Source of the DNA: Bolinopsis microptera
Lineage: Eukaryota > Ctenophora > Tentaculata > Lobata > Bolinopsidae
Assembly (NCBI RefSeq): GCF_026151205.1
Contig: NC_087081.1
Coordinates: 1 to 64,000 of the forward strand
DNA length: 64,000 bases
Reading direction: 5' to 3'
Part shown: in pieces, positions 1-64,000 of the stretch
Layout of the letters: every line of letters begins with the position of its first letter
How positions within the stretch are numbered: position 1 is the first letter of the stretch
Position numbers and translations under genes: made by a program
Notes under the pieces: generated by a model
Seen by the model: only the letters and a program-made list of their open reading frames with translations
What the model was told of the DNA's origin: nothing
The model's database searches: none

Positions 1-2655
1 CAAAAGGGAGGGGGGCGAAAGTCAATACACATACGTTGAGGCTTATTATTCAGTCGCTGAGCGCCCTATAATTGTTATAATTCTTTCTAGTATGACGTGC
101 TATTATCGTTATAGTTCGAAGATTATATCAATATTGGTGTTCATTTTTTTTAAATGAACATTTTATATATATACAAGTGACAATCAATAACAGCACTGAT
201 TTCACCTACTGCACGATTTCATTGTTTGTCTAGTAGTGATCAAGTTTATGCCTAGACTCTAGTGGCCAAGCTAATGTCTAGTGGTCAAGTTTTATATGTC
301 TAGTGGTCAACTTTATGTCTATAGTGGTCAAGTTTTAGGCTAACAAGGTTACGTCAGCAGGCGAGTGGGTTAAGAAATTCTTATGAAAGTGGATTTCTAG
401 AAACCACTTTTCTCCTTGGTTCATGCTGGAAACTTCTTTTCTTCACGTTTCATGCTACCCTGATGCTATTGCAAGGGCAATTTATAATCGTGACTTAAGT
501 TCGTTAAATGTGAAATTTTTATAAGTTGGTAAAATGGAGTACGCTTGAATTTGACAAAAGTCCTTACTTTTGATTATACATCGTGCAACACAAATTGATT
601 CATGGACAATGTTATATAATAATTTGCTCCTTATCTCATCCGGTTTTCCGGGTAATGCCTAATTTTCATTTAAAATTTTTAACACTGTTAAAAATTTACA
701 ACTTGGCAGCTTAATAGCTTCAATTTAACTGCAATTTAATATTGAATCTAAGAAAGTTTTATAAATTGAATTTAACCCCACTCTTGACCCCTGAAATTTA
801 ACTGGTAGTCAATTTAACCCAAAATGAGCAGAAAAAACTGCACCGAAAAAGAATATTATACTAAACTAGAAAGCCCGTGGTAACAGGGACGAAGCTAGTA
901 GTATTCTTTGAAAGAAAGTTTTAAGCGCATCAAAAAGGATCCATCCCGACCGAAGATACAACCGATTTAAATATAAAACACTTTAAACACAACGTAATTA
1001 CCACAAAACCGATCAAAATGACGTTAAAATAATCTTTGCACGTGCATGTGTGCATTAAAACACCGTTGCTATGGAACCTTTTGGTTGTTACCTAAATTCT
1101 TATTTCTCGTCTGATTTGCATGTGGGCGGTCGTACATACATTCTACATTCTACATCAGAAATAATTCTTTGAATTATAGTAGAGATAGAAAAAATGGAGA
1201 CTTAAGCTTCTCAGATAACTATATGTATCAAGATACTGATGTATCAAGCACAATTAAGAGTTTATTCATATTAACTAGATCCACAATACGGTAATACTTA
1301 TAGTTATCGTGCAGACTGCAGAGACCCCGATATAACGGTATCCTAGCATTATGAAATCGGTGCCTTTATAAACCAGGAAGATATATTGAGATTAGGGATA
1401 CGTGGGGCATTATCAGGATTTAGCAATTAAGATAAAATGTAGATTACCTTAAGAACGACAAATTTAGTTTAGACTAAATTCAATTGACGATTGTCTTATG
1501 CTTTTGAACGATCATGATTGAAAATTGGCAGTATGCCGCCAGAGTGCCGTCATATTGCTGCCATAGTGCCACGAGAATGCCACGATAGTGCAACGAGAAC
1601 GCCGCCATAATGCCACGTGAATGCCTCGAGAGTGCCGCGACAGTGCCATCGGGATCCGGATGTATGACCAAAATTTTATAATGAACCAAATTTATTGTGA
1701 ACCAAATTTATTGACCTTAAAGTTAAATCTCTCCCGAACTTATTTTCCGCTGAGGAACGTAATAATATCCACGGGACATTTTATCATCTGATTTAATTGA
1801 TCGAATTATGAAATATTAATCACAATGTGCACGCGTTTCCCTGATTAGAAGGATACTGTCGCGTTATGAGCAACGCGTTTTCATTTTCTGTAAGCCCTTT
1901 TAACACCACTGCTCACAGTTGAGGAGTTCAAATAATCTTTTGACTCTTTTCAGAGTCATAAGAGAACTTTTCCGTCATGTTTGGTCTATTTTTTGTCATA
2001 AATCATGCTATTTTTTCATGTTCTCATAGGATGATGATTAATCACTCTACACTCGACTGTCACGTGACTTTTTCAACCCGTTCTCTAGCTGGTCCTGAAC
2101 GACTATTCGAAACCCTATCCCTCTAATCTGATCCCAACCCTAACCCTAACCCAATCCTTAACAAAAGCATATGCTGAAACCCTAACCCTAACGAGAAATT
2201 AGACTAACTTCCTTTAATTATACGGTCATATCACGTGATCGAGATAGTTGTTCGCTAATATCTCGTCAGCTAGGGGAGCATTTTAACCCTATGTCATGTA
2301 GGGTGATTCGGAATCAGCGTCCGAAAATACATCGATTGCTGTTGGTTACAACTGTCGGGGGCCCTTTTAGAACAATCTCAAAGATCGATTGTAGAGTGAT
2401 TTAGCACGCTCGAATTTCATATGCTTTTATATAACATCTGTTTTTCTTGTATTTCAAGACACCGTTTCATACAATGAATCTCCGAAATCCTGTTGCCTCG
2501 GAACGCCGGGTCTCAAAGTTATGAATTTAACCTTTTTCGGCCGAACAATTCATTCACAAGATGACAGTGCACGGTATTTTGGGGTTTTATTGAGTAGGAA
2601 TTAATTTGCATTTTTAAATCTTCCCAAAGTTTTGATCGTTTAACACCAGAACAAG
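1..2655. other. Intergenic, no gene seen
   Basis: I see no exon with a convincing reading frame and splice sites here. Around 395-470 there is a short stretch resembling the repeat units at 49.1-50.1 kb (AACCACTTTTCTCC, then GTTTCATGCTACCCT). At 230-340 a phrase close to TCTAGTGGTCAAGTTT recurs about four times. Short open frames such as 1480-1689 (minus) are compositional and lack any recognisable domain. Confidence 0.6.
2135..2193. repeat. Short interstitial telomere-like repeats
   Basis: Two short blocks of CCCTAA (TTAGGG on the other strand) lie about 25 bases apart. This is the standard metazoan telomere unit, but with only two to four copies per block and unique DNA on both sides it is an interstitial relic, not a chromosome end. 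Confidence 0.6.
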
Positions 2656-4330
2656 ATGATGTTTGTAGCCCTCGTATTTCTAATTGGAACTGTTGGAGCA
2701 GGTAATCAAACATATCATTATAAAAGCTTTTGATGTTTATCACTCCTAATTGGTAATATCATACAATTCTACTTTTGATATTGTATAACTTATAAGACAT
2801 TGTATCCATTATAAATATTCACTGACCGAGCGAAAATGAAACGTATTCCATTTCCAGTAAGTAGAAACTCTCTTCTGTGAACAATAAAAATGACGAATAA
2901 CAATTTAGGTCCAACTTCTGAAGAATGCCCGAGAATCCTAGATGCGGCCGGAATATCAAGGATGTTTGCCCCAATGGTAGCACATAGCATACATTCATTG
3001 ACACTAGAGGATATCCGTTACTTTTTCAAGAAGGATGCTACGGAGGAAAATGGCGTTCCAACAGGTAATTCGCATATTTTGATTAAGATATGTATCTTTC
3101 TCTTGCCAAAAAGATACGACGGTTGTGGCCAATTACCACCATAATGCATGCTATTTATAGTTAATATGAATGGGTTTCCCAATTAAAATTAGTGAAGTGA
3201 ACGACATTATTTAATATACATGATATTTCAGTAAATATGGATCTGAGGAGCGACACGAGGATTCTACCCAACGCACCGTTAGCAGGGTACGATGAAGACT
3301 TCTCGACACAGAGCATGAAGACATTCGACTTGGTACGTGTGGTGACTATGGTAACGAGGGAGATACGTTGAGTGTTTTAGCTTAAGGGACTTATTAATGA
3401 GGCATAATTGTCCGAATACTTGAATAATAAATTTCTTCAGTGCTCAAATAAGACTCTCAGTACCTTGATACCTTGCACAGGTGATGAGGAACATGAACCG
3501 AACCTGGTGGGGAATTACCAATTTCAACACCCTCGATAAACTGACCCACGCCTTCCACATGGCTGAGATCTGGGATAACACCGCCGAGCAGTATAGGTTG
3601 GTAGAACGACTACTGGACCCTGAGTCTGATGTCTGTGGTTGTGCAACCAATGTTGCAGAGAACGATATCCTGAACTATTTGAATCTCATGGCCTTCAAGA
3701 TCAAGTACCCTGGAATTACCTCTGGAAACAAAACCATTACAGATCATTGTAAGTTTCGTCGTGATTGAGGACGTAAGGACCAGTATATACCTTATATATA
3801 TACACCATTTAGTATACAAATAAATTATAATTTCAGACCTCGAATCTAGAGAGAAACGATCAGCTGACCCTGGCAGGTACGACATAGGCTACCGTGTTAG
3901 ATATACCTTCAGATTCAGTGGCGAGGGGTCACAAGCAGACTTCGATGGAATTGACTTTGATCTCTCCGATATTGAGGTAAGCTAGATACATAAGACTTAA
4001 GAGTCGATATATTTTAATGTTGCCATGGGGTGGCAAGTCCCGGAGTCCCCATACATCGTGGTCCCGTAGTTTCATTCCGTCCTAATATGTATAAACATAA
4101 TCGTATCTCTTGCAAATTTTTCTGAGATACGATGCTCTTCTTATTGACAACTCTTACAACTCCAGCTGCTGAAAGATATAGCGGAGAAGCTAGTAGACGA
4201 CGACGGAGTTTTGACAGTGCACGCAGACAGTGCAGAACACTGGAAAGTGTGGAGGAAGATGGTGAAGCATGGTATGGATGAGTCAGGATACTACGACCTG
4301 GCTGTGTTCATGTTCTGCATGCTCAACTAG
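2656..4330 (+). CDS. Unrecognised secreted protein, 6 exons, 291 aa
   Basis: Exons 2656-2701, 2909-3064, 3232-3332, 3481-3748, 3837-3976 and 4166-4330 join through GT-AG introns with consistent phases and add to 876 nt, giving a complete 291-residue protein. The first exon is a signal peptide (MMFVALVFLIGTVGAG), so the product is probably secreted. The second exon starts with GPTSEECPRIL. The fourth carries RTWWGITNF and a close cysteine pair (DVCGCATN). The fifth opens with ESREKRSADPGRY, where KR could be a proprotein cleavage site. The last ends LAVFMFCMLN then TAG. There is no transmembrane segment after the signal. I do not recognise the family and assign no function. The start is chosen because the first ATG pair opens the hydrophobic leader. 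Exon structure is well supported; function is unknown. Confidence 0.8.
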
Positions 4331-6254
4331 ATCCGGTCTATGGGGTTTGGACACTAAGAATTGTATGTTAATGATATAATAATAAGATGCGAACACTTTT
4401 TGTTACATTTTATCGTAGGGTATAAATTATGCAATTATATAAGGGGTTAATCTTACTTTGATTTGATAAAGTAGTATTAAAACCATTATACTTTAAGATT
4501 TTTTAAGGTTGTCAATAATTTAATTGTAATTTGGGACAAAATTCATTGAATTTGATGCATGAATTTAACTTGTTTCTGAACTAAATGAAGAAATATGAAT
4601 TAACGAACTTACTAAATTTACAATACAATATTAAAAGAGACTACCTACAAGTACAATGTATTCCGATACTGTACCAATTAGAGATGAATCTAACATATTG
4701 AGATATGAGAAAGCGATATGTAGCGCTGAGCGCAGTCTATGTCTACATAGCTACAAGAAAGCCAACAAGCCTAGCGTAATAATAGCGATAATAATTTGGG
4801 CATAACAGAAGTAATTATTTAAACTATTAAGCCTGTTCGTATCAGTCAAATTCCAATGCTGATTATCTCTTGAATGAATTTAATTATAAATTAGTCTCAC
4901 AATCAATTTCAGCAGAAGACGAAGCCAATTCCTCTACGAGCCCACTACACCCAGTGCCACTCGAGTCGGCAACACTCTGTGACATTGTTTGACATTGCCC
5001 ATTTTCAAATCTACCGTTCGCCATCCTCGCAGAACGCACCATCCTCAGCCTATAAGCTGCCGCTCTCACTAAATCGCTCGCCCAAACTTTTTTCATTCAA
5101 CTGCTAACGCGCATTTTCGCATTGGATAAATTGCAAAATTGGTTTGACTATCAGGAGTGCTCGTTCTATCTTTATATATATACGTCTTTACACTTTGCTT
5201 CTCGGAGGAAGAAAGCAGCAGTCTCTCTTATGGCATTGTGGCGCATGGAAACGTATCCACCTAGTTTGCAGTCAAGGGCGTGGTAGATACTGTTTACATT
5301 TCCACGGGCACATTTAGAGGGCACTCCTTGGATCTTCCTTACTATACAGCCCAATTGTATTTTAATTTTATTACACCTTATTACACCTTATATTCAGTTA
5401 TTCTATACTTTATATTTGACTATACACTTTACTCGATCAAATTCTGTGATACATGATCACAGGTATGTTATTTTCGACTTCGAGTGATTCAAACTTAAAG
5501 TTCATCGCCAATGGCCAATTTGTGATTTCGTTAACAATTTCAGATTTACTGCCGTGTTTTTGTTGGGTTGACCGTTTTGTGGAAATCTACCGGATCAGGA
5601 TGACTCAAGCCATTCGTGTCCTACTAAAGCTTCATCAAAAACAAGGTACATATATGACATATGTACACCTTCATCATTCAACTCCGGCATCTATCAATCA
5701 CGATTTTTCACTATCAGTGTTTCATACATCTTTAAGCAGTGTCACTTCGTTATAAGCAGCTTTATATCTGGTTTCGATTTTTAGTTACATTTTTGAGGTT
5801 TGACTTGTCGTCTTTTTCATGAATTTGCTGGTTTGTAAAATTGTGCCATTCACAGTTTAAGTCTACATCATTACCTTGGCGGCTTACTTAGTAATATCGA
5901 TTGACAGCAATTTAATCATGGAAATGTTAGGTGAAAACTCAAATTATTTGTTGTTACTCTTTATATATTATGGTAGTTCTTGTTCTCAGTCATTTTATGC
6001 AATTTATTTAAGCTGACTATCAAAACTTCCCCAACTTGTTTAAACATAATATCATTTGAAATCATAATTGGAAAATCTCTACATATACGTACATATACGT
6101 ATATATAGTTTACTAGTTAGCTCTTACTCTTAGCGCTTACTAGTTTAGCTCTATCTGGTCCCCTGCTACACGGCATGTAAACAGGGATTGGCCAGTTAGA
6201 GGCGGTCCGTGTAGGCTGCATATACACTGTGCTATCAGCTATACCTATAATTAT

Positions 6255-6441
6255 ATATAGTTCTTTTATTCAAATTTCTGATTGTTTCTGAATAGACTCA
6301 GTGAAGACAAATTCTAATGGAAATAAATAGCTGAATAACGTATCGTCATTTCTACGTCATACTCACATTCTCAATAAATGTATTTAATTGTAGTTGTGAA
6401 AATAGTTTAAAACTATCAGAAATTTGAATAAAAGAACTATA
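6255..6441. mobile_element. MITE-like element with about 27-bp terminal inverted repeats
   Basis: The left end TATAGTTCTTTTATTCAAAT returns in inverted form at the right end as ATTTGAATAAAAGAACTATA. The element is about 187 bp with no coding capacity. Flanks are TA-rich, so a TA or TATA target duplication is possible but cannot be told from background. Superfamily not assignable by eye. Confidence 0.6.
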
Positions 6442-7529
6442 AAATCATGAGACTCAATAAGTCAATAACACTACACGAATCCACCAGATTATATATAATA
6501 TATAATAATATATAACAAATAGTTGTTGCTTGGTTTCCCAAAGAGAGTGCTCCTTAAAATACTCAAACTCAGATGCCCAACATAACTGAACCAGCAATAT
6601 GAGTTATCATGTAGAAAGAAAACCAATCTCACTGTTCAATTCCCATTAAAAGATTTTATATTTAGATCTTCTAAAATCTGGAGCACGTCATAGCGCCAAA
6701 ACTCAAGCTTCTTGACTACTCCTATAAAACATTTGATAACTCGCATCTATTACAAATAATACACTACGAACAATGTATACACTTTTATATATTTAAAATC
6801 CTCGTCCAAACTTGTTGTCTTCAATATCTGACTTGAAATTAGTGTACTGCTTCTTGACGACAAGAATATGCTGATTACAGTGATCCTCTGCACTATATAA
6901 ATTTGTGCATACATCCATGTGCATACTTGTTTTAAAAATATGAATTTGATAATATACATCACATAATATCATTAAGGGGGTATATCATCAAGGTTTGATA
7001 ATTTTTCGTTCATACTTCATGTTAACACTCCTATTATGGTTGGAATTGATTAATACAAGAAATAGAGCAGCTTATACCAATTCTCCGCATTAAATTTATA
7101 TTGTTGGGGCACAAAATGTTTTTTATTCTATCACATTTTCAGTGACTTAGCGAAATTTAAATTAACATTTTTAAGTTTAACTTAAGCTCTGATGTGCTGG
7201 ACAATAATCTACCAATCATCACCAAACATTATCTTATCCAGAAAAAAACACAGTCACGCCTTGATCGATCTTATTAATATTTTGACAAGAACCATCAATT
7301 TAGAGCAGTTGTATTCAGATATAAAAATGGCTTTTTGCTGAATTGTATGACTTACTGGAATTGCTAATAATGACTAAAATGCTGAAAACAGTTACTCACT
7401 CCAATATCTACTAGTGTAATGTGAAAAATATTTGAGCAAAATATGGTGAAATCAATGGAATTAGTCAATTGGAGGTTAAAATGGTTTGCTGATTTTTGGC
7501 ACTCGGTTTAATTTTATTTTGAATTGGAG

Positions 7530-7576
7530 TTGACGAAGTGAGAGTCTCCACTCAGTGGAGACTCTCACTTCGTCAA
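7530..7576. repeat. Perfect 47-bp palindrome
   Basis: Two 23-nt arms (TTGACGAAGTGAGAGTCTCC... and its exact reverse complement) meet around one central base at 7553. On single-stranded DNA or RNA this would form a hairpin with almost no loop. It is not inside a gene that I can see. Confidence 0.85.
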
Positions 7577-7590
7577 TCCTATGTACAAAT

Positions 7591-8464
7591 CAGGAGGTGA
7601 CCGGGAATCCCGGTACCGGGATTGGCAATTTTGAGCTATCCCGGTCCCGGTCAACCGGGTCAAGTCACATTTTTCATCCCGGTCCCGGTCCCGGTCCCGG
7701 TCAAATGCTGATTTATGATCCCGGTCCCGGTCCCGGTTAATTCAGGATTCTTGGTCCCGGTCCCGGTCTCGGTCCCGGTCAATCACTCAAATTTGCCGGG
7801 ATTTTGACCGGGATCTTTTACATAATTTCATTCACTGTGATTTTAAGTTTTTACTTTCATTCATTGTGAATTTCATCTTTAAACAACCTCTGAGCCAAAT
7901 AAAACAATGTTTAAAATTGCTAAACAAGTTTAGGTAACTAATATCGTTACATAACTCATAAGTGCAGACTAACATCAAGTTTTCAACTCGGGCTACGCCC
8001 AATTGTCAATTGGAATTGGAGAATGAAACTGTTGAATAATTTGAGGGATCATTGATTGAGGAATGAGGAATGAAGGTGAACTTGAGTAATCAGTACATGA
8101 ACATTATTGGTGTAGTACATTAGGCCCATGCCCCATATTGACGGGTTTTTTCTAGTTTTTTCTAATTTAATATTCTAGTTATTACTTATTCAAATTGTTC
8201 AATTATAATGTAAATGAAAGTTGCAGCTTTCAATATGAGAATACCAGTTTTGGTCCCGGTCATCCCGGTCATCCCGGTAAAATTGGATTGTTGGTCCCGG
8301 TCCCGGTCCCGGTAAGATAGAAATCCCAGAAATTATTGGTCCCGGTCCCGGTCACGGTAAATTGATAATCTCAGTCCCGGTGCCGGTCCCGGTCAAGTCA
8401 CATTTTGTATCCGGTCCCGGTCCCAGTCCCGGTCAGGCCTAAAATCATGTCCCGGTCACCTCCT
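7591..8464. mobile_element. CCCGGT-rich element with 16-bp inverted ends
   Basis: The block begins CAGGAGGTGACCGGGA and ends with its exact inverse, TCCCGGTCACCTCCTG. Both outer parts are clusters of CCCGGT hexamers, in the same direction on both sides, around an AT-rich core of roughly 400 bp. CAG...CTG ends recall hAT-type non-autonomous elements, but the 8-bp flanks do not match, so I see no target duplication. The short plus-strand frame over 7555-7740 is a translation of the hexamers and not a gene. Confidence 0.55.
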
Positions 8465-9114
8465 GTTATGTTATAAAACCGTTCATCTGGAGTTAAACCA
8501 TACATCTAAAGTTTACATCATCCTGTACCCTATCATGTACATTCCTGATTCCCGGAATCAGTGATTCCGGCTTATTCGACATTCACATTATATGCCTCCT
8601 CAGAAACAACAATGTGGTGACCGGCTTTCATTTTTTTATTGGCGCACTTCAGTTTTTACTCTGTCATCAGTGCCACCGGAAGGTAATAGTATTCTTTGGT
8701 TAGTTTTTATAGTGTACATACAGACATAATCTTTCAAATTATTACAATGATATATAATAGGGTCACTTACATATATTTACCAATATCCTCAAACTCAAAT
8801 ATGTCCATATATAATATTACGAAAAATATCGTTATTAAGACTTCGGCATTTGGCAAATATATGAAAAGCTATAATGATACGTTCTACTTTCTTTCCAAAT
8901 GCCGTACAGCATTTGTTTAGTTAGGTGAATCTACTGTCAAGAGTTGAGGAACAGCTAGGCTGGTTGTAATCCGCTGCTAATCCAGTTATATTCCCGGAGT
9001 TGGAATGTTAAACAAGTTCTATTTTATGCGAACTACACTGTTGTATCAGGCAAAGTTCATATAATGAATGTCGAATAAACCGGAATAAGGAATGTAAGGT
9101 ACATGATAGGGTAC

Positions 9115-9440
9115 AGGATAATGTTAACTTTAGATGTAAGGTTTAATGTAACGTTAACTCCAGATGTACGGTATTATAACATGATGATAACTCTAGATGT
9201 AAGACACAAGGTAATGTTAACTCCAGATGTAAGACACAAGCTAATGTTAACGTCAGATGTAAGACACAAGTTAATGTTAACTGCAGATGTAAGACACAAG
9301 GTAATGTTAACTACAGATGTAAGACACAAGTTAATGTTAACTCTAGATGTAAGACACAAGGTAATGTTAACTACAGATGTAAGACACAACCTAATGTTAA
9401 CTCCAGATGCAGATGTAAGACACAAGGTAATATTAACTAC
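9115..9440. repeat. 30-bp minisatellite
   Basis: About ten tandem copies of a 30-nt unit containing GTAATGTTAACT and AGATGTAAGACACAA, degenerate at the left edge. Because 30 is a multiple of three, both strands stay open (plus 9103-9453, minus 9174-9449), but the predicted proteins are pure repeat translations and I do not call them genes. Confidence 0.9.
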
Positions 9441-9751
9441 AGATGCCAAGTAAGAGGTAAGGTAAACTTTAAATTTGGGGCAGAAGGTAATGAGATAGCT
9501 CTACACAATTATTAATTGTCTTATTATATTCCATATGTTAATATGGAATTGATAGCATGTTCGCAAACACGAGTATTAAAGTAATCCATTGTTAATTGTG
9601 CCTCTGTAGATCAAAATTTAAAATTTGTTGACAGAATCGTCGAATGAGAAGTTACAGTATACCATCTGCAAAGTTTTAGTTACAGGTCTCAAATATGAAA
9701 CATGGCTTATATGTTATAACTGTACTGATTTTTGTACTCCTTAATTTTCAG

Positions 9752-10082
9752 AGGGCATGAAAATGAGAAAGATAAAGAAGAACGGCTCGACGAAGAAAGA
9801 AGGAAACATTGACGGAGATCTAAAATGGGCGGAGGAAAATATCCCATCAACTCTTGGAGACACGTACGAATATTTGTTTTTTCTAATTTCCATTTTAGGC
9901 TTCACCATATATAACATACTTTGTGGCGAATTTTCTTTTACAATCACTAATCGATCAGTTATAAAATAATTATCATTAATTAGATACCTTATTATTATTA
10001 TTATTTCAGTGTGTTCGAGAAACTTATGGACTCGGATGAAGAGGTCGAACACAGAAAATACGAAATGTCCAAAATGCAGTGA
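9752..10082 (+). CDS. Last two exons of an unrecognised gene (partial)
   Basis: Exon 9752-9863 follows a good acceptor (TTAATTTTCAG) and exon 10010-10082 follows ATTATTATTATTTCAG. They join in phase across a GTACG donor. The product fragment is highly charged: a basic stretch KMRKIKKNGSTKKEG, then LKWAEENIPSTLGDT, then FEKLMDSDEEVEHRKYEMSK and a stop at 10080-10082. Upstream exons were not found, so the start is unknown; the ATG at 9757 is probably internal. The pattern resembles a cytoplasmic C-terminal tail, but I do not recognise the family. A 16-bp minisatellite begins just past the stop. Confidence 0.5.
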
Positions 10083-10092
10083 AACATATTAC

Positions 10093-10275
10093 CATACCAA
10101 CTGGTTACCACAGCAACTGGTTACCACAGCAACTGGTTACCATAACAACTGGTTACCATACCAACTGGTTACCATACCAACTGGTTACCACAGCAACTGG
10201 TTACCACAGCAATTGGTTACCATAACAACTTGTTACCATACCAACTGGATACCATACCAACTGGTTACCGCAGAA
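10093..10275. repeat. 16-bp minisatellite
   Basis: About eleven tandem copies of a unit near AACTGGTTACCACAGC, alternating between ACCACAGC and ACCATACC variants. It lies directly after the stop codon at 10082, so it may be transcribed as 3' untranslated sequence. Confidence 0.9.
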
Positions 10276-12787
10276 ACTGCTTTAGGATTGCTTTAGGACT
10301 CATTTTTCCGATTAAATTTTATTGTATGGAAGCAGTTTAATTTATTTTCGTAGATTTCACTCACAATTTTAAGTCTGTAAAACTAAAACCCATGAAACAC
10401 TGGAGTATTTGGAGAATTTGGAGTATTTGACCAATGGTTGTAGTTGCGATTCTGATTTTGATAAATGTAGACGTTTTCAACAGTGTGCACATCGCTGAGT
10501 TTTATTTTGAAACCAAGGATTTTTATAAAGATTACAGTTTGGTGTGAGAATAATTCGAAAAACGCAGGCCGAAAAATGTTAACGTAAATATTTATTAATT
10601 TTCACCACAAACTTTTGATTATGTACAGCTGGACTTGATGATCACGTAAACATTCGGACTTCATTTATAAATAACCAACTTATCTCTTTTATTTAATGAT
10701 ATTGAACAGATATTAAGACAACTCGACCAGCAACAACAGGCGACACGTGTTTATTTTACTGTAGAGTAATTGATATTATTTCATGCATGCTTTAGTTGTT
10801 TTGGAATTGATAAAATTCGACCGAGAAAAATCGTCAGACTTAAAACAAGTTTTCATTTCTCACGGGGCAGAATTAATATCATGATTAAAGTTAGATTTCC
10901 TCTTAATTGAACATACAATGCACTTTCCACGAGTTACCCCCGTTTTAGTCGAATTAATGTTAATGTCTTTCGTGTTAATGGATTTGCTTTCGGGGATACA
11001 TTATTATTTTTTTGAGCTCAATCGTTGCTAAAATTTGCTAACATCTTATTACATTTGTTAATGTCAATTTGTCCTTGATAAATGAATATATCTTCACTTC
11101 TCTTAAACTAATAATAAAGATACGTTAACAAACCCAAACTAAATTGCATGATGAAAAAAGTGCCACGCCCTATTTAAGGGTGTTAACTGTTAAATGATAA
11201 TGCTTGTAAAAATTTCGGATTTGTCAAAGAAATTCTATAGGTCGAACATAAGTGTATAAATAGATTCATGCATAATTATGACAAGAAGTTCGATTGTTGT
11301 TCTGAACTGATAGCAAATGGTAAAATAGGTACCGAGAAGATTTAATGGTCCCATTTTCTGTAAAACATTTTATTTGTTTTGTAGAATGGCCTATTCTTGT
11401 GTCATACTTGGCTTAGAAAACGCTGTCTTCTTTCGTTCCTGATTGTCTCACAAAATTCATCTACTAGATATAAATTTGATCATTACTGATAAATAGAGTT
11501 TTGATATCTATAGACTTATCAAGCCTTTTTTATGATCCAAAATGGCAATATCTGGTCTCTGAAAACCACAAATATTGACTTATCCGCGGGCGCGGAACGT
11601 TTTGAGTGAACTTTGCTAGTCCAGACCATGTGGTTCGCCGGTGCTAAAATTATCACAGATAGTAGAGGCTCTTACGGGCAAATAAGGCACTCTTCTGATG
11701 GAGCCCCTAGGCTCCTGGGATGATTGTTTTATGGACTAGTAATTAGTGCCGCATCGATAGCCGATCTCAGATGCCACTATGGAGGCTGTATGGCCATGTG
11801 CTGACGGTTATTTGCTTTTTCCCGCGCACCTTGTTAAATCACAAAGTAAACGCTCGAATTTGATTTCAAAATATTCACACAACTTCTAGATACCTACTTG
11901 ACAATATTACGTAGCCAGATTTACCTCTGTTGCTTATCTCTTGGTGTTATGACCATTCAAAGTTTCAGATTATCACGTGACACATAGTATACTGTAAAAT
12001 AGTGTACTGTAAAATAAGGGCGGTCGAAATATTCGATGACCCTGTCATGTAGAGGAATCTACGAACTTTACAAATTACAAAAAATTACAAATTACAAATT
12101 ATTACATTATGTCACAGTAAATGCGCGCAAGAAAAACTTTCACACATATTTTTTCCTTTTCACCCTTTTGAAAAAAGGCAATAGTGAAAGGTTACGAATG
12201 GAGGTTTTTGCAGAAAAACGTGGATTTTGGGGATTGCAGTTGGTGGGTCAAATATATGTCGTGTTCCTTGCTTACTTACTTACTTACTTCCGTTCGTTAC
12301 CATGTCAACTTGCCGCGCGCACGCGCGCGAGGATTGCTTGCGGAGATGTGGTGTATAGCTAGTCTGTGGTCAATGAATGCGCGGCACGAGCGTATTTCAA
12401 TGTATACTAGTAATGTATAGTATTTTGTAATAAGCCCAACTTGAACGTGGCACGCGTAGTGTACTGATGGTTCAATATTATTATTATAAGGTGAGCTGAT
12501 TAGAGCTTATATTAATAGTTATAGTGAAATGGAAATCTAGCGTCCGCCAAAACGAAACAACGGGCGCAATTCTTGTTGATTCGGCGCAAGCGCGTTCCGC
12601 ACAATTACTACAAAAAGGACCAGGAGTTTTCCGACGAGTTACACTACGTCATTTAATAGACATTTATTATTATGTGTGATACGAATGGTAACGAAACTTG
12701 TATCATAAGAAACAATGATTTAAAAAACAAGCTGCTATGATAAATGTTGCTATAAATCAGTAAGAACTACCTCGATGTAAGCATATT
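10276..12787. other. Intergenic, little seen
   Basis: No gene could be supported. One solitary copy of the terminal motif AGTAGAGGCTCTTACGGGCA lies at about 11662-11681, matching the ends of the element at 13149-14013. A short (CTTA)n run is at about 12269-12288. Frames at 12036-12362 and 12184-12420 have no domain. Confidence 0.5.
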
Positions 12788-12887
12788 AGGGGTCGTTCAC
12801 ATAATACGGAATCACCGAGAGGGGGGGCCGGGGGGGTTAAATTAAACGTTGTTCAGGACGTGATTACGTAATATGTCAACGATCCTG
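12788..12887. mobile_element. Short MITE with about 28-bp inverted ends
   Basis: The left end AGGGGTCGTTCACATAATAC matches the inverse of the right end (GTAATATGTCAACGATCCTG) with a few mismatches. The 100-bp element has a G/C-rich core (GAGAGGGGGGGCCGGGGGGG) and no coding sequence. Flanking TTA and TAA could be a short target duplication. Confidence 0.6.
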
Positions 12888-13148
12888 TAAGAACATTACA
12901 TTGGCTGTTACATTCCATACATTGAGTTTTACGGTGCTAAATTTGAACTTTAACAAGTTCCTGTTTTAGTGTTCTGCTCTGGTGTTAGTTGGCATAACAA
13001 ATACACCATTCGCAGCTTTAAATGTGATTGATCAGTGACGGGGAGGATGTAATTGTAAAATAGCATTTAGTCCGCTGCATTTCCCTAACACCCAATTTGG
13101 ATCTTATGTCATGGTCAGTGTAATGAATTCCAACGAATCTTTAGACTA

Positions 13149-14013
13149 ATTAGTAGAGGCTCTTACGGGCATTGTCTGCTCGATACGTTAGGGACCCCAG
13201 ATACACCTTACTAGACGTATTTTTGACCGTAAAATCGATTGAAAGTGGTTTCAAGATGATTGGACTGATTGTTCTGGGGTAAAATCGCAAAAAACCGATT
13301 TTTGGGCCAAAAATAGGCCAAAAAACCATGTTTTTTGATATTTTGAGCAAGTTAATTTTGTTCGCATGTCGGCAAAACTTGCATAAAGATAGCTAAAAGA
13401 CAGCCGCACAAGATTGTATAAAAATAAAACAAATCCCTCTATTTGTTCTGAGGTAAAAATCCAAAAAAGTGGTAAAAATTTTGACTTTTTTGCTTGAAGT
13501 TTGAATAATTTTTTGCAGTTGTATTAAATCAACCCAAAAATAGTTACATCGTGTTTGCCTAAATTTTTCCTTTCCGAGAAGTACCCACTTCATATACTTT
13601 ATCGAAGTTTGAATATTGTCACTCCGCAAGCGTTTTTGCCAAATTTTCGACGCGCACTACGCGCAAAAGCATTTAGTTGTTATCAATTGGCACCCGCGCG
13701 TTCATCATAAATTTCAAACAGCTATAACTCAGCGAGATTATGTCCGTTCTAGCTCATATTTTCACACTAAATAGAAAATAATGTGATCTTATTGCTGACA
13801 AAATATGAATATAATTACTTTATTTGCCTTAGAGTAATAGACTGTCAAAGTTTAAAACGCGCATTGGTATAGCACGTGACTAATAAGGCCAAATTTATAC
13901 TTCTTAACATATTATCGATCCTTAGACATCATACTATTGTGTCCAATTAGCGGTTAGGTCTCTAAACTCGTAGCAGAAAACACGTCTTTTTGCCCGTAAG
14001 AGCCTCTACTAAA
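13149..14013. mobile_element. Non-autonomous DNA transposon, about 865 bp
   Basis: Both ends carry the same inverted terminal motif: AGTAGAGGCTCTTACGGGCA on the left and TGCCCGTAAGAGCCTCTACT on the right. Flanking AAT on both sides would fit a 3-bp target duplication. The interior has only weak short frames and no transposase, so it must be moved in trans. A truncated inverted relative is at 27466-27817, and a solo end is at about 11662. The superfamily (PIF/Harbinger is one option given a 3-bp duplication) is inference. Confidence 0.65.
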
Positions 14014-14668
14014 TACCCACCAGGTTCTGAAAATAGCACTTTCAACTGCTTTTAAAAATAAGCTATTTCTAATTTTCGATCTGACTGTAACTTCGTCGAT
14101 TAGGCGAGGTTTTACAAGATAAAAAACTTTCATATGCCCCGTTTTAAACATCAAACTGTATTTTAATGTAATCAACGCCACAATGTAATAAAAACTATTT
14201 GTTTGATCAAAACTAAAAATGTCATAGCTGAAATCGATGGATCAGTTTGATAAAAGTTGAAACTAGTATAACGTGCTTCAAACCCCGGGTTGACACTTGG
14301 CCGTAAATCTCTGTTTGACATCTAGAGTTCTAAAGCTTACACACAAGAATTCTAGCAAACGTAATGTATTAAGAGAATACAACGTTAAAGAATTAAATTA
14401 CAAAGAATACAAAAGTAATTTCCACAATCATTGATATAAACAAGATGGATGTTGACGTCTTATTTCGCTGAAGGTACTTTTGTAGAGTATAGCTGTGAAG
14501 TAGGCTTAATTCTTATATCTTTCCATAGACCGTCCTCCAATCTGAAGTTATACAATTGTTATGCAATCTGAATTTTGAAGTTGTAGCAATTCGACTCCTG
14601 AACACCTTTCCTTTCTGTCAATATTTGAACAGCAGGATAATTCTGTGATTAATAATAGTATGAAACCC

Positions 14669-14732
14669 TCAGAATTGTAACCACAAGTCTAGATTTATGA
14701 AAAGAATTTAGACTTGTGGTTACAATTCTGAG
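14669..14732. repeat. Inverted repeat, 24-nt arms
   Basis: CTCAGAATTGTAACCACAAG... at 14669-14692 is mirrored exactly at 14709-14732 around a 16-nt AT-rich loop. No gene context is visible. It could be a hairpin element or an inverted duplication artefact. Confidence 0.8.
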
Positions 14733-15364
14733 TCTCTATCTGTCCTCTGAAACATGTCGGTACCACGTGCCCCCACAAATTATGTTTTAAAGACCCGAGG
14801 GCCACCCTTAAGGGCTTTGGAACCGGTTTATTGAATACAATATGATATACAAATAAACTGCAATCGTAAAATTTATGTCGATACTAACTGAAATAATATA
14901 ATCTGTAGTTAAAATAATAATACTGTCACCTAATTAAGATATATGATATAATTTATAAATAATAAAATAAATATCTCTTTTATTTCCACACTAATTCTAA
15001 CATCAAGCTTTAATTCACACACAAAAACTTTAAATTTTATCAGATTACAAATGTCCTAATATATGCGTCTCTTATCTTTAGCTAAGAAGTTAGGGGTGCA
15101 GCCGTTGTACTTCAATTAAAATAATTGATCACGCCGGATCACGATGTTATTTTATCAAAATCAGCTAGCCATTTAGAATTGATTGCTGAGCTCTGTGCAG
15201 GCTGTACGTGGTACTGTGAAGTGGATGTGTGTCTGAAGTGAGCAGTGACAATCCTTGCGAGTGGTTGTTATCATGATGCGCAGAGATCAAGTTGATGGTC
15301 AAGAAAGCTAGAAGCACACTGTCATGGGTGTTTAGTGTCTTCAAACTCGTGATAGGACCGTAAT

Positions 15365-15922
15365 GACTACCCTATATATAAGTCTTTGGTCAGAAGCCTA
15401 CTAGAGTACTGTTGTCCGCTGTGGGACCCTGTTAAGGTGACTGAGATCCAGCTTTTGGAGGGGGTCCAGCGAACATTCACCGATCGTATATAATGCGGCC
15501 TGGAAAATATGAACTACTGGGAGAGGCTTTCACATCTAAAGCTAATGTCACTGCAGCGCAGAAGGGAACGGTACACTATTCTGATGATGTGGAAGATCCT
15601 TCACAATGTTGTCCCCAATTGCAGCAATATAAGGTTCACAAAAACATCCAGACATGATACCCGAGCAATCATCCCTTCCCTGTCTAGGTCGAGTTCCTCG
15701 AGCAACCAGACACTCTATGACAGCTCATTTGCTGTAAGAGGACCAAAACTGTGGAACAAAGTGCCTGATAATATTAAAGCTGATGCTACGTTTGAGTCGT
15801 TTAAAGTTAGTTTGTCCAAGTTTATTGCTTTGATACCGGACAACCCTCCGACTTCCGGTTATAGCTGCAGCTGGTCTAATTCCCTGGTAGACTACTTGCC
15901 ATCGAGGTGGTCAGAAATCTGA
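15365..15922 (+). pseudogene. LINE reverse transcriptase C-terminal remnant
   Basis: The frame at 15509-15922 reads YWERLSHLKLMSLQRRRERY and then WKILHNVVPN, the standard C-terminal region after the RT domain in Jockey/CR1-type LINEs, and ends with a typical short SRWSEI tail. Just upstream, in another frame, SLVRSLLEYCCPLWDPV is the preceding RT/thumb motif, so the copy is frameshifted as well as 5'-truncated. No RT catalytic motif is left. It is a dead retrotransposon fragment, not a host gene. Confidence 0.85.
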
Positions 15923-17869
15923 TGACCCTTCCTGCTACGAGGATAAACACAACCAAAGTAACAAAATTTAGTATGATATGTGATTGTGCGTGTTGTGCTG
16001 ATAAGGCTTTGATTGAGCGATGTTACAGTTTTTGAAAATAAACATATTGCATGTGCACATAAAAACATTTGATAAACATTAGCACACTACAGTAATGTGT
16101 ACCTTTTTTCGCTCTTGTGAGTTGGTGCATCATATTTCATTTTAGGAAGTCTCCTAAGTGAGAGTCTCCTACAATCAAATATTAGCATATCGCATTAGGC
16201 ACTGGATGATATCAGAGTTGAAGTATTAAATCAGATTTCAGAGCGTACAGATTACAGGGTGTTCAAAAATATTGCAAGGATGTACTTTTGAATAACTCTT
16301 TTTCCACTAGGATTGCAGACTAGGATCAGCTACTACAAAAGTAAACTGCAGTTAAGACAAATGACTTAATTTTGTGAAAAGTTATTGGTAGTTCTAAGGT
16401 TTAATGGCTAATTTTGAGTTATATTTTTCTCGAAGAAATATGGGCAATTTATTTCTTTGTCCTATAATATGGCACACCAAACCATAACGTTTTCCTTGGA
16501 ATTTACTTTGGAAAAACCTGCATGCGCAGTGAGCTAGTAAATTGACGATTATTGAAGTCAAAATTGTGAAACAGTACCAAGGATTAATTAGGTAAATCAC
16601 CCAAATTTGCCTCGGTAGCTAGGGCACTGATTGTGGTTAATATGGGGCCATGGCAACGTGTTATCTAGTTACAAGACCTTGATTTTAGAATTAAATCCCA
16701 CCAAACTTGCATAATATCGAAGATCCCCTGTACTTTAGAGTAATGCTTACGACGTTTGTGAAATCATTCTTAATGGTGAATAATGGAATTATCAAATAAA
16801 TGAAATGGAAAATGGTCTCAAAAAGTCGAAAAATGTGACTAAAATTGTTGTAGACTAAAAATTTGCAAAATTTGTGACTTAAATTATGGTAACCAAATTT
16901 ATTGTGAACCAAATTTATTGGCCCTAAGGTAATACGAGCAGAAGGCTCAGTCTGCTCAATAATAAAAAATACTGACAATAAATCATTGCTTCAAAGTTGG
17001 TTGTAATTGTGGAAAGCTTGAAGGTACACAATTAAGAATAACGAATTTTTACTAACCAGGTTACACTGTTACAGGTAAGACAGTCAGTTTGTTGCAGAGG
17101 TACCTGGTACATTAATCAGCCACAGTCATAGTACATGAACTAAAGCATCTGGCTATGATGTTCATCGCACTTGTCCACCGACCACTGTAGATTATAATAG
17201 CCCCACTTCAAATCATCTCCTAAACAGTTTAAAGCTAAAGCAGTTTAAACGAAGAGTAGCGCAATATATTTTTATCAAGAATAGACCACATTAAAATCAA
17301 TAAAATCTTGGGCTGCAACTTCAAATTGCCACCTCAATCAAAATGAGCACTTGATTCCTACGTGGATAAGAACAATATCCTTTGAGGAGCTATAAAATAA
17401 TGACATTATACATCTTACAATATCATACATTTAAACCACTGCGTGGGGAAGTTAAACATAACTTTCGAGATACAAATCGAAAAGTTCAAACATCTAGACA
17501 AGATATATTACTTACTATTAAGTATCTGTGCTCCCAAAAATCTTAACAACCCTCTAACACCAGGCTAGTAGCCGGCTGTTACGGTAATAGCCCAGCCCTC
17601 TAACACCCCTCTAATAGCCATAACACCACCAGTAGTTATCAGGTATAATCCACGATTCTGCCTTCACTGATTATCAGCCAGTGTCCACAATTATTTAATA
17701 AAGGATAACACTACACAGTGTAACTGTATATATATGATATTGATATTATATTTATGATAAATACAATGTATAAATACATTGTTTAAATTTAAACATAAAA
17801 TCGAGGGTTTAGCTGACACCTACATTTCCCTGGTATCATAAGCCACAATTATTTTTTTACATCACACCA
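15923..17869. other. Intergenic, nothing clear
   Basis: No gene was supported. The phrase AACCAAATTTATTGTGAACC occurs at about 16892 and also near 1684, so a dispersed repeat crosses this stretch. The minus-strand frames at 16394-16600 and 16691-16978 have no recognisable domain. Confidence 0.45.
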
Positions 17870-17879
17870 GTTATCCCCA

Positions 17880-18070
17880 ATCGATGAAGATCATTTTCCA
17901 GATGTCTTGAAAAACTACAGACCAGTGTCAAACCTTGGGGAAACTAATTAAAAGAGAAGGCTACAGGAGCAATGAGCATGTAATGATAACCTCAATTGTC
18001 CTGGACAATATGCTTACAAAAGAGTTCATATTTCACTTGTTATTAAGATAGTGTTAATCATATCTTCATA
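17880..18070 (+). pseudogene. LINE reverse transcriptase N-terminal remnant
   Basis: A decayed reading contains HFPDVLKNYRPVSNLG, the diagnostic start of the LINE RT domain (NYRPVS), followed after frame breaks by NCPGQYAYK and a region corresponding to the conserved Q-x-x-Y-R-x-x-H-S block. Stops and frameshifts interrupt it every few codons. It is too short to assign to a clade and has no intact function. Confidence 0.65.
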
Positions 18071-18194
18071 GCAGCTGATGAAAATATGAACATATTTCTG
18101 TTCTTCAGATTAATAAGTCAAAACCTTCGTCAACCAACCGAGTTATTGTTTCTTGAGGACAAAGAACTGGATGTTTAAATAGGTACCGTGAAAA

Positions 18195-18775
18195 TTGACC
18201 CCCCCCCCCGACAATTGACCCCCTGACAATTGACTTCCCGACAATTGACCACCTATGTAGTTACAATGGGGTCAATTGTCTCGAAATCTAGGGTTTAGTA
18301 CGACAATTGACCACCCGATAATTGACCCCCCAACAATTGACCGCCCGACAATTCACCCCCGACAAGTGACCCCCTAACAATTGACCCCCATGTAATTACA
18401 CTGGGATCCATTGATCGGGTCAGGGTCAGGGTCAGGGTCAGGGTCAGGGTCAGGGTCAGGGTCAGGGTCAGGGTCAGGGTCAGGGTCAGGGTCAGGGTCA
18501 GGGTCAGGGTCAGGGTCAGGGTCAGGGTCAGGGTCAGGGTCAGGGTCAGGGTCAGGGTCAGGGTCAGGGTCAGGGTCAGGGTCAGGGTCAGGGTCAGGGT
18601 CAGGGTCAGGGTCAGGGTCAGGGTCAGGGTCAGGGTCAGGGTCAGGGTTAATTGTATTAAATTATATTGTCGGGAGGCCAATTGTCGGGGGTCAATTGTC
18701 GGGGGGATGATTGTTGGTGGGGGGGGGGGGGGTCAATTGTCGTGGGGGACAATTGTCGGGGGTTAATTGTTGCCC
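18195..18775. repeat. TCAGGG satellite between inverted GACAATTGACC arrays
   Basis: The core at about 18417-18650 is 38-39 uninterrupted copies of TCAGGG, a one-base variant of the TTAGGG telomere unit. To its left (18195-18400) are degenerate repeats of CCCCGACAATTGACC; to its right (18655-18775) the same motif returns in inverted form (GGTCAATTGTCGGGG), including a long G run at 18718-18731. The whole block is therefore roughly mirror-symmetric. Frames through it encode only Gly-Ser or Leu-Thr repeats and are not genes. Confidence 0.9.
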
Positions 18776-18949
18776 ACCCGTTTAAATACTATCTGCAGCT
18801 AATGTAGTACATGATTCTAAAACTAATATAAATAATTCTAAAACTCAAATTAAAGTCTTTCGGTCTAATATAGTACTGCTCAATGGGATGGTGTTGAAAT
18901 CGCTCATAAAACATTAGTAATGTTTGTGCCTACTATTAAAAGCCAGGGA

Positions 18950-19575
18950 GTGTTTTAGACGAGATTTGTAGTGAAATCAACAAGAAAATGTACGAGGAAA
19001 TTCAATCTTGCAATTTAATAAACAAGAGATCAGTAACGAAAGAGAAACCATGCGAATGGTTGGAAACTGTCTGTTGTATTTTGGACCAGTTCAGTATCAC
19101 CTGGCTATGGAAGGCGATACCTCTTGCAGAAGAAATTGACAAGTTGAAAAGTGAGAAGATTTCAGATCAGAGTATTATCATCGATCTTCAGAATAAGGCT
19201 ATTGAAAAAAGCAACAAACAGTTCAAATCAATGCAGAATACCGTGCAAACGGAGATGAAAAGCTACTTTTCAGTCGTTAGAAAAAGCATCAATGCTGCTT
19301 GCGCCCCAAAGAAGATCCACGCTGCAATTAAAAAAGTAGAAAACCAGATTGAGTGAAGCAAGAACGCAATCATTTATGGTCTATCAGAATCAGAGAACGA
19401 GCAACTGCTGAGTAAAGTTGAGGAGGTTCTGAATGAAATTAGTGAGAAGCCTTTAGTCAGGGACTGCTGCTGTATTGGAGCTCCGAAAGAAAATGTATCC
19501 AGACCAGTAAAGTTCACATTGAACAGTTCTGACCATGCAACACCAGTGATCAGAAACACCAGTGCAGTAGTGAAA
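18950..19575 (+). pseudogene. LINE ORF1 remnant, 5' portion (split by a later insertion)
   Basis: A frame from about 18950 gives a helical, coiled-coil-like stretch (EEIDKLKSEKISDQSIIIDL), then after one in-frame TGA (19354-19356) reads KNAIIYGLSESENEQLL and RPVKFTLNSSDHA. This is the RRM-like core of LINE ORF1 proteins, which usually have NVIIYGLPE and RPVKV motifs. The reading breaks off at about 19575 at the edge of the minus-strand LINE. Its continuation is found at 26087-26239, 6.5 kb away. Dead element. Confidence 0.75.
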
Positions 19576-21128
19576 CAAATTTAAAATTTTATCCTTTATT
19601 TTACAATCATAATATAATAATATTTATAAGCCTCCGTTTTGAAAGTTTTAAATTTTAATACATTCACATTTCTATTCAAAATTCAATTTTATGTACAAGT
19701 CAATAACTGGCCGCCAAAGCCGCGCATTCTTGAAAACAGGATTAACTTGATTATAGTTATACGACTATGTAAATTAAAAACTATCCGTGGTTTTTTCTTT
19801 TAAATAAATAAATTATAATTTTACCTAAGTCCAAAGCCAGCTTTGAAAAATTTACTATTAAATCATAATATATCGTCAACTTTAAATATTTACAATGCAA
19901 CAATTCATTAATCTGTAAACACGCGTACTCCAGCCCCTAAACGCATAAATTGTTATGCGGCGCGGCTCAAGCCGCGCACGCACGTATTATTTTATACTGT
20001 TTGCTTTCTAATAAATATCGTGCCAATGTGTACGTCTAAATTGTAAACGTTCATGTTTTGTGTAAAGTGAATCCAATTGGGACTAGTGACAAGGATAAGG
20101 ACCCAAGTGCCTGTACGGCTTTTTCGGGCCCCTGTGGACCACTACTCTTGTAATCACTCTACAACATTGAACATCTATATAATATCTACTACGTCATTTG
20201 GCAATTATTGTCATTAATCTAACTTTCTAATTAATTGCCGAGGGGGAAGAGTAAACGCTTCACATTAAAATTCAATATACAAAATTCAAAACCATCAATA
20301 CGGTATTAAATATTATGGACAAGTCTATAGATCTATTTCGTAGTCATATATTCACATGATTTGCTTTATATTATATTATCTTAATACTGTAATGAAGTAC
20401 AGTAGGATTTGTGTTTCGAGAAAGAAAGGTTGCGGTCAAATTATTAACAAAAGTAAACAAAAGTCCATCAGGGACTCCGTGGAGTCGAAAAAGGTACACG
20501 GCTGCTGTCTGGTGCTGCTAGGCATTTATTGATCAAGATGTTTTATTGTATTGATTTATAATGATTCTATTGTTCGTGACTAATCAAGTTCTAAGTGGAG
20601 GTATAAAGTGCTGCTCAAGATACTTCGTCATCTCATGTCCAGTATAATGATTAAGATAGTATACAATGCAGTTTTAGTAGTTGACCCATACAGTTAAGTC
20701 CGTCATAACTCACAATCGTTAAGTCGTCGGTCAATTGTCAAAGTCGTTGTGTGTTTATTCGTTGAGATAGCAGTAAGATAAGATGTTACGCGCGCGCGCG
20801 TTTAATCCCGTCGACGTGAAATGTGACAATGAAAACGCTACAGAATTATTATTTTCGCGCGTTACGTAGAGTTTACCAGTGTGTAATACTAGTTAACACT
20901 GGGTGTACACTGAGTGTAAGTGTAAGTTTCATATACAAGCCGTTGAATATTTCCAATTTTGAGTGTATCGTGAGCATGTTTTACAGTGCGATTGCTCGGT
21001 ACTAGTGTGTTTGTGTATATATATATATATATCATTTGTGGAGTATGGTGTAAGTAATGTTTTTGGTTGGAGTGCAGTGGTTATATGTACGAGAAAAGAT
21101 ATATGGTCATTTTAGTAACTCACATAAA
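19576..21128 (-). other. Presumed 3' untranslated region of the AlkB-SGNH LINE
   Basis: This stretch follows the ORF2 stop in the sense (minus) direction. It contains GC-rich islands such as a CGCGCGCGCG run near 20790 and an (AT)n run near 21017. It is long for a LINE 3' UTR, so other insertions could be nested in it. No separate gene was seen; the plus-strand frames at 20823-21005 and 21067-21294 are incidental. Confidence 0.45.
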
Positions 21129-24100
21129 TCAGAACTTGAGCTCATTTGTGGCAAAATTAAGCTCACACCAATCAAGTGTATCATGCTTGAATTGCAATTC
21201 TCGTAAGGCAATTTTCAATATATTCTTAAACCCGTTTGTCGGAGTATTAAAACTTATCTTACTTGATGTTTGTCGACAGCTGTTCCACATGTAGGATGAT
21301 TGGTAGATGAATTGTGAGGATGGTTGTGATGTAATGAAATAATCCTCTCGTCGTGGTGACCTGTTAAATGATGAGTACAGTGATAATGGTTCCTCTAACT
21401 TATTAATTTTGAATAGTTCTAAGAGACAAGTGTACTTGTACAGATTGTGGACCGTCAACAACCTGTGGGTTTTAAACAAGGGCTTGGAGTGTTCTTTTTG
21501 GTAAAAGTCCACCCCCAGTCTTTGCTTATCAACAGGTCGTGTTCGGGCACACGTTTTAAACTTCTCTAGGTAAGCTTCTCTATCCCCAAACAGAATTCTT
21601 ATACACTTTTTCTGTGTTTTAAAGATAGGTTCAAGTCGGTTATTGCTAATACCACCCCACACAGATATTCCAAATCCTAAATGTGATTCAAATAGAGTAT
21701 GATATAAATCCTTATAATACTGCTTTGGGACAATGTGTCGTATTCTGCACAGCTTTCCTACTTCGCATTTAAGTTTTGAGTTAAGTGACTGCGTATGTGA
21801 TTTCCAGTTAAGTTGGTCGTCAATAATAACGCCTAGAAATTTAGCTTCTTGAACTCTTTTAATAACTACATTATTTAAAGTTAGTATGTTCTCGTCATTT
21901 TCTACTTCCTCTTTGGCCCGTGAGGGTTTAAAATGAATAAAACAACATTTCTTAATGTTAATATGTAATAAGTTTAGTTTCATATACTTGTACACAAATG
22001 ATAGAACTTCATTTCCTTTTTCGTATAGTCTTTTGACACATGTGTCTTCTATAAATATGTTAGTGTCGTCGGCAAATAGTATAAACTTTCCTATAATTGA
22101 TGAGTTACGGATGTCATTAATATAAATAATAAAAAGTAAGGGACCAAGACAGCTCCCCTGCGGCACTCCATAGACTACTGGAAGTTTCTCGGATTCTTCA
22201 CCTAATACCGAGACATACTGGTATCTGTTCGACAGGTAACTTGCTATAAGGTTATTTGCATTTCCACGGATTCCATAATTTTCTAACTTATGCAGTAACT
22301 TTTCATGTGATATTGTATCAAAGGCTTTACTAAGATCAATAAATATTCCAAGAACGTGTTGTTTTTTCTTGAGGCAAGATTCTACGTGGTTCACTGAGTA
22401 ATTTAGGGCATAACTGGTCGAGTGATTTTTACGGAATCCGTACTGGTTTTCATATAAGGAGTTCTGTGAATGAAAGAAGCTGTATAATCTATTGAATATA
22501 ATCTTTTCAAATATTTTACCAAACACAGCTAGCGTTGATACAGGTCTATAGTTTTCAAGGAGTTCCTGGTTATCTTTCTTGTAAATGGGACTAATCCTTC
22601 CAACTTTAAGGTCATCTGGAAATATGCCATCTTTCATACATTCGTTATACAGTACAGTGAGTAAAGGAGTAACTATTTTAGAGGACTGCTTAATTACATG
22701 AATCGGTATGTCACTTGCCTTGCCATTTTTAAGTTCAGATATGATTTTGCTAACCTCGTCTGTTGTGCAGTCATGCATGTAAATGCTGGAAGTGTTTGAA
22801 AGCGGTAGATAATCATAGAAACTAGGTATACTGTTTATGTTAATTTGTCCAAGATCATTGTAAGCGGTATTTAGGTCAGAGGCTAATGATACAAAATATT
22901 TATTGAATTCGTTTGCTATGATCCTTCTATTTGTTATCTTAACGTTGTCTATGGTGAACAGCGGCTTTATTTCACGCCGCCGTTTACCTCTTATACGATT
23001 TATTAGTTCCCAGGTCTTTTTACTATCACCGCTATTTTCAGCAAATTTACCAGAGAAGTATTCTGTTTTCACAGTTTGACGTGTTTTCTTTAGGACTTTT
23101 CTGTATTCTTTGTAGATAAGGTAGCGACTACGTTTTAGTGAGCATTCAGGGCACTGGCAAATGCCGCCCTTGTTATCAGTTTCCCCGAGTTTACATTTTC
23201 TATTTCTTATCTCAACCCAATTTTCGTACAGTTTATGCTGATTATTAATTGAGCAAATGAGACCGGGAGTTATCCAAGGGTTAACCTGAACAGTTCTCTT
23301 AGAGGTTTTCGGGGTCTCTAATTTAAACGATTTTTCGACGCAGTTTTTGTAAGTGTCATGGAATTCAGTAAAGTTATGGATTGTTTTAGTTTTAAGCTCA
23401 TCTTCAAGATCCACTAGGAAGCCGTTAACATTTGATTGACAGAAGTCGTAATATTGTTTAAAAGAAGTTTTTTCAGAGTTGACTTCAACATTCCAGTTAA
23501 ATGTGTTAAAAATAGGTGAGTGATGAGTTATTCGTTCTTTTAGGGTGCCTGAAGTAATCACATTCTCAATATCGTTAGTAATAATGTTATCTATGCAGGA
23601 TGCTTTACAGCCTGGTTTTTCGTGGGTAACAATAGATATTAACGGACAAAATCCTCTACTGAATAATATTTCTTCATATTTTTGAACATTTTTGTTATCT
23701 TTATCATGAAGATCGATATTAAAGTCTCCAGCTAGATAACTAAACTTCGGCATGTGATCAAGAAGGTTAGAAAGTTCAACTAGAGCTTGGGAAATACAGC
23801 CACTTGGTGGACGATACAAAACACCTACATTAACAGGTTGATCTTCGTTACTTAATGATAAGACAAGTATTTCTAGATGTTCTGTGACTTGTGATATATT
23901 CTCAATTACAGTAGCATTTAATTTATCGTCAACATAAAGGGCTACTCCAGTGCCCTTTTGTTTGTTAGGTGCTGTGTCCTGATAGTAACTATTATAACCG
24001 TCGAGCTGAAATAGATTGCTTAATTCTTTTCCAGTGTTGGTTTCAGCTAGGGCTATTACGGAGAATTTTGTTTTGTACCTACAGGTTTCAATGGCAAGGT

Positions 24101-24482
24101 TGTCAAAATTTGATTTATTTCCATCAATATTTTGAAAGAGAATAGATGATTGTTTCTTTACTTGGTTGCAGAGAATATTTGTAAGGTCAGATGCAGTGTA
24201 TGAGTTACAATCATTTAAAGTATTTGAGATTTTGGTTGTGTATTCGTCTAGGTTGTTGTCGTCGTCGTCATTGTCAGTGAGTAGTTTAAATGGGTTGTAT
24301 TTAACCTTGTCTAAATGGATACAACGAGTACAGTAAAACTCATTAGATTGGCTATTTGGATTTGATTTGCGATAGCATTTATGGTGCATTATGCAGTCAC
24401 AGTGAAAACATTCAACTATTGTTTGGCCGATGACTATGTTCTTAGAACAGACAGGACATACCTCCTTAATGAGGGGAGTCAT
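21129..24482 (-). CDS. LINE ORF2: PHD finger, endonuclease, reverse transcriptase (1117 aa)
   Basis: Replication protein of the LINE. Residues 9-54 hold a C4HC3 PHD-like zinc finger (CPVC, CFHC, HHKC, YCTRC). An apurinic-type endonuclease follows: FQNIDGN near 115, ALAETN near 144, YRPPSG, AGDFNID near 250, DNIITND and ITHHSPI near 320. The last motif normally reads SDHxPI, so the residue before the catalytic His is His instead of Asp. The RT domain begins around 600 with YRPVST, then GFRKNHST, FIDLSKAFDTI, GVPQGSCLGPLLF, the catalytic FADD near 800, and LGVIIDDQLNW. The C-terminus is the usual LINE tail. The endonuclease would nick the target and the RT prime cDNA there. The start ATG overlaps the ORF1 stop as ATGA. 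No stops or frameshifts, so it may be active. Confidence 0.95.
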   Translation of the reverse strand: MTPLIKEVCPVCSKNIVIGQTIVECFHCDCIMHHKCYRKSNPNSQSNEFYCTRCIHLDKVKYNPFKLLTDNDDDDNNLDEYTTKISNTLNDCNSYTASDLTNILCNQVKKQSSILFQNIDGNKSNFDNLAIETCRYKTKFSVIALAETNTGKELSNLFQLDGYNSYYQDTAPNKQKGTGVALYVDDKLNATVIENISQVTEHLEILVLSLSNEDQPVNVGVLYRPPSGCISQALVELSNLLDHMPKFSYLAGDFNIDLHDKDNKNVQKYEEILFSRGFCPLISIVTHEKPGCKASCIDNIITNDIENVITSGTLKERITHHSPIFNTFNWNVEVNSEKTSFKQYYDFCQSNVNGFLVDLEDELKTKTIHNFTEFHDTYKNCVEKSFKLETPKTSKRTVQVNPWITPGLICSINNQHKLYENWVEIRNRKCKLGETDNKGGICQCPECSLKRSRYLIYKEYRKVLKKTRQTVKTEYFSGKFAENSGDSKKTWELINRIRGKRRREIKPLFTIDNVKITNRRIIANEFNKYFVSLASDLNTAYNDLGQININSIPSFYDYLPLSNTSSIYMHDCTTDEVSKIISELKNGKASDIPIHVIKQSSKIVTPLLTVLYNECMKDGIFPDDLKVGRISPIYKKDNQELLENYRPVSTLAVFGKIFEKIIFNRLYSFFHSQNSLYENQYGFRKNHSTSYALNYSVNHVESCLKKKQHVLGIFIDLSKAFDTISHEKLLHKLENYGIRGNANNLIASYLSNRYQYVSVLGEESEKLPVVYGVPQGSCLGPLLFIIYINDIRNSSIIGKFILFADDTNIFIEDTCVKRLYEKGNEVLSFVYKYMKLNLLHINIKKCCFIHFKPSRAKEEVENDENILTLNNVVIKRVQEAKFLGVIIDDQLNWKSHTQSLNSKLKCEVGKLCRIRHIVPKQYYKDLYHTLFESHLGFGISVWGGISNNRLEPIFKTQKKCIRILFGDREAYLEKFKTCARTRPVDKQRLGVDFYQKEHSKPLFKTHRLLTVHNLYKYTCLLELFKINKLEEPLSLYSSFNRSPRREDYFITSQPSSQFIYQSSYMWNSCRQTSSKISFNTPTNGFKNILKIALRELQFKHDTLDWCELNFATNELKF

Positions 24483-26083
24483 GGTTGGTAACCATCCACG
24501 TGACCCTGACTAGCAGCAGCAGGAACAACAGGACCAGTTTCTCTTCCAGCAGTCGCATCCCTGTAGGATCTATCGTCTACCCTTGTGGACCTCCTCTTCC
24601 TTTTGTCGATACCACCGTTAATCCTGAGAAGAACAGTGTTACGAATAAATTGACCTAACTTTGCTAGTCCCCTCCAGTTGAGGTGAAGGAAGTCCGGTTT
24701 TTGGTATTTGTTGAGGTCGCGAGAGAGAGAGCGGTCAAGGAGACCATCCCTATCACAGAACTCATCAAATCCATCCACATAACTGACACCAAAATTGGAC
24801 GGGAGCAGCCTACATCGAATCAAACTGTTAAAGTATATAAGCTTTCTATTTAAATCAGCACGTTTAGAAGGAATTGTTGGACAAACATATACATGCACAC
24901 CCGGATTAATAGATTGAATCTGGGCAATTTTTGAAACTAGATGGTTGTAGATTATATCAATATCGTTTTGGCTTTTTACATCTGTTTGTTTCAGGTCATT
25001 AACCCCACACAATATAACACAGTTTCTATAGCCACAGGACACATAAGGATCAATGCTATCGACAGTTGGGGCAAAGAATCGTTTTCCAGGAAGCCATTTG
25101 CCGAATGACTTGGCAGGATCAGAACCGAATTTCAGTCCGCCGGTGTTCGAGTCCCCAATGATACATGTAGCGTTTCTATTCAGGGAACTGACTGATCTCA
25201 ATGTTATACTGTAGCGCAGCCCAGTTATCTCGCCTGCATCGATACGATGGTGGAACAGTGCTTGGCTACGACGAGTCATTACATATAATGATCCTGGGCC
25301 ACATAGTTGCTTGTGCTCATCAATACCTGTACTAGCATCAGAGAAAGAAACATGACATGCAGTACCAAGAGAGACTGTAAAGATACTTGATTCCGGGTGG
25401 ATAGAAGGCTCGTTATCAGAGTGTCTAGGCAAGGTGCTGCTTGTGCCGTCAAACCGATTCACCAAACAGCTGTTAACCTGAGGTTGGTCACCTGAACAAA
25501 ACTCACTGTTGATTCTGTCGATGAGTTTTCTCAAGGGTGGTGGTATTGCCTTTGGTGTCTTGGACGACTTAGATCCAGGATAATCGTACCGTTCCCCATA
25601 TGATAGGCAGGAGCGTTCGTTTTCAATTTTGAAGTCTGTGCTGCTCAAATCAAATAGGTCAACTAGTTCTTCCGCAGTCTTCTGATCTATAAAATCGTTT
25701 TTGAACAGTTCCACAGGTTTCTGCTCATGATGAGGTGGCTGCAAAAGGACAGGTGGTGCTGGAGGACGAGGATGCTGTGCAGGAGGTAGGTTGGGAGGAA
25801 TGCAAGGACCAGGGTTATGCAATGGCTGTATAGAACTTATAGACTGTTTTAGTTCAGCAATGCCTGCAGCTACAGTGGGCTCATTTGCAGAAAGTGCGGT
25901 GAGTTGTTCTGAGATGCTCTTCAGAAACTGCTCAGATGAGTCTGTGGATGGGGATGATTCAGGGGAAGGTCTAGATGCTAAAAGTTTAAGGTCCCTCTGT
26001 AGTTCAGCAATGTTGGTATTTATTGATTCTAATGATTTGTCATGGAGCTTTATTTCATTATTTAGGTCATTAAGGGAGTTCTC
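24479..26083 (-). CDS. LINE ORF1: coiled coil, ALKBH2/3-like dioxygenase, SGNH hydrolase (5'-truncated)
   Basis: The frame is open from 26083, upstream of the first possible TTG-type start at 25822, and no ATG is seen in the upper part, so the N-terminus is lost. From the N-terminal side: a coiled-coil stretch (NIAELQRDLKLLAS); a Pro-rich linker; an AlkB-like domain with YGERYDYPGS, VNRFDG, the iron ligands HSD (in LPRHSDNEPS) and His in ALFHHRID, and the 2-oxoglutarate pair RYSITLR (R-x5-R), which is the ALKBH2/3 pattern; then an SGNH hydrolase with GDSNTGG (block I), CGVNDL (block III) and DFLHLN (block V Asp-His). All catalytic residues of both enzymes appear present. Known: esterase-bearing ORF1 in CR1/L2 LINEs; AlkB proteins reverse N-alkyl damage or demethylate RNA. 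Inferred: a role on the element's own RNA or cDNA. It ends HVDGYQP at the ATGA junction. Confidence 0.9.
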   Translation of the reverse strand, partial: ENSLNDLNNEIKLHDKSLESINTNIAELQRDLKLLASRPSPESSPSTDSSEQFLKSISEQLTALSANEPTVAAGIAELKQSISSIQPLHNPGPCIPPNLPPAQHPRPPAPPVLLQPPHHEQKPVELFKNDFIDQKTAEELVDLFDLSSTDFKIENERSCLSYGERYDYPGSKSSKTPKAIPPPLRKLIDRINSEFCSGDQPQVNSCLVNRFDGTSSTLPRHSDNEPSIHPESSIFTVSLGTACHVSFSDASTGIDEHKQLCGPGSLYVMTRRSQALFHHRIDAGEITGLRYSITLRSVSSLNRNATCIIGDSNTGGLKFGSDPAKSFGKWLPGKRFFAPTVDSIDPYVSCGYRNCVILCGVNDLKQTDVKSQNDIDIIYNHLVSKIAQIQSINPGVHVYVCPTIPSKRADLNRKLIYFNSLIRCRLLPSNFGVSYVDGFDEFCDRDGLLDRSLSRDLNKYQKPDFLHLNWRGLAKLGQFIRNTVLLRINGGIDKRKRRSTRVDDRSYRDATAGRETGPVVPAAASQGHVDGYQP

Positions 26084-26086
26084 TTA

Positions 26087-26239
26087 CGCTCAAAGGAGGG
26101 GAACAGCTCAGTTTACATCTGCCCTGATAGGACTGCCACGGAACGAAAAGCTTATAAAAAGCTTGTAGAAGAACTGAGACTAAAACGAACTACAGAGCCT
26201 GACAGTACAAATTTCATAGTATTAGGAACAATAAGATAG
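26087..26239 (+). pseudogene. LINE ORF1 remnant, C-terminal piece (continuation of 18950-19575)
   Basis: The plus frame reads RSKEGNSSVYICPDRTATER and continues with KAYKKLVEELRLKR and FIVLGTIR to a TAG at 26237-26239. PDRT-x-ER followed by a basic helix is the characteristic end of Jockey/CR1-type ORF1 proteins. It lines up as the missing end of the fragment at 18950-19575, so both are halves of one element separated by the minus-strand LINE. Confidence 0.75.
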
Positions 26240-26407
26240 TCAGCTTGTAGAGAGTATAACTAGAGGCGAGACTGGCTAAAATTATTATTCCTACTTATCT
26301 AAATTAAAACATTATTGTTGATTTTGATCTTGAAGGGACCATAATTTTTGAGGCCATTACTTGCCGATGATGTCAATGTTTATTTCAGGATTACCACTTT
26401 TGGAACT

Positions 26408-26445
26408 CAATAAATGTATCCTTGTATCCTTGTATCCTTGTATCC
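26408..26445 (+). repeat. LINE-type 3' tail of TTGTATCC units
   Basis: AATAAATGTATCC is followed by three further TTGTATCC octamers. An AATAAA signal followed by a short octamer microsatellite is a common 3' end of CR1-like LINEs, so an element probably ends here. Which element it belongs to is not certain, because an RT remnant follows directly. Confidence 0.55.
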
Positions 26446-26447
26446 TA

Positions 26448-26770
26448 TCAGGTCCAGTTACTACAAAATGCCGTAGCCAAAGCTGTTGATAGGCAATATA
26501 AACATTACCATCTTGAGGATGAACTGATTAATCTTTACTGGTTGGATAATGGATATAGAGAAGAGGATTGAATTCAAAATCTTACTGCAAAATCTCACAA
26601 ATCCATACTAGTATTGGCTCAAACTTATCTGCAAGATATGTTCGGATTTATGTTTGGTGTGGGTAGCCTCTCTGTAGTAGCTTCTAAGATGTACAATCAA
26701 TTTGCTAATTCTTTGAAATCGTTAAAGCTCTTCTAAAAACTTTGTCGAAAAACTATTCAAGTCATATTTG
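26448..26770 (+). pseudogene. LINE ORF2 C-terminal remnant
   Basis: The reading QVQLLQNAVAKAV, then HLEDELINLYWLDNGYREED, a stop, and KSHKSILVLAQTYLQDM matches the C-terminal LINE motif (LQ-x-x-QN...H-x-x-x-x-L-x-x-L-x-WL...YL). It is interrupted by stops. Probably the distal end of the older plus-strand LINE or a relative. Confidence 0.65.
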
Positions 26771-27465
26771 GTGAAAGACCTTCAATTTAAAAAATATAAC
26801 CTCATTGAATATTTTGAAATGGCCACAACCCATTTATATATTTTAGTTTCTCTTATTCCGTCACATCTTACTACATTTCTAACAGAGTAATCGTAAAGTA
26901 TCAATTAAACCAATTCAGTATCAACAAACTACGATAAACTATGTAGAAGATAAGAGGTATGTCACTTACTGGGCCGCGCTCAGCCTGTCATTCCGCCAAA
27001 TCTATATTCACATCTAATATATGTTAATGAACATAATAGCCTGGGGTCCTCAGGTAATATGTCACAAATAGAGCCGACTCTAGAGGAAAAAGCATATGAT
27101 AAAAACGATAGGAAATAATATGAATGGGTACTCCACATCAAAAAGAATACATTTAAACATAGTTAGTAATCAAATTACACATCAAAAAGATAACCAAATA
27201 GGGTGAAGAGGAGTTTCGAAATGCGACAATAATACTGAGAAACAACCTAGGTGTTCTTGTAACAATATGACAGTATTTGCTTTAGCGCTCGATTTTCATA
27301 TCACGGTGTAAATTTTCGAAAATATGCGCGGCGCACCTACAATTTTGGTTTTATTAAAAATACATTTTTTGGTCAACATTATATTTAATATATTTACATT
27401 AGTTGTTATTACAAGATATATTACTAAAAATTTCCAAAATATAGCATATAAGTATCAAAAATAAA
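26771..27465. other. Intergenic, nothing clear
   Basis: AT-rich DNA with no supported gene and no strong repeat structure visible to me. Confidence 0.4.
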
Positions 27466-27817
27466 TTGCGCGCAAAAAAGTCAAAATTTTTACCACTTTT
27501 TTGGATTTTTACCCCCAAAAAAATAGAGGGATTTTTCAAATTTTTATATCATCTTGTGCGGCTGTGTTTTAGCTATCTCCATGCAAGTTTTGCCGATATG
27601 CCAATAAAATTAACTTGTTCAAAATATCAAAAAACATGGTTTTTTGGCCTATTTTTGGCCAAAAAATCGGTTTTTTGCAATTTTACCCCCAAAAAGTCAG
27701 TCCAATCATCTTGAAACCACTTTTAATCGATTCTACGGTCAAAAATACGTTTAGTAATGTGTATCTGGGGTCCCTAGCGTATCGATCAGACAATGCCCGT
27801 AAGAGCCTCTACTAAGA
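27466..27817 (-). mobile_element. Truncated inverted relative of the 13149-14013 element
   Basis: Ends at 27794-27817 with TGCCCGTAAGAGCCTCTACT, the right-hand terminal motif of the element at 13149. The interior (AAAAAACCATG/CATGGTTTTTTGG, CAATCATCTTGAAACCACTT) is a close inverted match to 13150-13480. The other terminus is missing or diverged. Confidence 0.7.
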
Positions 27818-28049
27818 TAACTAACGCGCATTTAGGAGACGCGCAAAAGTTGAAATTGTTATTACGGTTTGGGCGAGCGATTTAGAAAGAGCCATAAGCT
27901 GCATCTCTGAAAATCCCGGTCTAATGCTATCGTGGAAGTCGTTTAGTCTAAAAAGGATCTGCAGGTAATATAACAAGGTCGCACCACAACCGGAACCGTC
28001 TCATCCTGCAGTAGTAGAATACTGGATTGAGAGCTGCGTTTACCACAAC

Positions 28050-28645
28050 TAGGCAGTGCGCCATCGACAATAAGACGCGCGCGCTGACCATTGAATGGTT
28101 TTTTAGCTCTTATTTCGGCCAGCACATTATTTTGGAAACAATCGAAAAGTTATAATACTTCCCATATAACAATTTTGTTGAAATTTGGTCAGCTTACGTA
28201 AACACTTATGTTCTACTGAACCTAATTTAGTTTGAGCAATTTCGATGCTCAGAATTTGAGTTATCAACGAATTTATACCTATTTTGTCATTTTTAGACCT
28301 CTTAGTCAAGGCCAATCTCTCCCAACTAAATTAGGTTCGGTAGTTAAGTATGATTGGAAGGTTCTGACAAATTTTCAGCATAATTCATGTTCAGGAACCG
28401 AAGATATGACAGAATAATACGACAAAAATCAACGAATTTCGTCAAATTACGCGACTTTTACACCTAATTTTGCTCCAAAAGCCGCGCACCATCAAATATG
28501 GCACCTAGGCGAAACTCACTGATCATTCCAAAAAGGTATGATAAATTTGATACTGTGAAAATTCTCACAGTCTCTAGAAAACGATGGTACAAAAATTTTG
28601 AAAATCCGAGCAAGTTTATTTTTATCGTGCACCGCCTACCACAAC
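28050..28645. repeat. Interspersed repeat, copy 1 (inverse copy at 62350-63590)
   Basis: This block, from the sequence around CAGTGCGCCATCGACAATAA through GCCGCGCACCATCAAATATG to ATAAACTTGCTCGG (inverted), is found again nearly identical on the other strand at 62350-62880 and 63520-63570. Near-identity over about 500 bp indicates a mobile or recently duplicated repeat. No protein-coding capacity; open frames here are incidental. Confidence 0.8.
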
Positions 28646-29021
28646 ACTCTCCATCTTGGCAATGTGCCAGGAGTACCAGAACATGAAGCGAGTACCAAAG
28701 TAAACCCCTGGGTACTTCACCTCGAATAACCTGCTGGTCATGTTGTGCATCATGTTCACAAAACGGGGGAGGTTACACACCAGAAACAGAGTGCTGAACA
28801 GTGAACATCACTATTGTTATACTGGCTCGGTCTTTCCACTTCTTAATCACCTTGGCTCTCGGACTTCTATCACCCTTGACACTCTGACTTAAAGACTTTT
28901 TAGCAGAGAAATGCAACTTGAGAACTGATACCATGAGGGTTACGAAGGTTAAAATGGTAGGGACTCCCACCATGACCTACAGGTTCACAGCGTGCTCGAA
29001 CTTCATCTCAAAATTGTAGTA
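28626..29021 (-). pseudogene. Rhodopsin-like GPCR fragment, TM5-TM7, inactivated
   Basis: In the minus direction the reading gives YYNFEMKFEHAVNL, a TAG stop (28977-28979), then a TM5-like segment VGVPTILTFVTLMVSVLKL, a basic third loop ending KWKDRASITIVMF, a frameshift near 28783, and TM6 STLFLVCNLPRFVNMM. Then comes a loop and TM7-like GTRFMFWYSWHIAKMESVVV. The TM6 C-x-L-P-x-F-V pattern is typical of class A GPCRs. TM1-4 are absent and the 3' side runs straight into the interspersed repeat. It is a broken receptor copy, perhaps from an expanded chemosensory or peptide-receptor family; ligand unknown. Confidence 0.7.
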
Positions 29022-29081
29022 CTTATACTATACTAGTAACAGTAGGCCCCATCCCAGGATAAAAGGAGTAGTGGTGATCAA

Positions 29082-29480
29082 TTGTTTAGTACAGAATACA
29101 TTATTAGTGCACTAGAAATTACTCTTGATTACAACATTGCTTCGTTTAACGGAATAACATACCGTCAGGAGCGTAGAGCAGCGATGGGTCCTAAGAACTC
29201 ATGTAAGTATGCAGATTGTGCTATGGATAATATTGATATTTTAGTTAATGAAGGAGATTTAGAATATGGCCCGCCTCATAGACCATCATTCTGGGGTAGA
29301 TTACGTGATGAAATTTATATGGCTTGACCTGGTACTGTTGAGGAACTATTAGTATTACAATTCATGGAATGGCTTAATAGTATCCACCCAAACATTTTGT
29401 TCACTAACGACTACTCTAAGTCTAGGGACGGCGTTGAGTTTCTAGACACCTATGACTCTATTATGCTGTTGGTGATGTTG
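29082..29480 (+). pseudogene. Penelope-like element reverse transcriptase remnant
   Basis: The frame reads ALEITLDYNIASFNGITYRQ, AAMGPKNSCKYADCAM, PSFWGRLRDEIYMA, a TGA where Trp is usual, then GTVEELLVLQFMEWLN and GVEFLDTYDS. The order of an AMGP-S-C-x-YAD block, a W-x-R-x-RD-[DE]-I motif and an FLD block is typical of RTs from Penelope-like and related elements. The N-terminal RT part and the GIY-YIG endonuclease are missing. Degraded by at least one stop. Confidence 0.65.
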
Positions 29481-29504
29481 TCCACACCAAGAGTATTTGA
29501 AACC

Positions 29505-29607
29505 CAATTCTCGCGAAACCCAATTCTCGCGAAACCTAATTCTCGCGAAACCTAATTCTCGCGAAACCTAATTCTCGCGAAACCTAATTCTCGGGAAACC
29601 TAATTCT
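29505..29607. repeat. 17-bp minisatellite
   Basis: About six tandem copies of CCTAATTCTCGCGAAA directly after the Penelope-like remnant. The CG-containing TCGCGA core is conserved in all but the last copy (TCGGGA). Confidence 0.85.
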
Positions 29608-30344
29608 GATTCATATTGTACTGTTATATTGAATAAACCATGATATAAATAATTATACTACTTGGATGTGAATTTAATTTTCCGATCTGCATTGAACACT
29701 GCAACTAGTTAATACTAAGTTATATTATGACTATGTTATGAGATACTATTAATCAGAACACACGGATTTATTTTTCCTGGTATTACCAATTAGTGTCAAA
29801 TTCATGCCATACACCCAACGCGGTGCTATGAATATGATTATGTAACTTGCGGTTCATTGAACAAGTGGTTTTGAAACAATTTGCACTGCAATAGCCCCTA
29901 AGCTTATTTAACAACATTCCTCATGAATATGAGGTTAGCTTGCTCAATGGACATTTTTAAAACATTTTTCAGGGTAACTTCATGATTACTGTTACTGAAG
30001 TTCCATGTTCTGCAAAATATCGATTGATGTGCCCAAAATCTATGCCTCCCAATAACCATCAAACATTAGCCTCAATATTCAATAATCGTACAACTAAAAC
30101 TCTATAAGTATAAGTACAAGTACAACCTAGCGCCATCAATACGTCCTATTTAATTAGAACCTTTAAGACTGGCCTCCAGCTCGCTGCTCGACATTTTTAA
30201 GATTGAAGCAAATCGAGGATGTTCAAAGGGTGCAGGATGTTCCACTCGACAAAATACCGTTGGAAACTAGTTGGTGCGCCCTAAAATGACTTTTCCAGAT
30301 CCAGTCTTAACCTTAAATTGTACATAACTCATTAGCTGAAATAG

Positions 30345-30405
30345 CTCTTGTAGCGCGATGCGCTACTGTACAGAGCTGAGATGAATTGACATCGTCAATT
30401 AAAAA
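30345..30405 (+). repeat. SINE-like dispersed repeat, copy A
   Basis: CTTGTAGCGCGATGCGCTAC followed by GAGATGAATTGACATCGTCA. The same end motifs bracket longer copies at 31265-31378 (inverse) and 59756-59850. No poly-A or clear A/B box was seen, so the class is open. Confidence 0.5.
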
Positions 30406-31264
30406 TAGCTCTAATACGTCCTATTGGAACAGCTGTAAGCAGTAAGACTGGCCTCCAGCTCGCCAATTTTTGAGATTCAAGCAATTCGATTATGTTCAAA
30501 GGGTGCAGGATGTTTAGCTCGACAAAATACCGATGGAAATTATTTCGGTTTATATTTGATATTTCGACAAGAAAGCGGCGCTCTACTTGGATTTTACTAA
30601 TTCACTCGCCAGCGCGCGCTATCGCGTGTTTTTAATGCCGTGATTTCATTGGTCACCTCTATATCGCGCATTATTTGTGACAGCACAGTGTCAGTTGTTT
30701 TCACACAATTTGTCCACCGCGCGTGCAATAAACTCAATTTAAGCTCCGATTTCCTATAATCCATGGCGAGTGAATTAGTGAAACCGGCTCTACTTCGAAG
30801 AAATTTAGTCTTAGACGAGTAACATCCGTCACGGTCAATTATATGTATAACTCGCTTTCCTTCTTGCACTGGTGAACCTCCACAAGACGTGATGTGCCCT
30901 ATTCGTCCTTATTAACTTTAAGGCTCTAATATCTACAGACTACAGACCCTATTATACTACTACATTACCTAGCATTTACAAGACGGAATATTTTTGCAGT
31001 AGCTAAAGCATTTGGGCATAAGATTCAGTTAACTGTTAATGATGTATATTGCATTTTGATTTAGTTATCAGTAAATTTCATTAATTATCCTACGAAAATT
31101 GTAAATTGACTTGTTAAATTATCATAGATTGAATTTCCATCACAATTAAACTGTCATCTAATTCAAATAGTATATACTGGATATGATAACACTCAATAAC
31201 AGACGAGCCTGACTGTCAGACCGATCATCCACTCTGCCACTAATTGGGTCTGCTTTTTAATTGT

Positions 31265-31378
31265 CTAGGCAGTTTAATTGACGATGTCAATTCATCGCAG
31301 CTCGGCGCATCTCGCCGCTGTGAGAAGCCTCATTGAGTGCGCGGCGCGGCACAGTAACGCATCGCGCTACAAGTACAA
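31265..31378 (-). repeat. SINE-like dispersed repeat, copy B
   Basis: Inverse orientation of the 30345 and 59756 copies: AATTGACGATGTCAATTCAT at the left, ACGCATCGCGCTACAAG at the right, about 114 bp. The interior holds GCGCATCTCGCC and GCGCGGCGCGGC, much more GC-rich than the flanks. Confidence 0.55.
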
Positions 31379-32525
31379 CTAGGCAGTTAGATCACAGCTA
31401 GGGGGCCCTCTCGTCTGGCAGCAATCAGAATCAGGTTGGTTGGCAGCTGACGGTTTAGTTCATAACTGTATGTGGTACAATAAAAATAAGCCAAGTTTGC
31501 GTTTGTAAACAAAATCCACTTCGTACGAATAAGTTATCATTATTTACAGATCAATATATTAATCAATAAAAATAGTTTAATATTCCACTTTAATTAAATG
31601 TCCAGGATCCCTGATTACATTCACAGAGTGTGCTCTTTAAAAATAAAAAGTTATGAATTCCTTGAAAATTCTGAAGAAACGATCGTTCACTCGTTAACTT
31701 CTTTGTAATTAAAATTGTAATTACTGATGTAAACTTAGATGTAAACTAGCAATTATCACCTCAAGCAATTATCACCTCCTCAGCCTCCTGAACATGTGCT
31801 CACTATTAATGTAAACAAACAATTATCACCTCCCCGCCAGTATCCATATCTATTAATCACTCGAAAAGACATTCTACTGTAATAGAATAAATGTCAACGA
31901 ATTTAAATAAAATGTCAGCTAAATGAATAATGAAAAATGAGATGTTGTGACCAAATGTAACCGTTTTACAGTAAATTAGGTCTACGTTAAAAATATAACG
32001 AAATAGAAATTAAATCTTATGTCGTTACATGTTAACATCAAATTGGCCCAGGTGAATTAAACTTGTACATATATACTAATTGGTGGATACAACTCAAATA
32101 AAAATTTTTAAGGAATTCGATAAAAATGAGGCAACATTAAAATTAATTAATCATCGAACCTACCATCTGAATGTCAAAAGTATTTGAGATCATTCTTATT
32201 CATTCTTATCATTATATAAAAAACAGATGATTTTTATTGGAAATTTCGCCAATTTATCAATACTGGACTATGCAGTAAGTATGTAATGCTCTCCAATCTT
32301 TTTGAACTGAGAACTCTGTATTATGACCAAGATAATGTAACTTTAGGGAACATGACACGTTATACCCAAATAAGGGCATGGCTTTAGGGAATCTACGCAA
32401 GTTCGAAATTCAAAAGGTCTGTTTACAAAAGCTCAATGCTTAAATCTCATGAATATGAATTTAGAGGGAAATCCGTAAATATTAAAACTTCTACATAGCA
32501 CGTGATACCCAAATAAGGGCATGGC

Positions 32526-32860
32526 TTGTGTGAACATTATTTCGGTCCTCCTTCAGTTTCAAGGTTAGAAGTACAGAAAACGGGTTTTCAGAGCCAATTG
32601 TTGCATCGTGTCCGATCCAGTTTTAAACTGTCATACACGCTGAAAACTATGATTCCAGTTGGCAAGTCTGTCAGTTTTGAATGTCTTATTTTCGGAAATG
32701 AGAGCTCAATCACCAAATGGCATCACAATCATCACAATTTATTTCTTCGACATCAAAACTCTGAATAAATATCTTACAATCGTCCCCAACAGTGCGGGAC
32801 CCACATTTTACTATCGTTTCGTTTCTGATTAAAAGATGATACAAAACAGTTCCCTGCTAT
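32526..32860 (+). pseudogene. Ig-like domain relic
   Basis: The plus frame gives TMIPVGKSVSFECLIFGN and SSITKWHHN, an Ig B-strand Cys and C-strand Trp. After a frame change it gives KTLNKYLTIVPNSAGPTFYY, resembling strands E and F with the second Cys replaced by Tyr. Neither half has good splice sites, so I call it a decayed or partial Ig exon. It lies on the strand opposite to the Ig gene that starts 350 bp away. Confidence 0.4.
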
Positions 32861-33204
32861 AGAAAGCAGAAACCTATAATACAGACAGCTAATAATTTCA
32901 GGACATCTGATAATTAACCTGCTAATAACCGACACTAGGAGAATAAATGATGAAAATGTTTGTGAAGGAGCAGAACTGTAGACGGGACAGGCGAAACCCC
33001 TCGTCAGGATAGTATTTCCCCGACGTAGTGCAAGTTAGAGTTTCTTTGATCTGAACCTGAGGGTTTAGTCAATGTTTATTTCAGTTTCCTTCTAAGTTTA
33101 GAGAACATATAACTAGCTGACGTTTATTCTTTTTTGAACTCTCAAGAAAATAAACGCCGAAATTTTCAAAACTGTAAAATATTTCCTTGCGTTTAGAATC
33201 TTAC

Positions 33205-36200
33205 CGTTCGATCAACGCAGGTTACAGTTATACTCTCTCCGACCCCATATCTTGTATCTTTACTTTCAACCTGGTAATGATATTGTTTGTGAGTCGTTTG
33301 GTGAGTGACGGCTGTCCATTAGATTTGAGATCTAACACTTGCGAGTCCAGGAAGATTACCAAGTCAATAGTAATAATAAAGTAATAATGCCGGCTAATCC
33401 AAACTTTCTAAGAAAAATTTAAAAATAATTTCTAAGAAAATTGAAAGAATCCCCCTCAGCTGAAGTAGTTTACCCCGACTCACTTTATTAAGCGGTTCAA
33501 GTTTACCACTGTAGTACTCTCTAATACTAGGACACGTCTTGGTGTACTGTTTACACACAAAGGGATACTTTTTATCGGCCAGTCGGACATCAGCCACCGA
33601 CCCTCCAGACTTGTGTCCATTATAGCGTACTCTTCACCCGCGTAACAGGTTATCAGGGTTCTCTGAGAGTGTACTGTTAAGTTACATCATCAGGTGCTTA
33701 AGAAAGTAGCTGAGGATCCATTGGAACAATGCGATCTCCTCGGTCGACTCAGCCGAATGATAGGAAACTTTATAATTGAGGGTTAAATGAGGAGGGGTAC
33801 CTGTTAAAATTTCAAAAAAATTCCTAGGATACCCCTTCAGTGCCTAGTGCATACTGTAAACATAATGGTGTGGCGCCAAAAATTAGTGTCACGTGACAAT
33901 GAAGTGCCACGTGATAATGAAGGGTAGTTACTAGTTAACCCACCTTCAGCCCAGAAACTGAATTTGCTGGAATCGTCGGCAGGTTGTGTCCAGAGCCAGG
34001 TGCCAGAGTACCGTTCACAAGTTAGTCCTATCCAGGCTTGCTCTATATCTGAACATGAAGCCAGTGTTAGAATTACATTTAGCTTATGATAATCTAGAGT
34101 TGGCACCAGTAAAAGTGTAAAACACAACATTAAAAGTTTCTCCTGAGCACTACTGAGCGCTACAGAACAATTCTTTGTAACTTTGTTTGAAAAGCATTAA
34201 TACATACGTGTTTTGTTTATAGTCTAAATCTCGGTTTTTTAAACGGTTCGACTCTAGGTCCGTAAAGTGCTCACGCTCACGTGCAAGATAACACTAATCA
34301 GATGATAAGAGTTTTACTCCACGTGCAAGATAACACTAAGCAGATGATAAGAGTTTTACTCCACGTGCAAGGTAACACTAAGCAGATGATAAGAGTTTTA
34401 CTCCACGTGCAAGATAACACTAATCAGATGATAAGAGTTTTACTCCACGTGCAAGGTAACACTAAGCAGATGATAAGAGTTTTATTCCACGTGCAAGATA
34501 ACACTAAGCAGATGATAAGAGTTTTACTCCACGTGCAAGATAACACTAAGCAGATGATAAGAGTTTTACTCCACGTGCAAGATAACACTAATCAGATGAT
34601 AAGAGTTTTACTCCACGTGCAAGGTAACACTAAGCAGATGATAAGAGTTTTATTCCACGTGCAAGATAACACTAAACAGATGATAAGAGTTTTACTCACT
34701 CTCTTGTTTGAGAAGTCGGGTGACAGTATCCGCCTCTTTTCTGCTCATAATACTCACTAAATGACCGTTTGTCATCCAGGACCTACAGTGTTCTTCGGCT
34801 GCCGACACCTGTAAATAAGGGACCGTCACTTAACCATATTTTTTAAATTTGCTTGGTTAAAATGTTTTAAAGTAAATTCCCATCAGTCATATACAGCAGG
34901 GTTCGGACTCTACGGCGTAAGACTCTACGACGGCGGGTTAGAGTCTTACGCCGTAGAGTCCCGGACCCCGCCAACTATTCCGGCACATAACAGACGGGAG
35001 TCGTTTGATAATTTATTGTGCGGTTTCTTGCATAGCACAAGACATAAATATACCAAAACAAACAAAAACATGATAATATAATTTCTAGCCACGTACTACT
35101 CCCCCACTGTGAGTAAACACAGAACACTGATGAAATCATACTTACAGTCATAGGAACGCTGATAAAGTCATATTTAGGTTCCACCACCTCCATATTGTAG
35201 TCCCCCTCAGTGCTCCTCACGTTTACGTAAGCTGTTACTTGTCTCAGTTGTGTTGTGCCTCGTGCAATACACTGATATATTCCTACCACAGGCATTATAT
35301 TTAGCTGATAAATCAAACAACTTAAAGTAAGATAAGGTAGCGGGAGATGGTGTAAGTTTGAGTTACAAGTAAAAGCGATTTGATCTCCTCCGCCAGTTGT
35401 TAGCATACTTCATTAGAAAATAGGGCTAACTGGAACCACAACATAAACACGAACCTAAATCACTCTCATTCGGAGAGACAAACTCTATCGAGCTCTCCAA
35501 CACATTGGTCTCGGAGTCTTGTCTGGTTGTGGACTTTCTCCGACTAGAGAAGCCCAACTGGTTACCGTTCTTTAACCAGTAAAGTACTGGCATCATACTT
35601 CCTTCTACCCCAATAAACCTGAGGGTTTGTTGATTTTGAGTTTTTGTAGTTCAATTTTATCTTTTAATTTTATTTCAGCGTAATAATTTGCACGGAAACT
35701 AAAAATAAAATGAACGGAAGAAGAGACCGGTACTTACTCGGCCAGGTTGATAGAACACTTGAGAGAGAATGTAGGATATCTGTTTGTAAAGATTATCTGA
35801 GACTTGGGCTGCTCTACAAATGTAATCTGAGCTGAGACCGGGGGAATTATATCCATGCTAACAATCTGAGTTTTCTTGCCAGCACCCCTGTGGAAGGTTC
35901 TGGAGTAATTGACCAGTGAGTGACCAGTTAATGACTAGTTAGTGACCAGTAAGTGACCAATTAGTGACCAGTTAGTGACCAGTTAGTGACCAGTTAGTGA
36001 CCAGTCTCGGCACGGGTGTGAAGTGTGAACACATCGCTACAAGAATCAGGAGACGTTATATTGACAAATTGGGAACCGGACAAATTATACGAAATTATTA
36101 GAATATGCAGAATCAATAGTTTGTCAAGGACATACTACCACGAGGTTTACAAGGTTTACTGTCACGAGGTTTACAAGGTTTACTGTCACGAGGTTTACAA

Positions 36201-39200
36201 GGTTTACTGTCACGAGGTTTACAAGGTTTACTGTCACGAGGTTTACAAGGTTTACTGTCACGAGGTTTACAAGGTTTACTGTCACGAGGTTTACAAGGTT
36301 TACTGTCACGTGAAATGACCACGTTGCCCTGGCCGTATCACATGACCACATTTTCACGCGCTGAGAGGAGGCAGTTTTAAATATATGTTTTAAATATCCC
36401 TGTAGGATACATAATATAATAAAAACGAGCATCCTATTTTTATATATATTATATATAAAATAGGATGCTCGGTTTTCATAATTTTTCCATTTTCATAAAT
36501 ATTTTGCTCCTTTTATACTGCATGATGTTTTGTTTCCTCATTTCTTCGTTATACTTATCAATGAATCAGACCGTTTAAATTATTACCGTGCCGTCTAAGC
36601 AATTCTGAACAATTTAATTAAAACAACTTTAATTAAAATTGTGTTTGTATGAACCATCTCTGTGAATGAAACTCAGGTATGTGCTCATAAGGAGCTACGT
36701 GTCACGTGATTAGAGTGGGTTATCGTATGTTTTATTTTTTAATGCCAAGGTCACGTGACAAGATGACATAGTCACGTGACAACACGACAGTCACGTGACA
36801 GGATGACAGTCACGTGACAAGATGACATAGTCACGTGACAACACGACAGTCACGTGACAAGATGACATAGTCACGTGACAACACGACAGTCACGTGACAG
36901 GATGACAGTCACGTGACAAGATGACATAGTCACGTGACAACACGACAGTCACGTGACAGGATGACAGTCACGTGACAAGATGACATAGTCACGTGACAAC
37001 ATGACATAGTAACGAGATGTCACTCACCCGACCGTCACAGAGCAGGTGTAAGATGTACCGTCATCACTGTTAACGTTTGTAATCACAAGTCGTCTTCTGT
37101 TGTCTTGGAGCAGGAATTTCTCGCTTGTTTCTACTCTGGAACCATCCATCTGATAGAAAACACTTTACTTAATATATCTGTTATATTAATTAAATTAAAC
37201 ATACTTGTTATATTACTTCGATTATATAATCAATGTTTAATTTATTTTGAACTGTGTAAACTTGAACTGTCTAATACTTAACCAATACTTTACTCTAAGC
37301 ACTCTTATCTAAAGCACTCTTATCTAAAGTGTTCCTACAATTCATATTATATTAGTCAAATACTTAAACTAATAAGTAAAGCAGTAGTCCTAATTATTTC
37401 ACATTATATCGGTTAAATACGTAAACTAATAAGTAAATTAAAGTGTATCACCATGTACCTTATTCCAAGATATACGAGGTGCTGGTTTGCCAATACCGGA
37501 GCAGTATAGAGTAGCCTGTCCTCCGTACGTGCTCTCTCCGTCTACCGTTACTATATTACTCGGTTTTATCAGGTTGGACGCTTGAACCTCTCCCTGGTAT
37601 TTAGCTGATTTTAAACTTTATTGATCAGTTTTATTTATTTATTTTCGTGGGATTTAGTATGGTTAGTTTGGTGGATTGTTTCCTAATTGTACCCTCCTAC
37701 GGACTGTAACATGGAGATGAGCATTGCAAAATGTAGGATTTAGTGGTGGGTACCTGGTATGTAGCAGATACGACTTTCTTAAAAGGGGCTATTACTGATT
37801 CAAGAAACTAATATCTCTGTACTTAGCGATTGAAATGATTTATGTCTGAATAAGGTTTTGAGGTTTGATAATAAAAGAAAAAAAGCCTGCATTTGTAACC
37901 GCAAGGCGGCAAGGAGGCCGGGGGTCCTGGTTTGCAGAAATCGGGGTTTTGTTTTGTACGCGTTCTGTATGTTCATCCATATTTTGGGAAAGAAATGGCC
38001 GCGGTGAATCGGGGTTTGTATCATGAAGCTACGGGAAAATAACTTTTATGATCTATATATTACCCGCTGAGACATAGCATTATATCAAGTTGAAATTAGG
38101 GAATCGGCCACCTTTCTGTAGTAAATGGGATTTGAAGAATTCAGAGACCATGAAATAATGAAATTGCTCGTATAAATTTGTGTCGCAAAGTTTGAAGGTG
38201 TTACTGGGATTACTTCCGCGTCCACGTACAGTTTAATACGGATATAGACATATAAATATACACAGCGACTTTACCTTGCATTATAAGAAGTAAGATGATA
38301 TATAGCTAAATTTAGATTGTAAATACATAAACTGAACACATAGTCAATAAGTCTTTTCTGAGTTTATTTTGAAGGCAAAGTGAAAGTGAACTCACGACAA
38401 CGCGCAGGGTATATCTCTGTAGTAAGTACTCAGTACCGTTATAAGTTGTTTTACAGTCGTACACCCCCTTATCTTCCCGGTCAATATACCTGGTAAAGAT
38501 GTACCGTGTATTAGAACAGAAAACAGGGAAATAAAAGTGTTGTGAAATACGTCAATTATAATATTATAGACTTAAATTTATTTATAAAGAAACTGTTTAT
38601 CATGCATCAGTGGTTTTTCATACTTAACTGAGGGATTGAGCAAGGTTGATACGTAGCAAAAACCTGTTTATTTTAGTTTTCGGTGGACAATGGCAAGGCA
38701 GATATTCCAAATCTTGATTTCAGACACTTAAACTTTTCTTTATGTGCAAATTAGCCAAAAATCTATCAGACGAGACAGCTCGATGGCAAATAAGTTAGAG
38801 GTCAGTACACAGCACTGTCTGTACAATATGTACAATGTGTACAATGTACACAGCACTCTTATGTTAATCTCTACCGTCTACTGTCATAAGTAAAGATTAC
38901 TTATTTCCCCTTATCATTCGCCGTACAACAAGGTTTACAAAAGATAGCACTATATATATTACAGTGAAATAATGTCAGATCAGCGTTGCTCCGTATATAA
39001 TACTTCTCCTTATACTGTTATAGTTATACTAACATGATTATATAATATATATATACTAACATTAATTATACTAACTAATTATACTAATTAATTATACATA
39101 TTAATTAATTATACTAACATGATTATGAGAGCCCCCTCCGAATATCTTTTGTCTTCCCAAAGTAAGTTTCTCGGGGGAGAATGAAACATTCGTCGTTCAT

Positions 39201-39495
39201 CTGCTATCTTTTCACCGTTTTTGTACCTTAAACAGAACGCAAAATCAATCTCAACTCTCGAAAGGAAGAAGTGAACATGAGCTTATTAAAAACTAATTAG
39301 AAAACTAGTCACAACCCAACTAAAACAAGCCAGAAACCCAAAACTGAAGTTGGAAACTCACCAGACAGCCTCAATTTTGGGGTAACTTTCAGGTAGGATG
39401 CATGAGAGGGACTGGTAATCCTTGTTCTTCTGTACGGATACTCTCTTGCCGTCCCCGAAATCTATTGACTCTCTCGGTCCATCGTAGTAGTTTAT
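33205..39495 (-). CDS. Ig domains - C-type lectin - Sushi surface/secreted protein (partial)
   Basis: Minus-strand exons in order: 39495-39362, 38489-38396, 37593-37459, 37149-37028, 35887-35738, 35618-35455, 35282-35146, 34808-34758, 34082-33944, 33629-33484 and 33270-33205; all joins keep phase. The first two give an Ig-like region (SLSCILPES...AVW, DREDKGVYDC), perhaps with an exon missing between. Next is a full I-set domain (ATLYCSGIGKPAPRISWNK; LVITNVNSDDGTSYTC), then another Ig domain (FSLKCSINL, YWLKNG, NESDLGIYQC). A C-type lectin domain follows: YDFISVPMT, VSAAEEHCRSW, EQAWIGLTCE, GTWLWTQPADD, FSFWAEG, YPFVCKQ. A Sushi domain then begins (CPSIREYYSGKL; YGVGESITVTC). No EPN/QPD sugar motif is evident. 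The 5' end is lost in the N gap and the 3' end was not found. Likely adhesion or recognition; ligand unknown. Confidence 0.75.
34283..34700. repeat. 42-bp minisatellite
   Basis: Ten tandem copies of a 42-nt unit containing CACGTGCAAGATAACACTAA and CAGATGATAAGAGTTTTACT. It lies inside the intron between the 34808-34758 and 34082-33944 exons of the Ig-lectin gene. Because 42 is divisible by three a long frame (34281-34760, plus) stays open, but it is only repeat translation. Confidence 0.9.
34899..34970. repeat. Inverted repeat, about 30-nt arms
   Basis: GTTCGGACTCTACGGCGTAA at the left is mirrored by TTACGCCGTAGAGTCCCGGA at the right around an 11-nt GC-rich loop. It lies just past the end of the putative membrane exon. 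Confidence 0.75.
34975..35106 (-). CDS. Possible alternative terminal exon with transmembrane segment
   Basis: Immediately downstream of the exon ending at 35146, an acceptor (TTTACTCACAG) opens a 132-nt frame in matching phase 0. It encodes WGSSTWLEIILSCFCLFWYI and a short tail ending PVCYVPE and TAG. The hydrophobic run of about 20 residues followed by basic residues looks like a membrane anchor. If used, it would end the protein after the Ig domains and skip the lectin and Sushi exons. It may also be a chance open frame in an intron. Confidence 0.35.
   Translation of the reverse strand, partial: WGSSTWLEIILSCFCLFWYIYVLCYARNRTINYQTTPVCYVPE
35915..36003. repeat. 11-bp minisatellite
   Basis: Repeats of AGTGACCAGTT, about eight copies with small variations, in the intron of the Ig-lectin gene between 37028 and 35887. 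Confidence 0.8.
36138..36310. repeat. 24-bp minisatellite
   Basis: About seven exact copies of a 24-nt unit (CACGAGGTTTACAAGGTTTA plus CTGT). Open frames on both strands (36025-36318 plus, 36113-36322 and 36124-36432 minus) are repeat translations. It is in the same Ig-lectin intron. Confidence 0.92.
36421..36475. repeat. Hairpin inverted repeat
   Basis: AAAACGAGCATCCTATTTT is mirrored by AAAATAGGATGCTCGGTTTT around a TATA-rich centre. The arms are about 20-25 nt. Confidence 0.8.
36749..37012. repeat. GTCACGTGAC minisatellite
   Basis: Twelve or more occurrences of the 10-bp palindrome GTCACGTGAC, separated by AAGATGACATA, AACACGACA or AGGATGACA. CACGTG is the canonical E-box. The array ends only about 15 bp from the donor of the 37149-37028 exon of the Ig-lectin gene. 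Confidence 0.9.
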
Positions 39496-39516
39496 CTGTT
39501 TGAAAAAATCAGGTCA

Positions 39517-39616
39517 NNNNNNNNNNNNNNNNNNNNNNNNNNNNNNNNNNNNNNNNNNNNNNNNNNNNNNNNNNNNNNNNNNNNNNNNNNNNNNNNNNNN
39601 NNNNNNNNNNNNNNNN
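39517..39616. other. Assembly gap, 100 N
   Basis: Exactly 100 undetermined bases, the usual placeholder for a gap of unknown size. The 5' exons of the minus-strand Ig-lectin gene and of the plus-strand FAM135 gene would both be expected in or around it. Confidence 0.99.
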
Positions 39617-40474
39617 ACACTGTAAACTTTTGGATTATTCGGGTAAGGTTTCTTTCTAGTAAACTGTACAATTTTCCTGTTTTCAAAGGAAAATTTAACT
39701 CAAATTTTTCGAGCATCGTCTCGTACTCTTATCACAGTCCACATTTCTTCCATAAGACTTACCATGTAAAATAAGAAGTTACCGGCTACTTGCATGTGAT
39801 TATTTGTGCAGCAAGAAGAATCTGTGTATCAAGTTTGTGAGCAAATTATGTTATTTGAAACATGAGATCATGCTGCGCAAAACTTCTTTTGGAACGGTTA
39901 CAAAAGTTGTACTACGTTTACGCCGCGCGCATGTTACGAAAGTCATGTAAAGTAATCTGCACAGCCTGTCGTATACATGCGCGCCGGCGCGCGCGCGTCC
40001 AGTCATGGCCATGCTGTAAAAAACCAGGAATTTCTTGAACTAGTTAGCAGATCCCCATGCATCATGCATGCAGCATGTAGTCGAAAATCTTTGCGATATA
40101 CAATAATGCAATTATCCAAGTTTATCTGGTCTTTATAAGAGCGATCGTGTCACTCAATTAAGCCAAATCAAATTTAGCCAAATTTAATTTGGCTAAAAGG
40201 TTGTGTTGGCAAGTCACAAGGGAAAATTGTCATACTCACAGGTGTATGACTATTTATTATTTTCTATAAACTGCTAATACCGAATGCTATCAATAATGGG
40301 TTGGGTATTTGAAACATTCTTAAATGTATTTGGTTCTAAAAAGGGACAACTTTAATTTTTAGACAACACTAATTTTTCAACCCTGTGAATCGTGACTTGC
40401 ATTATCTTATCACATTCACATGAACACCACCTGAGAATCAAGGAAGATTTAACTTATCCATTAACATGTCCCAG

Positions 40475-45681
<5,207 letters not shown>

Positions 45682-45811
45682 TCACGTGACTATGTGAAGT
45701 TTTATCGTTTACATGATTTTGTCGTGATATCACGTGATTATGAGTCTTTTTGACTGTTTGAGATTTATTAGATCTTATATTTGTAGGTACGCCATGAATA
45801 TTGAAGTCATA

Positions 45812-45989
45812 AGGGGCCATCTACTTAGGACGTCCGGCAAATTGGGAGGAGGGTGGTTTTGGAATTTCGGAAAAATCCGGACAGGGGGAGGGGGGATGGT
45901 TTCTGAAAATCCGGACGTCCGGAAATTTTGGCAGAATTAACGAAAAAGTGATTGGCGATTTTGGCGGTCGTCCTAAGTAGATGGCTCCT
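45812..45989. mobile_element. MITE-like element with 20-bp inverted ends
   Basis: Left end AGGGGCCATCTACTTAGGAC and right end GTCCTAAGTAGATGGCTCCT are inverted matches with one mismatch. Length about 178 bp, interior TCCGGA-rich. Flanks CATA and ATAC allow a 3-bp ATA target duplication. Confidence 0.7.
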
Positions 45990-47584
45990 ATACTTTTGAT
46001 AGATGTCATACCAAAAAGCCAAAGAGCGTTCTTAGACTCATATAGTTGCCAATTTTGTTGAATTAGTACTTGATTAAGTGCCGATTAAGATTTAAGTTCG
46101 TTTATAAACCGTCTCTTGATATATGCTATGATTGCAAGAACACCTTTCAGTGTCTTATAATGGAATACATGTGTCAAGAAAATTAAGTTTAAAAAAATGT
46201 GATTTATAAGTTTGTCAGAATATGTAGGAATTAGGAATGGATTAACTATTGAATTTGACATCATTTTCTATTCGGTTTTGAATTTTCCAAGAATAAACAC
46301 AATGGAGTAAAGTTTATGTTCTTGACGCGTTATATACGCAATCAATTTCCTGCACTTTTATGGACCCCACCATTGCCTATTGTAACGTGTTAAAGGATCT
46401 TAAAGAATACAGAAATTTCAAGCAGAAACATTAGTCATCTGTGAAACTGATAATGTCGGGGGAATTGTGTGAACAAATGTGATAGCAATAGATTACTTAC
46501 TATTGTGGTTGTGTTATTTTAGGGTCAATAGTTGTATCCGCTTTTCAATTATTTAGACGTTTGTTTTAGAAACAAGATGATCACATTTAGTTATTTTAAA
46601 GTTTTAATAAAAGATTCGTTTCTTGTTAAGTTATTCTGATTCAATCTTTTGATTTTTAGTTGCTTTGTGTGAATGGCGGATTGTATCCTCTTTTCAAGTT
46701 TCAGCTAAAGCAATGATATTTTATTTGTATGTACTTCAGTCTTTAAGTAGACTTCAAGTAGATTGCCCAACTAAAAGTTATTGTAGTTATCTTTGCAGCC
46801 AACCAAGCTCATTGCCTAGAAGTCCTACATTAGACTTATGTGACGTGTATAAGCACTTTAAACCAAAACCAAAACTATCTTTGCAGTCAACATTGTCTTC
46901 TTAATCGATCTAATTTCATGTTCGCTTGTGAGTGATATGATGTCTATTATGAGCTAATGATGGATAATGGAGTCTCTAAAACAAACTAATACATCATTGA
47001 AAATCGGGGGGGGGGGGGGGGGGGGGGGGGGGGTCTAACCCGATGTCCGATATGAGGGTTGATGAGGCCAAAATCGGAATCGGAAAAATCGGAAAATTGA
47101 GAAATTTTAGAGAATCGATCTCTAAAACCTCTCAGAAGTGATATAATTCAACCAGAACCCCTACATATGCTATATTGTTATGAGAAAACAAACTAATTGG
47201 ACATTCCAATAGTATGTTTTATGTGTTTTTCCACTGCAGGGGCTAGTATGCTCACTACTAGTTGGAGTTGTCATGTACTCCCAGACCCAGGTGCTTTGGC
47301 CTCTTGACGTGAGATCGATTGTTTCTGCTCATTAATTTTATCCCTGTTACTTGTTATTATGTATTAGTACAACACTAGGTACCGGGTTATATTTTGTGGT
47401 CCGGTCTTTAAACATACCATAATATCACTAGTACACTGCACCTTAAATGTATAGTCAAGTACATTTGTATCGTAACACATGCTTGGCTGGGGGATCATGT
47501 TTTGTGTCCGTTCGGTACCCTGTATTTTCAAAACGGACAAAAAGTAGGGCGGACAAAAACGGACAAAAACAGACAAAACATTTA
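45990..47584. other. Intergenic, poly-G tract
   Basis: No gene supported. A run of 28 G lies at 47006-47033, followed by CCGATATGAGGGTTGATGAG at about 47047, a phrase that recurs at about 52096 beside a poly-C run. The frame at 46665-46904 is unremarkable. Confidence 0.5.
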
Positions 47585-48896
47585 GATGTCCTCGTCCTCC
47601 TCCTCCTAAGTCTTCCTCCTCCTGAGTCCTTCTCCTCCTGAGTCCTCTTCAGTCCTCTTCCTGACTCCTCGTCCTCGTCCTTCTCCTCAGTCCTCCTCAC
47701 CTTCCTCCTCAATCCCCTTCTCCTCCTCAGTCCTACTCCCAGTCCTCCTCCTTCTCCTTCTCCTTCTCCTTCTCCTTCTCCTCCTCCTCATCCTCATTTC
47801 TCCTCCTGATCCTCCTTCTCCTCCCCATCAGTCCTCCTCAGTCCTCCTCATAGTCGTCCTTCTCCTCCTGAGTCCTTCTCATCCTCCTCCACCTCCTGAG
47901 TCCACCTCCTGAGTCCTCCTCCTGAGTCCTCATCCTCCTCCTGAGTCATCATCCTCTTCCTCCTGAGTCCTCCCCCAGTCCTCCTCCTCCTTCTCCTCCT
48001 CATCCTCCTCCTTCTCCTCCTCATCAGTCCTCATCCTCTGTCCTTCTCATAATCGTCCTCGTCCTCGTCCTCGTCCTTAGTCCTCGTCCTCCTTATCCTC
48101 CTCCTCAGTCCTCCCCCAGTCCTCATCCTCCTCCTTCTCCTCCTCCTCCTCCTCCTCCTTCTCCTTTTTCTTCTCCTCCTAATCATTCCTCCTCCTCAGT
48201 CGTCGTCGTCCTCCTCCTCGTCCTTGGTCCTCGTCCTCTTCAGTATTCCTCCTCAGTCCTCATCCTCATCATCCTCCTCCTCCTCTTCAGTCTTCCTCCT
48301 GAGTCCTCCTCCTCGTCCTCCTCCACCTCCTGAGTCCTCCTGAGTCATCCTCCTCCTCCTCCTCCTCATTCCCCTCCTTATCCTCCTCCTCTTCAATCCT
48401 CCTCATCCTCCTCCTCGTTCTCCTCCTTATCCTCCTCCTCCTCAGTCCTCCTCCTCATCCTCCTCCTCCTTCTCCTCTTCCTTCTCCTCCTAATCAGTCC
48501 TCCTCCTCAGTCGTCCTCCTCCTCTTCATTAGCCCTTGTCCTCATCCTCCTAGTCCTCGTCCTTAGTCCTCGTCCTCATCCTGCTCAGTCTTCCTCCTCA
48601 GTCCTCCTCGTCCTCATCAGTCTCCTCCTCCTCATCCTCCTCCCCAAGTCCTCCTCTTCCTTAGTCCTCCCCCAGTCCTCCTTCTCATCCTCCTCATCCT
48701 CTTCAGTCCTCATCTTGTTCCTCCTCAGTCCTCCTCTTCCTCCTACTCGTCAGTCCTCCTCCTCCTCCTTCTCCTCAGTCCTCCTCCTCCTCCGCAGTCC
48801 TTCTCCTCCTCGTCAGTCCTCCTCGTCAGTCCTCCTCTTCCTCCTACTCGTCAGTCCTCCTCCGCAGTCCTTCTCCTCAGTCCTCTTCCTCCGCAG

Positions 48897-48897
<1 letters not shown>
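47585..48897. repeat. TCC-rich polypyrimidine array, left
   Basis: About 1.3 kb with almost only C and T on the plus strand, made of TCC triplets punctuated by CAGTCCTCCTCCT-type phrases. It ends in TCCGCAGT and a run of 29 G (48898-48926). Such homopurine-homopyrimidine DNA can form triplexes. Frames through it are not genes. Confidence 0.93.
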
Positions 48898-48928
<31 letters not shown>

Positions 48929-50569
48929 AATGGCATAAATGGAGAAAATGGAGAATTACTCATGGGTTTTTCCATTTTCTCCATAGAAATAGTCTCCATT
49001 TTATGCCATTTTATGCCATTTTATGCCATGGAAAACCTGAAAAATTTAGAATTTCGAGAAAAATTATTTAAAAAAAAAGATATTTTCGGCCAATAATGAA
49101 CAGAGTATCATGAAACATGGAGAAAAGTGGTTTTCAGAAAAACTTTGAAAAATGTTGACTTAGAAAATGTTCGGTCCGAGTCATTTACGAAACGTACCTC
49201 CCGTATCGAGAGCTCCCGATTCCGAGCTCGTGTTGCAAAGGAGAGGCCTGCCTTCCGAGATCGCATTACCTCATTACCTCGAGTCCAAAATTGTGTATCG
49301 AGGGGAAGGTGTGGACTTCGAAAAACCGAAAAAATATTTTCGGCCAATAATGAACAGAGTATCATGAAACATGGAGAAAAGTGGTTTTCAGAAAAACTTT
49401 GAAAAATGTTGACTTAGAAAATGTTCGGTCCGAGTCATTTACGAAACGTACCTCCCGTATCGAGAGCTCCCGATTCCGAGCTCGTGTTGCAAAGGGGAGG
49501 CCTGCCTTCCGAGATTGCATTACTTCGAGTCCAAAATTGTGTATCGAGGGGAAGGTGTGGACTTCGAAAAACCGAAAAAATATTTTCGGCAAATAATGAA
49601 TAGAGTAGCATGAAACGTGGAGAAAAGTGGTTTTCAGAAAAAATTTGAAAAATTTTGACCGAAAAAATATTTTCGGCTTATAATGAACAAGGTAGTATGA
49701 AACGTGGAGAAAAGTGTTTTTTAGAAAAACTTTGAAAAATTTTGACCGAAAAAATATTTTCGGCTTATAATGAACAAGGTAGTATGAAACGTGGAGAAAA
49801 GTGTTTTTTAGAAAAACTTTGAAAAAAATTACCCCTCGCTCGGTACACAATTTTGGACTCGAGGCTTCCCCCTGGTAATGCGATCTCGGAAGGCAGGCCT
49901 CCCCTTTGCAACACGAGCTCGGAATCGGGAGCTCTCGATACGAGAGGTACGTATCGAGAATGACTCGGGCCGAAAATTTTCTAAGTCAAAATTTTTGACA
50001 GTTTTTCTAAAAACCACTTTTCTCCACGTTTCATGCTACCCTCTTTATTATAAGCCGAAAATATTTTTTTGGTTTTTCGGTTTATCGAAGTCTGCACCTA
50101 CCCCTCGATACACAAATTTGGACTCGAGGCTTCCCCATGGTAATGCGATCTCGGAAGGCAGGGCTCCCCTTTGCAGTGCGAGCTTGTTTCGACTGTCGAG
50201 GATGTAGGTCTCACTTCTCAGTGCCTATTACTCTCCCCTATTATTACTCACTCCTGCTGTAGCCTGTAGAAATAACTTTACACTAGGCTTGAGTAATTAT
50301 GAGTTTGCCTGAAGTGTGCCTCTACTAACCTAGTATAAGCATCTAGTAGCCTACTATGAGCTTTCATAAGCTTGTTACGCCCCTAGTAAGCGTAAATAAA
50401 CATGTAAGGATGTCCAATTTAGGTGTTAAATGGTGTTAAAGATGAAATTTCGAAGACAAAATTCATGGCATAAAATGGAGACAATGGAGAATTACTCATG
50501 GGTTTTTCCATTTTCTCCATAGAAAAAGTCTCCATTTTATGCCATTTTATGCCATTTTATGCCATTGGC
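48898..50569. repeat. Inverted array of about 250-bp units bounded by palindromic boxes
   Basis: After the G run comes a self-complementary box at about 48927-49030 (GGCATAAATGGAGAAAATGG ... CCATTTTATGCC). Two direct units of about 250 bp follow (from 49107 and 49361), each with GAGAAAAGTGGTTTTCAGAA and CGAGAGCTCCCGATTCCGAG. Shorter units run to about 49830, and then the same sequence runs in inverted orientation to about 50190. A second box at about 50465-50565 precedes a C run. Open frames on both strands are translations of the units. Confidence 0.85.
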
Positions 50570-50570
50570 C

Positions 50571-51499
50571 CCCCCCCCTCCGCAGTCCTTCTCCTCCTCG
50601 TCAGTCTTCCTCCTCGCCAGTCCTCCTTCTCCTTCTTCTCCTCCTCCTCCTCCTCAGTCCTCCTCCTCCCTCTCATCCTTTTCCTCCTTCTCCTCCTTCT
50701 CCTCCTACTCCTAAGTCATCCTCCTGCTCCTCAGTCCTCCCCCAGTCCTCCTCCTCATCAGTCCTTCCCCAGTCCTCCTTCTCCTCCTCCTCATCCTCAG
50801 TCCTCCTCCTCATCATCCTCCTCAGTCCTCCTCCTCATTAGTCCTCCCTAAGTCCTCCTCTTCCTCAGTCCTCCCCAGTCCTCCTTCTCCTCATCCTCAG
50901 TCCTCCTCCTCATCCTCAGTCCTCCTCCTCAGTCCTCCTCGTCCTTAGTCCTCCCCCAGTCCTCCTTCTCCTCATCCTCAGTCCTCCTCCTCAGTCCTCG
51001 TCCTTCTCCTTTTTAACAGTCCTCCTCCTCAGTCTTCCTCCTCGTCCTCGCTCTCGTCCTCCTCCTTCTCCTCCTTCTCGTCTTCCTCCACCAATCCTCC
51101 TCCTTCTCCTCCTTCTCGTCTTCCTCCACCAATCCTGCTCCTCTTCCTCAGTCCTCCCTCTCCTCTTCAGTCCTCCTCCTCCTCAGTCCTTCTCGGTCCT
51201 CCTCTTTCTCCTCAGTCTTCCTCCTTCTCCTCCTCCTCCTCAGTTATCTTCCTTATCCTCCTCCTTCTTCTCTTCCTTCTCCTCCTAATCAGTCCTCCTC
51301 CTAATCAGTCCTACTCCTCAGTCGTCCTCCTCCTCGTCCTTAGTCCTCGTCCTCATCGTCCTTAGTCCTCGTCCTCATCCTCCTAGTCCTCGTCCTTAGT
51401 CCTCGTCCTCATCCTCCTAGTGCTCGTCCTGGTCCTCCTCAGTCTTCCTCCTCTGTCCTCCTCAGTCCTCCTTCTCCTCAGTCCTCATCCTCCTCATCA
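50571..51499. repeat. TCC-rich polypyrimidine array, right
   Basis: About 0.9 kb of TCC/CAGTCC repeats like the left array, beginning directly after a C run and TCCGCAGT. It ends at about 51499 and gives way to AT-rich unique sequence. Confidence 0.93.
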
Positions 51500-52535
51500 G
51501 TTTACACAATTTATTGTTACTAAAATGTTTTTAAACGCATTTGAGTCTGTAACATATTGACATGTTACTGTTACTGACTCAAAATGTGCTCGAGAATTTT
51601 TTTGTTTAATAGAGTTTTACTCTCCAGTACTATGGAAAAGTTGTTACATGATAAATAAAGATTTTGATAAATAAAGTGATTTTCATCCCTTTTAATGTTA
51701 TTGAAAATTGTGTAGACTATTCTTTGTATCTAACTGAGGATTGGAAGTTTGAGAAAGGACCAGTCATTAACCGTGCTACCCATTTCTGCAGATAGCCTGT
51801 TACAAATTGTGGAGACAATTTAAATCAAAAGTTACTAAAGCGTTCGCTATTTGTTACGATTGTTATTACCAACCGTACCTCTTTCAATTGTGGACCGGGG
51901 TGGATGTTTCTGTCAAACAAGAGTTGATTCGACATTGTGTTGTTTTTCGGACGAAAAGATTCTTGTTTGGAACAAGATACCATTTTGGAGTTCTGGGACC
52001 ACCACCAATCGATTTCTTGTCATATTTAAGTACAGAAATAGCTACCTATATCGCCTAGAAACCTCAGAGGGAAGATTTAAATTTTCCCGATTTTTCCGAT
52101 ATGAGGGTTGATGAGGCCAAAATCGGGATCGGAATGATCGGAATGATCGGGTTGGACCCCCCCCCCCCCCCCCAAAATCAATGCAAGTACTAACAAGTCG
52201 ATGCGCAAGAAATAATTTGGACACAGTCTATTATTTAGTGAGGTACGTGGACAAAGATAACTATAACATTACCGTGTACCGGGTAAAAGTAAGACTTTGT
52301 TTATCTTTGGTAATGGTTATATACCAAACACGGCAAAATTCAGTATTTTCCAAGACGAATACGACTTAGAAAAATACTGAATAGAACGTTAATAAGTCAA
52401 ACAAATACGATGCTAAAATATTATTTAGGAATTCTCAATTTGTAGTTAACTTAAAGTTAAACTATACGTAATTTTCACATTACTCAGGCTAGTTAATGGT
52501 TAATGTTATACGTGCTCTATCGAACAGTTCTACAC
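51500..52535. other. Intergenic with poly-C tract
   Basis: No supported gene. The phrase CCGATATGAGGGTTGATGAG and repeated ATCGGAATG lie at about 52096-52150 just before a C run (52157-52173), matching the poly-G-flanked copy at 47040-47100. Small frames at 51807-52111 lack domains. Confidence 0.45.
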
Positions 52536-52984
52536 ATGGCACAATTAGTTCTCTCTTCTAATTCTATCTCTCTACTCCCCCTTCCCAACTACATTCACAC
52601 CCTCAACCTCCCTGGTGCGTTATTCAACAAAATTATCTGGTGAACTCTTTAGATTGATTATCATTTTGGCCAGGTCTGCCAAGTCGAATCATCGATATAA
52701 CAGAAATAATGTTATTGTTACGTTTCAATTCATTAAAGTTTTTGGAAAACCAAACAAATTACCAGCTTCATTATCACTTGGTTAAATGGTACCTAATTTG
52801 GAGGTTTAAAGTAAATCGATTGAACAATTCATTTAAATTACTTGGCCACTGTTCAGGTACGATGCGGAGAGGGAAAACAGACACATTGGACATGTTACCC
52901 AACTTCCTCGATCTTCTGATAAGACAACTAAGTTTGCTTCTCAACCTGCTCAAAGGGGTGCGCATTGAGATTTTAGTTTATTAG
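52536..52984 (+). CDS. Possible two-exon small gene (weak)
   Basis: An ATG at 52536 opens a frame (MAQLVLSSNSISLLPLPNYI) to a GTGCGT donor at 52615, and an acceptor GTTCAG at 52856 opens a second exon in matching phase, reading RRGKTDTLDMLPNFLDLLIR to a stop at 52982-52984. The product would be 68 residues. The same second exon also has an open alternative frame (YDAERENRHIGHV) to 52968. No family recognised, and it may be chance. Confidence 0.25.
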
Positions 52985-53468
52985 TTGTTTATTCTTTTTT
53001 ATAATTATTGTTTAACAAATCGTTAGGAAGTAGGAGGTGCTTGGTGCATTCATTTATTCACTTTCAATTATTTATCATCTTGTTGCACGAATAATGAATG
53101 ATAGAAATAGAATAATAACTAAAAACAATTATTGAAAATAAACTGGTGACCTACAAAGTTTCAGGTAAAGATATATTTTTCTTGAAATTTTCTTTACAAA
53201 CCAGGGCCGGGACAACAGACAAGGAAAACTCGTGTATTGGAAAATTGAATAATTACCGGCCGTTTCAATAGAAGATGAAATACAATTATAATTAAATTAT
53301 TAAAATAAACAAATATAGACTAAATAACCACATTGGTATACTATCAATGAAACAAAATAGGTTAAAGTACACTCTATTATATTATTACTACACAATACAA
53401 TACTATATACAATACCTTGTCCGGTTACCTATTCAAGGATTGGTTTAGTAAACAAGTTTTTACGTTGT
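52985..53468. other. Intergenic AT-rich stretch
   Basis: No gene or repeat structure seen. It includes the probable 3' flank of the minus-strand Ly6-like gene that ends at 53469. Confidence 0.4.
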
Positions 53469-54882
53469 TTATTTGAAAATATACGCAATAGAGAGCAATA
53501 GAAGAAGAGTATCTGATGCCTGAACTCTAAACTCCGGGCCACTCTCAGTCGAGAACAACTGGTTGCAGAACTCTCCCTCGCAATCTTGACAAGTCCCACT
53601 ATTCTTTTTGCCCTCTTCACATGGCCCACATCCCGACGGCATGGAGTGGCCCTCCCGATTTTTCTCGAACGCAGGTGGTATGTCACAGACGGTGTTGTCC
53701 ATGCCCGGTGATGGATCAGGAAGGAAGTTACAAAGAAGCTGATATGCAAACGGCATGGTGTAGAAGTCCATTTTTTCCTGGCTCCCGGGCATGTTACAGG
53801 TTGCTGTTGAATTTGAACCAGGGAGGCGCTTACAAAGGATCTCCGTTGATGTGTAGAGCCCTCTCATAAAGCGGCCGTCCCAAGTATAGTTGTTACACTT
53901 GTAATCTTGTCCCTGTATCACTGGTGCATTACAACCCTCAGTTGTTGATCCTGGACACTCCTCGCATTTACCCTTGTCACCTCCATTTTCTTGGTGTTTG
54001 CATCCACCACAACCATAGTTCAATTTTTTATTTACGGAATAATCATTGAATGTGGTTTTCCGGCATTTTGTATACCTTGGTCCCGCTCCCTCTGACCTTG
54101 TGCATTCGGTTGCTTTGACAGCTCCATGTATGCTCTGGAAGCATCGTATGACATCTTTGTTGCAGAATTCGAAATTACACTCGGTACATGCTGTTGAATC
54201 ACTTTTGCAAGGTCCGCAGGTGTCAATATTAGTATAAGTAAGGTTTGTTGGTATGTTCGGAGGGGAGTCAAAGAAGTATCCTGTTGTGTAAGCGGGTTTA
54301 TTGCAAATTACCAGTTCGTCAATTGATTCTGTCGTGCAGGTATGCATGGTATTCTTTTTTTGCGTTGGATTTTTGCCTTCATCAAATTCGTAAGCGTGAC
54401 ACTCGTACTCCTTTGCTGAAAGATGTTGTTGTTTAATTTATTAAAAAATCATACTGTATAGAAAGTGAGACAATATTTATATCTGATACCATTTTACTGA
54501 CACCACGACATTAACTTTAACAAGTCTTTCCGCGAAAGCCCGAAATGATTTCCGATTGAAACGTTATTGGCTGTGTCGAATACTTTTACTGCCTTTTGAA
54601 CAGTATGAAGAAATAGAAAATTGGCCCTGCCCCTAAACTTAAACTGAAATCTAAGCCGAAAAATTGGCCCTGCCCCTTAAAAATAAAACTGCAATTTAAG
54701 CCGAATATAGGTTTTCACGTTAGGCACTACAATATGTTCAACTTTGCATCGAAAACGCTGACCAAAGATTACAATCTAAAACATGAACATTGCAATGAAA
54801 TAGAAATTGAATACCTACCTCCTAATTCTACTACCAGCAATGTGATACACAGGAGTAACAACCCTATTCTTATGCTCATCAT
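53469..54882 (-). CDS. Cys-rich Ly6/uPAR-like GPI-anchored surface protein, 336 aa
   Basis: Two minus-strand exons, 54882-54819 and 54415-53469, join in phase (64 + 947 = 1011 nt). Exon 1 is a signal peptide, MMSIRIGLLLLCITLLVVEL. The mature protein starts near KEYECHAYEF and contains three Cys-rich repeats. Each closes with a C-x-x-C ... C-x-x-C ... CN pattern: CGPCKSDSTACTECNFEFCN, CGGCKHQENGGDKGKCEEC and CGPCEEGKKNSGTCQDCEGE. The terminal Cys-Asn is the mark of three-finger (Ly6/uPAR) domains, although spacing departs from the canonical fold. The C-terminus is a hydrophobic tail (SDTLLLLLSIAYIFK) with no basic tail, as expected for a GPI-attachment signal. Likely an outer-surface receptor or adhesion protein; partner unknown. 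No vertebrate orthologue recognised. Confidence 0.82.
54600..54710. repeat. Short tandem duplication in the Ly6-like gene intron
   Basis: AAAATTGGCCCTGCCCCTTA and AATTTAAGCCGAA form two adjacent diverged copies of a unit of about 43 bp. It lies within the single intron of the Ly6-like gene. Confidence 0.6.
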
Positions 54883-55671
54883 CCGTTCACTTGCAGGCGT
54901 CATCAAGCTAATAAAGAGATTTTTCGGGGTTTATCGAGCCATCTTAATTTATGTTCAATGATTTAATTTGTGTTCAGTTTGAGTTACTGTTAGATATTTA
55001 TTGGTGGATGTTGAAATATAGTCCATTTAAACCAAATCGCAGTTAATATGAATATGATTTTACAAATAATGTAATTCAAAATGTTAAATTTTTATTGTGA
55101 ACTAAAACAAATTCGCGGCAATGCTTGCAGTAAATAGCTGTTTATAGTTGGCATATATGACTAATGACTTAGTAAGTCTATTGAACTTAGATGTTGCAGC
55201 TTATACACATTAAAAACGAGTTCAGTGTTGATAACTTAACAATTTTTCCCGATTGAAAAAATCATGTCTTCTTCAAATTAAAAAATGGAAAGTTTGGGTA
55301 TCGAAATAATAACAAGCTGAACGAAGGTCATAAAATCCAAAAAACGTAATCAAGATCTGCGACGCGTTATGATAGCTGCAAGAAACCAACGCGCGACTAA
55401 ACGAAAATTGTACGGTGGAAACGTTTTATTTGAATTTTGCGCGGCATAAGAATCTGCACGTGCAAGTGCGTCGAGTTTTAACTGTGCAGGTTAAAAACAT
55501 AATATACATTGTCACGGCTATGCGCGCGTGTATAGGAAATAGGGATGTTACAGTTGCATAGTGTTTAGTTACGCTTCAAGAATAGTTATCTCTCGACCCC
55601 AGACTCTAGTTTTTAGTTTTGCGATGAGCCAAAAAGCGGTTTACACTTGACGACATGATAAGACTGAAACC

Positions 55672-56083
55672 ATGCTTTCAGAATTCACCCCGAAACTTCA
55701 AGTAAGTTGTTAGTGTTTATGTAAAGACATTAGAAGGCTATATTGCGTATAAGAACGTATAATATATTGAATATTAAGATGGAAAACATAACGAACTGGA
55801 TTTTTTTATTATAGCAAATATCTAAAACCAGAGAAAGCGTTCACCAAAGGCAATTTTATTACAGGAATCAGTTGAGCTTCACAGATCAACTACCACTCAC
55901 GTGCCTTTTGATCCACCCTCACACACCATGCATGACGAGATGCAAAATTCATTGTGTGACGTCACAACTCTTCACACCCCTGCCGCGTTTTATCACTCTT
56001 GCACAAAGGATCTCCACCGTTTCGAGCTGGAGGTGGCCGCAAATGAACCACTATTTCCTATTGATGAGCTCTTCATTTTTTGA
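55672..56083 (+). CDS. Candidate 5' exons of an unrecognised gene, interrupted by a hairpin
   Basis: Exon 55672-55701 (MLSEFTPKLQ) has a GTAAGT donor and joins in phase 0 to an exon at 55865 reading ESVELHRSTTTHVPFDPPSH, MHDEMQNSLCDVTTL, YHSCTKDLHRFELEVAANEP and DELFIF before TGA at 56081-56083. The composition looks like a conserved protein. The stop falls in a run of six T; the inverted copy of the same sequence at 56096-56147 has five T, which would keep the frame open. So the exon may continue and the stop may come from a one-base error or real mutation. It could be an early exon of the HECTD4-like gene downstream, but I cannot show that. Confidence 0.45.
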
Positions 56084-56147
56084 TCTGTACATGCCATGTA
56101 CAGATCAAAAATGAAGAGCTCATCAATAGGAAATAGGGGTTCATTTG
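56041..56147. repeat. Near-perfect hairpin, about 52-nt arms
   Basis: The stretch AAATGAACCACTATTTCCTA ... GATCTGTACATG is followed after one or two bases by its reverse complement (CATGTACAGATC ... GGGTTCATTT). Differences are one T in a T run and CACT versus CCCCT. The left arm is coding sequence of the exon above. Confidence 0.9.
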
Positions 56148-56512
56148 TACTACATGGTAGATGAGCTGGTAATATTATAAGGCACGTTCACGTGTTTTGT
56201 AGCGATCGTGTGTTGTAGGTTTACAACCTACCAGGACGCGCGCCGAGTTGGAACAGATATTTTACGAGTATCACCCGTTAACGAGTGTGGCAAGATATTT
56301 ACTACGATCGTGGAGAAAATTGTACTATTATGTGAATTGTGATTGGCGGATGTTCAACGCTGATTCATGATTATTCAGGGAATTCAACGACTTATGTTAT
56401 ATACTTACAGTTACCTATATAGATCTGTGGTTAAACTAAATTAACTTTATTAAGTCATGCCCATAAAACCCCTCCAATCTTTTAGTTTATACTTTACCCA
56501 CCCCATAAAAGA

Positions 56513-56666
56513 ATGTCAAGTGACCCATTAATGTTGGCTCAGGCAAGTGAACGACTGTTGTCGGGGGAAACGCACGGTGGCATGAGTAACACAGGGTATA
56601 TAGATACTACTTTCTGTCCGCTTCAGTCAACATTCAACAACTTGTATACACAACAATATTTCCCAG
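56513..56666 (+). CDS. Possible exon, partial (weak)
   Basis: A frame from ATG 56513 reads MSSDPLMLAQASERLLSGET, then MSNTGYIDTTFCPLQSTFNN and LYTQQYFP to a GT donor at 56667 (phase 1). The reading looks like ordinary protein, and it lies between the candidate exon at 55865 and the HECTD4-like exons. Phase does not join directly to the exon at 59253, so an intermediate exon would be needed. Confidence 0.35.
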
Positions 56667-59252
56667 GTATTTGATAACTATAAGATAGTACGGTATGTTA
56701 GAAGAACTTTCTCCCTTTATTTTCTATAAAACTAAAAGTAATTAAAAAGTTAAAAGTGACCTAAGGTTATTATTGGGTCACGTGTTTCTTATCTTGAAAA
56801 CAAACTGTGCTGCACTCTTAAAGTTAACGCAATTTACATTAAATTTCCGACTAATCACAATGCTGGCAAGCATTACCGTCGCCCTTATATTCACAATACT
56901 ATTTACCCCCTATACTATTATATCCCCTTTATTGATTTCCAGGCATTAAGACTCATCGAAAGTAGTTGAGCAGGTACATTTAAGTTCAAAACATTCTAAT
57001 TCAATGTTAAAGATGACAGGAATAAGAAATAGTTATATGGAGGTTTTTAAGAAATTTGCGCAAAATACGCGCCTATAGCCAGCATGTTATACGAAATTAG
57101 GTAAAAAACCCAAAATCGCCATATTCAGGTGCCTTAAAAACCATGTTAAAATTGAGTTAGAGATCTGAAACTTTGCAGGGCGTCTAGACCTTGTCCAAAT
57201 CGACTGTTAAAAAAATTTCATGTTTCAGGAGTATCGTGAAGTGGGTTTTCTGGAACCCCTGTTTTACAACAGATTGTCGTGAAGATATATAATATGTATA
57301 GACGCTTTTTGCAGTCAATTGTAGCCTACATTTAAGTGTCCGTAAATTCGAAAGTATAAACGATACAGTCATCTCGAACCACAGGTTTTAAAGATAATCG
57401 TTTAAGCTTTAGTTTACACTAGCAGGAACCCGTATAATATAACCCTAAACGGTGTCAAGACTCAAAATACTAAAATAATTATTACCTATTTAATTGGCGT
57501 TTTTGACACCACTTGGGGGTCCAAATTTTCGGCTCTAAAATCATTATTCCTTGGCCAATTTTTTATTTTTTCATGCTGCTTTGAAGGCCATTAAAGCATT
57601 TGACCCAGCCAAAAAAGTTCCAGTTGTATATCTTTTACGGTTTATGCGGAAAGTCGCGTTAAAGTTGATGCCGTGGTGTCAGTAAAATGGCACAGATATA
57701 TATATATATATATCGTCTCGCTTTATATATAGTAAGATTGTATTGAAAAATAATTTAACGTCATCATCATCACTTGATGACGTCATCAAATTAAGTGTTT
57801 TTAAAACTTGATTTTTGACAAAGTAACAACTTTTCAAATCGATTTTACGCTATTAAGGAGTAATTTTATTCGAAATCTGAGGACATTTTCACCTTAGATA
57901 ATTGTTCAAGCATTCCGAAAATCTACCGGAATAGTTTCCTACCTTGCTCCTTCATAAAGATATTTGCTATTGAAGTTAGTGCTTTTTTGAAGAATAATTT
58001 TATAAAAACACAAAAGTTGTGAATTAGTATTCTCTGGTGTTGGGTCATCCCTTGGGTTGTGGAGCTCAATTTTGCTTCTTAAAGGTGTAAATTGTGTTAT
58101 AGGCTAGTTTTAAAGTTAAAAATCGAAAAGTTGCACACGTGGGGACACGCCCAAATTTATTTAAAATAGCTAAAATCACTAAAAATTTTGATTTTCACGA
58201 TTTTTATCAACTTTGGAGTCCCGTTGTGATCCAAGTTCTTTTTGAAATCTTCTGAAACTTTGCATGCTTATTAAACTATATATTAAATACCACTATGCAA
58301 AAATTTACGGTGATTCAATATTGTATGCGCACGCAACGTCCGCTCAAAGTTTGCACGTGCGAAAGGTGAGAATTTTGCTCATTCGTGATTTCGAATATAT
58401 TCTGCTTTCCACGATATTTAAATGGCATTATATATGAATTTAATGCCAACTTGAATGAGTAAAAAGTGCCATATTCAGTCGGTTATCGACAGATATACCT
58501 AACTAAACACAAGGAAACGTTTTCCAAGGCAGAATTTCGAAATCGTCGGAATTACCTCCTTGTTAATGAAGTTTCGATTGTGTAAATTATCCTGACATTA
58601 TAATCAAAAAGAGATGATATTTGACCAAAACCCATAATCATGGGTAGAGTGTACCGCTGCCAGTGTCTCTCTTTTCCAAACAAAAGGAAATGATATTAAT
58701 TTGAGGAACCGTCCGCTAATGCAAATTGATACCGAGAATGAAATCGGTCGCTCGCTTTTTCCATTCGATCACGGCTTACGAATTGTAATAAAGCTTATTG
58801 ATTTGAAAAAGTGAGCGACCGATTTCATTCTCGGTATCAATTTGCATTAGCGGACGGTTCCTCAAATTAATATCATTTCCTTTTGTTTGGAAAAGAGAGA
58901 CACTGGCAGCGGTACACTCTACCCATGATTATGGGTTTTGGTCAAATTATAATATAGCAATAAGGGCTATTAGCGAGTAATTCATTGCCTTATGTTAGGA
59001 GTTTTGTTGACAAATCGCAACCCTATCTCAGCTGTTTGGATATTTGAACTTCATCAGCTCAAGTTCCTTCTTCTCCACGTACATGTCCAGTCAGGGGTGG
59101 GCTGATCTTTTTATGCAAATATCCGGCCTATCTCGATCTTTCATGTCCTTCAAGGCGAGATAGAGATTCAGGTGGAATGTTCTCGACTGTATCAACATTC
59201 TAAATAACATTAAGAATGTAATACTAATATAGATATAAAATACAATTATCAG
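56667..59252. other. Presumed intron or intergenic DNA
   Basis: No supported exon. It contains an (AT)n microsatellite near 57697-57711 and the large foldback at 58619-58947. The minus-strand frame 57184-57372 is unremarkable. Confidence 0.4.
58619..58947. repeat. Large foldback, two 142-nt arms
   Basis: The left arm 58619-58760 (ATTTGACCAAAACCCATAAT ... AAATCGGTCGCTCGCTTTTT) and right arm 58805-58947 are reverse complements with about one mismatch (CTCGC/CTCAC). The loop is about 44 nt. Arms this similar mean either a very recent inverted duplication, a foldback transposon, or an assembly artefact. Confidence 0.92.
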
Positions 59253-61468
59253 AAACGTTGTGATGAATTGTTTGTTTTCTTTAACCCCGATCTTCCATCA
59301 TCTTGGCAACCATAAAATTGATTTTGATAACTTGGTTTCCTGTACATCTCAAAGCCTCCAGAATAAAACAACGAAACTGTGTCAGGTCCATGTGAGGCTA
59401 CCAGCGATACAGCTGCTACAAAAGGTCCTCCCGCACTGCAGACCCAAGACTGACATGGCTCTCAATAGAATTGGTAGGTAATTGGTAGGTAATTGGTAGG
59501 TAATCACTATATTGTCAGTTAAGTCCATGCTGGACACACTACCTCACCTGGTGTGGCCGGGTGAAGAGTATCCGTGTATTGAGGACACGCCCCAAAATGA
59601 GGCTTCAGAGTTCCTGATCTCCACTTTCAACCCAGCAACTCTGTTAATTGTAGGTAAATCTCACATAATATAATGTGTATCACTTATAATATGTTTCTAG
59701 AACTCTACTCCAATTCAGACTTACTTTCTCTGCCCGCTCAATGTTCACTTTAGTCTTGTAGCGCGATGCACTACTGGGTCGCGCGCGCATCAAATAATGC
59801 TTCTCGCAACCACAGATCGGCGAGATGCGAAGGATTGACATCGTGAATCAACTTTAGTCCTATTGACATTGTACTGTACACAATATATCGCTCCTCTCAC
59901 CCTACCCACTACAGAGTTGAGCAGGAACAAGGAAGGCCAGACGGTTGTACACAACCTGGGAGGAAGAGGATACTGTCTGGGGTCCATCGCCCTCGGCTAC
60001 GGGGTCTACGCCTGGAGATTTGTCATCACTAAAGCTAGTTGTGCTAATAACCAACTCGGAATATGTGTTGGCGATTCCAAGTAAGTGTTAAATTTAGTTG
60101 CTCTTGTTCACTGAAGAGGTTACAAATAAAAGCTAATTCGCGTGACGTCACAAGTTTTCTCACGCGTGACGTATCCAGTTGTCTGACGAGACTATCTCTG
60201 CAGTGAGCGACTACAATCACCGCACTACCACGGATATGTGGCTGTACCGTGGACACACGGGTAATTTGTACAATGTACAACGAGGGAGAGATGTCTGGGG
60301 AACCGTTCTTCCCGCTCTACGGACAAAACGACAGGTTATATATTATTATACATTATACATTATACATTGTTATATATTGTACTGTTTTACCTTGACTTTA
60401 TATTTCTGCAACTTTGCAATTCATAGGATTTTAACCAATACAATGGTGGGGCCTTCTAAACTTCATATGTTCTGAAAATTGAATGACCGTTTTACTGTAC
60501 GCGCAACTTCTTAAAAACCCTCATCTGAATCCATCCTCAGTCGAGCTTAACACAATTAAAGGGACCCTGTCCTTTGCCAAGAACGACGAATTGCTGAAAG
60601 TGGGGTTCACGAACGTATTCCACCGTGAGCTGTACCCCGTGTTCTATTGTCCTACCCCGGGCGAGTGTGTGAAGATAACGGAACTCAAGGTTATCAGTGT
60701 TAACTCTCAGAATACTCACATGGGTCAGTTTAGTAATAATTTAATAATTAGTTATGATAATAAGTAATGATAATTAATACCTGGTTGTTAGTTAAACTGA
60801 TATTAGGCCGTCCTTCAATCTTTGCTTTGTTTTGACGTAGCGATGTTTCATTGTTCATAGTCTCCCCAGATCAGGTGAACAATATACACGATTTATTGAT
60901 CACGTGATCGAGTAAAAGTTGAGTTTGATCAAGATAACGATAATGCATAATATATTGCTATACAAGTACCGTAGTTAAATGGCTGCCACCCCAGGAGAGC
61001 CTAGAAAAAGGGTCAGTCGCCTCATGAGATGCCGAGATGGTATCTTCAAATGTTTACAACAGTCTCTGGTCAGCTCTCGCTATTATTGGAGGATACGATC
61101 GCGGACTTAGAATCGGATCCAGGTTTGTTTTCGAGCACCTTTATTTTGCTAATAATATCAATATTTAAGGTCACGTATTTCAATATGATAAACGTATCAA
61201 ATTGTAAGCTTGAGGGCTACAATAAGTATTGATATTGATAAGTATCAAACAACAACCCCCACATTCCACAACCAAACCACTTCATTAATTAGGCCCTAAT
61301 ATTATGTAGTATTAATTGATTTATTTCAATATTTATTTATTTATTTAAATGATATAATACCTGGTATTTCAGTGTGTTGGGAAAAAACTCTTCAAACAGT
61401 GGTGTAATTATAAAGTACCTGACGGACAAGAATGCCAGTGTCCTCTGGCACAACATTCTCAAACTCAG
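59253..61468 (+). CDS. HECTD4: HECTD4-like giant E3 ubiquitin ligase, internal SPRY region (partial)
   Basis: Exons about 59253-59473, 59519-59653, 59915-60080, 60208-60334, 60546-60723, 61029-61122 and 61373-61468. Readings: VRLPAIQLLQKVLP; MLDTLPHLVWPGEEYPC; then a SPRY-like domain with NKEGQTVVHNLGGRGYCLG, YGVYAWRFVITKASC, YNHRTTTDMWLYRGHTGNLY, GTLSFAKNDE and FHRELYPVFYCPTPGECVKI; then LWSALAIIGGYDRGLRIGS and GVIIKYLTDKNASVLWH. The NHRTT-DMWLYR-GNLY block and the ALAIIGGYDRGLR-GS block match vertebrate HECTD4 from memory. The first, fifth and sixth exon starts are uncertain, and one SPRY strand between 60334 and 60546 seems missing. HECT ligases pass ubiquitin through a C-terminal Cys domain, which lies outside the window. 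Confidence 0.75.
59756..59850 (+). repeat. SINE-like dispersed repeat, copy C, in a HECTD4-like intron
   Basis: CTTGTAGCGCGATGCACTAC ... GGCGAGATGCGAAGGATTGA ... CATCGTGAATCAA, matching the copies at 30345 and (inverse) 31265. It lies in the intron between exons 59653 and 59915. Confidence 0.6.
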
Positions 61469-62349
61469 GTGATTATTAACACAGTTAAGCTCAGCTCATA
61501 GATAACCACAAGTGCACTTTTAGTTTCTAAGTGAGGCGGATTGGAAAAAGTACTTTTTTGAGATCTTGCAAAGTGGGAGTTATCAGCTTATCCTAATATT
61601 TGGGAGCTACTACTTGACATTTTGTGCGCTGACGAAAATAAAGAAGATGGTCTACGTAGAAATAATATCTGTCGACAGGTTAAACTTAAGGGGGCAAACA
61701 CCAAAACAGTGGTTTGTGCCGTTTAGACCAACTGACCTCATAGGCAGTTCAGTGACCTTCTAGCACATCGTTTCCGCACCCAAAAAAAATTATTTTGAGA
61801 ATACCTATTTTTGTAATCGAGCATTTCCTGGTTAAACTTAAAGGTACAATGACAATCTTCGGAAAAAATAATTTTTTGGTTGAGACGCTATAAGTTAATA
61901 AGTTCTTGCGGTATCGGGTTGAAATTTTGCTCGCCGTTTATTCACATCTATTTCAAGGTGTGTGTAAAATCTTGATATCGTATCTAAAAAGGCTAGTGTG
62001 TTATGAATTTTTAAAGTCAAATAGCTAAAATTGTACTTTTCATGCTTATTTTAACAAAAAGTCAGTCAGCAGTCAGGGAAGATCGGATTGATTTGATGCT
62101 TGACATCAAATTTGAAATTGTTCTCTGAATTCTGGCGCAGTTTTTGATGCCCTCAAAAATGTTTTTACACATTTATTTTCAGATCTATTGGACCTCAAAG
62201 CCAAACAACAAATTTAAGCACATTTTTCGTTTTTAATATTTACTGATTTTTCTAAAATTTTGATAGGAATGTGCTAATGACTTTTTGAAGGGCGCAAAAT
62301 ACAAAATAACTGCAACTAGAAACTAGCACATTTATATGTAAGTTATTAG
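61469..62349. other. Intron or intergenic DNA, nothing clear
   Basis: No further HECTD4-like exon was found between 61469 and 62349. The frame 61566-61763 has no domain. Confidence 0.4.
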
Positions 62350-63590
62350 GGGGTGCACGATAAAAAATAAACTTGCTCGGATTGTCAAAATTTTTGTACC
62401 ATTATTTTCTAGAGACTGTAAGAATTTTCACAGTACCAAATTTGTTATACCTTTTTGGAATGATCAGTGAGTTTCGCCTAGGTGCCATATTTGATGGTGC
62501 GCGGCTTTTGGAGCAAAATTAGGTGTAAAAGTCGCGTAATTTGACGAAATTCGTTGATTTTTGTCGTATTATTCTATCATATCTTCGGTTCCTGAACATG
62601 AATCATGCTGAAAATTTGTCAGAACCTTCCAATCATACTTAACTACCGAACCTAATTTAGTTGGGAGATATTGGCCTTGATTAAGAGGTCTAAAAATGAC
62701 AAAATAGGTATAAATTCGTTGATAACTCAAATTCTGACCATCGAAATTGCTCAAACTAATTTAGGTTCAGTAGAACATAAGTGTTTACGTACGCTGACCA
62801 AATTTCAACAAAATTGTTATATGGGAAGTATTATAACTTTTTGATTGTTTCCGAAATAATGTGCTGGCCGAAATACGAGCTCTTCTCAAACACAAGGATA
62901 TATCTTGTGAACTTGGCTAGTATATATGAAACATTTGATATGGAGTTGTAGAGGGAGTTATGTGCCTCGCCGGGCTAAAGTAGTGGATGACCTTGCTGTA
63001 CGGCAAGTTAAACAAGGATCTGAAACTACTAGGTTCCGTACAGACTCAACTCTGCACCCGTGTCAATATGTTCATTATATGCAAGCCTCTTGATTTATAA
63101 TCACCGAGTCTAGTAATTGTTTAAGAGAGTTCTCTGGCAGTTACGAAACTCGAGAGACTGTGGGATACTGAAGGGAAAGGAAGCAGTTCTAACGAGCTCT
63201 TCTCAAACACAAGGATATATCTTGTGAACTTGGCTAGTATATATGAAACATTTGATATGGAGTTGTAGAGGGAGTTATGTGCCTCGCCGGGCTAAAGTAG
63301 TGGATGACCTTGCTGTACGGCAAGTTAAACAAGAATCTGAAACTACTAGGTTCCGTACAGACTCAACTCTGCACCCGTGTCAATATGTTCATTATATGCA
63401 AGCCTCTTGATTTATAAGTGTTTACGTACGCTGACCAAATTTCAACAAAATTGTTATATGGGAAGTATTATAACTTTTTGATTGTTTCCGAAATAATGTG
63501 CTGGCCGAAATACGAGCTAAAAAACCATTCAATGGTCAGCGCGCGCGTCTTACTGTCGATGGCGCACTGCCTAAAGTTATGAACAACAAA
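62350..63590. repeat. Interspersed repeat copy 2, interrupted by a nested duplication
   Basis: 62350-62880 is the inverse of 28120-28645, and the match resumes at 63520-63570 (CAATGGTCAGCGCGCGCGTC). Between them lies a direct pair of about 220 bp (62876-63099 and 63193-63416, with GATATGGAGTTGTAGAGGGA and AACTACTAGGTTCCGTACAG) separated by about 93 bp. After it, the 104 bp ending TGGCCGAAATACGAGCT (62777-62880) is repeated at 63416-63519. Confidence 0.8.
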
Positions 63591-63682
63591 ACACCCTAAA
63601 ATGTTTCCCTTTGAAGTTATGAGAGAAAATGTGATTTTTTAATCTGTTATCTGCAAAGCCAAAAAATGGATGTTATTGACAG

Positions 63683-63840
63683 ATGATACTCGTCTAAATT
63701 TCTTCGAAGTAGCGTGCACCGCTTTCTTCTTGATGTTGACCATTGTTAATGATCCGGCCCGGCGCGCGCTACTTCGTAGCTCGTGCCATCGAGAAGAAAG
63801 CAGCGCGCGCTACTTCGAAGAAATTTAGACGAGTAACATC
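63683..63840. repeat. Foldback, about 36-nt arms
   Basis: TACTCGTCTAAATTTCTTCG near the left is mirrored by CGAAGAAATTTAGACGAGTA near the right, around a GC-rich loop containing a second short inverted pair (GGCGCGCGCTACTTCG). A related fragment occurs at 30790-30830. Confidence 0.75.
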
Positions 63841-64000
63841 CGTAAATTCTCGATGGCAAGTGCTGCGAAGTAGCGCGCATCGGGCCAGACCATTAACAAT
63901 GGTCAACGATCTTTACTTGTCGATGCGAACGATCTTGTCGATGCGAACGATTTTGTCGATGCGAAGCAAGAATGCTACTAGTTTGCGCGGCGCGTCGAAG

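Follow-up and report, generated by a model that had tools for sequence, protein, structure and literature searches.

Some plant RNA viruses have AlkB domains that are thought to act on their own RNA; like the LINE described below they are parasites carrying such an enzyme, but they are RNA viruses and not transposons. Literature searches yielded no published LINE or Helitron with an AlkB domain, in line with the preliminary description of the present locus, which knew of no described LINE ORF1 of this kind but allowed for one, and the nearest systems found are the Gypsy elements of Phalaenopsis orchids and SymbioLINE-Dnmt. The orchid elements harbor an AlkB-like ORF, which was found in Phalaenopsis only in the screen of that study (PMC9289625). 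They resemble our LINE as retroelements with an AlkB domain for which an action on their own or on cellular RNA has been suggested, but they are LTR elements, and their AlkB is located in an additional ORF and is of the ALKBH5-like m6A type (PMC9289625). SymbioLINE-Dnmt shares with our LINE an ORF1 that contains a base-modifying enzyme under purifying selection; however, this enzyme is a methyl writer instead of an eraser, the host is a dinoflagellate, and the main text of the article is without AlkB (PMC5890265). In the same genome SymbioDIRS-Dnmt3, which belongs to a second element class, carries an enzyme of the same family and thereby parallels the Helitron reported here (PMC5890265). In the survey of 448 elements, the main text of which is without the term "AlkB", the esterase type of ORF1 is given for vertebrate groups only (PMC4120745). 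The ORF1 protein of LINEs is an RNP protein, and the SGNH esterase of the zebrafish element ZfL2-1 binds lipids, as stated in PMC3905857. As far as these sources describe them, CR1/L2-type LINEs (ORF1 types III and IV; ZfL2-1) have, like our LINE, an ORF1 that carries a PHD finger or an SGNH hydrolase and an ORF2 with an APE-type endonuclease and a reverse transcriptase, whereas our LINE differs by an AlkB domain ahead of the SGNH domain, by having PHD finger and SGNH domain both in one ORF1, and by its ctenophore host.

The window, which is the whole analyzed stretch of 64,000 nucleotides (NC_087081.1, positions 1 to 64,000), originates from Bolinopsis microptera, a member of the ctenophores, which may be the sister phylum of all other animals. 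It contains a young, 5'-truncated LINE copy that is 99.7% identical to a full-length copy (blastn against genome copies), and the copies of its own subfamily are 99-100% identical. Its features are the following, all on the minus strand:

19568..26085, minus: LINE copy, 5'-truncated, about 6.5 kb of the element's approximately 7.2 kb (blastn against genome copies)
19568..21128, minus: 3' UTR, about 1.56 kb, with one unit of a short 3'-terminal repeat at its end
21129..24482, minus: ORF2, 1117 aa, starting in an ATGA overlap with the ORF1 stop
21822..22580, minus: reverse transcriptase domain of ORF2 (RVT_1, 2e-36)
23571..24062, minus: EEP (APE-type) endonuclease domain of ORF2 (Exo_endo_phos, 3e-4, below cut-off)
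24360..24467, minus: N-terminal Cys/His stretch of ORF2, zinc-finger-like (Prok-RING_1 5.6e-4, C1 0.023, PHD_2 0.025, all below their own cut-offs)
24479..26083, minus: ORF1 remainder, 534 aa, without the start codon of the full-length ORF1
24614..25174, minus: SGNH/GDSL hydrolase-like domain, outer limits by eye (Pfam stretch residues 343-472, 24668-25057)
24683..24694, minus: D-x-x-H, SGNH block V, kept in the aligned ORF1s
24995..25006, minus: GVND, SGNH block III, kept in the aligned ORF1s
25148..25156, minus: GDS, SGNH block I with the nucleophile Ser, its D and S kept in the aligned ORF1s
25196..25618, minus: AlkB-type 2OG-Fe(II) dioxygenase domain, residues 156-296 (PF13532 match and profile match to ALKBH3)
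25196..25216, minus: RYSITLR, the 2-oxoglutarate-binding R-x5-R motif, invariant as R-x5-R in both alignments
25247..25249, minus: distal His, iron ligand, invariant in both alignments
25415..25423, minus: HSD iron ligands, invariant in the 15 aligned ORF1s and, as H-x-D, in the wider AlkB alignment
25739..26083, minus: ORF1 linker, residues 1-115 of the remainder, proline-rich near its end (read off the translation), without a Pfam domain match

The element was assigned to the APE-type LINEs by endonuclease and reverse transcriptase in ORF2, dispersed copies, 5' truncation and a common 3' end, with the endonuclease match of the window copy itself lying below the Pfam cut-off. Short 3'-terminal repeats are a trait of CR1 elements; the single unit of the window copy appears doubled, by eye, in two other copies (L009 and L026).

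The preliminary description had claimed a single open frame at 24479-26083 coding for a LINE ORF1 with AlkB and SGNH domains. This frame is present exactly there, with 534 residues followed by a stop, and the plus strand has 27 stops over the same stretch; all residues named for AlkB (HSD, a downstream His, RYSITLR) and for the SGNH hydrolase (GDS, GVND, D-x-x-H) could be located in it. Of the two Pfam families proposed for the ORF1 product, PF13532 (2OG-FeII_Oxy_2) matches well above its cut-off (60.5 bits versus 31.2, E 3.4e-16), whereas PF13472 (Lipase_GDSL_2) stays below its 32.9-bit cut-off with 28.6 bits (E 2.4e-6), and the domain is therefore named SGNH-like here. Its score also lies below the cut-off in every locus of one further Pfam scan. 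AlphaFold models of both domains from the single window sequence were unusable, with a mean pLDDT of 33.7 for AlkB and 38.0 for the SGNH-like domain. Since the window copy is 5'-truncated, its ORF1 is missing the start codon as well as 178 N-terminal residues, the part in which full-length relatives have a PHD finger. As the sequence shows, the ORF1 protein of full-length copies of this APE-type LINE combines a PHD finger and a linker with an ALKBH2/3-like dioxygenase and, after it, an SGNH-like hydrolase.

This architecture is also found in subfamilies with only 41-48% ORF1 identity. In an alignment of 15 ORF1s of the window's type, whose identity to the reference ranges from 41 to 100%, the iron and 2-oxoglutarate residues of AlkB as well as the SGNH residues D, S, N, D, D and H are invariant in all 15, the Gly preceding DS in SGNH block I being replaced by Ser in two. 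PF13532 matches 15/15 of these ORF1s and PF13472 matches 14/15 at E up to 0.1, a threshold at which Pfam detects the PHD finger in six. The PHD finger has eight putative metal-ligand positions, all of them invariant in the 14 of 15 rows that extend to them. In a wider alignment of 15 AlkB domains (12 LINE ORF1s, two Helitron-type loci and one LINE fragment), the iron and 2-oxoglutarate ligands are invariant throughout, with identity to the reference going down to 20%. The dN/dS ratio of the AlkB domain is 0.077-0.166 in six of eight pairs, and the remaining two pairs are saturated. Loss of AlkB from other copies or decay of the HxD, His and R-x5-R residues, named beforehand as evidence against the description, is not what was observed: other copies retain domain and residues under purifying selection. 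The element is young, and selection maintains its AlkB domain. A chance frame is rejected, because 73 of the 82 genome matches listed (counting the window copy) are free of stops over their matched length and the catalytic residues are invariant in 15/15 ORF1s; neutral decay is rejected by the same invariance and by a dN/dS well below 1.

The label "ALKBH2/3-like" proved correct. A profile of the element AlkB domains finds ALKBH3 best (2.8e-24), followed by ALKBH2 (3.2e-19), ALKBH8 (1.6e-11) and bacterial AlkB (1.4e-10), with ALKBH1 (7.8e-4) and ALKBH5 (8.7e-4) as distant matches and FTO missing from the 42 matches found at E up to 0.01. Pfam and profile thus both assign AlkB, where failure to do so had been named as a refutation. 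ALKBH3, ALKBH2 and AlkB remove m1A and m3C, but likeness to ALKBH3 at such a distance does not fix the substrate of the predicted enzyme.

The genome searches covered the window's own animal genome and gave 587 first-look candidates for PF13532, at several loci adjoining RVT_1 or Helitron proteins. For AlkB gene counts in such genomes, host genes therefore have to be separated from element copies. A single odd copy is no explanation, since AlkB and SGNH-like sequences also occur together in another, divergent group of LINEs, in a further LINE group as judged by eye, and in a Helitron whose domain order is reversed. The ORF2s of the AlkB-bearing LINE groups are only about 24-31% identical to each other. 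The Helitron (L039/L050) has Helitron_like_N (7.7e-23) and PIF1 (4.4e-22) in one frame, i.e., an HUH Rep and a Pif1 helicase. AlkB is not general among Helitrons here, as 32 of 41 Helitron_like_N rows are without a listed AlkB within 5 kb, which contradicts the idea that every Helitron of this genome has it. Six ORF1 loci of other families were read, namely L051, L052 and four (L040, L041, L043, L044) that had been picked for their AlkB match and are therefore uninformative on frequency. From the reverse transcriptase list three places were picked that had no listed AlkB nearby. Two of these, L051 and L052, contain AlkB sequence, found by reading and not by Pfam: L051 was read in two separate frames with the H-x-D part outside both, and L052 shares 53% identity with L020 over 689 aa. 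At the third (L054), a reverse transcriptase in a 1439-aa frame, the short stretch of 1.76 kb read upstream has no frame of at least 90 aa. At least one LINE family may therefore lack such an ORF1, and the notion that every LINE here has an AlkB ORF1 is not borne out. A scan of IMG/VR with the window-type ORF1 alignment gave 93 pattern matches and no relative.

A nucleic-acid demethylase-like enzyme, as predicted here, is an addition to the known parts of LINEs and Helitrons. The presence of the AlkB and SGNH pair in several kinds of elements suggests that these elements may shield their own nucleic acids or unmask them. Our best explanation, which taken as a whole we consider about as apt to hold as to fail, is that the ORF1 protein would cover the element RNA, while the AlkB domain would oxidatively strip N1-methyladenine and N3-methylcytosine off single-stranded element RNA, and perhaps off first-strand cDNA, and would thereby keep target-primed reverse transcription from being blocked. 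For the SGNH domain we adopt the function proposed for the esterase of the zebrafish LINE: it would attach the particle to membranes or lipids. The methyl groups may stem from chemical damage or from host enzymes, and the proposal leaves this open. Helitron movement passes through single-stranded DNA; since the Helitron also has AlkB and an SGNH-like domain, a role on single-stranded nucleic acid would fit better than mRNA fate alone. Going further, and with clearly less confidence, we tentatively put forward that AlkB and SGNH form a portable two-enzyme set, gained and kept under selection by unrelated transposons of this ctenophore lineage (several LINE groups and some Helitrons). Such a set would suggest that these transposons share one pressure, namely that single-stranded nucleic acid is methylated, possibly by an undescribed enzymatic host defence that the elements undo. 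If the enzyme is active, it becomes testable whether methylation of transposon RNA or single-stranded DNA limits transposition and is erased by transposons.

Alternatively, AlkB could serve counter-defence by removing the N6-methyladenosine that the host writes on transcripts of the element. This has been proposed for the orchid Gypsy elements, whose AlkB, the only tested element-borne one we met, demethylates m6A in vitro (PMC9289625). The host does have sequence of the MT-A70 family of m6A writers (seven exon matches, 8/8 candidates scored), but the profile prefers ALKBH3 over ALKBH5 by far, FTO is missing among its matches, and Helitrons are copied without an RNA intermediate, which makes this reading rather unlikely. 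Less probable still is an action on host chromatin or genomic DNA, by which the enzyme, together with the PHD finger, would open or de-modify target chromatin so that the element can insert or be expressed: the PHD finger with its conserved metal-ligand positions agrees with it, but in LINE groups F and G and in the Helitron the scanned stretches contain AlkB without a Pfam match to PHD. We give marginally less credit to AlkB as a nucleic-acid-binding or structural module that needs no catalysis; the orchid H448 mutant lost activity and kept RNA binding (PMC9289625), whereas the ligands invariant down to 20% identity argue against it. That AlkB is a passenger, a host gene piece picked up by transduction and open merely through the youth of the 99-100% identical copies, is most improbable and, as far as sequence goes, refuted by the architecture common to divergent subfamilies, the low dN/dS and its presence in LINE groups with distant ORF2s.

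Concerning ancestry, the joins of the AlkB tree that bear on one capture versus several are long branches. In the PDB the element SGNH profile has only weak matches (0.0046 at best), and the seven listed do not include the ZfL2-1 esterase 4c1b (code from PMC3905857). By profile comparison the SGNH domain of LINE group F resembles that of the window's type (94.2% probability, over columns without block I), with a weak likeness only for the Helitron domain (47.4%, E 1.9e-4). In one LINE group of three sequences the GDS position seems, by eye, to read SSS, so that the SGNH chemistry may be altered in that group.

The window carries a copy of a LINE, and the features of this copy and its surroundings are:

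19568-26085, span of the LINE copy
21129-24482, minus strand, ORF2 (1117 aa), downstream of ORF1 and in the same orientation
24479-26083, minus strand, ORF1 remainder of 534 codons, followed by a stop
26415-26447, short array of tandem 8-base units (TTGTATCC-like), about 330 bp outside the 5' boundary of the LINE copy
29500-29600, 16-base units (AATTCTCGCGAAACCT-like) in a short tandem array, read in the raw sequence

The open frame of the preliminary description exists, and its reading as a LINE ORF1 holds, since the ORF directly downstream, whose ATG overlaps the ORF1 stop as ATGA, contains an RVT_1 domain (2e-36) and a weaker Exo_endo_phos match (3e-4, below the cut-off) behind an N-terminus rich in Cys and His. 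The element is a two-ORF, APE-type LINE. Its limits were set by comparison with copies of the same genome (264.65 Mb, of which the contigs C1-C13, each of 15-26 Mb, make up 97.5%). To the full-length reference copy L009 it is 99.7% identical over 6,518 bp. In L009 the sequence shared with seven other compared copies runs from 1579 to about 8765 (about 7.19 kb), with the start at 1603 when set against region L026 and at 1541 against L007, and the ORF1 frame has its first ATG 127 bp inside it. From these limits and the alignment it follows that the window copy is without about 659 bp at the 5' end, and with them ORF1 has lost its start codon and its first 178 residues. At the 3' end a short repeat is present as one unit in the window copy and, by eye, as two in L009 and L026.

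ORF1 had been described as a fusion of an ALKBH2/3-like dioxygenase and an SGNH hydrolase with the catalytic residues of both. The AlkB assignment was borne out by Pfam (PF13532, 2OG-FeII_Oxy_2, 60.5 bits against a cut-off of 31.2), whereas the SGNH assignment stood in part: PF13472 (Lipase_GDSL_2) matches with an E-value of 2.4e-6, but its 28.6 bits stay under the cut-off of 32.9. For conservation, 14 full-length ORF1s out of 20 regions were aligned with that of the window, leaving out near-duplicates (L011, L027), a copy with a different N-terminus (L018), two shortened ones (L019, L022) and a broken one (L028). Identity to L009 ranges from 41 to 100%, and at E up to 0.1 PF13532 is found in 15, PF13472 in 14 and a PHD finger in six of the 15 rows. 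The AlkB residues H399, D401, H457, R468 and R474 and the SGNH residues D489, S490, N540, D541, D642 and H645 (L009 numbering) are unchanged in every row, while the Gly preceding D489 is Ser in two. Moreover, the eight putative metal-ligand positions of the PHD finger are unchanged in all 14 rows that reach them.

A genome search started from the ORF1 of the window found at least 82 matched stretches, the window's included (81 of 1,401 first-look candidates scored). Among those listed 73 have no internal stop, many lie within frames of about 690-750 aa, and they group at about 99, 81, 75, 50, 47 and 44% identity, with a few intermediates. Nei-Gojobori dN/dS on the AlkB part was tried on eight pairs, of which L020/L052 and L009/L012 were saturated at synonymous sites and gave no ratio. 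The six ratios, all well under 1 (widest bootstrap interval up to 0.49), are 0.159 for L009/L010, 0.147 for L013/L016, 0.077 for L024/L025, 0.123 for L016/L021 (few changes), 0.166 for L040/L043 (dS 1.4, near saturation) and 0.132 for L039/L042, two Helitron-type loci. Neither loss of AlkB nor neutral decay is therefore seen in the copies compared. The ORF1 copies L013 and L016, which belong to one subfamily, have a pS of 0.02 over the N-terminal 322 codons, 0.25 in the AlkB part and 0.75 in the saturated SGNH part, and this mosaic points to recombination among subfamilies or to template switching.

AlkB is not confined to the window's family. PF13532 gives 587 first-look places genome-wide, at least 150 of them above the cut-off (all of the 150 scored), compared with seven matches for MT-A70. 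Among the best 150 of 6,502 RVT_1 candidates, at least 24 are preceded on the same strand by a listed AlkB at up to 5 kb, and one such pair among the rows listed has AlkB downstream at the same distance; the 24 are a lower bound because both lists stop at their best rows, the AlkB list above the scores of the window's family. Besides the PHD-type LINE group A-E, to which the window element belongs, there are two further groups, F and G, and ORF2 identity among the three is about 24-31%. L040, L043 and L044 encode ORF1s with AlkB above and Lipase_GDSL_2 below the cut-off, followed behind L040 and L044 by ORF2s of 998 and 997 aa (L047, L048). L041 has AlkB above the cut-off with SGNH-like motifs by eye only, and behind it lies a different LINE ORF2 (L049). 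L052 is similar to L020 from PHD through SGNH, and L051 holds, by eye, AlkB and SGNH parts split over two frames.

Furthermore, AlkB occurs in Helitrons. L039 and L050 are pieces of one 3,321-aa frame with, in order, an SGNH-like part (PF13472, 8.5e-7, below the cut-off), proline/alanine repeats, AlkB (2.2e-21), Helitron_like_N (7.7e-23) and PIF1 (4.4e-22), so that SGNH and AlkB are reversed relative to the LINEs. When the 41 rows for Helitron_like_N, with all 51 candidates scored, were compared with the best 150 AlkB rows of 587 candidates, at least nine, in eight separate places, were preceded by a same-strand AlkB at up to 5 kb among the matches listed, and none had it listed within 5 kb downstream or on the other strand. 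At six of the eight places both rows give equal open-frame lengths. The remaining 32 rows, the best-scoring ones included, have no AlkB nearby among the matches listed. The AlkB of L042 is 82% identical to that of L039 over 307 aa, and L042 is taken as Helitron-type, judged from this domain alone. Long proline/alanine and serine-rich repeat arrays, which differ between the two loci, flank AlkB in both.

A single-sequence PDB search gave ALKBH2 (0.03) and ALKBH6 (0.04) as best matches. A profile built from the AlkB domains of 15 element sequences (12 LINE ORF1s, L039, L042 and one LINE fragment), with 15 invariant columns including H85, D87, H143, R154 and R160, put ALKBH3 (2.8e-24) and ALKBH2 (3.2e-19) on top, in agreement with the ALKBH2/3-like class proposed, followed by ALKBH8 (1.6e-11), bacterial AlkB (1.4e-10), ALKBH1 (7.8e-4) and ALKBH5 (8.7e-4). 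The AlkB frames of L045, L046 and L053 look like host genes by sequence: L046 matches PDB ALKBH3 at 2.5e-39, and L045 and L053 have no SGNH or RT match within the stretches read. Their identity to element AlkB is 23-33% among the blastp matches listed (F, G, Helitron-type loci, L026 fragment). The AlkB tree, built on 21 rows, groups the PHD-type LINE domains with the L026 fragment (99/94), pairs the two Helitron-type rows (99/98) and gives F as a third group (84/86, drawn open). L041 joins the host-like L045, L046 and L053 (98/96); the branches there are very long, the program warns that such joins may be false, and the number of captures is thus not fixed by the tree. The L026 fragment (L026:700-1365, minus strand) is a frame with AlkB and the beginning of an SGNH-like part from another LINE family, antisense to and abutting a full-length window-type copy.

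No LINE or Helitron with AlkB was found among the matches listed in the literature searched, in part as excerpts, on LINEs, other retroelements, Helitrons and ctenophores, a scope that leaves out most subscription journals and Repbase. AlkB is absent from the main text, as far as consulted, of a classification of 448 Jockey-superfamily elements (PMC4120745), and the AlkB passages of PMC11294593, PMC10161547 and PMC6991124 hold no precedent. Related cases, according to the sections consulted, are AlkB in orchid Gypsy elements (PMC9289625) and DNMTs within LINE ORF1s of Symbiodinium (PMC5890265).

Beyond the domain make-up, residue conservation, selection and company of RT or Helitron proteins observed here, the ORF1 protein would sit in an RNP, in which the SGNH part would serve lipid contact and the AlkB part would be an active enzyme. 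m1A and m3C block reverse transcriptases as well as DNA polymerases and arise mainly in single strands, and Helitrons move through single-stranded DNA. Because of these properties and the likeness to ALKBH3, and because AlkB is common to an element copied from RNA and one moving through single-stranded DNA, the substrate would be m1A/m3C in single strands. Against this stands that the sole tested element AlkB met, that of orchid Gypsy, removes m6A according to the part of PMC9289625 consulted.

Among other host frames, PF10613 gives 32 iGluR matches in the whole genome, ten within open frames of 900-990 aa, and tandem arrangements occur at C12:11.78-11.81 Mb and C3:15.86-15.94 Mb. The frames in L034 and L036 are less telling than that in L038, which marks the host as a ctenophore close to Mnemiopsis: it matches the ligand-binding domain of ML032222a, presumably a Mnemiopsis receptor as its code implies, at 1.9e-128 and, as the next molecule, 4zdm ('glutamate receptor kainate-like protein') at 3.8e-65.
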